Shown here in pieces: positions 1-64,000 of a stretch of 64,000 nt of DNA. The notes beneath the pieces are model-generated. The model was not told the origin of the DNA. It saw nothing but the letters and a program-made list of their open reading frames with translations, and ran no database searches. A program made the translations under genes and the position numbers. How positions within the stretch are numbered: the stretch's first letter is position 1; every line of letters begins with the position of its first letter. Source of the DNA: Actinomycetes bacterium (GTDB lineage Bacteria; Actinomycetota; Acidimicrobiia; Acidimicrobiales; Acidimicrobiaceae); contig JAKAZZ010000004.1 of the NCBI GenBank assembly GCA_021826315.1, forward strand, positions 1-64,000, read 5' to 3'.

Positions 1-480
1 GGAACAAAAGTCAATAACTCGCCTCGGTGACGTAGAAGCGACGTATTGCAAATTCAAGATGACGGGATAACCATCCCTGAGGAGCATGGCAACCTCGGTC
101 GAGTCCTTGAAGTCCTTTGGAAAGATGATATGAACGGTCTGCTTCCCTTGCTGTTGATTGATCGGCTTTACGCTTCCTAGTCCTGACTTGCCGTTGCGAT
201 CCAATACTTGGGGAGCACCTAGATCACGAGTCGAATTCAAATCAGAGCTGCGGGGATTAGTTCGTTCGACAAAGTTAGGTCGCGCCTCTTCGAAGGTTGG
301 GCGCGGTGCAAATGATTGAGGAGGAGCCTTCACCTTGCCCTCATTGATTAAGATGTTGCCGCCACTGTTTGGCTGACTCTGATTGTTAACGGGAGTTTCC
401 TCGTCCAACTCGGGGTCAAAGTCCTCAAGCGGATCAGCAAGGCCAAGCCACTCTATCAATCGTCTAGTTTTAGAAGCCAT
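1..480 (-). CDS. sepF: SepF cell-division protein, C-terminus cut by window edge
   Basis: SepF is the membrane anchor and bundling partner of FtsZ in Gram-positive bacteria that lack FtsA. The frame starts at ATG 478-480 and stays open to base 1 (160 codons). It shows an amphipathic N-terminal segment (MASKTRRLIEWLGLADP), a linker of about 90 residues rich in N, P and S, and then the start of the SepF core with HIIFPKDFKDSTEVAMLL, DGYPVILNLQYV and RRVIDF. That core is the family signature. It is the last gene of the dcw series after yggS, as is usual in Actinobacteria. The C-terminal third lies outside the window. Confidence 0.93.
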   Translation of the reverse strand, partial: MASKTRRLIEWLGLADPLEDFDPELDEETPVNNQSQPNSGGNILINEGKVKAPPQSFAPRPTFEEARPNFVERTNPRSSDLNSTRDLGAPQVLDRNGKSGLGSVKPINQQQGKQTVHIIFPKDFKDSTEVAMLLRDGYPVILNLQYVASTSPRRVIDFCS

Positions 481-550
481 AGCAACCCCAATGCTTGTCT
501 ATTCCCACATACAAATCTACTCTAGATTTATCAAGCAACGCCCGAAAGTA

Positions 551-1219
551 TTATTTCGAAGGCCGCTCGCCAAATATGGATCTACCTAGACGAACCAAGG
601 TGGAGCCAAATTCAATCGCATCTTCATAGTCGTCGCTCATCCCCATTGAAAGCTTCATCAACCCAAGATCACCAGCAACAGAGGCGACCTCAGCAAAGGC
701 CCTCCGACGTCCGTCACGATCGATGTTGGGAGCAACCGTCATCAGTCCTACGGGATTTTTTCCAAGTGAAAGCGCATGCCGCAGGGCGGACTCCACCTCC
801 CTTGCCAAAAATCCATTTCGCTGACCCCCGACTGCACAGTCAACCTGAAGGTATATCTCGCCAGAAAACGAAGCCTTAGCCAACGCATCGAGCTCAACTA
901 GGCGACCAACGCTTTGAACTACCGATGTATGTATCGCAAATTTAGGGATCGACCGCCGTTGAAGTGGGCCGATCATGTGCCATTGAACTCCCGAAAGTCT
1001 GCTATCAACAGCTTTTTCCATCAATTCGCTTGCATAATTTTCACCGAAAGCTCGCACTCCAGCCTCGACTAGAGAAAGCATTCTCTCTACCTCCACAGTC
1101 TTTGACACAGCTAGAAGTTCGGTACGCCCCGCCGAAATATCGGCAATACGCGAAGCGATCCGATTGTAACGATCCAGGGTTTCATTGGAGTCTCCATCTC
1201 GATCAGGGCCACCTGTCAT
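551..1219 (-). CDS. yggS: YggS/PLPBP family pyridoxal-phosphate homeostasis protein
   Basis: A single-domain PLP-binding TIM-barrel protein of 222 residues. The family controls PLP supply and amino-acid balance, without a known catalytic step. The PLP lysine is in TELLAVSKTV (about K40), followed by the conserved FGENYASEL and a W-HMIGPLQ segment. A longer frame reaches 1297, but ATG 1217-1219 overlaps the pgeF stop as ATGA. That is typical of translational coupling, and homologues begin near here, so I chose it. It lies between pgeF and sepF, the normal actinobacterial order. Confidence 0.93.
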   Translation of the reverse strand: MTGGPDRDGDSNETLDRYNRIASRIADISAGRTELLAVSKTVEVERMLSLVEAGVRAFGENYASELMEKAVDSRLSGVQWHMIGPLQRRSIPKFAIHTSVVQSVGRLVELDALAKASFSGEIYLQVDCAVGGQRNGFLAREVESALRHALSLGKNPVGLMTVAPNIDRDGRRRAFAEVASVAGDLGLMKLSMGMSDDYEDAIEFGSTLVRLGRSIFGERPSK

Positions 1220-1887
1220 ATGAGGAACGACCCCATTCGAAGTGACATATCGCCGCCACGATACGAAAAGTAGTAGTCGCGATTGCAGATGGTACATGGA
1301 GGATCTTCGCCAACTGCATCGACACCAATTCTCTTTAATATCTCAGATGCGCCTTTGAATAGGTCGAGTGTAACTTGTCCTGATGTGCCGGTCGCTACCA
1401 TATCGACGTCGATCAATTCAGAGAGTTCGAGGGCGTGTTGTCTGCCAAAGTCGTAGCAGCAAGATCTGGCAAAAGGACCAAATATCGCCTGAAGCTTCGA
1501 ATCGCCTAGGTTACCTGCTGCCTCCTCCACCACGCCCGAGGTGAGACCTTTCCATCCCGCATGAACAATAACAAAGCGACCCCTACTCCTCGACCACAGG
1601 GCAAGTGGGATGCAATCCGCCGTTAACACCGTCGGCTGCATTAAATGGCGTATTTCCCCGGCGAACGAAATTGCGTCACCGTCCACTAGATCAGCATCGG
1701 CGGTTGAAAGCGCTCCATACTCATCAGCAGAGACCACGATATTGGAGTGAATTTGACGAAGGCGGAGAATTGCTTCAGCACCAACAAGGGCACTGCGCCG
1801 TTCGATTGCCCACTCTCGGGGATCACCCTCATGCCTAGTGCTAGTAACGAAGGTCGTTCCATCTTCGAAGATACCATTTAATCGCAT
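1216..1887 (-). CDS. pgeF: PgeF/YfiH family multicopper-type purine nucleoside phosphorylase, laccase domain
   Basis: 223 residues of the YfiH (DUF152) fold. Family members act on purine nucleosides and were first described as polyphenol oxidases; E. coli PgeF removes misincorporated L-Ser from peptidoglycan precursors. Visible signatures are RQIHSNIV, TADCIPLALWS, HAGWKGL, and the Cys-rich FARSCCYDF and CTICNRDYYFSYR segments. It begins with ATG 1885-1887 and its stop overlaps the yggS start by 4 nt. It normally follows ftsZ directly; here a regulator/ABC module separates them. The precise substrate cannot be read from sequence. Confidence 0.9.
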   Translation of the reverse strand: MRLNGIFEDGTTFVTSTRHEGDPREWAIERRSALVGAEAILRLRQIHSNIVVSADEYGALSTADADLVDGDAISFAGEIRHLMQPTVLTADCIPLALWSRSRGRFVIVHAGWKGLTSGVVEEAAGNLGDSKLQAIFGPFARSCCYDFGRQHALELSELIDVDMVATGTSGQVTLDLFKGASEILKRIGVDAVGEDPPCTICNRDYYFSYRGGDMSLRMGSFLI

Positions 1888-2444
1888 AACAACTCCGAGT
1901 CTTTCCTCTCTAATTCAATGCACAATCTAGCCACCACGAGCGGACTCAGCAAAGTCATCCCTATTCAATGTACGCGAACTGGCTTCGATAAATCGAATTT
2001 CAATCCATCGCGAAAATGCAGAGTCGCTTTTAGCTGCAAGCCCAAACGTGCACCGTACGATCAAAGATTCGCCATTATCAACTGGACTACCGAAGCAGAC
2101 GCATTTGAGATAGCACTTTGGAGGTACGAATCTGGGGTAGATTGCCGAATGAACATACATAGCCACACCCTATTAGGCGGGATGAAGAAGTATCGGAGCC
2201 AATTGCATGTATCGGATGAGGCGTCGCCGCAATCAATCCAACGGTTAGGTACAGACTCAAGCCGAATTGTACTGCTCCGTAACCACTTACCCTGAGAAGC
2301 TCGCGTACCGAATTTGAACCTCCTATCGATATGACATTACGCTTTGTGTCAACAACGGCGAAAAGCCTATCGAACGTCTCAAGTTTTTATCCTTCGGCTC
2401 TCATCCGTTAGTCATTCAATAGCTCGAACGGCACTTGCCGTATT
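1888..2444. other. Intergenic region between pgeF and the ABC permease
   Basis: About 560 bases without a convincing gene. Open frames on either strand have no recognisable motif, no good ribosome-binding site and biased composition, so I treat them as chance. It must hold the promoter for pgeF-yggS-sepF, which the inserted module has separated from ftsZ. I see no strong terminator; ACGGC-AAGT-GCCGT near 2430 is a short hairpin without a T-run. Confidence 0.5.
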
Positions 2445-3512
2445 TCAAAGGTCAACTCGTTTGAGTAGGAAGAAAGATAATCCTACAAAAACCGAGCTTG
2501 TAATAACAGCCATAGCTGTGTAGATCCATTGAAGATCTCCGTATCGCGAATATGGCTGGTAACTAATTTTGAGATAGAAGTCGTAAGCAGTCATGCACTT
2601 TGAAAAGGTTCGTTGGTTGAAAGGGTTGCCGGAAGCAACTCCGTTCGAGCCTTTGGTAGCGTTAGAGGCCCTTGCCGAACAGCTATCGAAGGCGGACGTA
2701 ATGTATGCGTTTGGTACTTGGGCACCATCTTTAGAAAGATAAGCCTGGGTGACAAATTGTGAATTTTGGGGAAAGGGCGCCGCCTGGTTGAATCCATCTC
2801 CCCAGTTCACGGCATATACCACGGTTTTAGGAGCAATTAAAATGGGCTCGGTGAAAGAAATTGCAAAAACTATTGCCCCAAATGTTAAAGCCGTCACTAG
2901 GACAACGAGTAGGGATCGCTTCAGAACAATTGATGAAAATACCGAGATTGCCACCAACGAAAAGGCAATTGCCACCGGCACAACACCGCGAAACGCAAAC
3001 ATTCGCCACGGGTCGTAATAGTCGAAAAGATTGTGCGGAAAGATCCATCTTTGGAGTTCAATCTGACCAACGATCACTACGGAAAGAGCGCCGATCAAAC
3101 CTGGAATCAATCTAGAGGCGAGCCATTGATTCCGACTGATGCCTTGCGTCCAAAAAAAGCGGACGCTTTTTGTCTCAAATTCTTTTGCGAGACTAGGACC
3201 AACCAGGACTACTGCAAAAACCAATGGAAGAAGGTAGATCAGTAAAGTAGTTATCGAATTTACGATGGTCTGAGAAGGTCCAAACGTATTTGAGCAGGCG
3301 CTACCGGCACATTTCGAAAGTATCGAATAGCTCTGGGATCTATTTGCCAATGCCGGGACGTTACGGAGTACATAACCAGCGTAAGCAAACCAAATAGTTT
3401 CAACGACCGACAATCCAAGGATATACGCGCTCAAGCGACGATGATACGTCGAATATCTAAAAGACAGTCGAAGTATCGATTGTGCTTCTTCCTTCGAATC
3501 CAACGTGTTCAT
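2445..3512 (-). CDS. ABC-2 type transporter permease
   Basis: A 355-residue integral membrane protein with about six hydrophobic segments: one near residues 30-50, one after TIVNSITTLLIYLLPLVFAVV, several mid-protein, and a last one near the C-terminus. There is a large extracytoplasmic loop of about 90 residues (roughly 230-325) with paired cysteines. The segment KEFETKSVRFFWTQGISRNQW resembles the amphipathic motif before TM3 of ABC-2 permeases that work with YtrA-type modules. It abuts the ATPase gene (ATPase stop at 3513) and is the third gene of a GntR-ATPase-permease operon. It probably exports a drug, peptide or lipid; the substrate is unknown. Confidence 0.82.
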   Translation of the reverse strand: MNTLDSKEEAQSILRLSFRYSTYHRRLSAYILGLSVVETIWFAYAGYVLRNVPALANRSQSYSILSKCAGSACSNTFGPSQTIVNSITTLLIYLLPLVFAVVLVGPSLAKEFETKSVRFFWTQGISRNQWLASRLIPGLIGALSVVIVGQIELQRWIFPHNLFDYYDPWRMFAFRGVVPVAIAFSLVAISVFSSIVLKRSLLVVLVTALTFGAIVFAISFTEPILIAPKTVVYAVNWGDGFNQAAPFPQNSQFVTQAYLSKDGAQVPNAYITSAFDSCSARASNATKGSNGVASGNPFNQRTFSKCMTAYDFYLKISYQPYSRYGDLQWIYTAMAVITSSVFVGLSFFLLKRVDL

Positions 3513-4394
3513 CTACGCCTCGCTTGCTTTAGTGGTTTCAGCGGTAACCCTTTTCCCAGTCATCCTTGCAATCACAATCTCCTCTAGCCCCGCCGATCTT
3601 GCCTCGAGTTGATATCGCAGTGATTCGTTCGACGAGCAGACCAATAACTTTGCATCCATCTCGATGAAGTAATCCGATGGAGAATTAAATATGCGGCGAA
3701 TCAGGGTTCGGTTCTCATTTGAGTTCGCCGCCCAAAAATGACTACCTAGAAGTTCCTCCGTGGTCTGAGACAATAAAACGGTCCCATTTGAAAGAAGTAC
3801 GATGTGGTCACATCCACGCTCAAGATCTCCAACTAGATGCGAGGAAAGGAGGATTGCGGCTGTTTTCTCATAGGCATACGAGAGGACGATCCCCAACAAC
3901 GCTCTGCGAGTTATTGGATCGAGTGAGGCAAGTGGCTCGTCTAGTAGAAGAACCGAAGGCTCTTTAGCAAGTGCCATCAAGACGGCAACGGCGTGCTTTT
4001 GCCCTCCAGAAAGCTTGCTAATTCGACGACCAGATGGAATCTCTAGCTCGTCCAACCTTAGAAGGAGTTTGTCTTGCCTCCAAGTGGAATTGAGATCTCT
4101 TCCGACCTTGGAGAGACCTAAAGGGGTAAGGTTCGACGGCATCGATGCAACTTGATCAACAAACCCAACTCCAGATAGCCAATGTGGATCTTGAGATGGC
4201 GGCGAACCATCAACTTGTATCTTCCCAGAATCAGCCCTAGTCAGACCGGCGAGAATATGCAACAAAGTGGACTTTCCAGCTCCGTTTTTACCTACTAGCG
4301 CCGAAATTGATCCCTTTGGAACACTGAAGGTAACCGAGTCTAAAGCTGCACTTTTCCCGTACCGCTTCGACAATCCTTCAGTAGCTATTGTCAT
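3513..4394 (-). CDS. ABC transporter ATP-binding protein
   Basis: A nucleotide-binding subunit of about 293 residues. From ATG 4392-4394 it reads MTIATEGLSKRYGKSAALD, then Walker A GKNGAGKST, signature LSGGQKHAVAV, Walker B VLLLDEPLASLDP and H-loop SSH. The C-terminal 80 residues follow the NBD without a known domain. The frame is open to 4556, but that extension overlaps the GntR gene and lacks similarity, so I trimmed it. The 17-nt overlap with the upstream regulator gene suggests coupling. It partners the permease at 2445-3512. Confidence 0.9.
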   Translation of the reverse strand: MTIATEGLSKRYGKSAALDSVTFSVPKGSISALVGKNGAGKSTLLHILAGLTRADSGKIQVDGSPPSQDPHWLSGVGFVDQVASMPSNLTPLGLSKVGRDLNSTWRQDKLLLRLDELEIPSGRRISKLSGGQKHAVAVLMALAKEPSVLLLDEPLASLDPITRRALLGIVLSYAYEKTAAILLSSHLVGDLERGCDHIVLLSNGTVLLSQTTEELLGSHFWAANSNENRTLIRRIFNSPSDYFIEMDAKLLVCSSNESLRYQLEARSAGLEEIVIARMTGKRVTAETTKASEA

Positions 4395-4800
4395 CGTTGA
4401 CCGCCTCCTTAGCCTTTGAATATCGAATTGTCGAATTAGCAAGGTGAGAAAGAGTCTCCCAAGAAAGACCGTCTTGCCTGCCTTGGAGAAGAAGACTCTC
4501 GATTCGTTGGCGATAGGCCTCGAATAACTCGGGATTGGCGCCTTGGGGAAGGCCAACTATCACCGTCCCAACTCCTTGGAGCGCCTTGGCGATTCCAGCG
4601 TATTCGAGTTCCCGATATGCCTTCATGACGGTATTAGCGTTTATAGCGGCAACTCGGACAACTTCACTTACAGAAGGAAGATGATCACCCAAAACGATCT
4701 TTCCTATGTGGAGTGCTTCTATTGCCTGTTCCACGATTTGAAGATATGGGGGAACACCTGTGGTCCGGTCTATTGAAAAATGGAGCTTCCCCTCATTCAT
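4378..4800 (-). CDS. GntR-family (YtrA-type) transcriptional regulator
   Basis: 140 residues, the short YtrA subclass: an N-terminal winged helix (IDRTTGVPPYLQIVEQAIEA, then LPSVSEVVRVAAINANTVMKAYRELE with the recognition helix) and only a brief C-terminal dimerisation helix, too small for an effector domain. YtrA regulators usually repress their own operon with linked ABC transporter genes, which fits here. The typical GntR arginine position (L-P-S-x-R) is V in LPSVSEV, a small deviation. The operator should lie just upstream of 4800. Confidence 0.88.
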   Translation of the reverse strand: MNEGKLHFSIDRTTGVPPYLQIVEQAIEALHIGKIVLGDHLPSVSEVVRVAAINANTVMKAYRELEYAGIAKALQGVGTVIVGLPQGANPELFEAYRQRIESLLLQGRQDGLSWETLSHLANSTIRYSKAKEAVNDDNSY

Positions 4801-5165
4801 ACACTTAGCATATTAGAGGTTTAACAGAGACGGAGCGCTACCAAGCAGAGAAAAATCTATTTTTAATCCAGATCTAATCGGATGCTTTCGCTAAATGAGC
4901 GAACCTGGGCGGGTGAGAGTGAACGTGAAAGGGAACCCGACTCCTACCCGGGAACAAGGTTAATGAGGAGCCGAGCAAAGAACTTCGTCATTGATTCAAT
5001 TTTTTACATTGGACTCGATCTACGTTTTGAGTAATGACCGGATATGAACGCCTCTGGCAATAGTGCCCGCATATGGTCGGTTCAAGTTAAAAAAACTTCC
5101 TGTGCCAACGTCTGCTAGCACAGGAAAGTAATAACTAATTGCAGCTTAATCAGTTGAGCTCTTGC
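4801..5165. other. Intergenic region with possible structured GC-rich patch
   Basis: 365 bases between the GntR gene and ftsZ. The left part is the promoter side of the GntR operon, and the ftsZ terminator is at 5089-5126. Between about 4895 and 4975 there is a G/C-rich patch with nested complementarity (AACCT with AGGTT; CGGGT and GGGT with ACCCG and ACCC) that could fold on either strand. It does not match rnpB, tmRNA, SRP RNA or a riboswitch that I can recognise. No coding region is seen. Confidence 0.4.
5089..5126 (-). terminator. Rho-independent terminator of ftsZ
   Basis: On the minus strand TTCCTGTGC pairs with GCACAGGAA (arms 5118-5126 and 5097-5105 on the plus strand), followed by GTTTTTTT. 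It lies 40 bases past the ftsZ stop. It isolates ftsZ from the inserted GntR/ABC module and so ends the dcw transcript here. Confidence 0.88.
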
Positions 5166-6389
5166 TTAGTTGAGCCTCTTTATAAAGTCAGGGACGTCTG
5201 GATCATCGTCGTCATCGTCGTCGCTCGACGATCGGCTTGCGACTTGATCATCCAGAGAGCTATCAAAACTACCCTTTGATCCAGAACCGTTGAAGTTTGA
5301 TGAATTATTGGCGCCACCGCTAGACGGCCTATCACCGTTCAGGGAAGAGATTGGCTTAATATTTTGACGATCCTCTCCACCTTTGGCATAAAGGTCGCGA
5401 TCCTCTGCCAAAATCGTTGGGACAGTCGATGGCCGATCGTTGAACCCGGTGGCGATAACAGTTACCTTCACCGCGTCTCCAAGACTCTCATCGCAAACAG
5501 CTCCAAAGATAATCTCAGCATCACGGTCCGCCATCTCTTCAATTCGAGCGCTGGCGTTAAATATCTCCATCATGGTGAGTTGACTAGAACCAGCAAAGTT
5601 TACGAGCACTGCCTTTGCGCCGCGCATAGTCGTCTCGAGGAGATGACTGGTAGTCGCCATCGTCATTGCCTTGATAGCACGGTCTTCACCCGTAGCTGTA
5701 GCCACACCCATAATCGCAGTACCAGCCGACGACATAATCCGTCGCACGTCAGCAAAGTCGGTATTGATTATGCCTGAATTAGTGATTAGATCAGTAATCC
5801 CTTGAACAGCCTGGAGAAGAACATCGTCAACCATCTTGAATGCATCGACGAAAGAGGTCTTCTCAGTTGAAGCAGCGATGACTCTGTCATTAGGGATAAT
5901 GATCAAGGTATCAACTTGATCCCTTAGTGCTTTGATCCCATCTTCAGCCTGCTTAGTTCTCCTCGATCCTTCAAATGAGAAGGGCTTTGTTACCACTCCT
6001 ATTGTGAGCGCTCCGGCCTTCTTTGCAATCTCCGCAACGACAGGTGCGGCACCGGTTCCGGTACCTCCGCCCTCGCCTGCTGCTATGAAGACCATGTCTG
6101 AGCCCATTAAACAATCTTCGATCTCAGACTCATGATCGAGAGCCGCTTGACGTCCGACCGATGGATCAGATCCAGCTCCAAGTCCCTTCGTGAGCTCTCG
6201 CCCAATCTGAAGGGTCACGCCCGCCTCACTTTGGGCGAGAACTTGCGCATCCGTATTTACAACGATGAATTCGACCCCACTGAGGCCGCTTTCGATCATT
6301 CGATTTACAGCATTTCCACCGGCGCCACCGACACCTACGACGCGGATCATAGCCACATAGTTGTGGTTATGTGAATCACTGCCGATCAT
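5166..6389 (-). CDS. ftsZ: Cell division protein FtsZ
   Basis: The tubulin-like GTPase that forms the Z ring; 407 residues. Motifs in order: VVGVGGAGGNAVNRM (nucleotide binding, about 17-31), the tubulin signature GEGGGTGTGAAPVV (about 105-118), and the T7 loop region NTDFADVRRIM, which supplies the catalytic aspartate. A variable linker rich in S, N and G runs from about 330, with a run of seven aspartates, ending in the C-terminal peptide PDVPDFIKRLN that binds SepF and other anchors. No ftsA is present, so SepF is the likely anchor. It is preceded by a 767-base non-coding stretch and so probably has its own promoter. Confidence 0.98.
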   Translation of the reverse strand: MIGSDSHNHNYVAMIRVVGVGGAGGNAVNRMIESGLSGVEFIVVNTDAQVLAQSEAGVTLQIGRELTKGLGAGSDPSVGRQAALDHESEIEDCLMGSDMVFIAAGEGGGTGTGAAPVVAEIAKKAGALTIGVVTKPFSFEGSRRTKQAEDGIKALRDQVDTLIIIPNDRVIAASTEKTSFVDAFKMVDDVLLQAVQGITDLITNSGIINTDFADVRRIMSSAGTAIMGVATATGEDRAIKAMTMATTSHLLETTMRGAKAVLVNFAGSSQLTMMEIFNASARIEEMADRDAEIIFGAVCDESLGDAVKVTVIATGFNDRPSTVPTILAEDRDLYAKGGEDRQNIKPISSLNGDRPSSGGANNSSNFNGSGSKGSFDSSLDDQVASRSSSDDDDDDDPDVPDFIKRLN

Positions 6390-7156
6390 CTACTTCACCC
6401 CATTAAACCGTTCAACTACCAAATTCCAAATTCTGCATCCGCGACCGCGAAAATCCTGGCCCGGGCAGATTCCTCCCACCCAAAGCGGCTAGAGGTTGGC
6501 AGCAAGTCTTGAATAGTCTAATATAGCCAATTCCAACAGAGAGACTTCGACGAAAAAAAATATTTGATTGAAAATTAAAAGAATTGATAAGTAAAAATCT
6601 AAAATTGCTGAACCATCAATAAGCCACCGCACGGATGAAGTATCTCTCGACCCCTCTAGGTCAAATTGATTGCAGTGGATTGAACTTTACCATGGACCAT
6701 CTTTGCATTCATCGAGCAAGTACCGAGCTGAACTGGGAGAATTTGATAGTGTGCCACTTCAGAGTAGTATCTCGTTCCCAAGCCGCTGGTCAACGCTTTA
6801 CAATCTTCCTCCAAAAAGCGAATTAACAATTTCACACTTTCCTTCAAAGCCACATAGGGGAACCCGACCGAAATTTAAGAATCAATTTGCTTCGCTTTGC
6901 GTGCCAATTACCAATAAACTACTACACGCAGTTACCGATTTTGTATTGATTAATAATCTCTTATCATCAATTTATCGTTGACTACAAACTCATATTACCT
7001 CCCTAAAAAAATATCTTTTCTAGCCAGCTCCACTGTGATCGAGGTGAGCAGCGAACGCCGAGTAGCTACTCAATCACAATCGCTACCGAAGGTATGCCCA
7101 ATTATTCTCAAATTTTGGGTCTGACAATAACATCTCAAAGAAAAGTTAAGTGTTTA
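6390..7156. other. Long A+T-rich spacer between ftsQ and ftsZ
   Basis: 767 bases without a supported gene, unusual inside a dcw cluster. Short frames on both strands overlap one another and look accidental. The part from 6540 to 6610 is very A+T-rich. At 7060-7071 there is the palindrome GAGTAGCTACTC, flanked by TGTGAT (7034-7039) and ATCACA (7073-7078), so a larger fold is possible downstream of ftsQ. I read the region as promoter and regulatory sequence for ftsZ. Confidence 0.45.
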
Positions 7157-8014
7157 TTACCCCTTGAACGATGGGACGGGTAGATAAAATGGCGACTTCA
7201 AGTTGGATAGGTCGATCAAAAATGGCCGCGGAAGAGTTGAACCGGCGATAATTCTTGACAGTACGACCGAAGAGTTGGCAACTGAATTTGCATTTGCATA
7301 ATAGACAAGATCACCTAGCGAATCCTGGATTCCTACTCCGTATCCAGTGAAAACGTATATCGATAGGATCTTCGCCCTCGTAATTGACCAGTTGGAAATG
7401 ACGGCTTTTATGCGCGAAAGAACAGCCTGGACGTCTGCCACCTTGGTCGTTTGAGCACAGCTAAAGTCGGTCGCACTATCGCTAAAAACCTGAACCCGTG
7501 ACGTACAAATCATCGGAAGAGTTGCAGGTGGAGTCACGCTAGCCAAGGTCTGTCCCCGGTCATTCAAGGCAATGCGATTCAAAGTGGAAAAGTTGGAAAG
7601 TACTGCAAAGGAGGCTGTCGCTGACTCCAGCGTGATTGTTACTGTATTTGGAAAAGTCTTAGTTACGGTCGCTGTTCCAACGTTAGGATCTGAGTCAAAA
7701 TTTTTAGCAACTTTTTCAACGTCGACATTAAAGTAATTGGAACCCTTAATCGAATCGGTGAAAGCAAGGACCTCAGACCCGGTTATCAACTTACCGTGAA
7801 TAACTATTCGTACATTTGAAATAGCGAACAGAGACGAGTTGACTAAGGTGCCAATTAGAACACCAAACAAGACTACGAATAGAGTTGCCACCACTATCCA
7901 AGTCTGTCGACGACTCAACCGCCTCTTTTTGCCACCGAAATCCGCAATTACTCCATCGTTTCCGCTTCTCGATTGTCCACCATCGTTTGGTACGACCCTG
8001 CCTTTAAACTTCAT
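7157..8014 (-). CDS. ftsQ: Cell division protein FtsQ/DivIB
   Basis: 285 residues, a bitopic divisome protein. There is a cytoplasmic N-terminus of about 38 residues ending in KKRRLSRRQ, one membrane span (WIVVATLFVVLFGVLIGTL, about 39-57), then a POTRA domain starting SSLFAISNVRIVIHGKLITG, with NYFNVDVEKVAK and the TVTKTFPNTVTITL strand typical of FtsQ. It forms a complex with FtsL and FtsB outside the membrane. Its start overlaps the murB stop as ATGA (8011-8014), giving translational coupling. Confidence 0.93.
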   Translation of the reverse strand: MKFKGRVVPNDGGQSRSGNDGVIADFGGKKRRLSRRQTWIVVATLFVVLFGVLIGTLVNSSLFAISNVRIVIHGKLITGSEVLAFTDSIKGSNYFNVDVEKVAKNFDSDPNVGTATVTKTFPNTVTITLESATASFAVLSNFSTLNRIALNDRGQTLASVTPPATLPMICTSRVQVFSDSATDFSCAQTTKVADVQAVLSRIKAVISNWSITRAKILSIYVFTGYGVGIQDSLGDLVYYANANSVANSSVVLSRIIAGSTLPRPFLIDLSNLKSPFYLPVPSFKG

Positions 8015-8940
8015 GAACCGCTCGGCAATCCGTATGTATCTTCAAAACCAATCAGTTTTATCTCAGTAAAGAGCCGAACTCCGAACTTAAGGTCAACAAG
8101 GTCTCTAACTGAGGCCATCAACGAGATCACGTCGATTGCCGCTGCATCTGGATCCGCTTGAATAAAGTTGGCGTGCTTCGGCGATACTTCAGCACCTCCC
8201 CTTCGCATCCCCTTTGCTCCTGCCGCCTCAATCAGGCGTCCAGCTGAGTCTCCAAATGGATTTACAAAAACGCTACCCGCGTTTTGACCTCCAGGTTGAT
8301 GCTCTCTCCTCCATGCAACGATCTCAGAGAGACGATCCTTAATTCGAATTGGATCATCTTGGCCCAGAGTCGAAAGCTTTGCACCTAATACAACTTGATT
8401 TTGACCGATATTCGAACGTCTGTAACCAAACTCAAGCTCGCTGAGGCTTCGAATTGAGAAAGTACCCGAATCAAGGTCAAATATTCGAGCCTCTATGAGC
8501 GAATCGGCCATCTGCGAACCATGGCCTCCCGCATTCATCTTGACCGCCCCACCAACGGTTCCCGGGACTCCAACAGCCCACTCCAACCCGGACAAGCCCC
8601 TAGCACCAACCTGGCGCGACAAGATTGGCAGCGAGATAAGTGCTCCAGCTACTACTGTCTCCCCGTTTATCTCGACACCTTTGTATGCCTCACCGAGCAC
8701 AACCACGAACAATGGAAGATCTCCATCGGCAATGAGAAGATTGGAGCCATTTCCAACCACGAGAACCGGCTCACTAAAGGCTTCCACCAAGCGGCCGAGG
8801 GCCACAAGGTCTTGATCGCGTTCGATCCGAATCAACGAGGTTGCGCTTCCGCCAACCTTGTAGGTGGTACGACTCTTCAAGCCCTTATCGTCAACTTCCG
8901 TAAGGCCAAGGTCTCTAAGTGCTACTTCTAGCTCACTCAT
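8011..8940 (-). CDS. murB: UDP-N-acetylmuramate dehydrogenase MurB
   Basis: 309 residues. MurB reduces UDP-GlcNAc-enolpyruvate to UDP-MurNAc with FAD and NADPH. It has the FAD-binding N-terminus (TTYKVGGSATSLIRI, VVGNGSNLLIAD), the GLSGLEWAVGVPGTVGGAVKMNAG segment, and the C-terminal AGSVFVNPFGDSAGRLIEAAG with the conserved Ser and Glu region of type II MurB. Seven bases separate it from murC and 4 nt overlap ftsQ, so it is a core operon member. Confidence 0.96.
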   Translation of the reverse strand: MSELEVALRDLGLTEVDDKGLKSRTTYKVGGSATSLIRIERDQDLVALGRLVEAFSEPVLVVGNGSNLLIADGDLPLFVVVLGEAYKGVEINGETVVAGALISLPILSRQVGARGLSGLEWAVGVPGTVGGAVKMNAGGHGSQMADSLIEARIFDLDSGTFSIRSLSELEFGYRRSNIGQNQVVLGAKLSTLGQDDPIRIKDRLSEIVAWRREHQPGGQNAGSVFVNPFGDSAGRLIEAAGAKGMRRGGAEVSPKHANFIQADPDAAAIDVISLMASVRDLVDLKFGVRLFTEIKLIGFEDTYGLPSGS

Positions 8941-8947
8941 ACTTCGA

Positions 8948-10336
8948 TCAACCTCTAAACCCTCCTGAAGATTCGATCGACACGATCTCGTTGTAGAGCG
9001 AAGTAATATCTCCGGCGCCTAGAGTCAAAACCACATCACCCTCTTCGATCAATGGGGCAACCACATCGGCTAAGTCACTTCGCGATGGATGGTACATCAC
9101 ATCAATCAGTGGATATTTACCATTCAACTCGACCGCGATCAATTCACCACTTACTCCAGGAATCGACACTTCTCCCGCGGCATAAACATCTGCAACTACC
9201 ACTACATCCGCTGCCGACAACGACTTTGCAAAGTCTGACGCCAGCCTTTGGGTCCTTGAGAAGCGGTGTGGCTGAAATACTGCGACCACGCGACGGCCAG
9301 GATACCTACTCCGCGTCGCCTCCAGCGTCGCATCGATCTCAGAAGGCAGATGGGCATAGTCGTCGACAACTAAAGCTCCGTTGAAATCACCCTTCAACTG
9401 ATAGCGCCTCGCCACCCCTAAGAAACTAGATATCGCACTTGCAGAGGTCTCCATTGGTACGCCAATTTGGTGTGCCATAGCAATCGCTGCTGCCGCATTC
9501 ATAACGTTATGTCGCCCGGGAATCATCAAGGTTGACTCGACGAAAGTGCCATCGGGGGCAGTTATCGAATAAGTAAGATTCCCATCGTCAACGGAGGTCA
9601 CCTGAGCGACATAGTCCGTTCCAGGCGTTGCCGAGAAGGTTACAGCGGTCTCGGAATCTACTTCAACGGCGTCGCCAAGGTAACGACCTAAAACTTTTGG
9701 ACCTGGGGCTGCTTTGACGAATTGGTAAAAGTGATCTCTTTGATCGGAATAATCACGATAGTTTTCAAGGTGATCAGGTTCGATGTTAGTTACAATCACG
9801 CCATAGGCACCGAGGCCCAGAAAACTCTTATCAGACTCGTCTGCCTCCACCACAAAGTAGTCGCCATCTCCATAGGCAGCCGAAGTACCTGTCTCGTTCA
9901 GCTCGCCACCGATGATATACGAAGGTTCGAGACCCGCCTTTATCAAGGCGAGTGCCAACATTGATGTCGTCGTCGTCTTGCCGTGGGTTCCAGCAACCGC
10001 TAGAGGTCGCTTCCCTTGCATAAGTGTCGGGAAGAAGGCGCGTCGATCAATAACTGGTATCGAGTTTTCCAAAGCTGCTACAACCTCCACGTTAGAAGGG
10101 CGAATCGCTGACGATATGAGAACCAAATCCGCACCATCGATATTTTCACTTCGATGGCCCACGTGAAGATCCACGCCATAACCGCGGAGGCGTTCAAAGG
10201 CAGATGACGCCTTTAGATCTGACCCTGAAACGTGAATTTGCCGCTCTGAAAGGATGATCGCGATGGCCGACATCCCTGCGCCACCAACGCCAACTATGTG
10301 AACGTGAGAGAGTTGTTCGAGGTCTATTTGGGACAC
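8948..10336 (-). CDS. murC: UDP-N-acetylmuramate--L-alanine ligase MurC
   Basis: 462 residues, starting at GTG 10334-10336. MurC adds L-Ala to UDP-MurNAc. Domain 1 carries HIVGVGGAGMSAIA; the ATP loop is AGTHGKTTTTSML; the central region has EADESDKSFL and NIEPDHLENY; the C-terminal domain has VDDYAHLPSEIDATL and FQPHRFSRTQ. All are standard Mur ligase features, and length is normal. A 69-base gap precedes it after murG. Confidence 0.97.
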   Translation of the reverse strand: MSQIDLEQLSHVHIVGVGGAGMSAIAIILSERQIHVSGSDLKASSAFERLRGYGVDLHVGHRSENIDGADLVLISSAIRPSNVEVVAALENSIPVIDRRAFFPTLMQGKRPLAVAGTHGKTTTTSMLALALIKAGLEPSYIIGGELNETGTSAAYGDGDYFVVEADESDKSFLGLGAYGVIVTNIEPDHLENYRDYSDQRDHFYQFVKAAPGPKVLGRYLGDAVEVDSETAVTFSATPGTDYVAQVTSVDDGNLTYSITAPDGTFVESTLMIPGRHNVMNAAAAIAMAHQIGVPMETSASAISSFLGVARRYQLKGDFNGALVVDDYAHLPSEIDATLEATRSRYPGRRVVAVFQPHRFSRTQRLASDFAKSLSAADVVVVADVYAAGEVSIPGVSGELIAVELNGKYPLIDVMYHPSRSDLADVVAPLIEEGDVVLTLGAGDITSLYNEIVSIESSGGFRG

Positions 10337-10405
10337 ATTATGCCTTTCGAAGAATTATCTAACCAAAACGACAGAGCAGATTTGGGCTCAAGGTAGATCT
10401 AGTCC

Positions 10406-11509
10406 CTACTCGAGGCTCTCAATAAGTGAGAGAACCGCTGTGGAGATTTTACCTGCCGCATCGAGATCGTCGAACTTTGTAAGCTCGTCATGGCTCCGTT
10501 CCAGGGCAACGGCGATAGCGCGCGACAGGCTAGCGTCGCCAACCGCTCCATCTTCGAGAACCACACCTCTGCCATTTATCCGATACCAAATTGCATTCTT
10601 GGTCTGGTGATCATTGGGAGAATTGGGAAGTGGTATCAATACCGCCGGCTTTGAAAGAGCTGCCAGCTCCGCCACTGTATTCGAGCCGGATCGCGATACA
10701 ACTACGTCAGCTACTTTGAGCTTTTCTACCAAATTGGTGTCATACTCTGCAATCGCCAGAGTGACATTCCCGATCGTCAAGGGGAAGGCTCGAGAAGATG
10801 CAAATTGGGCGAAGTCCCTTTGGCCAACTACTAGATAGATCAAAGTAGGTACTTCCCCATCGAGATCGCCACCCTCGACCAGGGAGAGCAGAGCCTGATT
10901 GATAGTACGGGCACCTAGGGAACCGCCGAAACATACTATGAATCGTTCGTAGGATTTTCCATTGTCGACTACCGAAGAGATAATTTCTTCACGATTACTC
11001 GCAGTTGAGGTCAAAGCATCCATTACCGAAGATCTAAGTGGGACGCCACTGCTAGATGAATTTTCTTCAAAGGCGGCAAAAGTAGCTTTCGCCCCGATTC
11101 GAAAGGCCCGATTCGCCCGCCCCATCACCGAATTTGTCTCGACTACGACTACGTCCTTTGTCTTAAAGAGCAGCCCGACACGCGCTACCGCAGAGATATA
11201 GCCACCGAACATCACCAATACCTGAGGATCTGACAACCCCTCGGAGGCGAGCCTCTTCCGAAGAGAGAGGGCCGCCCTTGCGATCTTCAATACTCCTAAA
11301 ATCTTGCCGGCGATGCCTCCGGTTAAGCCGCCAATCGTAAGCGCGACCCTTCGATACCGACCATTCGAAAAGATTCGATCTTCAACTGGGCGCGATGACG
11401 TTACAAAGACGATTTCATCACTAGAAATACCCTTTGCCTCTAGCGCCTCTGCCACGGCGATTGCTGGATAAATATGCCCGCCCGTTCCTGCAGCAGCAAT
11501 CAAAATCAC
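10406..11509 (-). CDS. murG: Undecaprenyldiphospho-muramoylpentapeptide beta-N-acetylglucosaminyltransferase MurG
   Basis: Transfers GlcNAc to lipid I to give lipid II on the inner membrane face. Signatures are ILIAAAGTGGHIYPAIAVAEAL, FGGSLGARTINQALL and SRSGSNTVAELAALSKPAVLIPLPNSPNDHQTKNA split over the C-domain. The frame extends to 11551, but I place the start at GTG 11507-11509: AAGGTGG lies 7 bases before it and MurG proteins begin right before this hydrophobic strand. That gives 367 residues, the usual size. The normally adjacent ftsW is separated from it by an inverted tnaA gene. Confidence 0.96.
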   Translation of the reverse strand: MILIAAAGTGGHIYPAIAVAEALEAKGISSDEIVFVTSSRPVEDRIFSNGRYRRVALTIGGLTGGIAGKILGVLKIARAALSLRKRLASEGLSDPQVLVMFGGYISAVARVGLLFKTKDVVVVETNSVMGRANRAFRIGAKATFAAFEENSSSSGVPLRSSVMDALTSTASNREEIISSVVDNGKSYERFIVCFGGSLGARTINQALLSLVEGGDLDGEVPTLIYLVVGQRDFAQFASSRAFPLTIGNVTLAIAEYDTNLVEKLKVADVVVSRSGSNTVAELAALSKPAVLIPLPNSPNDHQTKNAIWYRINGRGVVLEDGAVGDASLSRAIAVALERSHDELTKFDDLDAAGKISTAVLSLIESLE

Positions 11510-11824
11510 TTCCAACCCACCTTCACTATCTACTTCTGATAGATGGCACACATCCTATTAGGTCACGGCTAAGCAATTTCGCACGATGAATGCTCTTACG
11601 CATCGTTGCAAAAATCAAATTCGGAATACGTGGGCCGATCGCGTATCGAACGATCAAAACCTTTCTCTACGCCAGTCGTTTTCTTAAAGCTTCCCCTTTT
11701 TCAACAAGGCGCCTCCAAGTGCGCGACTCAAAGAAACTTGATGTCCCCTTGAAGCTACAGGCCTGTTCGCGGAGGCTTTATTTGTGTCGGCCAACTTACC
11801 ACTGACGCAGTTCGTTTATCTAGG
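11510..11824. other. murG/tnaA divergent intergenic region with a possible leader ORF
   Basis: Holds promoters for murG (minus) and tnaA (plus). On the plus strand a 33-codon frame at 11586-11687 begins MNALTHRC and contains one tryptophan, codon 16. Its position upstream of a tryptophanase gene recalls the E. coli TnaC leader, but no convincing ribosome-binding site is seen. A 71-codon frame at 11590-11805 is probably chance. Confidence 0.35.
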
Positions 11825-11836
11825 GTGACAAGACTT

Positions 11837-13273
11837 ATGGGGTCAGCAGTCAATAAGTATTGGATCGCTACCCGTTGGCAAGATAGCATCGTGTGTGTGA
11901 CTTATAAAACCATCTTTGAACCGTTTCGCATCCATTCAGTAGAACCGATCCGCTTGACCACAAAGGAAGAGCGCCAGCGATACATCAAAGAGGTTCGATT
12001 AAACGTCTTCTCCCTAGCTGCCAAGGATGTAATCATCGATCTCCTTACCGACTCAGGCACCGGTGCAATGAGTCGCGATCAATGGGCCGCCATCCAACAC
12101 GGTGACGAGTCGTACGCGGGGTCGCCATCGTTTGCGATCTTCAAAGAGGCAGTTCAATCCCTCTTTGACTACAAGCACATCATCCCTACCCATCAAGGAC
12201 GCGCGGCGGAAAAGATCCTCTTTGGTAGCGCTTTAAAGACCGGAGACTACGTCTTTTCCAACACCCACTTTGACACCACCCGTGCAAACATCGAATACGT
12301 GGGGGCAAATGCAGTCGATCTAGTCATTGCCGAAGGGCGCGATCCATCCGCAATCCATCCATTCAAAGGAAATATGGATGTGGCAGCACTTCGCAGCGCA
12401 ATCGAGGAAGTTGGCCCAGAAAATGTTCCTCTAGTGATGATTACGATTACAAATAACTCCGGTGGAGGCCAACCGGTCTCCGTCGCTAATGTGCGCGAAG
12501 TGTCGAAAATTGCACGATCCTATGGAATTCCATTCATAATTGACGCCTGTCGCTTCGCCGAGAACTCGTACTTTGTCAAGATACGCGAAGAGGAGTTCAA
12601 AGAGGCCTCGATCGAAGAGATTGTGAAGGAGACCTTTTCATATGCCGATGGAATGACAATGTCGGCCAAGAAGGACCCTATGGGCAATATTGGCGGTTGG
12701 CTAGCCCTTAACTCCGACAAGTTAGCAGATGGTGCACGAAATCTACTAATACTTACCGAGGGATTTCCAACATACGGTGGATTAGCCGGTCGTGACCTCG
12801 AGGCACTGGCAGTTGGAGTACGGGAGGCGATCTCCGAGGACTACCTCAACTATCGGATAACGTCCACCCATTACTTAGGCGAAGCTCTAGATGAAATTGG
12901 CGTCCCCCTCGTAAAGCCCTTCGGAGGCCACGCAATCTACATCGATGCTAGAGCTATGCTTCCCCACATTCCACCCCTCCAATACCCCGGACAAGCACTC
13001 GCTGTAGCCCTCTATGAAGAGGGAGGTATTCGTGCGAGTGAGATCGGAACAGTGATGTTTGGACAGCAAGCCGACGGAAGCGAGAAGGCAGCAGCAATGG
13101 ACCTCCTGAGGCTCGCGATTCCAAGGCGCACTTATACCCAGAGCCACATCGACTATGTAATCGAGGTGATCGCCAACGTCCATGCGAGGCGAGAGGAGTT
13201 GAGGGGCTTGAAGATAACGTATGCTCCGCCTCAACTTCGCCACTTCACCGCCGAATTCGAGTGGATCGAATAG
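11837..13273 (+). CDS. tnaA: Tryptophanase-like beta-eliminating lyase (tryptophan indole-lyase)
   Basis: A PLP enzyme splitting an aromatic amino acid, probably Trp to indole, pyruvate and ammonia. Homology begins at EPFRIHSVEPI and includes LLTDSGTGAMS, PTHQGRAAEKI, TITNNSGGGQPVS, the PLP lysine in MSAKKDPMGNIGG, EGFPTYGGLAGRD, and the C-terminal LRHFTAEF. The segment RASEIGTVMFG has I where tyrosine phenol-lyases, from memory, have the phenol-binding Arg, favouring tryptophanase. The start is uncertain: ATG 11837 follows AGGGTG by 11 bases, but GTG 11897 matches the family N-terminus better. The gene lies antiparallel inside the dcw cluster with its own terminator, so it looks like an insertion. 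Confidence 0.88.
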   Translation: MGSAVNKYWIATRWQDSIVCVTYKTIFEPFRIHSVEPIRLTTKEERQRYIKEVRLNVFSLAAKDVIIDLLTDSGTGAMSRDQWAAIQHGDESYAGSPSFAIFKEAVQSLFDYKHIIPTHQGRAAEKILFGSALKTGDYVFSNTHFDTTRANIEYVGANAVDLVIAEGRDPSAIHPFKGNMDVAALRSAIEEVGPENVPLVMITITNNSGGGQPVSVANVREVSKIARSYGIPFIIDACRFAENSYFVKIREEEFKEASIEEIVKETFSYADGMTMSAKKDPMGNIGGWLALNSDKLADGARNLLILTEGFPTYGGLAGRDLEALAVGVREAISEDYLNYRITSTHYLGEALDEIGVPLVKPFGGHAIYIDARAMLPHIPPLQYPGQALAVALYEEGGIRASEIGTVMFGQQADGSEKAAAMDLLRLAIPRRTYTQSHIDYVIEVIANVHARREELRGLKITYAPPQLRHFTAEFEWIE

Positions 13274-13315
13274 TTAAAGCCAATTAAGAATGGCTCGACT
13301 ACAGATTTAGCCTTG

Positions 13316-13351
13316 ACCCCTTGTCACATCGCCAAGGGGTCTTTCTCTTCT
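13316..13351 (+). terminator. Rho-independent terminator of tnaA
   Basis: ACCCCTTG (13316-13323) pairs with CAAGGGGT (13333-13340), followed by the pyrimidine tract CTTTCTCTTCT. It sits 43 bases after the tnaA stop and stops transcription running antisense into ftsW. Confidence 0.8.
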
Positions 13352-13409
13352 AGAAAAGTGCCGCCAACGACCGAGGGATCTACTTGGAAAAAAAGTGCCG
13401 AAAAGCGCG

Positions 13410-14747
13410 TTAGACCTTCACACGCCGTTCAGTCTTACGCGCAACTTTATAGACAACGCCGAGTGCCACCATGAAAAAGACCATCGATGAACCGCCATAT
13501 GAGATAAGAGGTAGCGGAACTCCAGTTACCGGTAGAACACCGAGAACTGCTCCTACATTTAGAAGCGTCTGAACTGCAATCCAGACCGCTACACCGGCGC
13601 AGAAGATAGATTCAAATCTATCTTCTGCGAGTTGTGATATTCGAAAGATCAATCCAGCAAGACCGAGCAGCAAGACCAATACGATCACAGCTCCAATTAC
13701 ACCGGTCTCCTGACCCACAATTGCATAGATAAAGTCCGTCTGCGCATTTGGTAGATATCCCCACTTAGAAATTCCAGCGCCGACACCGACTCCATGGAGT
13801 CCACCCGTAGCAAACGCGACGAGTCCCTGCACCTCCTGATAGGAGTAGCCCAGTCGATTCTGCCAAGGGTGAAGAAAGGAAAAGAAGCGTTGACGTCGAT
13901 ATGCGGAGTATGTAACAGAGAAGAGACCGCCGGCAAAAAGAGCGGTGACAAAGGGCAAAAAGTAACGCATCTTCATTCCAACTAAAAAGAGAATGAGCGT
14001 CATAACTATCCCAACAACAATGGATGTTCCCATGTCAGGCTCGATAAGGATCAGTCCCATCGCTGCTCCAGAGACTATGATCGCGGGCATGGCGCCCTTC
14101 AATGTGGTCGCCCTTCCCCTTACAGGTGCCGCAAAGAAGCTAGCCAAGAAGCCAACAATTGCCAACTTTGCAAACTCAGAAGGCTGAAAGGTAAGAAACG
14201 AAAATCCTATCCACCGTCTAGCGCCAGATACCTTGATGCCTATTCCCGGGACCAATACAACAAGGAGAAGGACGTTTGCCAAGAGGATCGGCGCCCTAAA
14301 AAAGGCTGCTAGGTAGATACTAGGTACCTTCGAGATAACAAAGAAGACGACAGCTGATATGAACAGCCACACCAGCTGCTTCTCAAAGATTGCAAACGGA
14401 GAGTGAGTAATAGCCGATGCTAATGAGGGTGCAAATGTAGTGGATAGCACCATTGCTGCACCAATGACTGTCACAACTGCGATCAGCACCAATAGTGGTA
14501 AGCCGTAATTTCCATCGACAAAGGTTACCTCTGCCTCGACAAGTTCACGGTCGTAGCCATAGTCAGCCAAACGCCCAGTTACCCGAGCCCCGAACTCTCG
14601 CCTCGCCTCTCGTCCCGCTAGGTGCGTGGGGCTCTTCCGCCCATTTTCCGAAGTAGAAGCAGCATCTTTATTAGATTCGCCTTGGAGATGTTCGTCAAGG
14701 TCCTTCTCATCTTGGAGGTGTCCATTTATCAGAGTGAACTTGCGCAT
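13410..14747 (-). CDS. ftsW: Peptidoglycan glycosyltransferase FtsW (SEDS family)
   Basis: 445 residues; polymerises lipid II at the septum with FtsI. A hydrophilic N-terminus of about 85 residues is followed by about ten membrane spans. SEDS signatures are FQPSEFAKLAIVGFLA, the acidic EPDMGTSIV, the region RQRFFSFLHPWQNRLGYSYQ, LPNAQTDFIYAIVGQETG and SYGGSSMVFFMVALGVVYKV. The start overlaps the murD stop by one base (TGATG). It is the last gene before tnaA interrupts the cluster, and its own terminator is not evident. Confidence 0.95.
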   Translation of the reverse strand: MRKFTLINGHLQDEKDLDEHLQGESNKDAASTSENGRKSPTHLAGREARREFGARVTGRLADYGYDRELVEAEVTFVDGNYGLPLLVLIAVVTVIGAAMVLSTTFAPSLASAITHSPFAIFEKQLVWLFISAVVFFVISKVPSIYLAAFFRAPILLANVLLLVVLVPGIGIKVSGARRWIGFSFLTFQPSEFAKLAIVGFLASFFAAPVRGRATTLKGAMPAIIVSGAAMGLILIEPDMGTSIVVGIVMTLILFLVGMKMRYFLPFVTALFAGGLFSVTYSAYRRQRFFSFLHPWQNRLGYSYQEVQGLVAFATGGLHGVGVGAGISKWGYLPNAQTDFIYAIVGQETGVIGAVIVLVLLLGLAGLIFRISQLAEDRFESIFCAGVAVWIAVQTLLNVGAVLGVLPVTGVPLPLISYGGSSMVFFMVALGVVYKVARKTERRVKV

Positions 14748-16051
14748 CAGCTGAACCTCACATGACCTTCGCCCTTCGACCGCGCCAATGACGCGACCGC
14801 TCGCTTGAAGTCCTTTCCTCGCTCTACATAGGAACTATACATATCCCACGAGGTCACTGCCGGAGATAATGCAATCGTTGATCCTGATGTAGCCATAGAA
14901 AAGGCCCGCTCAACGGCACTGTCCATATTCGTTTCTATAGCAACCGGAACAGATGTAGTAGAAAATACATCGGCGATCTCTTGAGCCGACTCCCCTATCG
15001 CCACTACCCCAATCAACCGATCGCTCAAGACTCTGAGGGGCGATAGATCAATACCCTTATTGCGTCCACCCATAATCGCGACTACGTTAGAGAAATTCTC
15101 TAAATCGTTGACAGTTGCATCTGGTGTTGTGGCTTTCGAGTCATCGTAGATCGCTATATCCATGACATCACCGACGTATTCGAGGCGATGGGCAAGGCCG
15201 GAAAAGTTCGTTACCACTTCTCGAATGGCATCGTCCTTTGCCCCAAGGACCTTAGCTAGTGCCGCCGCAAAGATGAAGTTGGTAAGGTCGTGGCGAAATC
15301 TCCTCACCACAGATGAAAGATCTATTTCGATAGAATCTGCAAGCACTAAGCGACTCTCATCAAAGTAGTAGCTCCCATTTGGAAGTAGTTTATATAAGAA
15401 TCCATATGCGTCCAGTCTCTCTTGGACCATTGGAAAGTCCCTACTTATGAATGTCTGACCACCTTCAATGACAAAGCTCGCTACCTTCACCTTTGCGTCG
15501 AGGTATGAATCTACAGTGCCGTGCCAATCTAAGTGATCGGGGGCAAAGTTCAAGATTGCTGCACCACTTGCATCCAACTGATCGCTGTATGCCAACTGAA
15601 ACGAGGAGGCCTCTACGACGTATGCTTCAAATTGACGACCATATGCATTGGAGAGAGGGTCACCTATATTTCCAAATAGCCCACTTCGAATGTCAGACCT
15701 CTCGAGCATCTGATGAATAAGAGTTGAAACGGTGGTCTTTCCATTGGTTCCAGTTACCGCCACGAGGGGACCTTTTACATATCTACGAGCAAAAGAGAGC
15801 TCAGAGACGACCTCAATTCCGAGAGAAAAGATCGGGTGCGACGGAGCGATTCCTGGTGAGACCACCACGAGCTCCACTCCATCGGTTGACTCTTCATTAA
15901 CAGTATCGATAAAGTTTAGATCAGGTATATCTTGAACATCGGATTCACCGAGCGGAGGGTTTTGATAGATGACGGTCTCGAAACCTAAGGTGCGACAGAG
16001 AGTCGCAGCACCTCTTCCTGCACGGCCGTATCCCCCAATTAGTACCTTCAC
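14747..16051 (-). CDS. murD: UDP-N-acetylmuramoylalanine--D-glutamate ligase MurD
   Basis: 434 residues; adds D-Glu to UDP-MurNAc-L-Ala. It has the N-terminal Rossmann-like MKVLIGGYGRAGRGAA, the ATP loop AVTGTNGKTTVSTLI, VVEASSFQLAYSDQL, NFAPDHLDWHGT, HRLEYVGD and YDDSKATTPDAT. The C-terminal motif reads LSPAVTSWDMYSSYVERG, a variant of the usual LSPACASFDMF. Spacing to mraY is 33 bases. Confidence 0.96.
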   Translation of the reverse strand: MKVLIGGYGRAGRGAATLCRTLGFETVIYQNPPLGESDVQDIPDLNFIDTVNEESTDGVELVVVSPGIAPSHPIFSLGIEVVSELSFARRYVKGPLVAVTGTNGKTTVSTLIHQMLERSDIRSGLFGNIGDPLSNAYGRQFEAYVVEASSFQLAYSDQLDASGAAILNFAPDHLDWHGTVDSYLDAKVKVASFVIEGGQTFISRDFPMVQERLDAYGFLYKLLPNGSYYFDESRLVLADSIEIDLSSVVRRFRHDLTNFIFAAALAKVLGAKDDAIREVVTNFSGLAHRLEYVGDVMDIAIYDDSKATTPDATVNDLENFSNVVAIMGGRNKGIDLSPLRVLSDRLIGVVAIGESAQEIADVFSTTSVPVAIETNMDSAVERAFSMATSGSTIALSPAVTSWDMYSSYVERGKDFKRAVASLARSKGEGHVRFS

Positions 16052-16084
16052 CTTAACTCCTCTGATAGTAACCGTTAGGTGCAG

Positions 16085-17125
16085 TTATGGCTTTGCCAAT
16101 GACCCTAGCGAGAGAAAGTCCGCATAGAAAAGACCCATGGCAAGGGCGGTAAAGACTCCGGCGATCATCCAAAACCTTACGATTACCGTAGTCTCTGGCC
16201 AACCCATCAACTCAAAGTGATGGTGAAGTGGGGCCATCTTGAATACTCGGCGACCAAACGCACGAAAACTAATGACTTGAATCACGACTGAAAGAGTTAC
16301 TACGACAAAGAGGCCCGCCAAGATAGGCAACCATAGATCAAGGCCCATAAGCAGAGTCGCTGCCCCTAGAGCGGCGCCAATCGCTAGCGAACCGGTATCA
16401 CCCATGAATATCTTCGCTGGAGCGGCATTCCACCACAGGAAGCCAGCCAATCCTCCGACCATACCAACTACTACTATAGCTAGATCCAAAGAGCCATTGA
16501 TGTGGTAGACCGAGTAGTGGCGAAACTCCCAGTAGCCAACGATAGTCAAGGCACCAAAGGCAAATATCGCCGAACCACCAGCCAATCCATCTAGTCCATC
16601 GGTGAGGTTTACAGCATTAGACGATCCAATCACCACAACGATGGCAAAGAGAATCCAAAGTGGGGTGGGCACAGCAATAGTAAAGCCACCACTTCGAACG
16701 AAGTTGATCGTCGAGGGAACGTGGAGCACGTAGTGCGCTACGAGTGCGAAGGCTGCGGCAACAATTATTTGGCCACTGATCTTGGCGCTCTTTGTCAGAC
16801 CAAGGGACCGCTCCTTGCGAACCTTAATATAGTCATCAAGAAATCCAACGAGTCCCGCCCCAAACGTTACGCCGATGAGTGTTAGGGCTTGCTTGGAGAT
16901 CGGCACGCCGAGGTTCGCATGTGCCGCTGCGTATCCCAAGACTAAACCTACAAAGATCGCAATTCCTCCCATCGTCGGGGTTCCTGCTTTGGTGACGTGG
17001 CGCTTAGGACCGTCTTCTCGAATCTGCTGCCCGATTCGATATGAACGCAAAATCTTAATCAAATAGTTTGTGGAGGAGACCGCTACTATGAAGGCAATAG
17101 CGCTTGACACGAGAATCGCTATCAC
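16085..17125 (-). CDS. mraY: Phospho-N-acetylmuramoyl-pentapeptide-transferase MraY
   Basis: 346 residues, about ten transmembrane helices. Makes lipid I from UDP-MurNAc-pentapeptide and undecaprenyl phosphate. The family motifs are GPKRHVTKAGTPTMGGIAIF, the aspartate-rich GFLDDYIKVRK, NAVNLTDGLDGLAGG, KIFMGDTGSLAIGAALG and MAPLHHHFELMGWPE. Its start overlaps the murE stop (ATGA). In most bacteria murF lies between murE and mraY; here there is no room for it. Confidence 0.97.
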   Translation of the reverse strand: MIAILVSSAIAFIVAVSSTNYLIKILRSYRIGQQIREDGPKRHVTKAGTPTMGGIAIFVGLVLGYAAAHANLGVPISKQALTLIGVTFGAGLVGFLDDYIKVRKERSLGLTKSAKISGQIIVAAAFALVAHYVLHVPSTINFVRSGGFTIAVPTPLWILFAIVVVIGSSNAVNLTDGLDGLAGGSAIFAFGALTIVGYWEFRHYSVYHINGSLDLAIVVVGMVGGLAGFLWWNAAPAKIFMGDTGSLAIGAALGAATLLMGLDLWLPILAGLFVVVTLSVVIQVISFRAFGRRVFKMAPLHHHFELMGWPETTVIVRFWMIAGVFTALAMGLFYADFLSLGSLAKP

Positions 17126-18582
17126 TTGCCCAGTGCCTCCATCGCTACCTCAAAGTCGCTAAAGGGCATCGTCTGATCCATAATTACCTGGTACCTTTCG
17201 TGACCCTTGCCAGCTATCAAAACGATGTCATGTGGATTGGCCAGAGCAATAGCACGCTCTATCGCGCTTCTGCGGTCTAATTCAATCTCAAATTCAAGGT
17301 CTTTAGAAAAGCCCGAGACGATTGCAGTAACAATCTCCTTTGGATCTTCGCTTCTGGGGTTATCGTTAGTAACGATAGCAAAGTCGGCCAACCTAGCAAC
17401 TACCTCGCCCATTAAGTGGCGCTTTGTAATATCGCGATTTCCGCCTGCTCCAAAGACGATTATCACCCTACCACCATCGATCAAGGTAGCACGCAAGGCC
17501 TTCAAAACCTGTTCGAGGGCGTCAGGTGAATGGGCATAGTCAACGTAAACCCTGACATTATCGGAGACTCCTACGAGCTGAAGCCGCCCATCAACGCCTT
17601 TGAAACTTCGAATCGCTCTTGAAATGTCTTGGAGGCGATAGCCGAGCTGCTGCACCGCAAAGATTGCAGCAAGCAGATTGGAGAGGTTGTGCTCACCAAA
17701 GAGAGAGGCAAAGAATCTCACACCATTTAACTCGAAGTAAGTACCACTTGAAGTAAAGGTCAAAAGATTCACATCAGTTATCGAAAAGGAGATCAAAGGT
17801 ATCTCCGCGGATATGATTAACCTCCGGCCAAAACTACTATCCCTATTTACGACTCCAAAGCGGGAGCGCCCAGACCTGAAGAGATTCTCCTTCGCCCTAA
17901 AGTAATTTTCGATAGTACCGTGATAGTCCAAGTGATCAGGAGTTAAATTCGTAAAAATTGCGATGTCAAAGAGAAGATCGGCAAGGCGACCCTCTTCTAA
18001 GGCGATCGAACTTACCTCCATCGCACAGCTTGTCTTCCCCTCTTTGGCTAGGTGGTCCAGGCGACGAAAGAGTTCTGGGGCCTCTGGAGTAGTGAGATTG
18101 CCATTCAACGTACCGATAACGCCACAGGGGCTACCAAGTTCGCTTAGTATATGTCCGATCAAGTGGGTGACAGTTGTCTTGCCGTTGGTACCAGTAACCC
18201 CAATAAGGGCAACTTTAGAATTTAGGTCACCGTAGAACCTTGATACCAATTTGGCCAAAACCTCCCGAGAGAGCTCCGGGACCGAAATTATGCCCATGCC
18301 CGCGACATCCGTAGACGAGGTAATGGCAGCTACCGCTCCATTTGCAAACGCATCTCCAATGAACTTAGACCCGCTACTCATGCGACCATCGAGAGCAACA
18401 AAGAGGTCTCCTGCCACGACTCTACGAGAGTCGATCGAGATTCCTGCGACATCAATATCGCCACCACTAGAACTAAGCGCGCTCCCAAATCCTGCGAGCA
18501 ATTCACTTAAAAAAATGATGTCCTCCTTGATCCGGGGTAACGTCGCACGTGTTCTAGAACTCAAGGCTAATCGCCTACTCAT
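17122..18582 (-). CDS. murE: UDP-N-acetylmuramoyl-tripeptide synthetase MurE (meso-DAP type)
   Basis: 486 residues. Domain 1 has ISIDSRRVVAGDLFVAL, then the ATP loop GVTGTNGKTTVTHLI, AMEVSSIALEEGR and NLTPDHLDYHGT. In the C-terminal domain VTNDNPRSEDP is the DNPR motif that selects meso-diaminopimelate rather than lysine. This agrees with the dap operon at 36-41 kb. I considered MurF, but the DNPR motif and overall pattern are those of MurE. The gene overlaps mraY and lies 63 bases after ftsI. Confidence 0.96.
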   Translation of the reverse strand: MSRRLALSSRTRATLPRIKEDIIFLSELLAGFGSALSSSGGDIDVAGISIDSRRVVAGDLFVALDGRMSSGSKFIGDAFANGAVAAITSSTDVAGMGIISVPELSREVLAKLVSRFYGDLNSKVALIGVTGTNGKTTVTHLIGHILSELGSPCGVIGTLNGNLTTPEAPELFRRLDHLAKEGKTSCAMEVSSIALEEGRLADLLFDIAIFTNLTPDHLDYHGTIENYFRAKENLFRSGRSRFGVVNRDSSFGRRLIISAEIPLISFSITDVNLLTFTSSGTYFELNGVRFFASLFGEHNLSNLLAAIFAVQQLGYRLQDISRAIRSFKGVDGRLQLVGVSDNVRVYVDYAHSPDALEQVLKALRATLIDGGRVIIVFGAGGNRDITKRHLMGEVVARLADFAIVTNDNPRSEDPKEIVTAIVSGFSKDLEFEIELDRRSAIERAIALANPHDIVLIAGKGHERYQVIMDQTMPFSDFEVAMEALGK

Positions 18583-18645
18583 TTGGAGACGCCAACTAAG
18601 GAGTTTCGCACGTAGCTAAGGGTAGGCGAGTAGTAGAAAGGGTTG

Positions 18646-20640
18646 CTACCTACCACCGCAAGCTTTACCCGAGGTGACGATCCTAACGCGACCAATAAAG
18701 TTGACGCACGAGGTCGTTGTTGAAACAGGCAACTTCGACAGTGAGAAGTGAGGCATGGCATTGATGACATTCGTCGCAACCGGGGTCGAATTCATACCGA
18801 TTGTCGATGGCCCAGCTTTAGCACCCAAGTGAGCGAGGGCATAGGTCATTACGTCGGAGAACACCTTTGCAGAAGTTGCTCCTCCGTACAACTGCTTAGG
18901 TTCGGTCAGGACAACGATTGCCGACAAGGGAACGGTTGAGTTGGTCGTAAAACCAACGAAAGTTGCCATATATTGACCCGGGATATATCCAAGCGTTGGA
19001 TTATTTGGAAAAGCGATCTGTGCAGTACCAGTCTTTCCCGATATAGCAAAACCCGGAACTGCTGCCGCTGGAGCCGTGGAGTTGGCATCTGTTACCCCCG
19101 ACATGAGCGATCGCATCGTCGCTGCCAACGAAGGAGAGATAACCCTTCTAGCCTTCGGCGCAACGGCTTTGCCACCGATCGAAAGTGCAAGTCTCGGCGT
19201 ATAGAGATTACCATTTGCAGCAAGAACGTTATAGGAGTCGAGAACTTGCAGGGGTGTGGCGAGTTCATCTTGACCTATCGGTACGGCTCCTCTAGCTGTG
19301 GCAGACTGCTTGGCGACGGGATCAAGGTAACCATATGTACTGCCATGGAGATTAAGCCCCGTTGGAACCCCCCATCCAAAGTTATTGAATGATTTATTAA
19401 TCGCCGTAGGGGAGAGCTTCGAGGCCACCATAATCGTTCCGACGTTCGACGATTGAGCGAGTATATCCTTGGGAGTCATGATCTGTGGTGCGTGCACTTC
19501 AGCGTCGTGAAAGGTAGATGCACCGACGCGAATTGAATCTGGAACCACGATCTCAGTCTGGGGAGTTACTACTCCGGCTTTCAGGGCGGCAGCAAACGTC
19601 GCTATCTTCGCAACTGATCCGGGCTCATATGCATCAGTCACGGCATTTACAGTGTCGCTCTGCTGCGTAAACGTAAAGGCAGGTTGAGGTTGGTTGAGTG
19701 GAGCCACTGGAGGGGTCGTTGAATTCGGCGGTTGCCCGGCGGTTTCGTCGACCATGGCATAGATATCACCGTTGGTTGGATTCATAACAACCACGGTCCC
19801 GGTACGTGCCTGAGACGCGACCATCTCAGCCGACAACGCACTCTCTGCATCGAGCTGTATGGACGTATCTAGGGTGGTAACGACGTTTAATCCAGGTACT
19901 GACTCTTTCACGACCTTGGGAGGAATAGGAAGGTTGCTGTTATAGGGTGCGCTTGAGATTATCTCGGTTCCTGCATTACCCGTGAGGCTCGAGTTGAAGT
20001 AATTCTCCAATCCTCCTTGTGCTTCGCCGTAGAGTGTGACTCTGCCGATAAGGGATTGTGCCATTGCCTGATTGGGATTCACACGAATAGGATCATCGAT
20101 CAAGTTGATTCCAACTAAGGGGTCAGGGAGACCATGCGAGGCTGCGCTAGCGATAGCGCTGTCGATCGCGCTTACTTGCGCATCTGATATCTGTCGCGCG
20201 ACGTAGGCAAATTGCCCTGGAGCAATCAGTGCAGCGTGTATCTGTACCTCCGGCAAATTTAGGATGCGAGAGAGTAGTTGCGCTTCAGCAATGGGGTTTT
20301 GCACCTGCGCAGGATCAACTACTACAGTCTTCGCCGGTTTCGACGCAGCAAGTACAACACCATTTCTATCTAAAATCGAACCTCGAATCGGGGTGATCGC
20401 TTGATAATTTAGTCCCACAATACGCGACAGATCGAGATAACTCGATGAAGGGGCCATCGATACAAGAACCAACCTGACGACGATTAGGAGGGCAAACATG
20501 ATTACAAGAATTGAAAGGAATCGTCCTCGGCGTCTTGAAATCGCTCTTTGTGGCGGACGATATTGTTGCGAACCCCTTCGCAAGTTATCGCCTGCGGATG
20601 AGCCATTGCCTCGTGATTGCCTTTGATCTATAAATGTCAT
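18646..20640 (-). CDS. ftsI: Septal penicillin-binding protein FtsI (PBP3, class B)
   Basis: 664 residues; the septal transpeptidase. A basic, glycine-rich cytoplasmic tail of about 40 residues, one membrane span (about 41-61), a pedestal domain starting PIRGSILDRNGVVLA, and a transpeptidase domain. Active-site motifs are S342-V-A-K (EPGSVAKI), S397-S-N and K536-T-G-T (SGKTGTAQI). The C-terminal 60 residues after the transpeptidase contain two cysteines and no full PASTA repeat that I recognise. It is five bases downstream of ftsL. Confidence 0.96.
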   Translation of the reverse strand: MTFIDQRQSRGNGSSAGDNLRRGSQQYRPPQRAISRRRGRFLSILVIMFALLIVVRLVLVSMAPSSSYLDLSRIVGLNYQAITPIRGSILDRNGVVLAASKPAKTVVVDPAQVQNPIAEAQLLSRILNLPEVQIHAALIAPGQFAYVARQISDAQVSAIDSAIASAASHGLPDPLVGINLIDDPIRVNPNQAMAQSLIGRVTLYGEAQGGLENYFNSSLTGNAGTEIISSAPYNSNLPIPPKVVKESVPGLNVVTTLDTSIQLDAESALSAEMVASQARTGTVVVMNPTNGDIYAMVDETAGQPPNSTTPPVAPLNQPQPAFTFTQQSDTVNAVTDAYEPGSVAKIATFAAALKAGVVTPQTEIVVPDSIRVGASTFHDAEVHAPQIMTPKDILAQSSNVGTIMVASKLSPTAINKSFNNFGWGVPTGLNLHGSTYGYLDPVAKQSATARGAVPIGQDELATPLQVLDSYNVLAANGNLYTPRLALSIGGKAVAPKARRVISPSLAATMRSLMSGVTDANSTAPAAAVPGFAISGKTGTAQIAFPNNPTLGYIPGQYMATFVGFTTNSTVPLSAIVVLTEPKQLYGGATSAKVFSDVMTYALAHLGAKAGPSTIGMNSTPVATNVINAMPHFSLSKLPVSTTTSCVNFIGRVRIVTSGKACGGR

Positions 20641-20645
20641 CTCGG

Positions 20646-21524
20646 CTAACCTGCCGTCGTTGGAGCGGTATTAGTTGCAGTGGCTGGTACCGTAGTTGTC
20701 GTAACAGGTACCGTGGTCGCGGTTGACGCCGTCGGGGCAGCAACGACAGTCGACCTTACTGTACCGGTGGTAGCGTTTCCACTCGTATTCAGAGATCCCT
20801 GGGTTTGAGAAGGCTGGATCGACACTCCCGGGGCCAATGTAGTAGTCGGGGCTTCTCCCGCTGGCGTGTAGTACTCAGAGTAAGGTTGCGAGCTTGCTGA
20901 GTAAAGGGACAAGTGGCTATTGCTAGCGACTCCACTCGAGGTTGCAAAAGTCATGTGCAACTTGGACTGGGCATATTGTGCAATCCTTGCGGGTGAACCT
21001 AAAGAAGCCTCCGTAAGTCCAAGCTGCTGGTTACTACTCTTGAGGGATGTAATCGTTGAGTTATAGCTAGCGATCGATAACGACATTTTGCCGATCTCCG
21101 CTTGAGCGATGACTCCAGTTAAGACCGAGAACGCGACGACCGAAATTGCCGTCAAGTAGAAGAAGCGCTTTACCAAAAGTGGCCTTCGAAGTGCCTTTAG
21201 TTCCTCTCCTGTTGGAAGTGGCCTTAAATGTGCTGGACGATATCGACCTGCATCAACTTTGCGATCGATATGCTCTTCGGGTCGCAACTTTGGCGCATTG
21301 GCACTTTGGTTAATAATTTGACGCCGAAGCGACGGACCGGGAGCACCAGAGGCTGCCCCGTCTCGGGAGATTGTTCTTCTCCTTCGTCCATCCTCGACTG
21401 GAACGCGCGCATCGGAAATAGGCCTTTGACGTTCGTCCTGAAACTCGCCAGAGCGAGCCTCACGAAGCCAATCTTCAAAGGAGCCAGCGCTTTTATTGTT
21501 TAATTGTTCCTGGCTAAGTGTCAC
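20646..21524 (-). CDS. ftsL: FtsL-like bitopic division protein with long N-terminus and T/A/V-rich tail
   Basis: About 292 residues from GTG 21522-21524, which follows GGAG by 7 bases; an upstream frame to 21578 would overlap rsmH by 65 bases. Position between rsmH and ftsI, one membrane span (FFYLTAISVVAFSVLTGVIA, about 121-140) and a short helical heptad region after it identify FtsL. Unusually, about 118 polar residues precede the span, and the outer part ends in about 90 low-complexity residues rich in T, A, V, S and P. Canonical FtsL is about 100-120 residues. Assignment rests on context and topology rather than strong sequence similarity. Confidence 0.78.
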   Translation of the reverse strand: MTLSQEQLNNKSAGSFEDWLREARSGEFQDERQRPISDARVPVEDGRRRRTISRDGAASGAPGPSLRRQIINQSANAPKLRPEEHIDRKVDAGRYRPAHLRPLPTGEELKALRRPLLVKRFFYLTAISVVAFSVLTGVIAQAEIGKMSLSIASYNSTITSLKSSNQQLGLTEASLGSPARIAQYAQSKLHMTFATSSGVASNSHLSLYSASSQPYSEYYTPAGEAPTTTLAPGVSIQPSQTQGSLNTSGNATTGTVRSTVVAAPTASTATTVPVTTTTVPATATNTAPTTAG

Positions 21525-22527
21525 GAGAGAACTCCATCTGGGGTCGAACCAACTCTTCTTCAGTAATTTCAATCGCACGTAAACGTGCTGAGCGACTCCG
21601 AGAGTTCTCCTTTAGTTCATCACTGCGAGGCATTACCCTCTTCAGTAGATACCGTGCTCGTTTCATAGCACCACAGACACACGGCAATCTGGGGGGACAC
21701 GTACAGCTGCCTTCAACTGCGACCCTGAAGGCACGCTTCACTCTTTCATCTTCACCAGAATGGTACGAAATAATCGCCGCTATCGCTCCAACCGATAGCT
21801 CTTCATCTATGAAGGCAAGGAGGAGATCAAGTTCGTCAAGTTCCTTATTTACTGCAATCCGTAGGGCCTGGAAGGTTGCCACTACAGCACCCTTTCTGAC
21901 GTGGCCATATCCCTTAGGAATCGACTCCTCAACTACCTCAACTAATTTCGTAGTCGAAGAGATTGGAAGCGCCTCCTTTATCATCCGTGCAATTCTCGAA
22001 GCGAAACGACGTTCCCCATTTGTGGCAATCGACCGAGCAAGATCGTCAACGTCGATGATCTCGAGCAATTCGGCCGCGGTAATAGTCTCCGACGACGACA
22101 TCCTCATATCGAGAGGACCACCCTCACGAATCGAAAAACCACGTGCTGGATCATCAAATTGATGGGAAGAAACCCCAAGATCCGCCAAGACACCAGCTAT
22201 TGCATCATCGCCGATGAATTCATCGAGGCCCCCGCGTTCGAGTTCATCACCTATCGTTGAGAAGGGAGCATTTATCGCTACAAATCGATCACCAAACTTT
22301 GCAAGGCGATCTGTAGCAGCTCCAATCGCTTCCGAATCTCGATCGAATCCAATTATTCGAATTTCATCAGTCATCGTAAGCAGTGCATCGCTGTGACCTC
22401 CACCGCCAAGAGTGGCATCAAAGACGACTCCACTTCGACCCGTGAATAGATCAGCGACCTCTCTCCAAAGGACTGGTGCGTGATAGCTGCTTGAGAATCT
22501 CGAAGAATATGCCTCGTTACTGAACAT
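21514..22527 (-). CDS. rsmH: 16S rRNA (cytosine1402-N4)-methyltransferase RsmH
   Basis: 337 residues. Methylates C1402 in 16S rRNA with SAM. It begins MFSNEAYSSRF then SYHAPVLWREV; the SAM site is FDATLGGGGHSDALL; later come GVLADLGVSSHQFDDPARGFS, GPLDMRMS, the FQALRIAVN segment and ISYHSGEDERVKRAF. The chosen ATG 22525-22527 has GGAG seven bases upstream and overlaps mraZ by 11 bases; the longer frame to 22560 lacks such a site. A 50-residue cysteine-bearing stretch (CTCPPRLPCVCG) near the C-terminus is typical of the family. Confidence 0.96.
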   Translation of the reverse strand: MFSNEAYSSRFSSSYHAPVLWREVADLFTGRSGVVFDATLGGGGHSDALLTMTDEIRIIGFDRDSEAIGAATDRLAKFGDRFVAINAPFSTIGDELERGGLDEFIGDDAIAGVLADLGVSSHQFDDPARGFSIREGGPLDMRMSSSETITAAELLEIIDVDDLARSIATNGERRFASRIARMIKEALPISSTTKLVEVVEESIPKGYGHVRKGAVVATFQALRIAVNKELDELDLLLAFIDEELSVGAIAAIISYHSGEDERVKRAFRVAVEGSCTCPPRLPCVCGAMKRARYLLKRVMPRSDELKENSRSRSARLRAIEITEEELVRPQMEFSRDT

Positions 22528-22936
22528 CTTGGGTCTCCATATGGAAATTCCAAGCTTCAACGCTCCAAAGCTCTATTGTTTGAAGTGCCCCAACGACCAA
22601 AACGTCTTTTGTCAAGTTTGCATAATCGCGGAGACGCTGTGGAATTGCAAGTCTTCCGGTGGCATCTATCTCACCCATAAAAGCTTCACTCGACCAGAAC
22701 CTCAGGCGACGCCTCGCCGCAACATCTTCAAGATCCGCATTTAGGTAGCGATCAGAAAATTCATTAAAGTCCTGTGATCGCCAAATTGTAAGGCAGGGAT
22801 CGGAGAATTGAGACTTTGAGACGACGCAGGATTGACCTAAATCTCTTCGAAGCTGTGCCGGGAGTGTAAGCCTCCCCTTCGGATCAAGATTGTGTTCGTG
22901 GATACCAATGAAGCGTGGTGCTTCTAACGCCGTCAT
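22517..22936 (-). CDS. mraZ: Transcriptional regulator MraZ
   Basis: 139 residues with two AbrB-like swapped-hairpin domains: FIGIHEHNLDPKGRLTLPAQL and FMGEIDATGRLAIPQRL, each with the D-x-x-G-R-L signature. MraZ represses or tunes the dcw operon by binding repeats upstream of its own gene. ATG 22934-22936 follows AGGGGGT closely; the open frame further to 23035 is not conserved and would run through the operator. It is the first gene of the dcw transcript. Confidence 0.95.
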   Translation of the reverse strand: MTALEAPRFIGIHEHNLDPKGRLTLPAQLRRDLGQSCVVSKSQFSDPCLTIWRSQDFNEFSDRYLNADLEDVAARRRLRFWSSEAFMGEIDATGRLAIPQRLRDYANLTKDVLVVGALQTIELWSVEAWNFHMETQDVQ

Positions 22937-22979
22937 TGCTACCCCCTCTAACACACATGCCCCTATATCTTCCCTTTCC

Positions 22980-23005
22980 ATCCACTTTACACCAAAATGC
23001 CCCAC
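22980..23005 (-). promoter_or_regulatory. Candidate MraZ operator (phased TGG repeats)
   Basis: On the minus strand TGGGG, TGGTG and TGGAT begin at exact 10-base intervals (plus-strand positions 23004, 22994 and 22984), upstream of mraZ. In the published form of the MraZ box, G-T-G-G-G units are separated by 5 bases; here the units read GTGGG, TTGGT and GTGGA with N5 spacers. A weak TAAAGT -10-like hexamer overlaps the repeats. Binding by the encoded MraZ is inferred. Confidence 0.65.
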
Positions 23006-23131
23006 CCGCAAACAAAAGTTACTCATTGTGGTCAAAACAGCTTCAAATTTTTAGCAAAGTCTTACCTAGTGGATATTCAAGGGGCGTTATTGGTCAGATA
23101 CAAGAGAGGCAACCCTAAGATCGAAAGTGAG

Positions 23132-23839
23132 ATGGCAACGATCGATGACTTCAGAAAACCCTTTATCCCTACTACGAACAGCGAAAGTATCGAAGGTTTA
23201 CTGCGAAGTAGTGAGTCCCAGGTTACTGAGCGAACTGTAGTCCTTTGCAAACCACTCGACTTTGGAGTAGTAATAGGTTCTACCCAAAAGGTTTCGACGG
23301 ACCTCGCAGATTATGCCACTTCACACTCGATAAAGGTTCATAGGAGGAGTTCTGGGGGAAGCGCCGTCGTAATCGATCCCCGTAGTTCTATCTGGATCGA
23401 TATTTTTCTACCCCCAAACGACCCACTTGCCTCCACATCCATTGAACGAACCTTCGAAGTAGCATCAACGGGATGGATTGCATTGCTCGATTCACTAGAA
23501 ATCGCGGGCGAGGTCTATCGAGGACCGTACTCATTGCCACCAAAGTACAAAGAGATCTGCTTTGCGGGCAGAGCACATGGAGAAATTCTCGTTAGGGACA
23601 AGAAGGTCGTTGGGATGGCACAGAGGCGAAGGCGCATCGGCACTTACATACACACAATGGCTTACGCAAACTTCCCCTACGCTGCCACTTTTGAGGCTAC
23701 CTATGGCATTAGGGACGATCGAAGTGGTTGGAAAGATCTAGCTGTTGGATCCCTCTCAGAGTATGCAAACTTTGATGTGGCAGCGACAGCCGCATATTTA
23801 GAGAACTTCACGGATGCTCTGAATAAAAGCTATAGCTGA
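23132..23839 (+). CDS. Lipoate-protein ligase A family protein
   Basis: 235 residues of the biotin/lipoyl ligase fold. VHRRSSGGSAVVIDPRS corresponds to the RRxSGGGAV lipoyl-AMP loop, ICFAGRAHGEILVRDKKVVGMAQRR contains the expected lysine in KVVGMAQ, and SIWIDIFLP is a core strand. Such proteins attach lipoate or octanoate to carrier domains, or are inactive relatives. No separate accessory C-domain is present. The frame opens at 22997, but ATG 23132 is the more likely start. It is transcribed away from mraZ and converges on the HNH gene. Substrate unproven. Confidence 0.72.
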   Translation: MATIDDFRKPFIPTTNSESIEGLLRSSESQVTERTVVLCKPLDFGVVIGSTQKVSTDLADYATSHSIKVHRRSSGGSAVVIDPRSSIWIDIFLPPNDPLASTSIERTFEVASTGWIALLDSLEIAGEVYRGPYSLPPKYKEICFAGRAHGEILVRDKKVVGMAQRRRRIGTYIHTMAYANFPYAATFEATYGIRDDRSGWKDLAVGSLSEYANFDVAATAAYLENFTDALNKSYS

Positions 23840-23903
23840 CGAGACAATACCTTATATTGTCGTTCCGCCTTACGGTACCGAAGATACCTACGAGTCAGCG
23901 GGA

Positions 23904-24422
23904 CTATGAGATCGCGGCATAGGTAGGAATTTCGCTTTCGCCGATATAGGGAAGCCACTCATCCTTAGGATTTCCTAGGAGATATATCCAACTCTTTGCC
24001 CTCGGGGCTACCGGCTGGCGTCTAAGAACGAAGTTCGTCTCATGGAGGAGGCGATCTTCCTTGCGTGAGTTACAAGGCTTGCACGAAGCGACGACGTTAT
24101 CCCAGGCGTGACCGCCCCCTTTGCTCTTGGGGATAACATGGTCAATATTTTCTGCTGGAGCCCCACAGTACTGACACTTGTAGTTATCGCGGATAAAGAC
24201 AGCTCTCTTAGTAAGAGCAACTCTCTTAGGATATGGAACCCTTACGTAGTACTTCAATCTCACGATTGAAGGCTCTTCGAAGGTAAGGTGCTCCGAGTGA
24301 AAGAAGAATTCGGCCGCCGCGACGATCTCTGCTTTACCGCAGTAGACAAGGGAAATTGCACGATGGGAGGATACTACTCCGAGGGCTTCGTAACTCGCGT
24401 TGAGAACAAGAGCCCTGGACAT
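23904..24422 (-). CDS. HNH endonuclease family protein
   Basis: 172 residues. The N-terminal part (MSRALVLNASYEALGVVSSHRAISLVY) and ending match a widespread actinobacterial HNH protein. The nuclease core is CQYCG, then ENIDHVIPKSKGGGHAWDNVVASC, and CKPCNSRKEDR: His in DHV, Asn in WDN, and a CxxC pair on each side to bind zinc. No restriction, toxin or integrase gene is near, so it is probably a house-keeping or repair nuclease of unknown role. It stands alone on the minus strand. Confidence 0.85.
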   Translation of the reverse strand: MSRALVLNASYEALGVVSSHRAISLVYCGKAEIVAAAEFFFHSEHLTFEEPSIVRLKYYVRVPYPKRVALTKRAVFIRDNYKCQYCGAPAENIDHVIPKSKGGGHAWDNVVASCKPCNSRKEDRLLHETNFVLRRQPVAPRAKSWIYLLGNPKDEWLPYIGESEIPTYAAIS

Positions 24423-24566
24423 CGTTAGCCCCTCACCGAAGAGTGGTGGTGGAAGAAAGCCGCTGCGAAGAGCGTGAGGGACTGTCCTAGTGTCCTAGGA
24501 TCACTTTTTGCTCCTGCAATTAATCGAGACATATCGCCCCCAAATGCGGCATCGCTTAATTAAATT

Positions 24567-24848
24567 TTACACCCAAAGTCGCCGTTGCATGCGACACCAT
24601 TCGAGATATTCAAGAAGGTCCTTGCTTGGTGGCAGGGCGTCAACTGAACCGTAAAGGGTCTCCATGCGAAAGCGCAAATAGGCCATGGAAGGTGTTGGCA
24701 GATAGGGGAAAGAGGCCCACCATCTTCGACGCGTAAATGCAGTCAGTTGACGAAGGGCCGTGAGATAGAGCGAAGGCTTTGAAGATATTGCGGTAGCCGA
24801 AACCACCGACCATGCCAAAATTCTAAGGATAACCTTTACTCTTCTCAC
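24567..24848 (-). CDS. Small conserved-looking hypothetical protein
   Basis: 93 residues starting at GTG, 19 bases after the acyl-CoA dehydrogenase stop and on the same strand. An N-terminal hydrophobic helix is followed by an aromatic, basic segment (FTRRRWWASFPYLPTPSMAYLRFRMETLYG) and a short acidic end (KDLLEYLEWCR). The pattern W-W, PYLP, YLRFRMETLYG resembles small actinobacterial proteins found next to acyl-CoA metabolism genes, from memory. Function unknown. Confidence 0.65.
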   Translation of the reverse strand: MRRVKVILRILAWSVVSATAISSKPSLYLTALRQLTAFTRRRWWASFPYLPTPSMAYLRFRMETLYGSVDALPPSKDLLEYLEWCRMQRRLWV

Positions 24849-24867
24849 AGATCCATTCTAGCGTCGA

Positions 24868-26118
24868 TTAGCTATTTTGCACCTTTGACCACGAACCGGA
24901 ATCGGTGCGAGGCTCCTTAGGCAAGCCCAGAACTAACTCTCCAAGGATATTCTTTTGAACCTGCGATGTACCCGCATAGATCGTCCCTGCTCGTGCATTC
25001 AAGAACGTCATATCCCACGACGCACTTGAGTTTGGAGCTCCCGGATCGTCGGTTTGGAATGCAGACGTTGGTCGACGACCAAGCACTTCAAGAGCATTTG
25101 CACCCAAAATATCTAAGGCGAGCTCGGTTATCACTTGGTGGTATTCACTCCAGTACAGTTTTGAAATCGATGCTTCCGGACCGGGGTGACGTCCGGATAA
25201 GAATTGCGAAAGGGTTCTCAAACCCAAGTAACGCATAACCTCGACCCTACTGTAACACCATGCAATCCTCTGACGAATAATAGGATCGCTACTTACACCG
25301 CGCTCCTTGGCCATAGCGATTAAGCGATCCAACTCTTGGCGGAAGCGGATCGGCAGGATAGCGGCTGCCTCCCCACGCTCGTAGCCGAGGAGGGTCATAG
25401 CAACAGACCATCCCTGCCCGACCTGCCCAACTATGTTTTCCTTAGCCGTACGTGCATTGGTAAAGAAGACCTCATTGAATTCAGACTCACCTGAGATCAT
25501 CTTGATTGGGCGCACCTCAACACCTTCTTGATCCATTGGAACGAGGTGAAAAGAGATACCTTTGTGCTTTGGCGCATCAGGATCCGTACGAGTAAGAACA
25601 AATATCCAGTTCGCCAAATGTCCCGCTGAAGTCCAAATCTTTTGACCATTGATAACCCATTCATCGCCATCTAGGACGGCGCGAGTACCAAGATTTGCTA
25701 GGTCACTCCCGGCATTGGGCTCACTATAACCCTGACACCACCTGTCTTCACCTGAGAGAATGCGTGGCAGGAAGTGGTGCTTCTGTTCTTCAGTTCCCCA
25801 TTGAATGATTGTATTTCCAACCATCTGAATCCCAAAGACGTCGTTAGGTCCGCCCGTAGGAACCCCCGCCTTTGCAAACTCCTCAACTAGGACGACTTGT
25901 TCTAGTGGAGAGAGACCTGCGCCGCCATACTCTTTCGGCCAATATGGAGCAAGGAGCCCATTTTCGTAGAGGGTCGTGCGCCACTTTTCAGTAAACGCCG
26001 GAACCTCATCTTCGCTAATAGTTCCAATTCCTCCAAAGCCCTCTGGGAGGTTAGCGTGAAGAAAGCTTTGGATCGTTGTTCGATACTCTTCTGCTGAAGG
26101 GGGATATGTCATGTCCAT
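24868..26118 (-). CDS. Acyl-CoA dehydrogenase
   Basis: 416 residues; FAD enzyme introducing a double bond in an acyl-CoA. Motifs are WPKEYGGAGLSPLEQVVL, CQGYSEPNAGSDLA and the FAD/acyl-binding WVINGQKIWTSAGHLANWIFVL, then GYERGEAAAILP in the C-terminal helical bundle, with AGTIYAGTSQVQKNILGELVLG at the end. The last motif (Y-A-G-T-S-Q-x-Q) is typical. It probably forms a small operon with the 93-residue protein downstream. The acyl substrate (fatty acid, branched or steroid side chain) cannot be told. Confidence 0.92.
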   Translation of the reverse strand: MDMTYPPSAEEYRTTIQSFLHANLPEGFGGIGTISEDEVPAFTEKWRTTLYENGLLAPYWPKEYGGAGLSPLEQVVLVEEFAKAGVPTGGPNDVFGIQMVGNTIIQWGTEEQKHHFLPRILSGEDRWCQGYSEPNAGSDLANLGTRAVLDGDEWVINGQKIWTSAGHLANWIFVLTRTDPDAPKHKGISFHLVPMDQEGVEVRPIKMISGESEFNEVFFTNARTAKENIVGQVGQGWSVAMTLLGYERGEAAAILPIRFRQELDRLIAMAKERGVSSDPIIRQRIAWCYSRVEVMRYLGLRTLSQFLSGRHPGPEASISKLYWSEYHQVITELALDILGANALEVLGRRPTSAFQTDDPGAPNSSASWDMTFLNARAGTIYAGTSQVQKNILGELVLGLPKEPRTDSGSWSKVQNS

Positions 26119-26165
26119 ATCTTCGAAACTATCGCAAAATAGAGATCTAAATAACGTAAAACTAG

Positions 26166-26190
26166 AAGAGCACCCTAAAAGGGTGCTCTT
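26166..26190 (-). terminator. Hairpin terminator between DUF3040 gene and acyl-CoA dehydrogenase
   Basis: AAGAGCACCC (26166-26175) pairs with GGGTGCTCTT (26181-26190) around a five-base loop. Only minus-strand genes flank it, so it most likely ends the DUF3040 transcript; the following tract on that strand is CTAGTTTTACG. Confidence 0.6.
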
Positions 26191-26240
26191 TACATCACTG
26201 AAATTTCATTATGGGCAATGTTTCGAACCACTATTTGCGG

Positions 26241-26618
26241 TTACTTATCTTTTGGTCCAAACTTACGACGCAACTTGCTGGATAGATCCTTGGACTTAGC
26301 ACTCTTGTTTCCTGGAGTTCGGCCGGAAGTAAGATCATGCCAACTCGCTTTGCCAAGTCGTCTCAGGTTTTGCTCGAAGACAACTGATGAAATCAACATA
26401 ATTCCGAAACCTATCGCTCCGAGAGCGAAAGAGGTCGAAAACGTAAAGATTGTAAAGGCAAGTCCTACGAAGAAGGTAAGTGAAGACCACTTACAATTTC
26501 TTCCTGCGTGGCGATAGACGGTCTCCTCTTTGACGCGCGCGGCAAAATTGGGATCCGACTCATAAAAGTTCTTTTCGATCTCTCGAAGAACGTTCTGCTC
26601 ATGTTCTGAAAGAGGCAC
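26241..26618 (-). CDS. DUF3040 family membrane protein
   Basis: 125 residues. It begins MPLSEHEQNVLREIEKNFYESDP, the hallmark of the actinobacterial DUF3040 family. Two hydrophobic segments follow (LTFFVGLAFTIFTFSTSFA and ALGAIGFGIMLISSVVF, about 46-80), and the tail is basic. These proteins often lie near division genes; the function is not known. It ends before the hairpin at 26166-26190. Confidence 0.85.
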   Translation of the reverse strand: MPLSEHEQNVLREIEKNFYESDPNFAARVKEETVYRHAGRNCKWSSLTFFVGLAFTIFTFSTSFALGAIGFGIMLISSVVFEQNLRRLGKASWHDLTSGRTPGNKSAKSKDLSSKLRRKFGPKDK

Positions 26619-26748
26619 TCTTCACTCCTCCACTACTTCCGGGTCTTGCCCACGAGACCACGGCTTAGGCGACTTGCCACTCAATAACTTACAACAATGT
26701 TACATCTCAAATCTTCCAATTAAAGGTCGACCTTTCAAGTATCTTTCT

Positions 26749-27129
26749 TTAACTGCTTTTGAGATATAGTTGCGCCTCCTCAAGCATAGTGCTAAGGGTT
26801 TCGTATTTGCCAGAACCATCATCTTTGACCACTTCGAAGGCGAAATCTTCGACTCCCGAGATCATGACCAAGAGGATGTCCACTTTCAAAATTGCGCTGC
26901 GCTCAACCCCGGCTGAAGGCTCAATGGAGACGAAAGTGACTCTCTCAGTGGAAAGAATTACTGAGGTAGCGCCGGAGTTCAAAATGGCCTCTATGTCTCT
27001 TCCAATTCGCGGTCGCAAACGAAAGTCAACCGCAACGCTAAATCCTACGCTTGAGATCTTTGAAGCAAGATAAGAGGTCGCCTCTGAAAGGAAGTGGTAC
27101 GAATTCGATCTGACCTCGATCTCTATCAT
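26749..27129 (-). CDS. Hypothetical protein
   Basis: 126 residues with no family that I recognise. AGGAAAGGG lies about 11 bases before ATG 27127-27129, and the gene follows the PIG-L gene by 52 bases on the same strand. No membrane segment; the composition is that of a mixed alpha/beta soluble protein (SVILSTERVTFVSIEP). An overlapping plus-strand frame exists but lacks a ribosome-binding site. Coding status is likely, not certain. Confidence 0.55.
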   Translation of the reverse strand: MIEIEVRSNSYHFLSEATSYLASKISSVGFSVAVDFRLRPRIGRDIEAILNSGATSVILSTERVTFVSIEPSAGVERSAILKVDILLVMISGVEDFAFEVVKDDGSGKYETLSTMLEEAQLYLKSS

Positions 27130-27181
27130 TTCGGACGACCCTTTCCTCTCTCGTATGACAAAAATTTATAAATCCACCGAG

Positions 27182-27916
27182 CTACGAGCGGACTGCCTTT
27201 GGGTTTGCCATTATTCGAAAGGCCTCTGCATAAGTGACATTTGCACGCCTTCCGACCTGCCTTGCACCGATGACCAGGTTCTCCAAAATGTACTCTTCAT
27301 CCCCTTTTACCTGGCTCTGGTGACTCCTTACGCTTTCGCGTTTCGCATCGATCGTCGACGTTATATCAATCGCCACGTTAGCTTCGAGAGTACCTGACAT
27401 CATCACATAAGATACTTGGTGAGGACTTCCGGCATCAGGGAAATAGAGTGGCGAACCGGCAGCTGGGAATACCGAATCCAAGACTGCCATACCAAGTTCA
27501 CGATGGTCCCTGTGGTTGAAGTAAGTGGTACCAAAAAAGAGGGCGCTAGGGTCGTGGGTAACAACTACGTCTGGCTTGAACGATCGCACTTCCCCAACGA
27601 TCATGCGCCTAAGTGCAGGCGAATTTTCGACCTCACCATCGTCGATGCCCACCATGTGATGCTCAGAGACGCCAAGGATGCGGCTCGCCTCTTCAACCTC
27701 TCCCTTACGCCACGCTACCAATTCAACCGAACTAGCACTCTCAGACAATGTACCTTTATCACCGTTACAAGCCACTATCAGCCGGATCAATGTACCTGCC
27801 TTGGAAAATAGCGAAAGCGTTCCCCCGACGCCAATATCAGCGTCGTCGGGGTGAGCAAATATCGCCAAGAGACGCTTAGGAGTCTCTCGAATTAGGTGAA
27901 GCTTGTCGCTTGCCAC
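27182..27916 (-). CDS. PIG-L/LmbE family deacetylase
   Basis: About 244 residues, a zinc-dependent N-deacetylase fold. AIFAHPDDADIGVGG carries the metal ligands H-x-D-D, and YFNHRDHRELG the third ligand. VVVTHDPSALF and the conserved SHQSQVKG also match. Such enzymes act on GlcNAc-type substrates such as mycothiol or bacillithiol precursors, or on natural products. The frame opens at TTG 27937, but GTG 27914-27916 is preceded by GGAG with 8 bases between, so I use it. It lies 14 bases downstream of ltaE. Confidence 0.87.
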   Translation of the reverse strand: MASDKLHLIRETPKRLLAIFAHPDDADIGVGGTLSLFSKAGTLIRLIVACNGDKGTLSESASSVELVAWRKGEVEEASRILGVSEHHMVGIDDGEVENSPALRRMIVGEVRSFKPDVVVTHDPSALFFGTTYFNHRDHRELGMAVLDSVFPAAGSPLYFPDAGSPHQVSYVMMSGTLEANVAIDITSTIDAKRESVRSHQSQVKGDEEYILENLVIGARQVGRRANVTYAEAFRIMANPKAVRS

Positions 27917-27930
27917 GAATCGATCTCCGT

Positions 27931-28962
27931 TTACCAAATCTCTTGCGGAATGGAATTCAAAATTTCAATAGCATCATCGATGTCATCGTCGCCAAGGTCG
28001 CTGTGGGTAACAAAGCGAATCGTCTTGTGGTCGAGCGCATTTGCCTTAATGCCACGACTAGCCAATTGATCAACGAATGAACTCGCGTTTGTAACCGTAA
28101 AAATTACGATGTTTGTCTCAAGTTCTTCGAGTCGAGCGTCAGCAATAACAACGCGGTTACGAATGACGCCAGCTAGTCGCGCTGCCCGCTGATGATCGTC
28201 GGCAAGTCGGTCAACCATTTCATTGAGTGCAACGATCCCAGCAGCGGCAATGATACCCGCTTGGCGCATCTGACCACCTAAAGTAGCTCTTTCGTACCTC
28301 GCCCTTTCAATGAAGTCCCTACTTCCTGCCAAGAGCGATCCAATAGGAGCCGAGAGACCTTTACTCACACAACTCATAACGGTATCCACATGGGAACAGA
28401 TCTCAGCGGTTGACATTCCTGACGCAACGTGGGCATTGAATAGTCGTGCTCCATCGAGGTGGATAGGAGTCGATCCAGCCGCTTCGCGCAAGCGTCTCAA
28501 CTCCTCGGCCCTCCAGTACTTTCCACCGGATTCCATATGGGTGTTTTCTATCGCTATGAGCGAAACTCTCTGGTCGTAAAACCCCGACGCCGTCAACTTT
28601 TCGACTACGACCCCGCCATCAAAGCGTCCATTATCATCCTTTAGGGGCAGGAAGGAGACCCCTGCGTTGCGAGCTACCCCACCATATTCGTAGGTAAGAA
28701 TATGCTGGCGCTCGCCAGCGATGATGTACGTACCCGGAGCGCAGTGAGTTCTGATCGCAACCTGATTGGCCATAACCCCACTTGGCAAGTAAAGAGCAGC
28801 CTCTTTGCCCACCCTAGTCGCAAAGAGCTCTTCCAAGTCGGCAACTGTTGGATCATCCCGATAAAGGTCGTCGCCAACAACTGCCGCCGCCATCATCTGG
28901 CGCATCTTCTCTGTCGGCTTCGTCACCGTATCTGATCTAAGGTCAATGAACTCTCTTTTCAT
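27931..28962 (-). CDS. ltaE: Low-specificity L-threonine aldolase (beta-eliminating lyase family)
   Basis: 343 residues, PLP enzyme splitting L-threonine to glycine and acetaldehyde. It starts FIDLRSDTVTKPTEKMRQMM and has GDDLYRDDPTV, LYLPSGVMANQ, IENTHMESGG, IHLDGARLFNAHV, the PLP lysine in MSCVSKGLSAPIGSLL, and the C-terminal IRFVTHSD. Length and motif order are normal. It is divergent from the inositol monophosphatase gene with 90 bases between, and leads a three-gene unit with the PIG-L and 126-residue genes. Confidence 0.92.
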   Translation of the reverse strand: MKREFIDLRSDTVTKPTEKMRQMMAAAVVGDDLYRDDPTVADLEELFATRVGKEAALYLPSGVMANQVAIRTHCAPGTYIIAGERQHILTYEYGGVARNAGVSFLPLKDDNGRFDGGVVVEKLTASGFYDQRVSLIAIENTHMESGGKYWRAEELRRLREAAGSTPIHLDGARLFNAHVASGMSTAEICSHVDTVMSCVSKGLSAPIGSLLAGSRDFIERARYERATLGGQMRQAGIIAAAGIVALNEMVDRLADDHQRAARLAGVIRNRVVIADARLEELETNIVIFTVTNASSFVDQLASRGIKANALDHKTIRFVTHSDLGDDDIDDAIEILNSIPQEIW

Positions 28963-29076
28963 GGCTAAAGAGCCTACATTTCAAAGCGGAGAGTTTAAAC
29001 CGGAAATGTAACCAACATTTTTTGAGGTGATGATCCCGACGGATTCGTTTATTTGAACAAGGTAGCCTTCACAGAC

Positions 29077-29871
29077 ATGAAACCAGAAGTTGAACGCCAC
29101 CAGTACTCGCAAGAGATAGTCCATCTAGCAGCGACTTTTATTCGTGAAAAGGTAAATGAGGGCATCATCGAAGTCGCCCTCAAATCATCAAGAACCGATA
29201 TGGTAACTCAGGTAGACCGAGCAACCGAACAACTGATAAAAGACGCCATCCTCGAACGCTTTCCGGACGATTCGATACAGGGCGAAGAATATGGCGATAT
29301 TACGGGCTCCAGCAGGTATCAATGGGTGGTAGATCCGATTGATGGAACTACCAACTTCGTCTATGGATTTGCCGGATATGCAGTGTCAATTGGCATCTAC
29401 GATCGCGAACTCTTCCGCACAGTCTCGGGATGTGTCCTTGATGTGCCGCGAGACAATCTCTATAGCGCCCTACTTTCGCAGAGCGCCTTGAAGAACGCCA
29501 AGACCATCACTGTCAACCAACGAACAACGCTAAGCGAAGCGCTCCTTGCAACTGGATTTTCATATTCAGATGAAATTCGCAAGATCCAAGGCAAAATAAT
29601 AAACGCAAATATTACTAAAATTCGCGACATCCGCAGAGCGGGAGCTGCATCCCTTGATCTGTCAATGGTCGCATCCGGAGAGGTGGACGGCTACTACGAA
29701 ATGGGCTTACAGCGATGGGACTACATTGCAGGAGCCTTCATCGTAGAACAAGCTGGAGGCACCGTAACCGGAGGAATCAATAAATTACCATCCTACGAAT
29801 TAGTAATTGCAGGATGCAATGAACTCGTAGCGCTCATCGAAGAGATGGTAAATCTCGACCTCTATCGCTAG
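29077..29871 (+). CDS. Inositol monophosphatase family protein
   Basis: 264 residues from ATG 29077; TTG 29053 is an alternative with 8 more residues. It has the Mg-binding motifs QGEEYGD, WVVDPIDGTTNF and LQRWDYIAGAFIVEQAGG, as in SuhB, HisN and similar phosphatases. The substrate may be myo-inositol-1-phosphate or histidinol phosphate; I cannot separate these. No neighbour is from the same pathway. Confidence 0.88.
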   Translation: MKPEVERHQYSQEIVHLAATFIREKVNEGIIEVALKSSRTDMVTQVDRATEQLIKDAILERFPDDSIQGEEYGDITGSSRYQWVVDPIDGTTNFVYGFAGYAVSIGIYDRELFRTVSGCVLDVPRDNLYSALLSQSALKNAKTITVNQRTTLSEALLATGFSYSDEIRKIQGKIINANITKIRDIRRAGAASLDLSMVASGEVDGYYEMGLQRWDYIAGAFIVEQAGGTVTGGINKLPSYELVIAGCNELVALIEEMVNLDLYR

Positions 29872-30219
29872 AAATTTAAAAATATAAATATTTTTAGAAT
29901 CGGAATTACGAAATCAATAAAGTCGGATTTATCCCGAAAGAGTTCACTCGAAATAATCACATACAGATTTCGAATGCGTTAACGGGAGATGATGAATAGC
30001 TGAGAATTAGTCACAATAACTAAAACCCCCTTCCAAAAAAAACTCAATAAGTGCAGGTAGGCACGGCAAGAACCCAAAGAAATAGTCAAAGTAACTATTT
30101 GGTTACAATTTGAAATATAAGTAGTAAAAATTCACTATATTTTTATCATAACATTGAATTACCAAAACAAAAAAAGATCTTCAAATTCAAAAAAAAGCGC
30201 AAAAAATGCCTTACTTGAA

Positions 30220-30248
30220 TTGAAATGTGAAGATTATGTGACTATGTT
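30220..30248 (+). promoter_or_regulatory. Predicted sigma-70-type promoter of xylF
   Basis: TTGAAA (30220-30225), a 17-base spacer, then TATGTT (30243-30248). Expected transcription start is near 30255, just before the hairpin at 30256. The -35 box matches 5 of 6 consensus bases and the -10 box 4 of 6. Confidence 0.55.
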
Positions 30249-30255
30249 CTAGAAA

Positions 30256-30284
30256 CGATCACTGAGCGGGGTGCTCACTGATCG
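30256..30284 (+). promoter_or_regulatory. Inverted repeat at predicted transcript start of xylF
   Basis: CGATCACTGAGC (30256-30267) and GCTCACTGATCG (30273-30284) pair with one mismatch around a GGGGT loop. It may be an operator for a repressor sitting at +1 or a 5-prime stabilising hairpin. There is no regulator gene alongside. Confidence 0.55.
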
Positions 30285-30313
30285 CGTAAAAGTAAACCGA
30301 TGGGGGTAAACAC

Positions 30314-31579
30314 ATGAGCATACGTCGGACATTCACCGACACCTTGGGAAGATCCGGAAAGACTTCCCGAATTACCAAAGGGGCAATGGCAACAGCCGCT
30401 CTAGCTGTTATCGCAAGTGCTTGCGGTAGTGGGTCAGCATCATCGTCCAGCAACACATCCGCTGCGACGACCGCAGCTCCAGCAACTACGGCTGCAGCTC
30501 CACAGCTCACCACATCCTCCCTTGACAGCTCATTTGCTGCCATGACGAGTTTGAAGCCTCTCGTATCCCAAGGCAAGGGTAAGGTTGCTATCATCCTTCC
30601 AGACACCCAGTCTTCGGCACGTTACGTCGCCTTCGATGCGCCTTACCTAACTAAGGCCTTCCAGCAGGCTGGCTATTCCTCCAGCGACTTCATCATCGAG
30701 AACGCACAGGGCAGCGACGCTACCCAGCTATCCGATGCTCAAGCAGCTATAACAAACGGTGCATCAGTTCTCGCAGTTGACCCAATCGACTCAGGCGTTG
30801 GTGCTTCGATCGAATCATATGCAGCAGCACACGGCGTCAAGGTAATTGACTACGACCGCATCACCTTGAATGGTTCTGCAAGCTACTATGTGTCCTTCGA
30901 CAACGTTCAAGTAGGCAAGCTCATTGGACAGTCATTCCTATCCTGCGTATCCAACTGGGGAGTAAAGAATCCACAGGTATACGTAATGGACGGGTCGCCG
31001 ACTGACAACAATGCAACCCTCTTCGCACAGGGTTACAACTCCGTCATCAACCCAGCAATCGCAGCTGGACAATTGACCAAGGTTGGAGAGATCGCCGTAA
31101 CCAACTGGGATAACCAAGTTGCTTTGACCGACTTCCAGCAGGCCTACCAAGCACATCCAAATATCAACGCAGTCGTAACCGCAAATGACGGCATCGGAAA
31201 CTCCGTTGTCTCAGCGCTCAAGACGCTAAACGTTGCTCCTAAGACCGTACCAACCACTGGACAGGATGCGACCCTCCAAGGAATGACCAACATCCTCGAG
31301 GGATACCAGTGCTCGTCGATCTACAAGCCAATCTACCTTGAGGCACAAGCAACAGTTGCTCTAGCAACCTACCTCCGTGCAGGTATGACGCCACCATCCG
31401 GCCTTGTAAACGGTACAACCAACAACAAGACCACCAACGTGCCGTCCGTACTACTAACCCCAATCGCAGTCACTGCTAGCAACATGGCCTCAACGGTCAT
31501 CAAGGATGGCTTCATCCAGGCTTCAGCTCTCTGCGTTGGCAACGTAGCCGCACTCTGCACCGAGAATGGCATCAGCTAG
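30314..31579 (+). CDS. xylF: Sugar ABC transporter substrate-binding lipoprotein, xylose (XylF) type
   Basis: 421 residues. A signal with the lipobox AVIASACGSG (Cys37) shows a lipoprotein, followed by a serine/threonine/alanine-rich linker. The periplasmic-binding fold has VAIILPDTQSSARY, IDYDRITLNGSASYYVSFDNVQVGK split over two strands, and GSPTDNNATLFAQGY. The last two resemble XylF of E. coli (YDR, SFDN-VG, GSP-DNNA-LF), so xylose or a similar pentose is the probable ligand. It is the first gene of a three-gene importer operon. Confidence 0.87.
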   Translation: MSIRRTFTDTLGRSGKTSRITKGAMATAALAVIASACGSGSASSSSNTSAATTAAPATTAAAPQLTTSSLDSSFAAMTSLKPLVSQGKGKVAIILPDTQSSARYVAFDAPYLTKAFQQAGYSSSDFIIENAQGSDATQLSDAQAAITNGASVLAVDPIDSGVGASIESYAAAHGVKVIDYDRITLNGSASYYVSFDNVQVGKLIGQSFLSCVSNWGVKNPQVYVMDGSPTDNNATLFAQGYNSVINPAIAAGQLTKVGEIAVTNWDNQVALTDFQQAYQAHPNINAVVTANDGIGNSVVSALKTLNVAPKTVPTTGQDATLQGMTNILEGYQCSSIYKPIYLEAQATVALATYLRAGMTPPSGLVNGTTNNKTTNVPSVLLTPIAVTASNMASTVIKDGFIQASALCVGNVAALCTENGIS

Positions 31580-31626
31580 TCAATTGCTGAAACGCGCCGA
31601 CTCATAGTTAGCGGACAATAAGCGTG

Positions 31627-31661
31627 GAAGCCGGGATCAATAACCAAACGATCCCGGCTTC
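31627..31661 (+). terminator. Intercistronic hairpin after xylF
   Basis: GAAGCCGGGATC (31627-31638) pairs with GATCCCGGCTTC (31650-31661), then TTCTATGT. As xylG follows on the same strand with no obvious new promoter, this probably acts as a partial terminator or 3-prime stabiliser that keeps the binding protein more abundant than the membrane parts. Confidence 0.7.
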
Positions 31662-31711
31662 TTCTATGTAAAGAGTGAATCCGATTGCCTCAGGGGAAGA
31701 AGGAGTCCAAT

Positions 31712-32533
31712 ATGGATCAAGGGGGCCAAATGGCCACGAACAACTCGAGCGGAGCGCTTCTCGAGTTACGGGGAGTATCGAAACACTTTGGACCGGTACA
31801 GTCCCTCACAGATGTAAACATGTCTGCGCCCAGCGGTATGGTAACTGCACTGGTCGGAGACAACGGAGCTGGCAAGTCAACACTTGTAAAGTGCATAGCT
31901 GGCATCCATTCACCTGACGACGGAGGACACATCTTCTTCGACGGTAAAGAAGTCTCAATGAAGAGTCCAAAAGACGCAGCTTCACTGGGGATCGAGACCG
32001 TATACCAGGATCTAGCACTATGCGACAACCTCGATATCGTGCAAAACATGTTCCTCGGTAGAGAGAAGCGCCGTGGCCTCTTTCTTGATGAAGATGCAAT
32101 GGAAAATGCGGCTAAGGAAACTCTGGCTAGCCTCTCAGTTACGACGATACGTTCCATTCGACAGCCAGTTGCATCTCTGTCTGGTGGTCAACGGCAAGCT
32201 GTCGCCGTCGCTAAGGCCGTCATGTGGAATGCGAAGCTCGTTATTATGGACGAACCAACGGCCGCTCTAGGCGTCGCTCAAACCAAGATGGTTCTCGGAC
32301 TCGTTCGAACCCTCGCGGATAGGGGTCTTGGAGTAATTATTATCTCTCACAACATGAATGACGTCTTCAAGGTCGCTGACCGAATCGCCGTACTTCGTCT
32401 CGGCAAGATGGTAGCTGAGGATCGTGCGGACAAGTTCGACCGACAGATCATTGTTGACCTAATGACGACTGGTGTAAGTACCCGAGCCCGATCAGAAGAC
32501 GCACTTAGCGGTGCGGAAGGTGGAGCCCACTAA
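31712..32533 (+). CDS. xylG: Sugar ABC transporter ATP-binding protein (short XylG type)
   Basis: 273 residues with a single NBD: Walker A GDNGAGKST, Q-loop VYQDLALCDNLD, signature LSGGQRQAVAVA, Walker B LVIMDEPTAALG and switch His in IISHNM. E. coli XylG has two fused NBDs (about 510 residues), but one-domain forms are common in Actinobacteria, and here it would work as a homodimer. ATG 31712 has GGAG six bases before it; a longer frame from 31685 lacks one. It powers uptake with XylH. Confidence 0.88.
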   Translation: MDQGGQMATNNSSGALLELRGVSKHFGPVQSLTDVNMSAPSGMVTALVGDNGAGKSTLVKCIAGIHSPDDGGHIFFDGKEVSMKSPKDAASLGIETVYQDLALCDNLDIVQNMFLGREKRRGLFLDEDAMENAAKETLASLSVTTIRSIRQPVASLSGGQRQAVAVAKAVMWNAKLVIMDEPTAALGVAQTKMVLGLVRTLADRGLGVIIISHNMNDVFKVADRIAVLRLGKMVAEDRADKFDRQIIVDLMTTGVSTRARSEDALSGAEGGAH

Positions 32534-32535
32534 AG

Positions 32536-33828
32536 ATGGCAACTAATCAAGAAGACATCAAAGCTACAGCGGATATAGTCGCACCCACAGAGGTCGATCC
32601 TACCGCTGCGAATACGGCAAACTACTTCGAAGTTGCGACCTTCGGAGAGTACGTCAAATCATCGATTGCAAAGGTAAAAGGCGGAGACTCAGGAATTCTT
32701 CCAGTCCTCGTAGGCCTCGTTATCATTGCGATCATCTTCCAATCCCTAAACAGCAACTTCCTATCGGCGGGCAACCTTATCAACCTCCTCTCGCAAGGAG
32801 CGGCTTACATTCTTCTTTCTCTCGGAGAAATCTACGCCCTACTTCTTGGAGAGATTGATCTCTCGATCGGATATGTCGCTGGCGTAGCCGGTATTGTAAT
32901 GGCACAGCTCGCTTCAGCACAACACAACTGGCCATGGTGGGCGGCAATCATTGTTGCTCTCATCGTAGCTACAGCTATCGGAGCTCTACAAGGAACGATC
33001 ATCACACGCGTTGGACTGCCATCCTTCGTGGTAACCCTTGCTGGCCTCTTGGGGTGGCAGGGTGTCATGTTGATCATCCTTGGAAATGGCGGAACATTAC
33101 CGATCAGCTCCAATGTGCTAAATGATCTTGCTAACGGATCACTTAATACTGTAGCAACGGTGATTTCCATAGTAGCGATTGTCGCTATCTACGCCATAGT
33201 AGTCATGACTCGCGAAGTCAAGCGAAAGAAGAAGGCACTTCACAGAGCCCCTGCTTCCCTTGCTTACATCAAGATCGGAGGAGCCGTAATCGGCGGAGCG
33301 GTCCTAATCCTCATCTCGAATACAAATCGAGGAGTATTGGTTCCGATTAGAGGTCTTCCGTGGGTTGTTCTCATCGTAGTTGCGTTCGTCGTAATGTGGA
33401 CAATTCTTCTATCGAAGACTCGTTACGGACGTTACATCTATGCCGTCGGTGGCAATGCTGAGGCAGCTCGACGCGGTGGTATCAACCTCGCTAGAGTTCG
33501 AACTGGTGCATTTGCCCTCGCATCACTTACGGCTGGCGTGGCAGGCATCATCTACGCATCCCGTCTACGCTCGGTTTCTACAAGCCTTGACGGAGGAACC
33601 TTGGTTCTTTATGCCGTCGCAGCGGCCGTTATCGGAGGAACTTCTCTCTTCGGAGGAAAGGGCAAGCCCATACACGCAATCCTTGGAGGAATCGTTATCG
33701 CTGGAATCGACAACGGAATGGGACTACTCGGCATCAGTGCTGCGGCTCGCCTAGTTGTTACTGCCTTAGTACTTCTAGCAGCAGTGCTCATCGACGCCTT
33801 AGCAAGAAGGTCTAGGACTGCTCGCTAA
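32536..33828 (+). CDS. xylH: Sugar ABC transporter permease (XylH type)
   Basis: 430 residues, about ten membrane helices after a 45-residue polar N-terminus. Family features are LGEIYALLLGEIDLSIG, GVAGIVMAQL, GLLGWQGVMLIILGNGG and RRGGINLARVRTGAFALASL, and the end is GIDNGMGLLGISAAARLVVTALVLLAAVLIDAL. All belong to the BPD-transport-2 family. It is two bases after xylG. A 17-bp-arm terminator follows. Confidence 0.9.
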   Translation: MATNQEDIKATADIVAPTEVDPTAANTANYFEVATFGEYVKSSIAKVKGGDSGILPVLVGLVIIAIIFQSLNSNFLSAGNLINLLSQGAAYILLSLGEIYALLLGEIDLSIGYVAGVAGIVMAQLASAQHNWPWWAAIIVALIVATAIGALQGTIITRVGLPSFVVTLAGLLGWQGVMLIILGNGGTLPISSNVLNDLANGSLNTVATVISIVAIVAIYAIVVMTREVKRKKKALHRAPASLAYIKIGGAVIGGAVLILISNTNRGVLVPIRGLPWVVLIVVAFVVMWTILLSKTRYGRYIYAVGGNAEAARRGGINLARVRTGAFALASLTAGVAGIIYASRLRSVSTSLDGGTLVLYAVAAAVIGGTSLFGGKGKPIHAILGGIVIAGIDNGMGLLGISAAARLVVTALVLLAAVLIDALARRSRTAR

Positions 33829-33858
33829 ACACTATTTGTTATCTAGAAATCAAACCTA

Positions 33859-33898
33859 AATAGTTAGAGGGGCGGCCTACACCGCCCCTCTAACTATT
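33859..33898. terminator. Bidirectional hairpin terminator between xylH and nrdR
   Basis: AATAGTTAGAGGGGCGG (33859-33875) pairs perfectly with CCGCCCCTCTAACTATT (33882-33898) around CCTACA. Flanking genes converge on it. It lacks a long T-run in either direction but the 17-bp stem is strong. Confidence 0.8.
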
Positions 33899-33956
33899 CA
33901 ACAAATTACAGCGGCATTAAGAGATACCTACCACCTCGAAATGAAAGCAGCCTCTC

Positions 33957-34460
33957 CTAAGCAGGTGCTGCTGGAGGGAACTCTTTTTCGAGTTTCGTGG
34001 GAAGGGGACCGGCTTCGATCCTGAGGAAAGCAGCTTCCCTTTCAAAATCATCAATTTGATCAAAACCCTTGTACACCGACGCGAAGCGAAGATAGCCCAC
34101 CTTATCGACGTCCTTAAGTAACTCCAAAACTGCTAGACCAATCTCAGACGAATTCACCTCACCCGAGGTTCCCCTGATCCGATCTTCTAGCTCTACGACG
34201 AAACCTTCGATATCACTGTCATCAAAAGGGCGGCCCTTGAGGGCAGAAGCCAGCCCTCCGTAGAGTTTGGCACGATCGTACGGCTCGCGATGGCCTGAAC
34301 GCTTTACGACAACAAGTGGCGCCTCTTCGACTCTCTCAAATGTCGAAAAACGACGAGAACAAGCTAGGCACTCACGGCGACGACGAATAGCCTTGCCATC
34401 TTCAATGACACGCGAATCGAGAACCTTATCGTCTAAATTTCCACAAACAGGACAACGCAA
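33957..34460 (-). CDS. nrdR: Transcriptional repressor NrdR
   Basis: 167 residues. Represses ribonucleotide reductase genes by sensing ATP/dATP. MRCPVCGNLDDKVLDSR and CLACSRRFSTFERVE form the zinc ribbon (CxxC twice), then an ATP cone (VVKRSGHREPYDRAKLYGGL) with VGYLRFASVYKGF. It lies beside the LysM gene and lexA, the arrangement seen in mycobacteria and corynebacteria. No ribonucleotide reductase gene is in the window. Confidence 0.96.
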   Translation of the reverse strand: MRCPVCGNLDDKVLDSRVIEDGKAIRRRRECLACSRRFSTFERVEEAPLVVVKRSGHREPYDRAKLYGGLASALKGRPFDDSDIEGFVVELEDRIRGTSGEVNSSEIGLAVLELLKDVDKVGYLRFASVYKGFDQIDDFEREAAFLRIEAGPLPTKLEKEFPPAAPA

Positions 34461-34522
34461 TGTGCTCTCTCATCTCCTTATAGATAAGAGAATAGTGCTC
34501 ATCTGGTTGGACCTGACATCAA

Positions 34523-35092
34523 CTACCCTACTGTAAGGGACTGACCTGGGACAATAACCGTTCCGTGAACCTCTTGCATCAGTCGATACTCGAGCTGGCT
34601 TACAGAACCACCATCTGCGAAGCGTGCCGCTATCGAATAAATGGTATCGCCAGGCTGAACCACATACGTCGTCTTTGCAACGCCTATACCGGTGAATGAA
34701 GCGACGATCGAGACGACCAATGCGATCGCGAGTATCGCTATGCTCACCACAACAATCACATGATTGTAAGCAGCCTCAAAAGCTAAGTTGACCCCACGCT
34801 TTCCGGAACTCACTTTGGATCCACTACTGCGTCGTCGTTGACCAACTCGACTATGAACTCTGCTGGGAGCAGCCGAGGATACACGCGAAAAAGGGATTAT
34901 ATTTTTAGAGGACGCGGCCTCAACGAGGTGATCTGAGAAACTTAGGATCTTTGAAGCGCCACGCTGTTGACCGATCTCAAACAATTCGGACTCGACCACA
35001 GAATCATAGTCAAAGATCCCCGGACCATTCGGCCGCGAAAATCTCATGCCTTCGTGTGAACCAACTTCTTGAATGCCCTCTCGCGATGCCAT
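34523..35092 (-). CDS. LysM-domain membrane protein, probable SOS-induced cell-division inhibitor (ChiZ/YneA-like)
   Basis: 189 residues from ATG 35090-35092, which has GGAGG 8 bases before it; the open frame to 35134 is longer but unsupported. About 105 polar residues are followed by a membrane span (VIVVVSIAILAIALVVSIVA) and an extracellular LysM domain starting YVVQPGDTIYSIAARFADGG. It is divergent from lexA with two SOS boxes between. M. tuberculosis Rv2719c (ChiZ), C. glutamicum DivS and B. subtilis YneA have this context and, in part, this architecture, and block septation after DNA damage. I infer the same role. Confidence 0.8.
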   Translation of the reverse strand: MASREGIQEVGSHEGMRFSRPNGPGIFDYDSVVESELFEIGQQRGASKILSFSDHLVEAASSKNIIPFSRVSSAAPSRVHSRVGQRRRSSGSKVSSGKRGVNLAFEAAYNHVIVVVSIAILAIALVVSIVASFTGIGVAKTTYVVQPGDTIYSIAARFADGGSVSQLEYRLMQEVHGTVIVPGQSLTVG

Positions 35093-35135
35093 CTCATCAC
35101 CCTCCAGACCCTTATCGAACATGAATGCTATCATA

Positions 35136-35151
35136 TCGAACAGGTGTTCGT
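35136..35151. promoter_or_regulatory. LexA (SOS) box 1
   Basis: TCGAACAGGTGTTCGT, containing the perfect actinobacterial SOS core GAAC-N4-GTTC. Sits between the LysM gene and lexA, probably controlling both. Confidence 0.88.
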
Positions 35152-35160
35152 TCTAATAAA

Positions 35161-35176
35161 TAGAACAAATGTTCAA
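35161..35176. promoter_or_regulatory. LexA (SOS) box 2
   Basis: TAGAACAAATGTTCAA, another GAAC-N4-GTTC core, 25 bases from the first box centre to centre and closer to the lexA start. The 25-base phase places both dimers at a similar face after about 2.4 turns. Confidence 0.85.
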
Positions 35177-35207
35177 TCGAACGCTATTCTCGTGCTAAGA
35201 TACGGGA

Positions 35208-35852
35208 ATGAGCAGTAATGATTCCCTGGTTCTATCGTCCAAGCGTCGCGAAATACTTTCGTACATAGAGGAAAGGCTTCGTACGACTGGTTATCCCCCG
35301 TCTGTACGAGAGATTGCAACAGCCTGCAATCTTCTCTCTCCCTCTTCGGTACAGTTTCACCTGAAGGCGCTTCAAGATCAGGGATACATAACTCGGGATC
35401 CTTCAAAACCACGCGCACTCAAAGTTAACATTCCTTCGACTTCGCCTTCGCATGAGTCATCAATAGAAGTTCCACTTCTCGGCTACGTAGCTGCTGGACA
35501 TGGTGTTTTAGCCGAAGAGGTTATAAGCGATGAGAGAATCGTCGTTCCAGCTTCTCTTGGCGACCCCTCCAACCTCTTTGCACTTTCGGTGAAGGGAGAC
35601 TCGATGATCGGTGAAGGTATCTTTGAACGCGACGTTGTAATTGCTCGACGACAAAATACTGCCGTCACTGGAGAATTAGTCGTTGCGGGAGTTCGCGAAG
35701 AGAGCGAAGCAACAGTTAAGAGAATCGAATTTGATCGTAATCAAAATCAAATTTTGCTCAAGCCATCGAATCCCGCATATACAACAATGGTGTTTCCCGC
35801 AAATGACGTCCAGGTGTACGGAAAAGTCATTTTCATGCAGCGATTCTTCTAG
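35208..35852 (+). CDS. lexA: SOS repressor LexA
   Basis: 214 residues. N-terminal winged helix (RREILSYIEERLRTTGYPPSVREIATA, SPSSVQFHLKAL) and the C-terminal self-cleaving peptidase: Ala96-Gly97 in YVAAGHG, Ser132 in KGDSMIGEG and Lys171 in ATVKRIEF. Damage-activated RecA stimulates cleavage. Two SOS boxes lie directly upstream and the recA gene in this window also has one. The N-terminal sequence is normal length. Confidence 0.97.
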   Translation: MSSNDSLVLSSKRREILSYIEERLRTTGYPPSVREIATACNLLSPSSVQFHLKALQDQGYITRDPSKPRALKVNIPSTSPSHESSIEVPLLGYVAAGHGVLAEEVISDERIVVPASLGDPSNLFALSVKGDSMIGEGIFERDVVIARRQNTAVTGELVVAGVREESEATVKRIEFDRNQNQILLKPSNPAYTTMVFPANDVQVYGKVIFMQRFF

Positions 35853-35896
35853 GCGAACACTATCTGGAACTAAAGGTTTGGCATCGATCAACGTAT

Positions 35897-35926
35897 AAAT
35901 AATCCCTCCAAAATGAGGGATTATTT
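35897..35926. terminator. Bidirectional terminator between lexA and dapE
   Basis: AAATAATCCCTC (35897-35908) pairs with GAGGGATTATTT (35915-35926), followed by TTCATT on the plus strand and ATTTATACG on the minus. The genes on both sides converge. Confidence 0.85.
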
Positions 35927-36044
35927 TTCATTAAAGATGCCCGAGTCGATACCTGCAGCACTGCAAGCGACCGACCACTTTACATGTACTACGGACCTTA
36001 AAGCGCCACGGCAATGTCCCACCGTCTAGAGGCGTTTCACCTAA

Positions 36045-37127
36045 TCAAAGTGAGATGATCAATCGTCGTAGGACTTGGTGCGCCTCTTCTATCTCACTAC
36101 GTGAAATAACTTCATCCTTAGTATGAGCGAGTTCTGGATCGCCAGGGCCGTAGTTTACAGCCGCGATGCCTCGTTCATAAAAAAAAGCCACGTCGGTCCA
36201 TCCAAGCTTCGACCTAACGCCTCTTACGCCGCTACGATTCAGTGCGCCGATTATCGGGTTACCAAGAGAAGGTGGGGCCGAAGGCGCGATGTCCACAACC
36301 TCAATGGCGTCACCCAAATCGGCCTCTAACTGTTGTTCAATAAGGGCGATGTACCTCGAGATAGTGGCTTCATCGCTTTCAGATGGTGCGTAACGAAGGT
36401 TGATGGTAACTTCGGCGTAATCGGGAACTACATTTCCCGCGATTCCACCTTCGATTTTGGTAGTTACTAAAGCAGGACGATACGTCACTCCTCCGAAGTC
36501 AACGGCGCTGTGTTCTAGCTCGTCCAAAAAAGAAAGGAGTTGTCCGCATCGCTCGATGGCATTTATACCCATCCAAGCTCTGGCGCTATGCGATCTCTTA
36601 CCCCTTATTCCAACTTTGAATCGGGCGGTTCCCTGACAACCAGCTTCAATGTAGCCGCCGGTTGGTTCGAGCAAAACAGCGCCAGCGCCCTTCAAGAGAT
36701 TTGGATCCGCCCTTTCAACTTCTAGAAGACCGGAAAAGCTCCTTGCTATCTCTTCGGATGCGTAGAAGATAAAACGGAGATTCTCTCTGTCACAAAAGTC
36801 ATTAGCAAGGCGGATCATGACTGCCACTCCAGCCTTCATATCAACGACGCCCAGACCATAGATTAGGTCATCTTCCACGATTGCTCGAACTTCACCGAAT
36901 GCAGGAACCGTATCAAGGTGGCCAGCTAGTATCGTTCCCTTTGCGGGATCATAATTTCGCGAGGTAGCGACCACATTGTTACCGACTCGGACAACCTCAT
37001 AACATCCGATATCTTCGAGCTTTTGGGCGACATAGTCACATATCAAACCTTCATTGGTTGAGATCGACTCGATATCAACCAATTCTTTCGTCGTTTCGAA
37101 GAGAAAATCTTCGATTGAAGGTGCCAT
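36045..37127 (-). CDS. dapE: Succinyl-diaminopimelate desuccinylase DapE
   Basis: 360 residues, zinc M20 peptidase family. Removes succinate from N-succinyl-L,L-DAP. Metal and catalytic motifs are LAGHLDTVPA, GLGVVDMKAGVAVM, FYASEEIA (the general-base Glu), LLEPTGGYIEAGCQGT, and the C-terminal NYGPGDPELAHTKDE with the last His ligand. The length and order agree with actinobacterial DapE. Its start abuts the dapD stop without spacing, and it ends the dap operon. Confidence 0.93.
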   Translation of the reverse strand: MAPSIEDFLFETTKELVDIESISTNEGLICDYVAQKLEDIGCYEVVRVGNNVVATSRNYDPAKGTILAGHLDTVPAFGEVRAIVEDDLIYGLGVVDMKAGVAVMIRLANDFCDRENLRFIFYASEEIARSFSGLLEVERADPNLLKGAGAVLLEPTGGYIEAGCQGTARFKVGIRGKRSHSARAWMGINAIERCGQLLSFLDELEHSAVDFGGVTYRPALVTTKIEGGIAGNVVPDYAEVTINLRYAPSESDEATISRYIALIEQQLEADLGDAIEVVDIAPSAPPSLGNPIIGALNRSGVRGVRSKLGWTDVAFFYERGIAAVNYGPGDPELAHTKDEVISRSEIEEAHQVLRRLIISL

Positions 37128-37952
37128 TTAAATTGCTATTCCGCTCTCGCGAAGGAAGGAGTTGAGCGCGGTCTTATCGTGCCTCTCTCCCTCGTTGAGC
37201 CGCTTTATAATCAATACCGCTGGGATATAGAAGTCGCCACCGGGATAGCTTCGCTTCCGCGAACCTGCTATTGCAACCGACCATGGAGGAATGTATCCCC
37301 GGGAGACTTCTTCGCCAGTCTCGGCATCGATAACTGGGATTGAAGGATTCAATATCACTCCGGCAGCGACAACCGCACCGGTGCCGACGCGTGCTCCTTC
37401 GGTGATCATGGCCCTAGAACCTATGAATGCCTCATCTTCGATCACAACAGGCGCGGCTTGTGGAGGCTCCAAAACTCCACCAATACCGACACCGCCCGAG
37501 AGGTGCACTCGTCGCCCAATCTGAGCGCAAGAACCTACGGTCGCCCAAGTATCGACCATGGTGTCTTCCTCAACGCGGGCACCGATGTTGACGTAACTTG
37601 GCATCATCGTTACACCTGGTGCAAGAAATGAACCCCACCTAGCCGAGGCACCAGGAACGACACGGACGCCAAGCGTGTCATACCCTCTCTTGAGGCGAAT
37701 TTTATCGCGGTACTCGAACGGATAGGACTCCATGGTTGTGGCTCCAGAAGCACGAAAGAGGAGGAGGATCGCTTGTTTGATCCACTCGTTTACAACAACG
37801 TCGCCGGATTCGGCAACGTATGCCACTCGAAGTGACCCGTCGTCCAATCCATCGATCACATTGTGGATAACCGTGATGATGTCAGGATCATGAAAATCGA
37901 CCGTTCCCCGGTTTTCCCAAATATCAACTATCTTTTGCGCTAAATCTGCCAT
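37128..37952 (-). CDS. dapD: 2,3,4,5-tetrahydropyridine-2,6-dicarboxylate N-succinyltransferase DapD
   Basis: 274 residues, the same length as E. coli DapD. Left-handed parallel beta-helix acyltransferase; succinylates tetrahydrodipicolinate. Diagnostic segments are RVVPGASARWGSFLAPGV, MPSYVNIGARVEEDTMVDTW, GSCAQIGRRVHLSGGVGIGG and VLEPPQAAPVVIED. These follow the E. coli-type DapD pattern rather than the longer (about 317-residue) mycobacterial type, so horizontal acquisition is possible. Followed by dapE, preceded by dapC. Confidence 0.95.
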   Translation of the reverse strand: MADLAQKIVDIWENRGTVDFHDPDIITVIHNVIDGLDDGSLRVAYVAESGDVVVNEWIKQAILLLFRASGATTMESYPFEYRDKIRLKRGYDTLGVRVVPGASARWGSFLAPGVTMMPSYVNIGARVEEDTMVDTWATVGSCAQIGRRVHLSGGVGIGGVLEPPQAAPVVIEDEAFIGSRAMITEGARVGTGAVVAAGVILNPSIPVIDAETGEEVSRGYIPPWSVAIAGSRKRSYPGGDFYIPAVLIIKRLNEGERHDKTALNSFLRESGIAI

Positions 37953-38015
37953 TTATAAGCTCACTAACTCTATCTATATTCAAAATTCCCTTACGGCTAA
38001 AGCCAAAGGGGAACG

Positions 38016-39107
38016 CTAAAGCGCCTGTAGCACCCTTTCAAGTGCATAGTCAGATGCCACCGCCGCCACTCTTACGAAGTTTGCATGACTTGAGGAGTAG
38101 AACTCTCCTGGCGAGACGATAATCCCAGTTCGCTTGGCAATCGAAGCCGCGATCTCGAAGCCGTCGGCCTGATCCTTCGAGTCAAACCAGAGGTAGAAGC
38201 CACCGTCTGGCATCTTCGGTTCGTATCCCAGAATCGAAAATATCTCAATAAGCCGTTCAAGGCGTCCCCGATATCTTTTGGCTTCTTCCTCAACGTGTTC
38301 ATCGTCGTCAAGAAGGCGAGCTCCCAACTCCTGAAATGGACCAGGGATCATGAGCCCGGCATGCTTTCTAACTTCACTAAGGTAATGAACCAGCTCGCGA
38401 TCTCCAGCATAAAAACCAACCCGTCCGCCGGCGAAGTTCGACCTCTTTGAGAGCGAATGCACAGCGAGTAGTCGATCCGTACCCTCACTTAATGCACTGC
38501 ATCTGGGACTTGACCAGGTATATTCCACGTAGCATTCGTCTGAGACCACAACAAAGTCATAGGCTTTGGCAACCTGCAATACGTTTTCGATTGAATAGAT
38601 CTCACCGGTAGGGTTCGAAGGTGAATTTGTCCAAACAAGCAACGTTCGCTCTAGTAGATCCTTTGGAACCGATTCGATCTGCAATTTACCATCTTCAATG
38701 GCGACTGGAAAGTACTTTAGTCCGCTCAGAATTGCACCCATAGCATACGTTGGATACGACACTTCAGGATATAGGACGACGTCACGCTCAGGTTGTCTTA
38801 GGTGGAGGTACCAAGGTGTAGATGCAACAAACTCCTTTGAACCTACGCACGCCGCCACCTCTTCAAGGGAAAGTTCTACGCCAAGTCGTCGAGACATCCA
38901 TCCGATTGCCGCACTTCGAAGTCGATTGGAGCCAATTGAGGTGGGATAACCATTTGCAAGGTCAAAGGAGAGTTGACGAAACTTCTCCGGCAGCGGATCA
39001 ACTGGGGTACCGATCGAGAGGTCCAACAGCTCTAGTCCATGCTCGCCAGGTAAGGATCTCACTTCCCGGAGACGATCATGGGGATAGGGAGGCGGGGTAA
39101 AGGACAT
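38016..39107 (-). CDS. dapC: Succinyldiaminopimelate aminotransferase DapC
   Basis: 363 residues, class I/II PLP aminotransferase of the actinobacterial DapC type. It begins FTPPPYPHDRLREVRSL, then LLDLSIGTPVDPLPEKF. Key sites are WTNSPSNPTGEIYS, VVSDECYVEYTW, the PLP lysine in VHSLSKRSNFAGGRVGF, and a Pro/Asp-rich MPDGGFYLWFD near the end. It converts N-succinyl-2-amino-6-ketopimelate with glutamate to N-succinyl-L,L-DAP. It lies with dapD, dapE, dapF. Confidence 0.9.
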   Translation of the reverse strand: MSFTPPPYPHDRLREVRSLPGEHGLELLDLSIGTPVDPLPEKFRQLSFDLANGYPTSIGSNRLRSAAIGWMSRRLGVELSLEEVAACVGSKEFVASTPWYLHLRQPERDVVLYPEVSYPTYAMGAILSGLKYFPVAIEDGKLQIESVPKDLLERTLLVWTNSPSNPTGEIYSIENVLQVAKAYDFVVVSDECYVEYTWSSPRCSALSEGTDRLLAVHSLSKRSNFAGGRVGFYAGDRELVHYLSEVRKHAGLMIPGPFQELGARLLDDDEHVEEEAKRYRGRLERLIEIFSILGYEPKMPDGGFYLWFDSKDQADGFEIAASIAKRTGIIVSPGEFYSSSHANFVRVAAVASDYALERVLQAL

Positions 39108-39132
39108 GTCTCCTCTTCAAAATTTGCTTTTA

Positions 39133-40404
39133 CTAACCTATAATGTAGTCTTCGAAGTAGGCGATGCTAGTAGTGTCAAGGCGTGCAGTTACCTCGTAGG
39201 AATCTTCCTTGGAGAGGATTGATAAGACTTCACCTTCAACCTGGAGGCGCGCTAACACGTCACCATATTCGTAACCGATCTCAAGCACAAGCACCTTGGT
39301 ACCTGCACGAATAAATGCAGCTACAGCATCTCTTAGTCCATCAATATTGAGATTTTGGAGCGCTGAGACGAAGATAGCACCGGGATACCTCTCCTCAAGT
39401 GCCTCGCGGTCGATCTCTTTATCTGCCTTGTTGAAGACCAGTAATTCTCGCAACTTTCCAGCACCAATCTCATCTAAGACTTCGCGCACAGCTCGAATCT
39501 GCGAATCAGGATCGCTCGCAGATGCGTCCACTACATGGATTAGAAAGTCGGACTCAGTCACCACTTCGAGTGTCGATCGAAACGACTCGATTAATTGATG
39601 TGGCAACTTCTTAATGAACCCGACCGTGTCGGATAGAAGGAAGGCCTCTCCACCGGGGAGAGCTACCCTACGGGTGCGAGTATCCAACGTGGCGAAGAGG
39701 CGATCCTCTACGAGAACGTCGGAGTGCGCCAAAGCGTTAAGGAGTGACGACTTCCCCGCGTTGGTATAACCAACCAACGAAGCGGTCTTATTACGCGATC
39801 TGCTTCGTGCGGAAGCTTGGACCCTTCGAGTTGAAGAGTAAGTCTCTAACTGCCGCTTAAGACGTGATATCTTGTCCTGAATCCGCCTCCGGTCTTCTTC
39901 AAGTTTGGTTTCGCCTGGACCACGGGTTCCGATACGTCCGACCTGTTGCGAGAGTTGCCCTCCCTTTCCCCTGAGACGGGGAAGTCGATAACTCAACAGA
40001 GCTAGCTCAACTTGAGCCTTTCCCTCCATGCTCTTGGCATTCTGCGCAAAGATATCGAGGATCAAGGCCGTACGGTCTATAGCCGTTCTACCTAAGACCT
40101 TTTCGAGGTTTCTCTGTTGCGCAGGCGTTAATTCGTCGTCAAAGATGACGGTATCGCAATCTGTCGCGTACGAAAGTTCGCGAAGTTCTTCGACTTTGCC
40201 CCTACCAATAAAGTACGCGGGGTCTGGCGAGCCCATCCTCTGAGTCAACCTGCCTACCACGTCGGCTCCAGCAGTATCGACGAGGAGCGCAAGTTCGTCC
40301 AGCGACTCATCGACCTCTTCTTGGGATGTATCGGGGAGTACCGCTCCAACTACAACAATCTTTTCGCGAAAGTGACGCGCAATTAACGTCAATGTATCCG
40401 CCAT
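39133..40404 (-). CDS. hflX: Ribosome-splitting GTPase HflX
   Basis: 423 residues. N-terminal HflX domain with DTAGADVVGRLTQ and PDPAYFIGRGKVEEL, then LILDIFAQNAKSMEGKAQVELA and GRIGTRGPGETKLEEDRR. The G domain has G1 GYTNAGKSSLLNAL, DTRTRRVALP, G3 DTVGFIKKLP, and G4 NKADKE. It rescues or splits stalled 70S ribosomes. hflX normally follows dapF in Actinobacteria, which it does, at 10 bases. A dap aminotransferase gene follows after 25 bases. Confidence 0.96.
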   Translation of the reverse strand: MADTLTLIARHFREKIVVVGAVLPDTSQEEVDESLDELALLVDTAGADVVGRLTQRMGSPDPAYFIGRGKVEELRELSYATDCDTVIFDDELTPAQQRNLEKVLGRTAIDRTALILDIFAQNAKSMEGKAQVELALLSYRLPRLRGKGGQLSQQVGRIGTRGPGETKLEEDRRRIQDKISRLKRQLETYSSTRRVQASARSRSRNKTASLVGYTNAGKSSLLNALAHSDVLVEDRLFATLDTRTRRVALPGGEAFLLSDTVGFIKKLPHQLIESFRSTLEVVTESDFLIHVVDASASDPDSQIRAVREVLDEIGAGKLRELLVFNKADKEIDREALEERYPGAIFVSALQNLNIDGLRDAVAAFIRAGTKVLVLEIGYEYGDVLARLQVEGEVLSILSKEDSYEVTARLDTTSIAYFEDYIIG

Positions 40405-40414
40405 CCCCTCTCAT

Positions 40415-41272
40415 CTAAAGTGGCCAAAGCGCCTCAGCTGGAGCAACTTTAGCTACGAAAGAGGCTGGTCCTTCGAGGTAGAACTCGCCCCTTTCGCCAT
40501 TGTAGCTCACAGAAAGGTCTCCGCCCGGATTTTTAATCGAGGCCGCCACCAGCTCCTCACCTCCATCAAGGCTACGTAATACCGCTCCAACCGCGGTCGA
40601 CCCAGAGCCACAGGCCATCGTAAAACCTGCGCCTCTCTCGAAGACAATCATCTCAACGTCACCGTCAAGAAGCGAAGTACCACTCTTGGGAGTAACCCAC
40701 TCTACATTTACTCCGCCGGAATACGAAAGCTGTAGCTCCCGGGCTTCGATGGCAATCTCATCCTTGAACGATGCTAAATCAGCAACTGGTTCATCGACCA
40801 CATATACCAAGTGAGGATTTCCAACATCTACTAGATAGGCACTCCAGTTGCGACCAGATACTTTGCTCGCATAGTCATTTGAAGGAGTAACGGCGACCTT
40901 GCCCATCGAAGAGCTAATTCGAGCAGAGTCTCCATTTATTGCATGGATCACCACTCCCCTAACACCAGCGTCGGTCGTTACGTCAAATTGTCGTTCTCGA
41001 GCGAGATGCATGCGCCGAATGTGAAATCCTAGGCACCTAAGACCGTTTCCAGAGATCGCAGCCCTTGTCCCATCACTGTTATACAGATGCATTGTAGGAG
41101 TACCATCGAGGGTTAGCATAATTAAGCCGTCAGCTCCGACCCCGTAGTTGCGATCGCAGAGCTTCTTCGCCCCCTCGCTAAATTCAAGCTTCGGTACTTC
41201 CTCAACTTCCGCTACAAGGAAATCGTTTCCGACACCCTGATATTTATAGAGCCAATTACCATCGCTATTCAC
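40415..41272 (-). CDS. dapF: Diaminopimelate epimerase DapF with Ser in place of a catalytic Cys
   Basis: 285 residues from GTG 41270-41272. Epimerises L,L-DAP to meso-DAP by a two-base mechanism. It has KYQGVGNDFLVAE, GVGADGL, YNSDGTRAAISGNGLRC, VGNPHLVYVVD, and ERGAGFTMACGSGSTAVG. The second catalytic cysteine is present (Cys221) but the first is Ser74 (SGNG instead of CGNG); the codon TCT is at 41051-41053. Start is supported by the dapF N-terminus. The gene heads the dap operon. Confidence 0.93.
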   Translation of the reverse strand: MNSDGNWLYKYQGVGNDFLVAEVEEVPKLEFSEGAKKLCDRNYGVGADGLIMLTLDGTPTMHLYNSDGTRAAISGNGLRCLGFHIRRMHLARERQFDVTTDAGVRGVVIHAINGDSARISSSMGKVAVTPSNDYASKVSGRNWSAYLVDVGNPHLVYVVDEPVADLASFKDEIAIEARELQLSYSGGVNVEWVTPKSGTSLLDGDVEMIVFERGAGFTMACGSGSTAVGAVLRSLDGGEELVAASIKNPGGDLSVSYNGERGEFYLEGPASFVAKVAPAEALWPL

Positions 41273-41679
41273 CTATCTAAGGCTAGCAACGCGATAGCAG
41301 TGATCTCTCTTCGATGACATATGATCGGAAGATGCGATCCGTTTAATAAAGGAAAACACTTTGCGAAGATTAGAAAGACAACTTTAAGGTAATATTAAAC
41401 TTAATTTTGGCTCACTTTTACCTTCGGCGATTTATATATAGTGAAGAAAAGGCAACGACATTCAACTTCCAAGGAGCGACGCACCCCAGAGTCTCCGCTA
41501 GGAAGGTCGTCGATGGCACCCCCATCAGCCTTTTTAGGATTGCTTCCCCGTTGCAACATACGCAGCGGGGAAGATTTATATGGCAACACATTGAAGATCT
41601 CCAACCAGCGCCACTGATTCATACCATACCGGAATAGGTCCCTCCGCGTTTGCGGCAACTGATAGAGAGCTTTGTTTGC
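41273..41679. other. Divergent spacer between dapF and the metallophosphoesterase gene
   Basis: About 400 bases with no supported gene. At 41543-41573 CTTCCCCG pairs with CGGGGAAG around a 15-base loop, followed on the plus strand by ATTTATATGG: a hairpin in the probable leader of the metallophosphoesterase transcript. The promoters of both genes should be here; 41340-41410 is A+T-rich. Confidence 0.4.
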
Positions 41680-43191
41680 ATGCGATTTGAGCGCTCAGAT
41701 ACTATAGGTAGCGGAAGTCAAGGAAACTTTTACGCATATCGCATCTCGGACAAGAAAAAGGGTGACTTTGAGGAAACCGCTCACTCAAATAAGCCGAGAA
41801 TTCGAATACTTCAGATCACCGATATTCAACTTAGCGATCCATCATCGCCAAATCGATTTGAATTCGTCAACAAACTCATCGACATCGAGGCGGCACGCCC
41901 CTTTATCCCCGGTCATCGCCCTGGTGAATTGCTAACTCCACACGCCGCTATCGCCGCAGTCGAAAAAGCCAACTCAATTCACGAACAACGCGAAGTCCAA
42001 GTTGCTCTCTTTACCGGAGACATCATCGATTCCGCGCAAAGAAATGAGGCTGAGGCCGTCTTAGCGATAATCGAAGGGGGTGAGTTAGATCCTCAGACAA
42101 TCTTTGGAACCTACGAAGGGGTTCAGAGCGCGACGATTGACGATCCCTTTTACTACAAACCCGATGCTTCTAGCGACCTAATGGGAGAAATGTACGGATT
42201 CCCCAGGATCAAAGGCTACCTAGATGCAGCGTTAGGAAGACAAAAAAGCCCGGGACTACAAATGCCTTGGCTCATGGCCAATGGCAACCACGAAGTGCTC
42301 GTCCAAGGGATGGGAGCGAAGAGTAAAGCCGCTAACAACTATGCGCAAGGTGGACAAAAACCAACTGGCTTTTCCACCACCGACATTGACTTCGGTTCGC
42401 TCGCGAAAAGGTACGAAGGCGATGCGTCAGCCCTTCAGCCCATCGTCACAACAACCTCAGTTACACCCCTTGACAGTCGTCGCCTGCTAGCAGACGGAGA
42501 GTTCGGTGCGATGGTTCGAGACACAAAGGGACTCCCGGTCGGCCATGGCCTATCGAATTATGAATTCGGCGAGATGAATTATTCCACCTACTTTGCCGAA
42601 GGGGACTTCGTAGTTATCGCTATCGATACGGCAAATAGAGCAGGTGGAGCTCGCGGTGTTATTACAGAATATTGCTTTCGAACGCTCGAAGAACACTTGG
42701 ATTTGGCAAGAGCGACATACCCCACGGCACTAATCATCGTCATAAGCCACCACAGCCTCTCCGAGATCAACTTTGATGAAAGTTCCGTTACCCTAGGGGT
42801 AGTTGAAACATTGATGAGTTCAAACCGGGTCTTCCTCTGGCTCTCCGGTCATACACACAGAGATAGAGTTATTTCGAATAGCTCCAACCCAGCCCGCACA
42901 TTCGTCGAAGTTACGAGTGCTTCAATTGCAGATTGGCCATCCACCATCCGCGAAATTGAAATCTTTGACGACGTCTCCAGCGGAAAGGTAACTTTGTACC
43001 TTCGAAGTCACACTGTCGCCGAACATGTAAGGTACATCAGCTACGGTGAGGTCGTTACCGGGGAGATAAGCGAACTTTTATCGATTCACAGCGCAATCAT
43101 CGCAAATACGGCGGCGATTTACGGATTAGATGTTCAAGGAACCGAGCTCGAAGAGATAAAGATAGAGTGCGATCGCGAGCGCTACCTGTAG
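41680..43191 (+). CDS. Metallophosphoesterase (calcineurin-like), 503 residues
   Basis: 503 residues from ATG 41680 (TTG 41650 would add 10). Metallophosphoesterase core in order: LQITDIQLSD, ALFTGDIIDSAQRNE, LMANGNHEVL, VISHHSLSE and LWLSGHTHRDRV. The usual first motif D-x-H reads D-I-Q, while GDxxD, GNHE and GHTH are kept. A 200-residue insert lies between GDIID and the C-terminal histidines. It resembles a long actinobacterial metallophosphoesterase group. No signal peptide or membrane span. Substrate unknown; no operon partner. Confidence 0.82.
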   Translation: MRFERSDTIGSGSQGNFYAYRISDKKKGDFEETAHSNKPRIRILQITDIQLSDPSSPNRFEFVNKLIDIEAARPFIPGHRPGELLTPHAAIAAVEKANSIHEQREVQVALFTGDIIDSAQRNEAEAVLAIIEGGELDPQTIFGTYEGVQSATIDDPFYYKPDASSDLMGEMYGFPRIKGYLDAALGRQKSPGLQMPWLMANGNHEVLVQGMGAKSKAANNYAQGGQKPTGFSTTDIDFGSLAKRYEGDASALQPIVTTTSVTPLDSRRLLADGEFGAMVRDTKGLPVGHGLSNYEFGEMNYSTYFAEGDFVVIAIDTANRAGGARGVITEYCFRTLEEHLDLARATYPTALIIVISHHSLSEINFDESSVTLGVVETLMSSNRVFLWLSGHTHRDRVISNSSNPARTFVEVTSASIADWPSTIREIEIFDDVSSGKVTLYLRSHTVAEHVRYISYGEVVTGEISELLSIHSAIIANTAAIYGLDVQGTELEEIKIECDRERYL

Positions 43192-43251
43192 GGCATAGAT
43201 GATATCTGATTGACGATTCATCACAAACCGCCTCGGACCATAAGAAATACA

Positions 43252-43298
43252 CTCCCTCGCATTTGGCAGGGTGCCAAAAGGTGACCAGGTAGAGGGAG
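43252..43298. terminator. Nested hairpin between convergent genes
   Basis: Outer arms CTCCCTC (43252-43258) and GAGGGAG (43292-43298) enclose an inner hairpin TTTGGCA/TGCCAAA (43262-43268, 43272-43278). It can serve both converging transcripts; the minus tail is TATTTCTTATGG. Confidence 0.6.
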
Positions 43299-43301
43299 CA
43301 A

Positions 43302-46300
43302 CTATGCGATAGCAATACCATCGCCTCCGAAGTTCTTTACTTGATACATAAGGTGATCCGCGATACGAAGGAGGGCGTCAGGCTCATCTTGGCCTGGATA
43401 GGAGATCGAAACTCCAACCGATGCAGAGACCAATACCCTTTCATGCGTTGAAGTTACGATTGGAACCTTGATCGACTTCAAGATTCGATCCACAACGCGC
43501 CTTGCATCTTCGCTATCAGCGATGTCACCGAGGATGCAGACGAACTCATCACCCCCAATTCTTGCCACAGTATCAACTTCGCGGAGGCAATTTTCGATTC
43601 TCCTCGCCACCGCTATTAATATCTCATCTCCAATAACATGGCCGAAGGTGTCGTTTACTGGTTTGAAGTCATCTAAGTCAAAGAATGCAAGTGCAGTGAA
43701 CTTTCCGGACCGCTTATTTCGATTCAATTGATCCTGCGTCTTTGCCATCAATAGGGTACGATTCGGCAAGTTAGTAAGAGGATCGTGGTGAGCCATGAAG
43801 TCGAGTTTCTGCTGGGTCTCCATGATCTCTGTAATGTCGGTATACATTATGACGTATAGGTCGATCGATCCACCTCGACCCGCTAGGGCAGAAATGCTAG
43901 CGATCGCAGCGAACTCACTACCATCCTTGCGTGGAACCCTTATGGGACCCGACCAATCCTTGCCAAGAGTAATACGCTGAAAAACCTCTCCATCTTCGAG
44001 GATCGAGGCGTACTTGCATGTGACTGATGGACCGGCATCACCCAATAAATCCGCATACTCAAATCCAGTCATGCGGGTAAATGCTGGGTTTATATCGATA
44101 ATCTTTCGATCAGAGTCGAGGACGATAATTGCTTCGGAGCTAATCTTGAAGACCGTTGAACCCTGGCGTAGCTGCTTGTCAGACTCAATCTTGGTCGTAA
44201 GATCAGTACCCACCGTGACAAAGAAGTTAGCAGTACCAAGGTCATCGTAGATTGCTCGATTTTGCCATTCAATAATTCGACGTTCGCCATCGCGTCTGGT
44301 CCAAGCCGCATGCGAGTGACTAATAACTTGCCCTTCGAGCGCGCTCTCGAACCATTCAATCGCCCCTTTGCGTCCTTCGTCAGAGAAGAAATTCAATGTG
44401 GTGAGCGGAACGCTCTGCAACTCCTGCAGAGACTTTCCAGTGAAATCCTCCACAGTATCGTTACAGTAGACTACCCTTCCACTTCGATCAAGGACGATAA
44501 TCATCTGAGGAACAACATCTAAAATCTGTGAGGCGAACTCAAGGTCGGTTTCAATCTGGTGCAACGCCTTGCTCTTTGACGTGACGTCGATGCCGTAGGT
44601 TACAACAGCTAGATCTGAGTCCTCATTATCTTCAGCAATTCTCTTGTAGTGCATCTCCATGAGTCGACGACTACCGTCCCGATGGTGGTGCCAAATCTCA
44701 TAAACCCCACCGATTCCATTCCTAAGCGTATCGACGAAGGCACCAACCACCATCTTGTGGTCTTCGGGTGCTACCCACTTTCTCCACACCTCTGTCTGAT
44801 AAATGACGTCAATACTCGAATAGCCAGTCAACTCTTCAGCTTGTCGATTAAAACGAACGATTCTTCCGTTGGAGTCGAGAACCATAATCGCTGCGGAGAC
44901 CGAATTGAGAACTGCACGGTTGAGCTTTCGTTCGCGCCACAGCGCAGCATTATAAACATCTTCATCAGGTCGGACTAGGAGGAGATAGCCAAGGGTTAGA
45001 CTTTCTGGATCAAGCGGGGCTATAAAGATTCGAAATGCCCGGCCAACTCCCGTATCGTCGTAGACAACAACGATCGTGTCGTTGGTTTTGCCATACTCGC
45101 TTTCAAGAATTGCCCTAAGTTGGCTTCCGCCTTTTAGTCTGCCTAAATCTCTGAATTTAATGGTGACGTCCGATGAGACATCAAGGCCGAGGCGTCGCCT
45201 GGTCTGTTGATCCAATCCAGAGATGACACCGCTAATTCTGTCATAACGAAAGAAGATCGAGTCAGCTCGAGAAGTGATCGAATCCAACATTCTTCTCTCG
45301 GCCTCGAACCTATCTGGGCGCTGATAAGCAACAACAGCACGCGAGATGAACTCGGCCGTGGCGTCGAGAAGTATCCGATGGAATTCGGTCGGATCCTGCT
45401 CTTGATAGCCAGAGATGGAAAATGTTCCGATGACTTCGCCGCCAACGGCTCTGATGGGCGCAGACCAACAGGTAGCAAGTCCTAAGTTATGGGCAATGTT
45501 GAGTGCATCTTTCCATCGCGGATCGTATGCGATCGAAGAAACTAGGGTACTCACATTGTGCTTAACCGCAAACGAACAAGAGCCATAGGTGTCGCCCACC
45601 GGCACATCAGTGAGAAGAAACCATCGTTCGCGATCGAGAGAAGGGCAAGCCGCCACCGAAATGGTGCCGATTTCGCCTTTCAGCATCACTGCGGCGATCG
45701 AATTGGGTACGATTGCTTCAACTCGTTTACAGACCACGTCATAAAAGTCGCCAATAGCACCATTTGAGTAAAAGGCATTGAAGCCATCGAAGAGAAGATC
45801 CACGATGTCGCGAGCTTGAAAGGTGCCTATGCCGCCGTGGCCAACAACCCTTGAGTCCCAGTCGCTCAAGTCCTGACGCCTATTAGCTGCACTCGAGGTA
45901 GCTCCCCTAGAAATGCGGTCAGAAAAGACCGAGATCAATTCAGCTTCAAGCGCTACGAATGCGTAAGCCCCATGGGACGCCTCACGTTCGTTGGTAAACT
46001 TTTCAATAATCGATCGACACTTGTCATCGAGGAGGCTTCCTAGGCCGTTTGTAACCTCTCGAATAATTTCACTCGTAGAGATATTGGAGACGTAGGACCC
46101 AAGAGCTCCGATCCGTCGCGACCAGCGCCGCAAAAAGGCGATTGCGCCTAGCGGCGTCGATACATTATTTGAGATTGGATAAGGCTGGTACGAATTAACC
46201 CACTCGATGACAGCATCAAACGTAATTGGTGCTGAAATACCGTATCCCTGACCAAAGTCGGCACCGACTAGGGAGACCGCTTCAATCAATGCGTCGCGCT

Positions 46301-47963
46301 CCAACCCCTCTACAACTACCTTCATCCCTAGATCGTGGGCAAGGTCAGTCAAGTGAGCAACGACGTCTATCGAACTGACCGGATCTGTCGCGCTCCTAAT
46401 GAGGCCTTGATCGATCTTCACTTCGAAGAATCCAAAACTTTCAAGGCGGAGTAGAGAAGAATAACCGGCTCCTAGGTCGTCTTGCGCTAAGTGGACCCTC
46501 ATCTCTGCGAAGCTCGTGAGATTGGAGGCCGTTGCCGTACTTACCGAGTAAAGGTCCTCCTCTTCAGTAAGTTCAAGGGTTACAACTCCAGGAGAGAGGT
46601 CAAAGTCACGCAGTGCTGCCTTGACAACTTCAACGTACCGAGGATCACGAAGGCCCTGCGATGGAAGGTTGATATTGATCCCGCAGTATATCCCCCTTGC
46701 CCTCCATTGACAGATAGACGTAAACCCCTGTCGCACCCCTTCTTTAAATAGATAGAAGAGATCTTCGGAGCCAAGTGCTGGAAAGAATTCCGCCGGCGAG
46801 ATTAGGCGACCATCATCGTCACGTAGGCGCGCTAGCGCCTCTACCTTTGTGAACTCACCCGTAACCAGGTTAATAATCGGTTGGTAGACCATCTCAAGGG
46901 CTCCACCATAGAGGCGAGTCCTAATCGCGCTCCTCTCAGAGAGACTTATAGCTCTACCGCCATCGAGGCGAGGAAGCGACGATGATACAACGTGTGCTAT
47001 GTGTTCTAAGGCGCGACGCCGCCTTGAAATAGTAAAAAAACCTGGCGTAGATGCGTATACAGTTAGAACCGCAACCGTCTCGCCGTGGATGTTAGCAATC
47101 GGAAGAGCTGCAATAGATCGAATACCAATGCCTCGAAGAAAGCGGCTCCACGGCCGCATCCCGACATCCATCTCTATCGAATCACATATCTCTACCCGTC
47201 CGCTGCGCCAAGCACGAGAAGCCACATGATCGCCGCTAGCCGATGATCGCGCTATTGATACCTTTGGCAACTCTCCATTTTCCACATAATTGAGAAACTT
47301 TTTATCGTGATCGCCTGAAGAGTATTGATATTGAAAGAGGCCACCCTTATCGGGGCGAGAAAAGTCTGCATTTACGACGCCGTAGAGCTTACAGACGACA
47401 TTTACAAGCGTTCGAACGAGATCTACTGAAGTGGTGGTATTCGCCACCGCGGAGTCAATCTCTTGGTTGAGCTGGTCTATCTGTTCATCTAGCTCTTCTT
47501 CGGACTCTAGGACAGCTTGAGTTATTGCATCGAGGCGCTGAAGTGCACACTCGAGATACCTTGTCACTACCTCCCGGGGAAGCTTTGACGAGTCAATTCT
47601 TTCAGTCAGTATCGCTGCGAACTTTCTATTCGTCTTCAACATCCATATCGGCCGTATTCCCACCCGCGCGTGAACGCGACCTAGTTGCGCTAAAACGTCA
47701 ATCGTCTCTCCGAGTGAGAGCGTCGGAGTCAATAGCTGGGTCGCAAACCGACGATGAAAGATGCGCAATGTTGTAACGTCACTTGCAAGAATGAGTGCGA
47801 AGTACGAGGAGGCCTCATCTTCAATTGCGAAGGTGCCGTAGAAGTATTCGAGGTAGTCGTCGACAGCGGCAGTGATCAGTTCCTCGGGAACCTCCCTGGA
47901 CCGTTCGTCCCACTCCGATAGAGTTACGTAAGCACTCAAAATCAACCTCGAAGAGCTAACCAA
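43302..47963 (-). CDS. Globin-GAF-EAL-GAF-PAS-PAS-PAS-GGDEF c-di-GMP signalling protein
   Basis: 1553 residues, no membrane span. Domains: globin-coupled-sensor-like N-terminus (about 25-155, with His98 in LGRVHARVGIRPIW as the probable heme ligand), GAF (about 177-330), EAL phosphodiesterase (344-590; E375-A-L, N in GININLPS, ELTEEE, QDDLGAGYSS, KIDQG, VEGLE), a helical stretch, second GAF (about 737-878), a divergent region (about 890-1005), PAS (1015-1128, 1142-1258, 1268-1382), and GGDEF (1388-1553; G1470-GDEF with RxxD inhibitory site 1461-1464). Key residues of both catalytic domains are present. The start is uncertain: TTG 47963, or TTG 47939, which has GAGG 7 bases before it. The likely role is oxygen or redox-linked control of c-di-GMP. 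Confidence 0.9.
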   Translation of the reverse strand: MVSSSRLILSAYVTLSEWDERSREVPEELITAAVDDYLEYFYGTFAIEDEASSYFALILASDVTTLRIFHRRFATQLLTPTLSLGETIDVLAQLGRVHARVGIRPIWMLKTNRKFAAILTERIDSSKLPREVVTRYLECALQRLDAITQAVLESEEELDEQIDQLNQEIDSAVANTTTSVDLVRTLVNVVCKLYGVVNADFSRPDKGGLFQYQYSSGDHDKKFLNYVENGELPKVSIARSSASGDHVASRAWRSGRVEICDSIEMDVGMRPWSRFLRGIGIRSIAALPIANIHGETVAVLTVYASTPGFFTISRRRRALEHIAHVVSSSLPRLDGGRAISLSERSAIRTRLYGGALEMVYQPIINLVTGEFTKVEALARLRDDDGRLISPAEFFPALGSEDLFYLFKEGVRQGFTSICQWRARGIYCGININLPSQGLRDPRYVEVVKAALRDFDLSPGVVTLELTEEEDLYSVSTATASNLTSFAEMRVHLAQDDLGAGYSSLLRLESFGFFEVKIDQGLIRSATDPVSSIDVVAHLTDLAHDLGMKVVVEGLERDALIEAVSLVGADFGQGYGISAPITFDAVIEWVNSYQPYPISNNVSTPLGAIAFLRRWSRRIGALGSYVSNISTSEIIREVTNGLGSLLDDKCRSIIEKFTNEREASHGAYAFVALEAELISVFSDRISRGATSSAANRRQDLSDWDSRVVGHGGIGTFQARDIVDLLFDGFNAFYSNGAIGDFYDVVCKRVEAIVPNSIAAVMLKGEIGTISVAACPSLDRERWFLLTDVPVGDTYGSCSFAVKHNVSTLVSSIAYDPRWKDALNIAHNLGLATCWSAPIRAVGGEVIGTFSISGYQEQDPTEFHRILLDATAEFISRAVVAYQRPDRFEAERRMLDSITSRADSIFFRYDRISGVISGLDQQTRRRLGLDVSSDVTIKFRDLGRLKGGSQLRAILESEYGKTNDTIVVVYDDTGVGRAFRIFIAPLDPESLTLGYLLLVRPDEDVYNAALWRERKLNRAVLNSVSAAIMVLDSNGRIVRFNRQAEELTGYSSIDVIYQTEVWRKWVAPEDHKMVVGAFVDTLRNGIGGVYEIWHHHRDGSRRLMEMHYKRIAEDNEDSDLAVVTYGIDVTSKSKALHQIETDLEFASQILDVVPQMIIVLDRSGRVVYCNDTVEDFTGKSLQELQSVPLTTLNFFSDEGRKGAIEWFESALEGQVISHSHAAWTRRDGERRIIEWQNRAIYDDLGTANFFVTVGTDLTTKIESDKQLRQGSTVFKISSEAIIVLDSDRKIIDINPAFTRMTGFEYADLLGDAGPSVTCKYASILEDGEVFQRITLGKDWSGPIRVPRKDGSEFAAIASISALAGRGGSIDLYVIMYTDITEIMETQQKLDFMAHHDPLTNLPNRTLLMAKTQDQLNRNKRSGKFTALAFFDLDDFKPVNDTFGHVIGDEILIAVARRIENCLREVDTVARIGGDEFVCILGDIADSEDARRVVDRILKSIKVPIVTSTHERVLVSASVGVSISYPGQDEPDALLRIADHLMYQVKNFGGDGIAIA

Positions 47964-48278
47964 CTACGTGAATACCGACAAAAACACTATCGACGGTGAA
48001 ATCTCCGTTATTGAGAGATCGAACTTGCCTAAACCAATCAGCTCGTTTGAAGAATCCAACCTTTAAGAAATGGTTATCGGCAATTGCAAGGCTACCTGTA
48101 AACCATAAATGACTTGATGAAAATCTCAAGTGCGATCTACAACTAACTGCGCACCGAAAGGAATCCCAATAACCCACTGTTCTACTTACTCGTCGAGAGC
48201 TGACCTAATCGTAACACTACATTTGAATTTGCTCTCGTAATTACCTGTCAGATAGCGGTAGATCTCCGACATTCAGCC
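47964..48278. other. Spacer between miaA and the GGDEF/EAL gene
   Basis: 315 bases on the minus-strand side with no supported gene. It should contain the promoter of the GGDEF/EAL gene. I see no hairpin or repeat worth calling. Confidence 0.4.
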
Positions 48279-49178
48279 TCAAGACACCTTCGATTTCAAA
48301 TAAACCAAAGCATCGTCTACGCCATTAAACCACTTCACCCTTGGATCGCGACGAAACCACGCCATCTGTCTCTTGGCGTACTTTTTAGACCTAGCGACTA
48401 CCGACTCTTTGGCATCTTCTAGGGATATCTTTCCCGAAATAAAGTCGAAGATCTCGCTGTATCCGATGGCTTTTGCCGCCGTTGCAGATAGGGCGAAGTT
48501 ATCCAAAAGGTATCTGCACTCTTCAATCCAACCTTTTTCAAAGAGGACGTTATTTCTCGACCGTATCCGCTCTTCAAGCAGGTCACGCCCGGGGAAGAGT
48601 CCTACGATCTCCCCACTATCAATCGGATATGCGTCCACCCCAGGTCCAAAAGAACTGAAGGGACGACCCGTCAATTCGATCACCTCCAAAGCTCGAACGA
48701 TCCGCCGGAAATTCTGTGGCTCAATCTTTACAACAGCTGCTGGATCGAGCTCAGTAAGGCGCAGATAGCCCCAATCTAGGCCATTTAGCTCGAGCAAGGT
48801 AGTTAGCTCCGCCCGTTTGACAGGATCTGTCGGAGGAGGCGACAGATGGTCAAAGACAGAGGTGTGATAGAGGCCAGACCCTCCCACAAATATCACCGGC
48901 GAGGACGTCGGAATCGTCTCCTCGATCCCAGCGACCATGGTCACAAATTGAGCAATCGAAAACTCTTCACAAGGGTCGACTACGTCGATCATATGACAAG
49001 TCAAATCGCCTAGTTCTTCGGCTGTCGGCTTTGCGGTCCCGATATCCATATGACGGTATATCGCCATTGAATCGCACGATAAAATGCTCGATACACCCAA
49101 CAATTCGGCCAAGGAGATTGACAGCGCCGTCTTTCCAGATGCGGTCGGCCCAACGATGCTAATACGACGTCTATTCAC
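48279..49178 (-). CDS. miaA: tRNA dimethylallyltransferase MiaA
   Basis: 299 residues; adds a dimethylallyl group to A37 of tRNAs reading UNN codons. P-loop GPTASGKTA (about 10-18), SCDSMAIYRHMDIGTAKP, HMIDVVDP, FVGGSGLYHTSV, NFRRIVRALEV, AKAIGYSEI and KYAKRQMAWFRRDPRVKW. The product is the substrate of MiaB, which is also in this window at 52200-53666. Divergent from the aldehyde dehydrogenase gene. dapF, normally next, is separated from it by two genes. Confidence 0.96.
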   Translation of the reverse strand: MNRRRISIVGPTASGKTALSISLAELLGVSSILSCDSMAIYRHMDIGTAKPTAEELGDLTCHMIDVVDPCEEFSIAQFVTMVAGIEETIPTSSPVIFVGGSGLYHTSVFDHLSPPPTDPVKRAELTTLLELNGLDWGYLRLTELDPAAVVKIEPQNFRRIVRALEVIELTGRPFSSFGPGVDAYPIDSGEIVGLFPGRDLLEERIRSRNNVLFEKGWIEECRYLLDNFALSATAAKAIGYSEIFDFISGKISLEDAKESVVARSKKYAKRQMAWFRRDPRVKWFNGVDDALVYLKSKVS

Positions 49179-49254
49179 CCTTTAGCCCTCTGACCTATGA
49201 AAATACAATGAATCGACCATGCAAATACCCCACTTATGTGGTTTGTGAACAAAA

Positions 49255-49270
49255 ACTTGTATTTACAAGT
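49255..49270. promoter_or_regulatory. 16-base palindrome upstream of the aldehyde dehydrogenase gene
   Basis: ACTTGTATTTACAAGT, with 7-base arms (ACTTGTA and TACAAGT) around TT, 57 bases before the GTG start of the ALDH gene. A probable operator for a dimeric regulator. No regulator gene lies next to it. Confidence 0.5.
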
Positions 49271-49326
49271 GTGCTTTTTTCAAGCGATGAGGCCTAATAA
49301 ATTCACATACCATAAACAATGTAAGT

Positions 49327-50877
49327 GTGACAAATCAAGTTAAGTTTATAAAACCAGGAACTACATGGAACGAAGTGTACGCGCGGGCGATGGCCCTTGC
49401 TCCAGGAGCATTCGAGCAAGATCGAATAAATAACCTTTGGGGCGGAGAGTGGCAGCGTGTCGGAACCCCTCATAATGCCATTTCGTCTATCGATGGTTCA
49501 TCGATAATAGGACCTTCAATGCTCGACGCCGAAGAGGCTCACGTGGCCCTTATGGCATGCGTAAAGGAACATGAGGTCTGGTCGAAGGTCGATCTACAAG
49601 AGCGCAAAGAACGCGTCGCTAGGGCAATCGCCAAGCTTCGTGCCAACGAAGAGGTCTTGGCGCTTCTTCTTGTATGGGAGATAGGAAAGCCATTCCGCCA
49701 AGCCATGACCTCCGTCGATCGAACTATTGGCGGCGTTGAGTGGTACCTCGAAAATATCGATCGGATGATGGAAGGGCGTAAGCCACTAAGTGGTCCAGTG
49801 AGCAATATCGCCTCCTGGAACTACCCGCTAAGCGTTTTAGCCCACGCCATGTTCGTGCAGATGCTCGCCGGCAACGCCGTAATTGCAAAGTCACCTACCG
49901 ATGGTGGAGTCGCAGCCCTTACACTTGCGATGGCATTTGCCCGTGAAGAAGGTCTTCCCGTAACTGTAGTATCGGGATCTGGTGGAAGGTTGAGCCCAGT
50001 CCTAGTTCGCTCCCCAGAAATCGGCTGCTTGGCGTTCGTTGGTGGGAAAGATACTGGCGGTCAGATCGCCTCTGAACTCGTCCGGGTTGAAAAACGCCAC
50101 ATGCTCGAACAAGAGGGGCTAAATGCTTGGGGTATCTGGGACTTCTCACAGTGGAACGTCCTCTCAGGCCACATCAAGAAGGGCTACGAGTACGGAAAGC
50201 AGCGCTGTACCGCGTATCCTCGCTTTGTTGTACAAAGGTCGCTCTTCGATCAATTCTTAGAGACCTACATTCCAGTTGTTGACTCCCTGAAGGTGGGTAA
50301 CCCCCTCGCAGTGGCGAACGCTGACGATCCCCTTCCCGACGTTGACTTCGGTCCGGTCATCAACGCAGCCAAAGCACGAGAGCTAAACCTCAAAGTAGAA
50401 GAGGCGATGGCCAAGGGTGGAATTCCTCTATTTAGAGGCGAGCTAACCGACGACAACTTCGTCCCTGGACAAAATCGTGACGCCTACTTTGCACCGGTGT
50501 CGATCTTGAACCCACCAAGTTCAAGTGCGCTCTATCACAGCGAACCATTCGGACCAGTTGATACCGTAGTAATCGTCGATACGCCAGCCGAAATGCTAAG
50601 TGCGATGAACGTATCTAACGGAGCTCTAGTCTCTTCGATCGCATGCGATAACGTTGAGCTTGCCAAGCGCCTAGCAGAAGAAGTCCACGCCTACAAGGTT
50701 GGCATCAACGCTCCTAGGTCGCGCGGGGATCGCGATGAACCATTTGGTGGCAAGGGCGCATCATGGAAGGGTGCATTCGTTGGAGGTCAGTACCTGGTAC
50801 AAGCTGTAACTGAAGGTCCCGCGGGCGAAAGACTTTACGGTAACTTCCCCGACTATCAGCTATATCCACCGGCGTAA
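49327..50877 (+). CDS. Aldehyde dehydrogenase family protein (divergent)
   Basis: 516 residues starting at GTG. NAD(P)-binding aldehyde dehydrogenase fold: LLLVWEIGKPFRQA, YLENIDRM, NIASWNYPLSVLAH (cofactor motif), then MLEQEGLNAWG with Glu261 and KQRCTAYPRF with Cys294. The usual ELGGKN segment is EQEGLN, and the loop before Cys is unlike the common families. C-terminal FGPVDTVVIV, NGALVSSI and EPFGGKGASWKG fit ALDH. Substrate unknown. A terminator follows. Confidence 0.85.
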   Translation: MTNQVKFIKPGTTWNEVYARAMALAPGAFEQDRINNLWGGEWQRVGTPHNAISSIDGSSIIGPSMLDAEEAHVALMACVKEHEVWSKVDLQERKERVARAIAKLRANEEVLALLLVWEIGKPFRQAMTSVDRTIGGVEWYLENIDRMMEGRKPLSGPVSNIASWNYPLSVLAHAMFVQMLAGNAVIAKSPTDGGVAALTLAMAFAREEGLPVTVVSGSGGRLSPVLVRSPEIGCLAFVGGKDTGGQIASELVRVEKRHMLEQEGLNAWGIWDFSQWNVLSGHIKKGYEYGKQRCTAYPRFVVQRSLFDQFLETYIPVVDSLKVGNPLAVANADDPLPDVDFGPVINAAKARELNLKVEEAMAKGGIPLFRGELTDDNFVPGQNRDAYFAPVSILNPPSSSALYHSEPFGPVDTVVIVDTPAEMLSAMNVSNGALVSSIACDNVELAKRLAEEVHAYKVGINAPRSRGDRDEPFGGKGASWKGAFVGGQYLVQAVTEGPAGERLYGNFPDYQLYPPA

Positions 50878-51556
50878 CTGCCGCTCCTCGGCAAATCCGA
50901 TCATATGTGATCGATTATCCGAGGTACGCAAAACAGCAAATACAAAGAATTGCTCCCCTTCAGTCGCGGTACTGAAGGGGAGCAATTTGTTTCGGAGAAA
51001 TGAGCAACTCTCGACCAAATGGCTTTCGAATAACGAATCACCAAAACCTCTGGGCAAAGCGAGGCTCCTACCCCGCAATGCACTGCTGGCACTGAGTTGA
51101 TGCAGGCGAAAGGAATTGCTAGATATCAACATCAGAATGCAAAACACCTTTTCAGGCCCGGATTTCCATAGCTCATATACTTTACGGCGCTAATTTACCT
51201 ACCGCCCAAAGGCCCGCGCATTCGTATGTGACGATCACCAATACTTACCCCTTGCATAAATAAGACCACCGGGTGATCCCCTTTGCCGAAATATCTCTTG
51301 GCTAATGATCTAGGAATCGAATCCAAGCCAACAGGCGAGCGCATAACCACGACGTTTCAAACACTTGGGGCTGGAAAATTTACCCTCGGAATATCTGCTA
51401 CAAATCCAACTTACCCAAAGGTACACTGTTCGATTTCACCTAACTCAACCACTCTTTAGTCATGCCAACCAAAGGCACATCCTCGAATGACCAATAAACG
51501 TCCGAAAACTATACAAACATCATGAATATCATCGAGTTGGAGAGAAGAGGAACCAA
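50878..51556. other. Spacer after the ALDH gene
   Basis: About 680 bases. It holds the ALDH terminator (50948-50990). After that I see no convincing gene; a TTG-started frame of about 58 codons near 51281 has no clear ribosome-binding site. The last 60 bases include AGAAGAGGAAC, the ribosome-binding site for the FMN protein. Confidence 0.4.
50948..50990 (+). terminator. Terminator of the ALDH gene
   Basis: AATTGCTCCCCTTCAGT (50948-50964) pairs with ACTGAAGGGGAGCAATT (50971-50987), then TGTTTC. The 17-base arms are perfect and lie 70 bases past the stop. Confidence 0.8.
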
Positions 51557-52195
51557 TTGTCGCCCGAAATTGAGACATCTAAACCGTACCGCCTAAGAAG
51601 AAACCGCGAAACCGGAGTATACGATCAAGAGAGAATTTATGAATTCCTAGACAGCGGTGCTATAGGTACTCTCGGAGTCATAATCGACGACAAGCCAGTA
51701 ATGATTCCAACAATCTACGCGAGAGTCGAAGACAAAATCGTCATCCATGGATCAAAGGCATCCGCAATTCTGAGGGCGGCCATAGAAAACGGCTACGCAT
51801 CCCTAACTACCTTCGTCTTAGATCGAATAATCCTTCCAGACTCAATCTTTTATCACTCAGTCGACTATCGCTCTGTCTCAATCGCTGGCCGCTGCTACGA
51901 AGTAGAAGATGAGGACGAGAGAAGTCGCCTCTTCAGGGCATTTAGTGATGCCATCCTTCCGAACCGATACGACTCGGTTCGCGAACCAAACGAACAAGAG
52001 CGACGTCAAACAATGGTGATTGTGATCAACATAGAAGAGGCCCTATATAAATTCAATGAAACAGAGAACGAAGTGATTGAGACCAATTCAGAGACTTCGA
52101 CGTCCATTGTAAAGTTAGAACCACGAAACTACAGTCAAGAGGTGTTCAACAACGATCCGTTGGACCGTGACGTATTCGCAAAATTCTTGCGATAA
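51557..52195 (+). CDS. Pyridoxamine 5'-phosphate oxidase-related FMN-binding protein
   Basis: 212 residues from TTG, with AGGA five bases before it. Split-barrel flavin-binding fold: YRLRRNRETGVYDQERIYEF, GTLGVIIDDKPVMIPTIYAR, IHGSKASAILRAA, FYHSVDYRSVSIAGRCYEVED. The arrangement (I-G-x-L-G, H-G-x, Y-H-S-V-D-Y-R-S-V) belongs to the PNPOx-like group often named flavin-nucleotide-binding protein. The last 45 residues are acidic and polar. The gene ends four bases from the miaB stop on the other strand, leaving no room for a terminator. Confidence 0.82.
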   Translation: MSPEIETSKPYRLRRNRETGVYDQERIYEFLDSGAIGTLGVIIDDKPVMIPTIYARVEDKIVIHGSKASAILRAAIENGYASLTTFVLDRIILPDSIFYHSVDYRSVSIAGRCYEVEDEDERSRLFRAFSDAILPNRYDSVREPNEQERRQTMVIVINIEEALYKFNETENEVIETNSETSTSIVKLEPRNYSQEVFNNDPLDRDVFAKFLR

Positions 52196-52199
52196 GCCT

Positions 52200-53666
52200 C
52201 TAGCTGACGGCAATCTCAATCTTGCGTCGGTGACGCGGTGCAGCTATAACGTCTACTAGCTCACCTCGCAAGAAGTGTGGAGTCGCTGATGTAATCTCAA
52301 CTAGCGCATACGAACCCGCAGCTAATCGTACTTCGCTACCTAGAAGGGGCTTTCCAAAGTGAACAAGCTTATTTTGACTCGTGCGTGCAGAGAAGACTCC
52401 TTCATGCTTCTTTGAGGGCCCCTCCACGAGAACCTTCTCAACCCTGCCGATTCGCTCTTCATGCTTTAGCAGCGCACTACGCTCCACCACTACCTTAAGA
52501 GCATCGAATCTCTTCTGTACCACCTCTGGATCAATGAATTGATCAACCATCAGAGAGGCTTCAGTACCAGGGCGCGGTGAGTAGATAAAAGTAAATGCAC
52601 TATCGAAACAGGCCCTAGCCGCTACTTCGAGAGTAGCCTCAAAGTCATCTTCGGTCTCAGAGGGAAAACCAACGATAATGTCTGTAGTTACTGCAAGGTC
52701 GGCGATAGCTTCTCGAGCTGCGGCCAACTTCGCAAGATAGCGCTCCGCTGTATACCCACGATGCATCATCGCAAGGATTCGATCGGAACCCGCCTGGAGA
52801 GGAAAGTGAAGCTGATTCATAACTTCAGTAACCTCTGCCATAGTGGCGATTGTCTCTGGACGAATGTCTTTAGGATGCGGAGAGGTAAAACGTACCCGTT
52901 CAATTCCCTCGATTGCCGATACATCGCGCAACAGTTCGGAAAAGAGTGGTCGAAGCGAGCGCGAAGAGTCTTCAACGTATCTATTACCTAATGTAAACCT
53001 GTCAAAGTCACCACTCCTACGGGCTTCAATCGCGAGATCGCGACCGTATGAGTTGACATTTTGGCCCAGCAGAGTAATCTCAGTTACGCCTTCGGCTGCC
53101 AAGCGCTCAACTTCAGCTAGGATATCGCCAAATTTACGTGAAACTTCTTTACCTCGAACAGCTGGAACGATGCAGAAAGCACAGTTATTATCACAGCCGA
53201 CTTGAACCGTAACGTAAGCACTAAAAGGAAGATTGGTACGACTAGCAGTCAACGAGAACAGTTCATCGTCGATCGCAGACTCCTCGAGTATTTCGACGAT
53301 GGTTCCATACTCTCGGGAGTCGGCGAGTAGAGCTGGCACTCGGGAAATGTTGTGAGTGCCAACAACCACATCTACCCAACTAGCTCGCTTAGTTATTTCA
53401 TCGCGATCTTTTTGGGCCAAACAACCGGCAACAACGATCTGAAGATCTTGGTTGCGATCCTTGGCCGCCTTTAGGTGCCCTAGATTGCCATAAAGCTTTG
53501 TATCCGCATTTTCGCGGATACAACAGGTATTAAGAACGACAACATCAGCTTGATCCACATCATCAGTCGGCGAGTAGCCATCCTTCACGAGAAGATTAGC
53601 TATTCGCTCTGAATCGTGCTCGTTCATCTGGCATCCGAAGGTACGTACTAAAAATCGCTTTTCCAC
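52200..53666 (-). CDS. miaB: tRNA-2-methylthio-N6-dimethylallyladenosine synthase MiaB
   Basis: 488 residues. Radical-SAM methylthiotransferase acting on i6A37 tRNA. N-terminal cluster cysteines are in TFGCQMNEHDSE, NTCCIRE and VAGCLAQKD; the radical SAM triad is GCDNNCAFCIVP; the C-terminal TRAM domain follows EERIGRVEKVLVEGPSKK. Preceded by recA with 47 bases between and no recX. Confidence 0.97.
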   Translation of the reverse strand: MEKRFLVRTFGCQMNEHDSERIANLLVKDGYSPTDDVDQADVVVLNTCCIRENADTKLYGNLGHLKAAKDRNQDLQIVVAGCLAQKDRDEITKRASWVDVVVGTHNISRVPALLADSREYGTIVEILEESAIDDELFSLTASRTNLPFSAYVTVQVGCDNNCAFCIVPAVRGKEVSRKFGDILAEVERLAAEGVTEITLLGQNVNSYGRDLAIEARRSGDFDRFTLGNRYVEDSSRSLRPLFSELLRDVSAIEGIERVRFTSPHPKDIRPETIATMAEVTEVMNQLHFPLQAGSDRILAMMHRGYTAERYLAKLAAAREAIADLAVTTDIIVGFPSETEDDFEATLEVAARACFDSAFTFIYSPRPGTEASLMVDQFIDPEVVQKRFDALKVVVERSALLKHEERIGRVEKVLVEGPSKKHEGVFSARTSQNKLVHFGKPLLGSEVRLAAGSYALVEITSATPHFLRGELVDVIAAPRHRRKIEIAVS

Positions 53667-53713
53667 AGCTATCTAGGTTAGTTCGCATCGGGCGCCAGTT
53701 AGCCTAGCTCTGC

Positions 53714-54790
53714 CTACTCATCGAGGTAAATAGGCTCGTCGTCTTCTTCGCTAAACGAACTTTGAGGATCACTTACAACACCCACAAGCTCACGAATCTT
53801 CTCATTCAATTCGGCCATCATTACAGGGTTCGATTCGATGTAGGCCTTGACGTTTTCACGGCCCTGACCAAGTTGTTCACCCTCATAGGTGTACCAGGCC
53901 CCAGCCTTCTTGATAACGCCGAGATCGACGCCGACGTCGAGGAGTGACCCTTCACGAGAGATACCCTTACCGTACATAATGTCAAACTCAGCCTGTTGAA
54001 ATGGGGGCGCTACTTTGTTCTTTACAACCTTCACCCGGGTCCTACTACCTACTACATCATTTCCATCCTTGATGGAATCGACGCGACGAATGTCGAGGCG
54101 AACAGAGGCGTAGAACTTTAGAGCTCGACCACCGGTAGTCACCTCAGGCGAGCCATACATAACGCCAATCTTTTCGCGGAGCTGATTGATGAAGACGGCG
54201 ATGGTCTTTGACCTACTCAGATTCGCAGTGATCTTTCTAAGTGCCTGCGACATCAATCGAGCTTGGAGCCCTACGTGCGAATCGCCCATCTCCCCCTCTA
54301 TTTCTGCACGAGGAGTAAGTGCAGCTACGGAGTCAATGACGAGAACATCTAGGGCACCAGAACGAATGAGGGTATCCGCAATCTCAAGTGCTTGCTCGCC
54401 AGTGTCTGGCTGAGAGATCAGCATGGCATCGATATCGACACCAATCGCCTTTGCATAGACAGGATCAAGGGCGTGCTCGGCGTCGATATAGGCACACGTA
54501 CCGCCATTTCGCTGCGCCTCGGCAACTACATGTAAGGCTAGGGTCGACTTTCCGGAGGACTCAGGGCCGTAGATCTCTACTACCCTACCCCTCGGCAAGC
54601 CGCCAATACCAAGGGCTAGATCGAGTGACATGGCACCGGTCGATATAGCTTCAATCGTCATCTTCGGACTTTCGCCCATACGCATGATCGAACCTTTACC
54701 GAACTGTCGTTCAATTTGGCCAATAGCCATCTCGAGCGCCTTACCCTTATCCATTCCCTCTGAACTTGGCTTTGGATTCTTCGTAGCCAT
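53714..54790 (-). CDS. recA: Recombinase RecA
   Basis: 358 residues. Walker [10 protein letters not shown] (75-83), the MAW motif region, Walker [14 protein letters not shown]1 region [21 protein letters not shown] and L2 region [25 protein letters not shown], ending in an acidic tail ([11 protein letters not shown]). Promotes strand exchange and LexA self-cleavage. No intein is seen. An SOS box lies about 92 bases upstream. recX is absent. Confidence 0.98.
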
Positions 54791-54881
54791 TGACTACCTT
54801 CCTTCACTCTTACTAAAACTTTGAAACAAATATAACATCGAGGTGTAACAACGAGCTTTACCTTATAACCTAGCGCAATGA

Positions 54882-54893
54882 GAACATATGTTC
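54882..54893 (-). promoter_or_regulatory. LexA (SOS) box upstream of recA
   Basis: GAACATATGTTC, a perfect palindrome of the actinobacterial SOS core GAAC-N4-GTTC. It agrees with the two boxes before lexA at 35138 and 35163, and is placed to control recA. Confidence 0.88.
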
Positions 54894-54978
54894 GACAAAA
54901 TCTACTAATTCTCAGACTATACTTTAAATAAGACATCACAGATCCAAATAACGGGGGTGAGACTCTCATCTGAGGTCG

Positions 54979-55092
54979 TTATCGCAAGGCTGTTTCATCA
55001 AGAGATAGTGAAGAATCGAAAGAACCAAGAAAGTTCCGAGCTTCTTCAAGTGTCAACTTAGGAAAAGGCGTCAATTTTCTGACTCTAGACAT
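54979..55092 (-). CDS. Possible 37-residue protein, weakly supported
   Basis: ATG 55090-55092 begins MSRVRKLTPFPKLTLEEAR and runs 37 residues. It lies upstream of recA and has no clear ribosome-binding site, but a basic N-terminus and an acidic helix look protein-like. It may be a small gene or chance. The rest of 54791-55266 has no other gene; it holds the recA SOS box and the upstream region of the FAD oxidoreductase. Confidence 0.25.
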   Translation of the reverse strand: MSRVRKLTPFPKLTLEEARNFLGSFDSSLSLDETALR

Positions 55093-55266
55093 CTTGCGGC
55101 GACAATAAAAAGATGAGTGGTTAGGGGCGCGGCGAAAGCCTTCCATATTGCCCGACTTCAAGAGATAGCCAAACGAACAGAACCGTTCAACATGGCGTTG
55201 CCCTCTCATTCAAAGATCCCTTTTGCAATTTTAGGGCACCCGTATATCAATTACGAGGTAACAAAA

Positions 55267-56682
55267 GTGTCTATCAGGACAATACACAGGCAAGAAAAAA
55301 CACAACCAAAGAGTCAATCTTCACTCAGATTCGTAAACTTCTGGAAGGAAAACTACGGACCTACTAACCAAATCCCACGACTTACATCATCGATTACGTG
55401 CGACCTATTGATCATAGGTGGCGGTTACTTCGGCCTATGGAGCGCGATCATTGCAAAGACAAAGGCGCCAGAGCTAAAGGTCGTACTCTGCGAGGCAGGT
55501 GTCATTGGGGATGGAGCATCTGGGAAAAACGGCGGATTCCTTCAATACTCCCTAACGCATGGAATCGAGCAAGGGGTCGACCGCTTCAGCGATGAGCTCT
55601 CCGAACTAGAGACGCTAGGAAGGCAGAACTTCTCAGAGATCGCTACCTTTATTCGTGAACACAACTTGAAGGTCGACTTCGAAGAGACTGGCGCGATCGA
55701 CATCGCCAAGAGGCATGATCCAAATCTTGCGAATCGTGCTTCAACCCTCCGCGCCAATGGGATCGACGCAGAATATCTATCCGCTGACCAAGTACAAGAC
55801 CACATCAAGATAACTGGCTACTGTGACGGGATCTTGATGCCCAACTTCTCAGCTCTGGTGGACCCATTTAAACTTACTCAGGAGTTGAAACTCATAGCAC
55901 TCAATCTTGGGGTTGCGATCTTTGAGAGTACCCCCGTTCTCGAGATCAAAGATGAAAATGTGACCTTATCGGTAACGACACCGAATGGCAAGATCACATC
56001 TAAGCGAGCAATCGTCGCAACTAACGTCAATACCGAACTGATACCTTCACTCAAGAGGTACATAGCACCTGTCTACGACTATGCACTAATGACAGAGCCT
56101 CTCTCGAGCGAGCAATTTGCCGCTACCAGTTGGAATGGGCGAGAAGGGCTAAGCGATATCGCAAACCAATTTCACTACTTTCGCCTGACCAGAGAAGACC
56201 GCATCCTATGGGGTGGATACGATGCTATTTACCACTACAAAAACTCGATGAGCAGAGACTTCGAGGTGAGAAGTGAGACCTTCGATCGTCTAACTCAAAA
56301 CTTTACCAAGGCTTTCCCTTACTTAGAGGATGTGCGATTCACTCATGGATGGGGAGGCGCAATCGATACATGCACCCGATTCGCACCATTCTTCGGAAAG
56401 AGCCACGGCAATAAGGTGAGCTACGCTAGCGGATTCACCGGTCTAGGAGTAGCTGCAACCCGCTTTTGCGCAAAAGTTGCCTTCGCAATGCACTACGAAC
56501 AAGATTGGCAGGTTCTTGAGAGTCGATATGTCAATGAAAAACCGCTTCCAATGCCGCCGGAGCCACTTAGATACCTTGCGATTGAAAAGACTAAGCGATC
56601 ACTGGCAAAAGAGGATGAGACCGGACGGGCAGATCTATGGCTACGCACTACTCGACGCATGAAATTCGGCTTTGCATCATAA
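55267..56682 (+). CDS. FAD-dependent amine/amino-acid oxidoreductase (DadA-like)
   Basis: 471 residues from GTG 55267, which has GAGGT seven bases before it; the open frame to 55117 has no such signal and the first 50 residues are not family-like. FAD-binding LLIIGGGYFGLWSAIIA, GVIGDGASGKNGGFLQ and CNx-like NVNTELIPSLKRY, then FTHGWGGAIDTCTRFAPFFG and the C-terminal YASGFTGLGVAATRF. Resembles the GlcD/DadA type that includes gamma-glutamylputrescine oxidases. Substrate unknown. Divergent from recA, 44 bases upstream of the helicase gene. Confidence 0.85.
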   Translation: MSIRTIHRQEKTQPKSQSSLRFVNFWKENYGPTNQIPRLTSSITCDLLIIGGGYFGLWSAIIAKTKAPELKVVLCEAGVIGDGASGKNGGFLQYSLTHGIEQGVDRFSDELSELETLGRQNFSEIATFIREHNLKVDFEETGAIDIAKRHDPNLANRASTLRANGIDAEYLSADQVQDHIKITGYCDGILMPNFSALVDPFKLTQELKLIALNLGVAIFESTPVLEIKDENVTLSVTTPNGKITSKRAIVATNVNTELIPSLKRYIAPVYDYALMTEPLSSEQFAATSWNGREGLSDIANQFHYFRLTREDRILWGGYDAIYHYKNSMSRDFEVRSETFDRLTQNFTKAFPYLEDVRFTHGWGGAIDTCTRFAPFFGKSHGNKVSYASGFTGLGVAATRFCAKVAFAMHYEQDWQVLESRYVNEKPLPMPPEPLRYLAIEKTKRSLAKEDETGRADLWLRTTRRMKFGFAS

Positions 56683-56725
56683 GTCGGCCTCGAATCCTAG
56701 CTACCCTCGAAGAAAGTGAGAGATA

Positions 56726-59700
56726 GTGGACTACTTTGGTAGGGTGAGTTCACTATCTTCCTTCGCCGAGGGCTTTCTCGATCTATTTTCGCCAACCGTC
56801 ATCGAACGGGGTCGAAACTACTTTGATGAAGGAAGGGTCGGCGAACTTCGTCAACCGAAAAAGAACGAGATCGAAGCCCGAGTAGTCGGAACTGAGCCCT
56901 ATGTGGTTCGGATCAAGTTTCGACAAGAAAATGGCCGCTTGTCAAGCGTTACTTCGCTCTGCTCCTGCCCAGTCAAAGACCTGTGCAAGCATATCGCCGC
57001 GACATTGATCGCAGTGGTTGAAGAAGATCCATCAGACGAGGCAGAACAAGAGCAGGGTCAAAAGTCAACGGGCGACCACTGGTCGGCGATGCTAAACGAC
57101 TTTTCAGACGAAGATCAGATATTTGATACAGCAACGCCGGTTGCAATTCTCTTCGACCTAAAGCAGCTGAATGGCAAGGGTACTTCCGAAGAGCGGCCAA
57201 TGCGCCTATGCATCAAGCCAATCGTAGGCTCACTCGAAGGAAAGAAGTGGATCTCGTCCGGATACAATTGGGACCTTTCGACAAACTATCGTCTTCGAGT
57301 CGCCCCAGAGAAGTTGGCGTGGTTTACAGAGGTCGCTGGGATCTACAGCGCCACAATGGACGCTCCCGCCACTCGCTCCTACCGCTACCCCACTGCTCCA
57401 ACCTGGATCGCCCTCGACGACTTAGCTAGCGCTTCCATCTTCGCCCTGTTAAAGGCGGCGCGTGACCTCCAGATCCCCATGGTAACTGGTAGGTCACGGA
57501 CGACCCCCGTCCGCATTCTAGAGAGCCCATTCACCCCGACAATAGAGATTACAGAGGGCGACGAAAAGGATCTCCTCCTAACGCCCCAACTCGTAAGAGC
57601 CGGCCTCGATACAGACGGTTACCAAATGGCTACCCTAGGAGTACCGGCGACCGGTGTATATGGATACAGGAAAGAGGAGGAGGGGGAAGACCTCGATATC
57701 TTCATCGCGCCTCTCGCTGCACCAATTCCTAAGCGATTGATTGCCAACTTTCTCACATCCCAATCGATCGTGATAGAAAAAAATGAACGCCAACGCTTCT
57801 TTGCGTCATACTTACCACAACTCGCAAAGTCGATTAACGTAATCGTATCGAGCGACGCAATCGTTCCCGAGACCCTTAGTCCAAAGCTTGAGATCCACGT
57901 AGTACGTGAAGCATCCTCTACGATCAGAGTGAACTTTACGGTGATCTACAGATTGGGCGATGAGATTGTTCGGATGCCACAAAAGGTCGATCGCAAGTGG
58001 TCAGATCCGCGATTTATGCGTGACCTAAAGCAAGAGGCATCCCTAGTTGAATCGGCAATTGATTTAACCGGCCTCGCACCGCATCAGATATCTCGAGGAA
58101 CCGCCCTTATCAGCGATGATGAAGCGATCATCTTTCTCGACGAGACGCTAAAAATGCTCGAGGAGAATCCGGACTTTCTCGTAATTCGCGATGACAACCT
58201 CCCACTCTTCCAAGAGATAGACGAGGCGCTCTTGGTCTCGATAGCGACCAGCGATTCGACTACTACCGACTGGCTCGACCTCGGTATCAACATCGAAGTC
58301 AAAGGGAGAAAGATTCCAATCGCTGCAGTTCTAACGCTCCTTACTAAAGGGCAGAGTCGCTACTACTTTGAAGATGGAAGCTACGTATCTCTAAATACTC
58401 CTGAGATCGAAGAGTTGAAGATGATACTTTCAGAGGCTGAGACGATCGTCGATAGCCGTGGCGAGGGGGGCCTGCGCGTCGATAAACACCAGATCGACTT
58501 CCTAGACGAACTTTCGACCATGGGTGCGCTCGATGGCCGAGCAGAGAGTTGGAGGAGCGCTCGCAGTCGTCTTGCGGACATTGAATCCATACCAAACTTC
58601 GAAGTCCCCGAAACCTTCACGGCCACCTTGCGGCCGTACCAAACAACCGGCTTCAATTGGCTTGCCTTCCTTCAAGAAAATCAGATGGGGGGAGTGCTCG
58701 CAGATGACATGGGACTCGGAAAGACCCTCCAGGCGATCGCGCTACTTACACACATCTACAGAGACGGCAAGACTGGCCCACATAGTCGTCGTCCAACACT
58801 CGTAGTCGCACCCACATCCGTCGCCGGAAACTGGGCCAACGAACTCGAACGCTTTGCTCCAAATCTCAGAGTGCACAGAATCGCGTCTACCTCCAAGAAG
58901 TCAAAAGTGCCCCTAGAAAAGGCGATCAAAGAGGCCGACATCGTAATTTCTACCTACGCCATCGTCCGTCTAGACGAAGATCACTTTACAAATATCGACT
59001 GGGAGATCGTCATCTTAGATGAAGCCCAGTTTGTAAAAAATCATCGAGCCAAGTCGTACTCATCTGCAAGGCGGCTAGGAGCACAAAGCAAGTTTGCACT
59101 GACCGGAACTCCTTTTGAAAATAACCTCACCGAACTTTGGTCGGTACTTTCGATCGTTGCTCCAGGACTATTCGGTGACGAGATATCATTTCGTACCTCG
59201 TTTGCCAATCCAATCGAAAAAGGGGGAGACAGAGAGGTCTTGGCACGACTACAACGTCGTATCAGCCCTTTGATGCTGCGTAGAACAAAGTCTGAAGTGG
59301 TAACGGAGCTTCCACCTAAGACAGAGTCAGTTCTTCTCCTTGACCTAAACGAGAGGCATCGCAGGGCATACGACACAATCTTCCAACGCGAACGACAACG
59401 AGTCCTAGGGTTACTCGATGACTTTTCTAAGAATAGGATGGCGATCTTCCAATCACTCACGAAACTACGCCAAGGCGCTATCGACGCGTCCCTTGTCGAC
59501 GAGGCCTTTCGAGATGTAGCGCCAACTAAGTTCGACGCTTTGATTGAACAGCTAAACGAGATCATCACCGAGGGTCATCGAACTCTCATATTTAGCCAAT
59601 TCACTACAGTTTTGAAGAGGTTAGCAAAGCGTATTGAAGTCGAAGGGCTCGACTATCTCTATCTCGATGGCGCAACCAAAGACCGAGATCACCTAGTTAG

Positions 59701-60025
59701 GTCTTTCCAGCTCGGTACTACGCCAATATTTTTGATAAGCCTCAAAGCTGGCGGAGTTGGCCTCAACCTAACTGCAGCTGACTACTGCTACATCCTCGAT
59801 CCATGGTGGAACCCGGCAGTTGAAAACCAAGCGATAGACCGTATCCACCGTATCGGCCAATCAAATCCAGTCGTCGTATACCGAATGATTGCGAAGGACA
59901 CCATCGAGGAGAAGGTTCTTCAGCTGAGTCTAAAGAAGGCGCGCCTCTTCGACGATGTCCTCGAGGGACGCGAATTCTCAAGTGGAATCATCACGGTCGA
60001 TGACCTAAAGGGCCTCCTCGAATAG
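56726..60025 (+). CDS. SWIM zinc finger plus SNF2-family helicase
   Basis: 1099 residues from GTG. An N-terminal SWIM motif C79-S-C81-x5-C87-K-H89 is followed by a large middle region (about 100-600) without a named domain. The ATPase has Walker A DDMGLGKT (about 660-667), ISTYAIVRLD, DEAQFVKN (motif II, Q in place of H), LTGTPFENNLTELWSV, and the C-domain LIFSQFTTVLKRL, then SLKAGGVGLNLTAADYCYILDPWWNPAVENQAIDRIHRIGQ split over motifs V-VI. Such HepA-type proteins remodel protein-DNA complexes; the biological role here is unknown. It follows the FAD oxidoreductase gene by 43 bases. Confidence 0.93.
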   Translation: MDYFGRVSSLSSFAEGFLDLFSPTVIERGRNYFDEGRVGELRQPKKNEIEARVVGTEPYVVRIKFRQENGRLSSVTSLCSCPVKDLCKHIAATLIAVVEEDPSDEAEQEQGQKSTGDHWSAMLNDFSDEDQIFDTATPVAILFDLKQLNGKGTSEERPMRLCIKPIVGSLEGKKWISSGYNWDLSTNYRLRVAPEKLAWFTEVAGIYSATMDAPATRSYRYPTAPTWIALDDLASASIFALLKAARDLQIPMVTGRSRTTPVRILESPFTPTIEITEGDEKDLLLTPQLVRAGLDTDGYQMATLGVPATGVYGYRKEEEGEDLDIFIAPLAAPIPKRLIANFLTSQSIVIEKNERQRFFASYLPQLAKSINVIVSSDAIVPETLSPKLEIHVVREASSTIRVNFTVIYRLGDEIVRMPQKVDRKWSDPRFMRDLKQEASLVESAIDLTGLAPHQISRGTALISDDEAIIFLDETLKMLEENPDFLVIRDDNLPLFQEIDEALLVSIATSDSTTTDWLDLGINIEVKGRKIPIAAVLTLLTKGQSRYYFEDGSYVSLNTPEIEELKMILSEAETIVDSRGEGGLRVDKHQIDFLDELSTMGALDGRAESWRSARSRLADIESIPNFEVPETFTATLRPYQTTGFNWLAFLQENQMGGVLADDMGLGKTLQAIALLTHIYRDGKTGPHSRRPTLVVAPTSVAGNWANELERFAPNLRVHRIASTSKKSKVPLEKAIKEADIVISTYAIVRLDEDHFTNIDWEIVILDEAQFVKNHRAKSYSSARRLGAQSKFALTGTPFENNLTELWSVLSIVAPGLFGDEISFRTSFANPIEKGGDREVLARLQRRISPLMLRRTKSEVVTELPPKTESVLLLDLNERHRRAYDTIFQRERQRVLGLLDDFSKNRMAIFQSLTKLRQGAIDASLVDEAFRDVAPTKFDALIEQLNEIITEGHRTLIFSQFTTVLKRLAKRIEVEGLDYLYLDGATKDRDHLVRSFQLGTTPIFLISLKAGGVGLNLTAADYCYILDPWWNPAVENQAIDRIHRIGQSNPVVVYRMIAKDTIEEKVLQLSLKKARLFDDVLEGREFSSGIITVDDLKGLLE

Positions 60026-60142
60026 CAAAGGCTCTCTATTTAAGGGCAAGAAAGTACCACGAACAAATTACAACATGGCCATGTTGGAATTGAACAAACA
60101 TCTCTTCGTTATGTGGATTCGAAGGTGTCGCTTAGTCGGGGC

Positions 60143-60180
60143 AAAAAAATGCCAGGGACTACACGATGTAATCCCTGGCA
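60143..60180 (-). terminator. Rho-independent terminator of cinA
   Basis: On the minus strand TGCCAGGGA pairs with TCCCTGGCA (plus arms 60150-60158 and 60172-60180), followed by TTTTTTT. It ends 33 bases after the cinA stop. Confidence 0.9.
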
Positions 60181-60212
60181 GAAACGTGCCTTGGCCGATG
60201 ACGCCTACTTCA

Positions 60213-61475
60213 TCAATAGTTCTGGACGCCCGACTTCTTGGCAAGGCCAACAAGGGCTCGCCTAAGTAGATCTTGCCCCGAAATAGCCGCAAACTGACGG
60301 ATGCGATCCCGATCACCTGGGAGTTTCAGTTCGTGAGCACTAACCTCGCCATCGACGTCAAGTCCAACAAAACATGTGCCAACTGGGTGACCATTTTGCT
60401 CGCTCGGTCCAGCAACTCCCGTAAACGAAAGTGCGACATTGCTACCGGTTAAAGCTCGTACACCTTTGGCCATCTCCATTGCTGACTCCTCCGAGACAAC
60501 ATCTGATGCCTCAACGCCGAGCAGCGAACGTTTGAATGGAGTCGCATAGGTTACAACTCCTCCCAAAAAGTAATCTGAGGCGCCAACAACATTTACGATA
60601 CGCGAGGCCACAAGTCCACCAGTTAGTGATTCGGCGACCGAGAGGGTCATACCCCTCTCTTGGAGAAGTCGGCCAACCACAGATTCCATTGTCTCATCGT
60701 CATAACCAAAGACGTACTCACCTACGACCTCTAGGATCCTTGGTTCAAATTGGGCGATCTTAGCCTTAGCTGCCTCGGTCGTCTCCCCTCTAGCGGTTAG
60801 ACGAGCCTTGATACCTTCGATGCCACTCGCTAGAAATGCAAGGGTAATTCCACTCTCACCCTCAAGGTCGATGTGAAGCGGATCGAGCAGTTCGGCCAAC
60901 TTCGACTCCGAGAGACCCCATGTACGAATAACCCTCGAAGCAATCGCGAAGGTCTCTTCGCTTCGCTCCCTAAGATCTGGGATAATCGCCCGGTCGAGCA
61001 TATCTGACAACTCATAGGGCACGCCAGGGGCGGCATATATTACCTTTCGGCCAACTGGGCAAATAAGGCCAGGGGCCGTGCCCTTCACTTGGCGAATATA
61101 GGTAGCACCCTTTGGCACCATGGCTTGATTGAGATTGTTCTTTGACATCTGACGACCACGGGATGAGAATATTTCCTCGATTACTTTGGCCACGTCTTCA
61201 TTCAATTCAAGCTCAACGCCCATCACAGCCGCAATTGCATCTCTCGTTATGTCGTCTTGAGTGGGTCCGAGGCCACCACAGATGATAAGCGCATCAGACC
61301 GGGCCAAGGCATCGCGTATTGCAAACTTTATTCTCTCGAGGTTGTCGCCTACGCGTACTTGAAAGTAGGAGTCAAACCCATTCTCAGCTAGCTTGCCCGC
61401 GATCATTGTGGAGTTGGTGTCGACTATTTGGCCAAGTAGTAGTTCAGTTCCTACAGCTAAAATCTCTACGCGCAC
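60213..61475 (-). CDS. cinA: CinA-like protein, competence/damage-inducible family
   Basis: 420 residues from GTG. MoCF/COG1058 N-terminal domain (EILAVGTELLLGQIVDTNS, CGGLGPTQDDITRDAI) and C-terminal nicotinamide-nucleotide amidase domain (SVAESLTGGLVASRIVNVVGASDYF, GGVVTYATPFKRSLLGV, SFTGVAGPSEQNGHPVGT). It is thought to recycle pyridine nucleotides. Usually next to recA in Actinobacteria; here the FAD and SNF2 genes are between them. It is the last gene of the rimO-pgsA-cinA row. Confidence 0.94.
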   Translation of the reverse strand: MRVEILAVGTELLLGQIVDTNSTMIAGKLAENGFDSYFQVRVGDNLERIKFAIRDALARSDALIICGGLGPTQDDITRDAIAAVMGVELELNEDVAKVIEEIFSSRGRQMSKNNLNQAMVPKGATYIRQVKGTAPGLICPVGRKVIYAAPGVPYELSDMLDRAIIPDLRERSEETFAIASRVIRTWGLSESKLAELLDPLHIDLEGESGITLAFLASGIEGIKARLTARGETTEAAKAKIAQFEPRILEVVGEYVFGYDDETMESVVGRLLQERGMTLSVAESLTGGLVASRIVNVVGASDYFLGGVVTYATPFKRSLLGVEASDVVSEESAMEMAKGVRALTGSNVALSFTGVAGPSEQNGHPVGTCFVGLDVDGEVSAHELKLPGDRDRIRQFAAISGQDLLRRALVGLAKKSGVQNY

Positions 61476-61548
61476 ATTCGTCCTTCATCTCTATCTTCAA
61501 CTCTAAAGAGTAGTCCAATTAGAAAAGTTATATGGATTCGACGGCGAG

Positions 61549-62118
61549 TTACTCTCCCTTTGGAAGAGCTGCAACCTTGTTGTGGCCATCAACTAGGTAG
61601 TAGTAGAGCGATACATAAGAAAGGGCTAGAGCAGCATAGATAAATAGCTCACCAATTGGAAGACGAACCTGGCCAACTGACGGCATGAAAATAATACCAA
61701 TTGCTATCATCTGAACAAAAGTCTTAGCTTTACCAAGGGGTCTCGCCGGAACCGATACACCAATCTTGGCCAACTTGGTTCGATAGAGTGACATCCAGAT
61801 CTCTCGAAGTGCCATCGCAGCAATCGGCAACCACCACGTATCGCCGCGAAATACTATTGCAGCAAATGCGCCAAAGACTAAGATCTTGTCGGCTAGCGGA
61901 TCGAGGAACGCTCCGGACTTTGTTGCGCCCTGTCGACGCGCCAACCAACCATCGGCTTTGTCGGTAACCGAGACAAGAGTCCAAAGAACAAAGACAAATA
62001 ACGATGGACCGTGGTCATAGTAGTTGAAGGCGATTACCGGAGTTAGAGCCACACGTATCGCAGTAATCACATTTGCCGGCGTCGCTATCGCAGTTGGGCC
62101 ATATGTATACTGCGCCAT
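61549..62118 (-). CDS. pgsA: CDP-alcohol phosphatidyltransferase, PgsA type
   Basis: 189 residues, four or so membrane helices. The CDP-alcohol motif reads DKADGWLARRQGATKSG then AFLDPLADK: D-x2-D-G-x2-A-R, only seven residues before the G (eight are standard), then x3-D-x3-D. Likely CDP-diacylglycerol:glycerol-3-phosphate phosphatidyltransferase, which makes phosphatidylglycerol phosphate. Lies between rimO and cinA, the usual actinobacterial setting. 26 bases after rimO. Confidence 0.9.
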   Translation of the reverse strand: MAQYTYGPTAIATPANVITAIRVALTPVIAFNYYDHGPSLFVFVLWTLVSVTDKADGWLARRQGATKSGAFLDPLADKILVFGAFAAIVFRGDTWWLPIAAMALREIWMSLYRTKLAKIGVSVPARPLGKAKTFVQMIAIGIIFMPSVGQVRLPIGELFIYAALALSYVSLYYYLVDGHNKVAALPKGE

Positions 62119-62144
62119 TCACACTTGCCTTATCTTCGAGACCT

Positions 62145-63443
62145 CTAGATAGAAGTACCTATGAGATCGAGTCCATCTATATCATTTATTCTAATTCGGA
62201 CTTTTGAAGAAGTTTGATAAGCAGAATCAACTTGGATAATTCCATCGATATCTGGACTCTCCATATAGCTCCGGGCCTCACCACTTCTCTGAACGATAAC
62301 GTCTAGTTCCCGCCCGATCATCTCGATCCGCTTTGCCCTAGTTATCCGCTCCTGAACCTCACCGACTTCAAGAAGGCGATCGTGCATAATCGATGGATCA
62401 ACGTGCCCGTCCAAGGTTGAGCTATAGGTTCCCTCCTCATTCGAGTAGCTAAAGAAACCCACCCAATCCAACCTCGCCTCATCGATGAAGTTGACGAGAG
62501 CCTCGTGATCCTCTTCGGTCTCACCAGGATAGCCCACTATAAAATTGCTACGAAAGACTGCATCTGGATAGTCTCGCCGAATCCTCTCGATCTTTTGCAA
62601 ATACTCATCGCCACTTCCTGGACGGCGCATTCTCTTGATCAAAGGACGCGACACGTGTTGCAAGGAAAGATCAAAGTAAGGAAGGCCACTTGAGCCAATC
62701 ACATCGATCAACTCTTCGTTTAGCTGCGAAGGATATATATAAAGGAGGCGTATCCATCGACCGGTCTCGATCAACTTTCTCGTAAGGTCGACGAGCATTG
62801 GCTTTCCATAGAGGTCCCTTCCGTAGCTCGCAAGGTCTTGAGCGATGAGAACAATCTCAGGAACTTCGAGAGCTTGGGCCTCCTCTAAGATCGCCTCAAA
62901 GGTACGGCTCTCCTGTTTTCCGCGGAACGATGGAATGGCGCAAAAGCCACACTTTCTATCGCACCCTTCAGCCACCTTCAAGTAGGCATAAGGCCCCTCT
63001 ACCTTGGCACTTGCAAGGTTCAATAGATCGAAGTCGACCGATGGCTTTGCATTCACCATAGATTTACTCTTTCGCTTTGGCCCCAAGGATATTGCGGTGG
63101 AGTTAGGAACGGGTTCAACGAGGTCCAAAAACTCCTCTCCAAAGACTGCTACTCGATCGACGTCCGGAAGTGCTTCAATCAGTTCGTCGCGATACCTTGC
63201 CGCCATACAACCGGTTACAACCACCTTCGCACCACGTTCTCGCTGATCGACCAAGTCAAGAATCGTTGCGATTGACTCCTGACGAGCCGCCTCGATAAAG
63301 GCGCAGGTATTTACAACGATGAGGTCTGCATCATCTGCGGTGTCAGTCTGCACCAGGCCACTCTCGATAGCACGGCCAAGTAGCTTCCTTGAATCCACCT
63401 CGTTCTTAGCGCAACCGAGGGTCTCTATGTAAACTCTACTCAT
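62145..63443 (-). CDS. rimO: Ribosomal protein S12 methylthiotransferase RimO
   Basis: 432 residues from ATG 63441-63443, where GAGG lies 9 bases before; the frame extends to 63500 over thrB. Methylthiolates the conserved Asp of ribosomal protein S12. The start YIETLGCAKNEVDS, NTCAFIEAARQESI and VTGCMAA hold the N-terminal cluster cysteines (11, 47, 79). C161-x3-C165-x2-C168 in CDRKCGFCAIPSFRGKQ is the radical SAM site. A TRAM domain is at the end. Overlaps thrB by 8 bases. Confidence 0.95.
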   Translation of the reverse strand: MSRVYIETLGCAKNEVDSRKLLGRAIESGLVQTDTADDADLIVVNTCAFIEAARQESIATILDLVDQRERGAKVVVTGCMAARYRDELIEALPDVDRVAVFGEEFLDLVEPVPNSTAISLGPKRKSKSMVNAKPSVDFDLLNLASAKVEGPYAYLKVAEGCDRKCGFCAIPSFRGKQESRTFEAILEEAQALEVPEIVLIAQDLASYGRDLYGKPMLVDLTRKLIETGRWIRLLYIYPSQLNEELIDVIGSSGLPYFDLSLQHVSRPLIKRMRRPGSGDEYLQKIERIRRDYPDAVFRSNFIVGYPGETEEDHEALVNFIDEARLDWVGFFSYSNEEGTYSSTLDGHVDPSIMHDRLLEVGEVQERITRAKRIEMIGRELDVIVQRSGEARSYMESPDIDGIIQVDSAYQTSSKVRIRINDIDGLDLIGTSI

Positions 63444-64000
63444 CTGAATCATCCTCAAAGATAACCATGCCGTCGAGGTCGACCTCAAGCATCTGGGCAC
63501 TTACAGTAAAGTCAAACGATGCTAGGCCACTCTGGACAACTCCAAGCGCTCGCCGCGCATATCGCCTATCAAATAGACCTATCATCGTTGAACCTGCCCC
63601 TGACCAACAGCTATATATCGCTCCAGCCTCTTTCAGTAGTTCCTTGAGGCCACGCGCCTCAGGAAATATCTCTTCTCTGTACTTCTCATGGAGAAGATCC
63701 TCCGAGAGCGCCACCTCTAACTGAGATGCATCGCTAAACGATGCGATCGCCAAAGCAAGTCGCCCCAGATTTGTCACAGCATCTGCGAATGGAATGCTAT
63801 GGGGAAGCACCGCCCTTAGCTCTTTTGTAGCAAGATGTATCTCCGGCACAACGACGATCGCGACGATCGAAGGATCTATAGATAACTGTCGAGCCTCGTA
63901 TCGGTCTTCGATTTTGGTACCAACTACTAGTCCCCCAAAGTAGCTTGCTGCCGCATTTTCACAGTGGCCTTCAAGCTCTGATGCAACTACGAAGGCATCG
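63436..64000 (-). CDS. thrB: Homoserine kinase ThrB, N-terminus beyond window edge
   Basis: 188 codons visible. GHMP-kinase C-terminal half. Upstream of the internal GTG at 63849 the frame stays open to base 64000 and reads ASELEGHCENAAASYFGGLV, the region equal to G-H-P-D-N-V-A of homoserine kinases, then VVVPEIHLATKELRAVLP and CWSGAGSTMIGLFD, the phosphate-binding GHMP motif 3. It phosphorylates homoserine for threonine synthesis. The P-D at the usual GHPDN position reads C-E. It precedes rimO in a coupled arrangement. Confidence 0.85.
   Translation of the reverse strand, partial: DAFVVASELEGHCENAAASYFGGLVVGTKIEDRYEARQLSIDPSIVAIVVVPEIHLATKELRAVLPHSIPFADAVTNLGRLALAIASFSDASQLEVALSEDLLHEKYREEIFPEARGLKELLKEAGAIYSCWSGAGSTMIGLFDRRYARRALGVVQSGLASFDFTVSAQMLEVDLDGMVIFEDDSDE

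Follow-up and report, generated by a model that had tools for sequence, protein, structure and literature searches.

The genome studied here encodes a diaminopimelate (DAP) epimerase, DapF, in which a serine (Ser74) stands in place of the first catalytic cysteine, while the second catalytic cysteine (Cys221) is retained. We estimate at roughly 0.7 the probability that this gene is the organism's real and only DAP epimerase and that its product is an active enzyme, which would work with a serine/cysteine acid-base pair. DapF is the textbook two-cysteine epimerase, its product meso-DAP is needed for lysine and for the cell wall, and it is a long-standing antibacterial target, both of its cysteines being alkylated by aziDAP-type inhibitors. 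The Ser/Cys form is a new variant of DapF, and our search of the open-access literature (subscription journals lay outside it) found no report of a natural serine-type DapF. A natural and ancient Ser/Cys form, together with Ser/Ser forms found elsewhere, would reveal how the enzyme compensates for a lost thiolate base. If the proposed reading is true, inhibitors directed at the first cysteine are predicted to have no effect on these bacteria, whose DapF should also escape oxidative inactivation by disulfide formation, and real DapFs are being missed by cysteine-based motif annotation.

Serine at the first catalytic position

The gene lies in a 64,000-nucleotide stretch of DNA from a member of the Acidimicrobiaceae, analyzed as a whole and called the window here (Table 1). 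Re-reading the sequence bore out the earlier sequence-only reading in its open reading frame (ORF), strand, and positions, in the SGNG motif with its TCT codon, and in the intact second motif, ACGSG. Ser74 is encoded within YNSDGTRAAISGNGLRC, in the protein context YNSDGTRAAI-S74-GNGLRC, and Cys221 occurs in the context FTMA-C221-GSG. The protein matches the NCBIfam profile TIGR00652 at 170.2 bits (cut-off, 114.65; residues 9 to 275 aligned) and is also matched by Pfam PF01678. In the best alignments, the first catalytic cysteine of solved DapFs (Cys73 in Haemophilus influenzae and Cys75 in Anabaena) aligns to Ser74 without a gap or a shifted cysteine, and the DAP-binding residues N16, N65, N76, N152, N189, E212, R213, and G222 are common to the window protein and the cysteine-type DapFs. 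The window protein therefore shares with known DapFs (TIGR00652/PF01678; H. influenzae, Corynebacterium glutamicum, and Anabaena) its fold, length, substrate-site residues, second cysteine, and dap neighborhood, but carries serine where they have the first catalytic cysteine and so does not fit the DapF signature of PROSITE, as given in PMC8225329, which calls for cysteine at that position.

Artifactual origins of the serine were considered as well. A sequencing error is ruled out because genomes of the same genus also encode serine at this codon, with TCT in three genomes (the window's own and two others) and AGC or AGT in the other sampled ones. Misalignment, or a displaced catalytic cysteine, is ruled out by the gap-free alignments to solved DapFs; Cys80, at the end of SGNGLRC, is not such a substitute since it is also present in Cys/Cys DapFs and is missing from several serine-type DapFs. 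The serine-for-cysteine swap is real, and it is not local.

An AF2 model of the window protein (four sequences; pLDDT, 71) has the two-domain DapF-like fold, and its closest solved structures are DapFs, with Z scores up to 19.5; the engineered H. influenzae DapF C73S (PDB 2q9h) is among the matches. Ser74 is placed directly before helix H75-87 and Cys221 before helix H222-235, and the catalytic residues of solved DapFs likewise sit at helix N termini (PMC12039745). As the model deviates from solved DapFs by an rmsd of 5 to 6 Å, its domain orientation is unreliable and active-site distances are not readable from it.

Genomic context and the need for meso-DAP

Table 1. Features of the dapF region and murE in the window
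Feature	Position	Strand	Evidence and remarks
murE, with DNPRSE motif	17122..18582	-	NF001126, 467 bits; sequence
dapE, succinyl-DAP desuccinylase	36045..37127	-	TIGR01900, 372 bits; gives LL-DAP, the DapF substrate
dapD, tetrahydrodipicolinate N-succinyltransferase	37128..37952	-	NF008808, 304 bits
dapC-like succinyl-DAP aminotransferase	38016..39107	-	TIGR03539, 290 bits, below the cut-off of 355.65
hflX GTPase	39133..40404	-	TIGR03156, 434 bits; directly downstream of dapF
dapF, diaminopimelate epimerase, Ser74/Cys221 variant	40415..41272	-	TIGR00652, 170 bits; PF01678; 285 aa, GTG start
Cys221 codon TGT, second catalytic cysteine, retained	40610..40612	-	Sequence; conserved in alignments
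Ser74 codon TCT, first catalytic position	41051..41053	-	Sequence; alignment to solved DapFs

The gene is tied to DAP biosynthesis by its surroundings, with the dapC-like gene, dapD, and dapE following dapF by way of hflX, and in a synteny comparison of 62 related loci, 61 had hflX next to dapF. The sequence-only reading had spoken of a complete dap operon; the window has dapF, the dapC-like gene, dapD, and dapE around hflX, and a complete operon is more than these four genes demonstrate. Similarly, it had taken MurE to carry a meso-DAP motif, and DNPRSE is indeed present. However, the DNPR motif alone does not distinguish LL-DAP from meso-DAP and is no proof of the latter, so the need for meso-DAP is better based on lysA, whose product has meso-DAP as its substrate. 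This gene was found in the window's genome; of the 42 family genomes, 40 carry it, 39 of them with scores above the cut-off.

A profile search found no second DapF in the window's assembly (89.9% complete), and no extra copies occur in the family genomes searched, where DapF is single. A meso-DAP dehydrogenase (Ddh, TIGR01921), another conceivable source of meso-DAP, had no match over the cut-off in 82 genomes (42 from the family and 40 others), in which the search returned weak partial matches only, and a Ddh bypass was set aside on this basis.

Also in this region are a 513-aa ORF with metallophosphoesterase-like motifs (GDI, GNHE, and SGHTH), which adjoins dapF on the opposite strand (41650 to 43191, plus strand), and a 1,553-aa ORF (43302 to 47963, minus strand) that looks like a multi-sensor signaling protein with EAL-like and GGDEF segments, the GGDEF motif itself being visible.

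Distribution and history of the serine state

Whole genomes of Actinomycetota, sampled at the level of family, order, class, and phylum, supplied the DapF loci, from which the proteins were extracted by profile and aligned. Within the order, 160 of the 161 sampled DapFs have serine at the first site and cysteine at the second. In the rest of the class Acidimicrobiia, 17 of the 29 other families sampled have serine and 12 have cysteine, with no family mixing the two; these added 31 further serine sequences and a single threonine (L255, in a serine family). Across these 192 sequences, the first site is never alanine or glycine, and the second cysteine is kept in every serine-type DapF sampled from the order and from the other Acidimicrobiia. 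Given this spread over the order and 17 further families, the serine state characterizes much of the class and is not peculiar to this genome, and the alignment of relatives that the sequence-only reading had proposed thus comes out in favor of conservation.

The sole Cys/Cys sequence in the order (L164/L252, genome G242) forms a long branch, falls below the DapF cut-off, and has an odd second motif, SCASGAVAA; it is possibly transferred or a non-orthologous racemase. The reverse swap, cysteine at the first site and serine at the second, was seen once only, in a member of a cysteine family (L031, G234). A pattern match in genome G463 (L138) was discarded as it had no DapF profile match, and L034, with its long-branch placement, was set aside in interpretation.

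In a DapF tree of 258 rows made without columns 74 and 221, five changes suffice to explain the first site, which points to about one origin of the serine state, early in Acidimicrobiia and kept since. Within the serine group, the tree implies that the codon changed about 14 times from AGY to TCN or back, a count that gene-tree errors may inflate, and it shows no reversion to cysteine among well-placed sequences. By single steps, the route between AGY and TCN passes through a cysteine or threonine codon, and a single base change turns either TCY or AGY into TGY. About 14 switches without a secure return to cysteine indicate that serine itself is under selection, the direction of this signal being clear. 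Column 74 is the only well-filled alignment column that fully separates serine-type from cysteine-type DapFs, whereas another 28 positions reach 95% conservation or more in each group. No compensating residue was evident: group-specific residues occur in columns 63 (Y to L), 155, 248, 274, and 276, but they look like lineage differences, and none is an obvious new base.

Relative to locus L032 (compared over window positions 36045 to 41272), DapF is conserved far less than its neighbors: it shows 79% identity, whereas HflX reaches 97%, DapC 84%, and DapD, over the part covered, about 90%. The comparison of DapF and HflX divergence between the serine and cysteine groups had only four cysteine loci with HflX in reach. 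The faster divergence of DapF than of HflX leaves room for some relaxed constraint.

A cultured relative links the serine state to known wall chemistry. Genome G014, which belongs to the window's own family and is taken as the complete genome of Acidimicrobium ferrooxidans ICP, has one DapF, of the Ser/Cys type (L061), and the murein of this species contains meso-DAP (PMC3035218). DapF is also of the serine type (L108) in genome G027, taken as Ilumatobacter coccineum (PMC3910706), and the listed type strains of Iamiaceae have meso-DAP walls, except Actinomarinicola, which has dd-DAP (PMC12263773). Because a meso-DAP wall occurs in a relative whose sole DapF is of the serine type, serine probably works as a catalytic residue in this order. 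Between the two options that the sequence-only reading had left side by side, a working serine is thus favored over another enzyme supplying meso-DAP, on the basis of conservation, codon switching, single copy, the lack of a Ddh match over the cut-off, and the wall of this relative.

Proposed mechanism and alternative explanations

Studied DapFs use a thiolate to abstract the alpha-proton and a thiol to deliver a proton to the other face; L,L-aziDAP bonds to the first cysteine and D,L-aziDAP to the second (PMC12039745). An analogy to the L,L-aziDAP complexes would orient Ser74 toward the alpha-proton of the L center of LL-DAP and Cys221 toward the D side. The conversion of LL-DAP to meso-DAP would then keep the familiar exchange of protons on two sides, with Ser74/Cys221 replacing the Cys/Cys pair, Ser74 acting as the general base for LL-DAP (or as a relay through an activated hydroxyl) and Cys221 as the general acid. 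The change would have been fixed once, early in Acidimicrobiia, and then maintained. The substitution, its conservation, the single gene copy, and the otherwise intact active site can be read from the sequences themselves; we infer the activity of the enzyme and the assignment of residues to protons.

The natural Ser/Cys pair has a precedent in the same fold class. In the crystallized 4-hydroxyproline epimerase 4HypE B9JQV3 (Avi_0518), a member of the proline racemase superfamily and thus of another family with another substrate, Ser93 serves the trans-to-cis and Cys236 the cis-to-trans direction (PMC4113996), which favors a working Ser74/Cys221 pair. Proline racemase relatives have a proposed catalytic-serine motif with asparagine at +3 (PMC4113996); the window DapF departs from it, with N76 at +2 in SGNG, as cysteine-type DapFs also have. 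The E. coli aspartate/glutamate racemase EcL-DER likewise has a natural hydroxyl/thiol pair, with threonine for one catalytic cysteine, and is cofactor independent, but it belongs to another fold subclass and is reported to be irreversible, L to D (PMC8142540). A counterpart with the same substitution, H. influenzae C73S (2q9h), is in the same enzyme family but man-made, whereas the serine of the window DapF is natural and long conserved.

What speaks against this mechanism is that, by the same analogy, serine would sit on the side that deprotonates LL-DAP, chemically the harder role. Catalysis is hindered in Cys-to-Ser mutants of DapF (PMC12039745), and as the sequence-only reading had stated, serine substitution lowers activity strongly, with less than 0.1% left in mutants of the Cys/Cys enzyme PddB and a similarly faint activity reported for Mycobacterium tuberculosis DapF (PMC8225329). 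Some compensation must therefore exist. These traces of activity also lend themselves to another explanation, in which a slow DapF is tolerated because little activity suffices, be it through low flux demand, abundant protein, or mostly LL-DAP walls with meso-DAP used only for lysine. The divergence of DapF relative to HflX would fit, as would the slow growth common among members of the order. Since cysteine is one base away, however, a poor enzyme should have reverted, yet only one cysteine sequence of doubtful orthology occurs among 161, and the meso-DAP walls of A. ferrooxidans (PMC3035218) and of the listed Iamiaceae type strains save Actinomarinicola (PMC12263773) speak against it as well. 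We regard a merely tolerated enzyme as unlikely. Slightly less probable still is a mechanism in which Cys221 by itself both removes the proton and gives it back, or draws on water at the other face, with Ser74 only binding. The retention of Cys221 in all sampled serine-type DapFs of the order and of the other Acidimicrobiia is compatible with such one-base catalysis, but the strict serine (one threonine), never alanine or glycine, over 192 sequences suggests a needed hydroxyl, and water is expelled from the closed DapF site (PMC12039745).

A different reaction altogether, on another amino acid or as a dehydratase of the trans-3-hydroxyproline dehydratase kind, with an unrecognized enzyme making meso-DAP, appears very improbable. 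Dehydratase activity does go with Cys-to-Ser/Thr changes in proline racemase relatives (PMC4113996, PMC8142540), but the TIGR00652 score well over the cut-off, the nearby dapC-like gene, dapD, and dapE, the 61/62 synteny with hflX, the single copy, and the conservation of N16, N65, N152, N189, E212, and R213 all argue for DapF. A selective advantage of serine, which is compatible with an active Ser74/Cys221 enzyme, could lie in protection from oxidation, as no inactivating disulfide can form between the catalytic residues. In C. glutamicum DapF, a disulfide links the two catalytic cysteines, and the enzyme loses activity when exposed to H2O2 (PMC5296763); moreover, the first cysteine is usually the one lost, a loss that would be enough. 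However, the serine state spans an entire order and many families without an obvious common oxidative habitat, so this advantage is possible but doubtful.

Serine-type DapFs elsewhere in Actinomycetota

Outside the class, serine at the first site with the second cysteine kept occurs in families f98, f106, f111, f113, and f140, and serine at both sites occurs in f106, f117, f128, and f124/f127. Because other genomes of f98, f106, and f111 have cysteine, the distribution suggests that serine arose more than once in the phylum. In f124/f127, from another Actinomycetota class, seven genomes (G583, G495, G544, G524, G641, G505, and G563) have single-copy Ser/Ser DapFs (L245 to L251); the DapF of the related genome G651 (L134/L244) is of the Ser/Cys type, and the sister family f92 is Cys/Cys. 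If serine is the base for LL-DAP in Acidimicrobiia and the Ser/Ser enzyme of f124/f127 works with no catalytic cysteine, thiols would not be essential for cofactor-independent DAP epimerization, a generalization that we consider less likely than not.

Scattered Ser/Cys DapFs were also seen outside the class (L310 and L311 [f111], L308 and L309 [f113], and L314 and L315), some of them in families that also include Cys/Cys members. Genome G553 has two DapF-like genes (L306 and L307), both lacking the first cysteine; one is of the Ser/Cys and the other of the Ser/Ser type.
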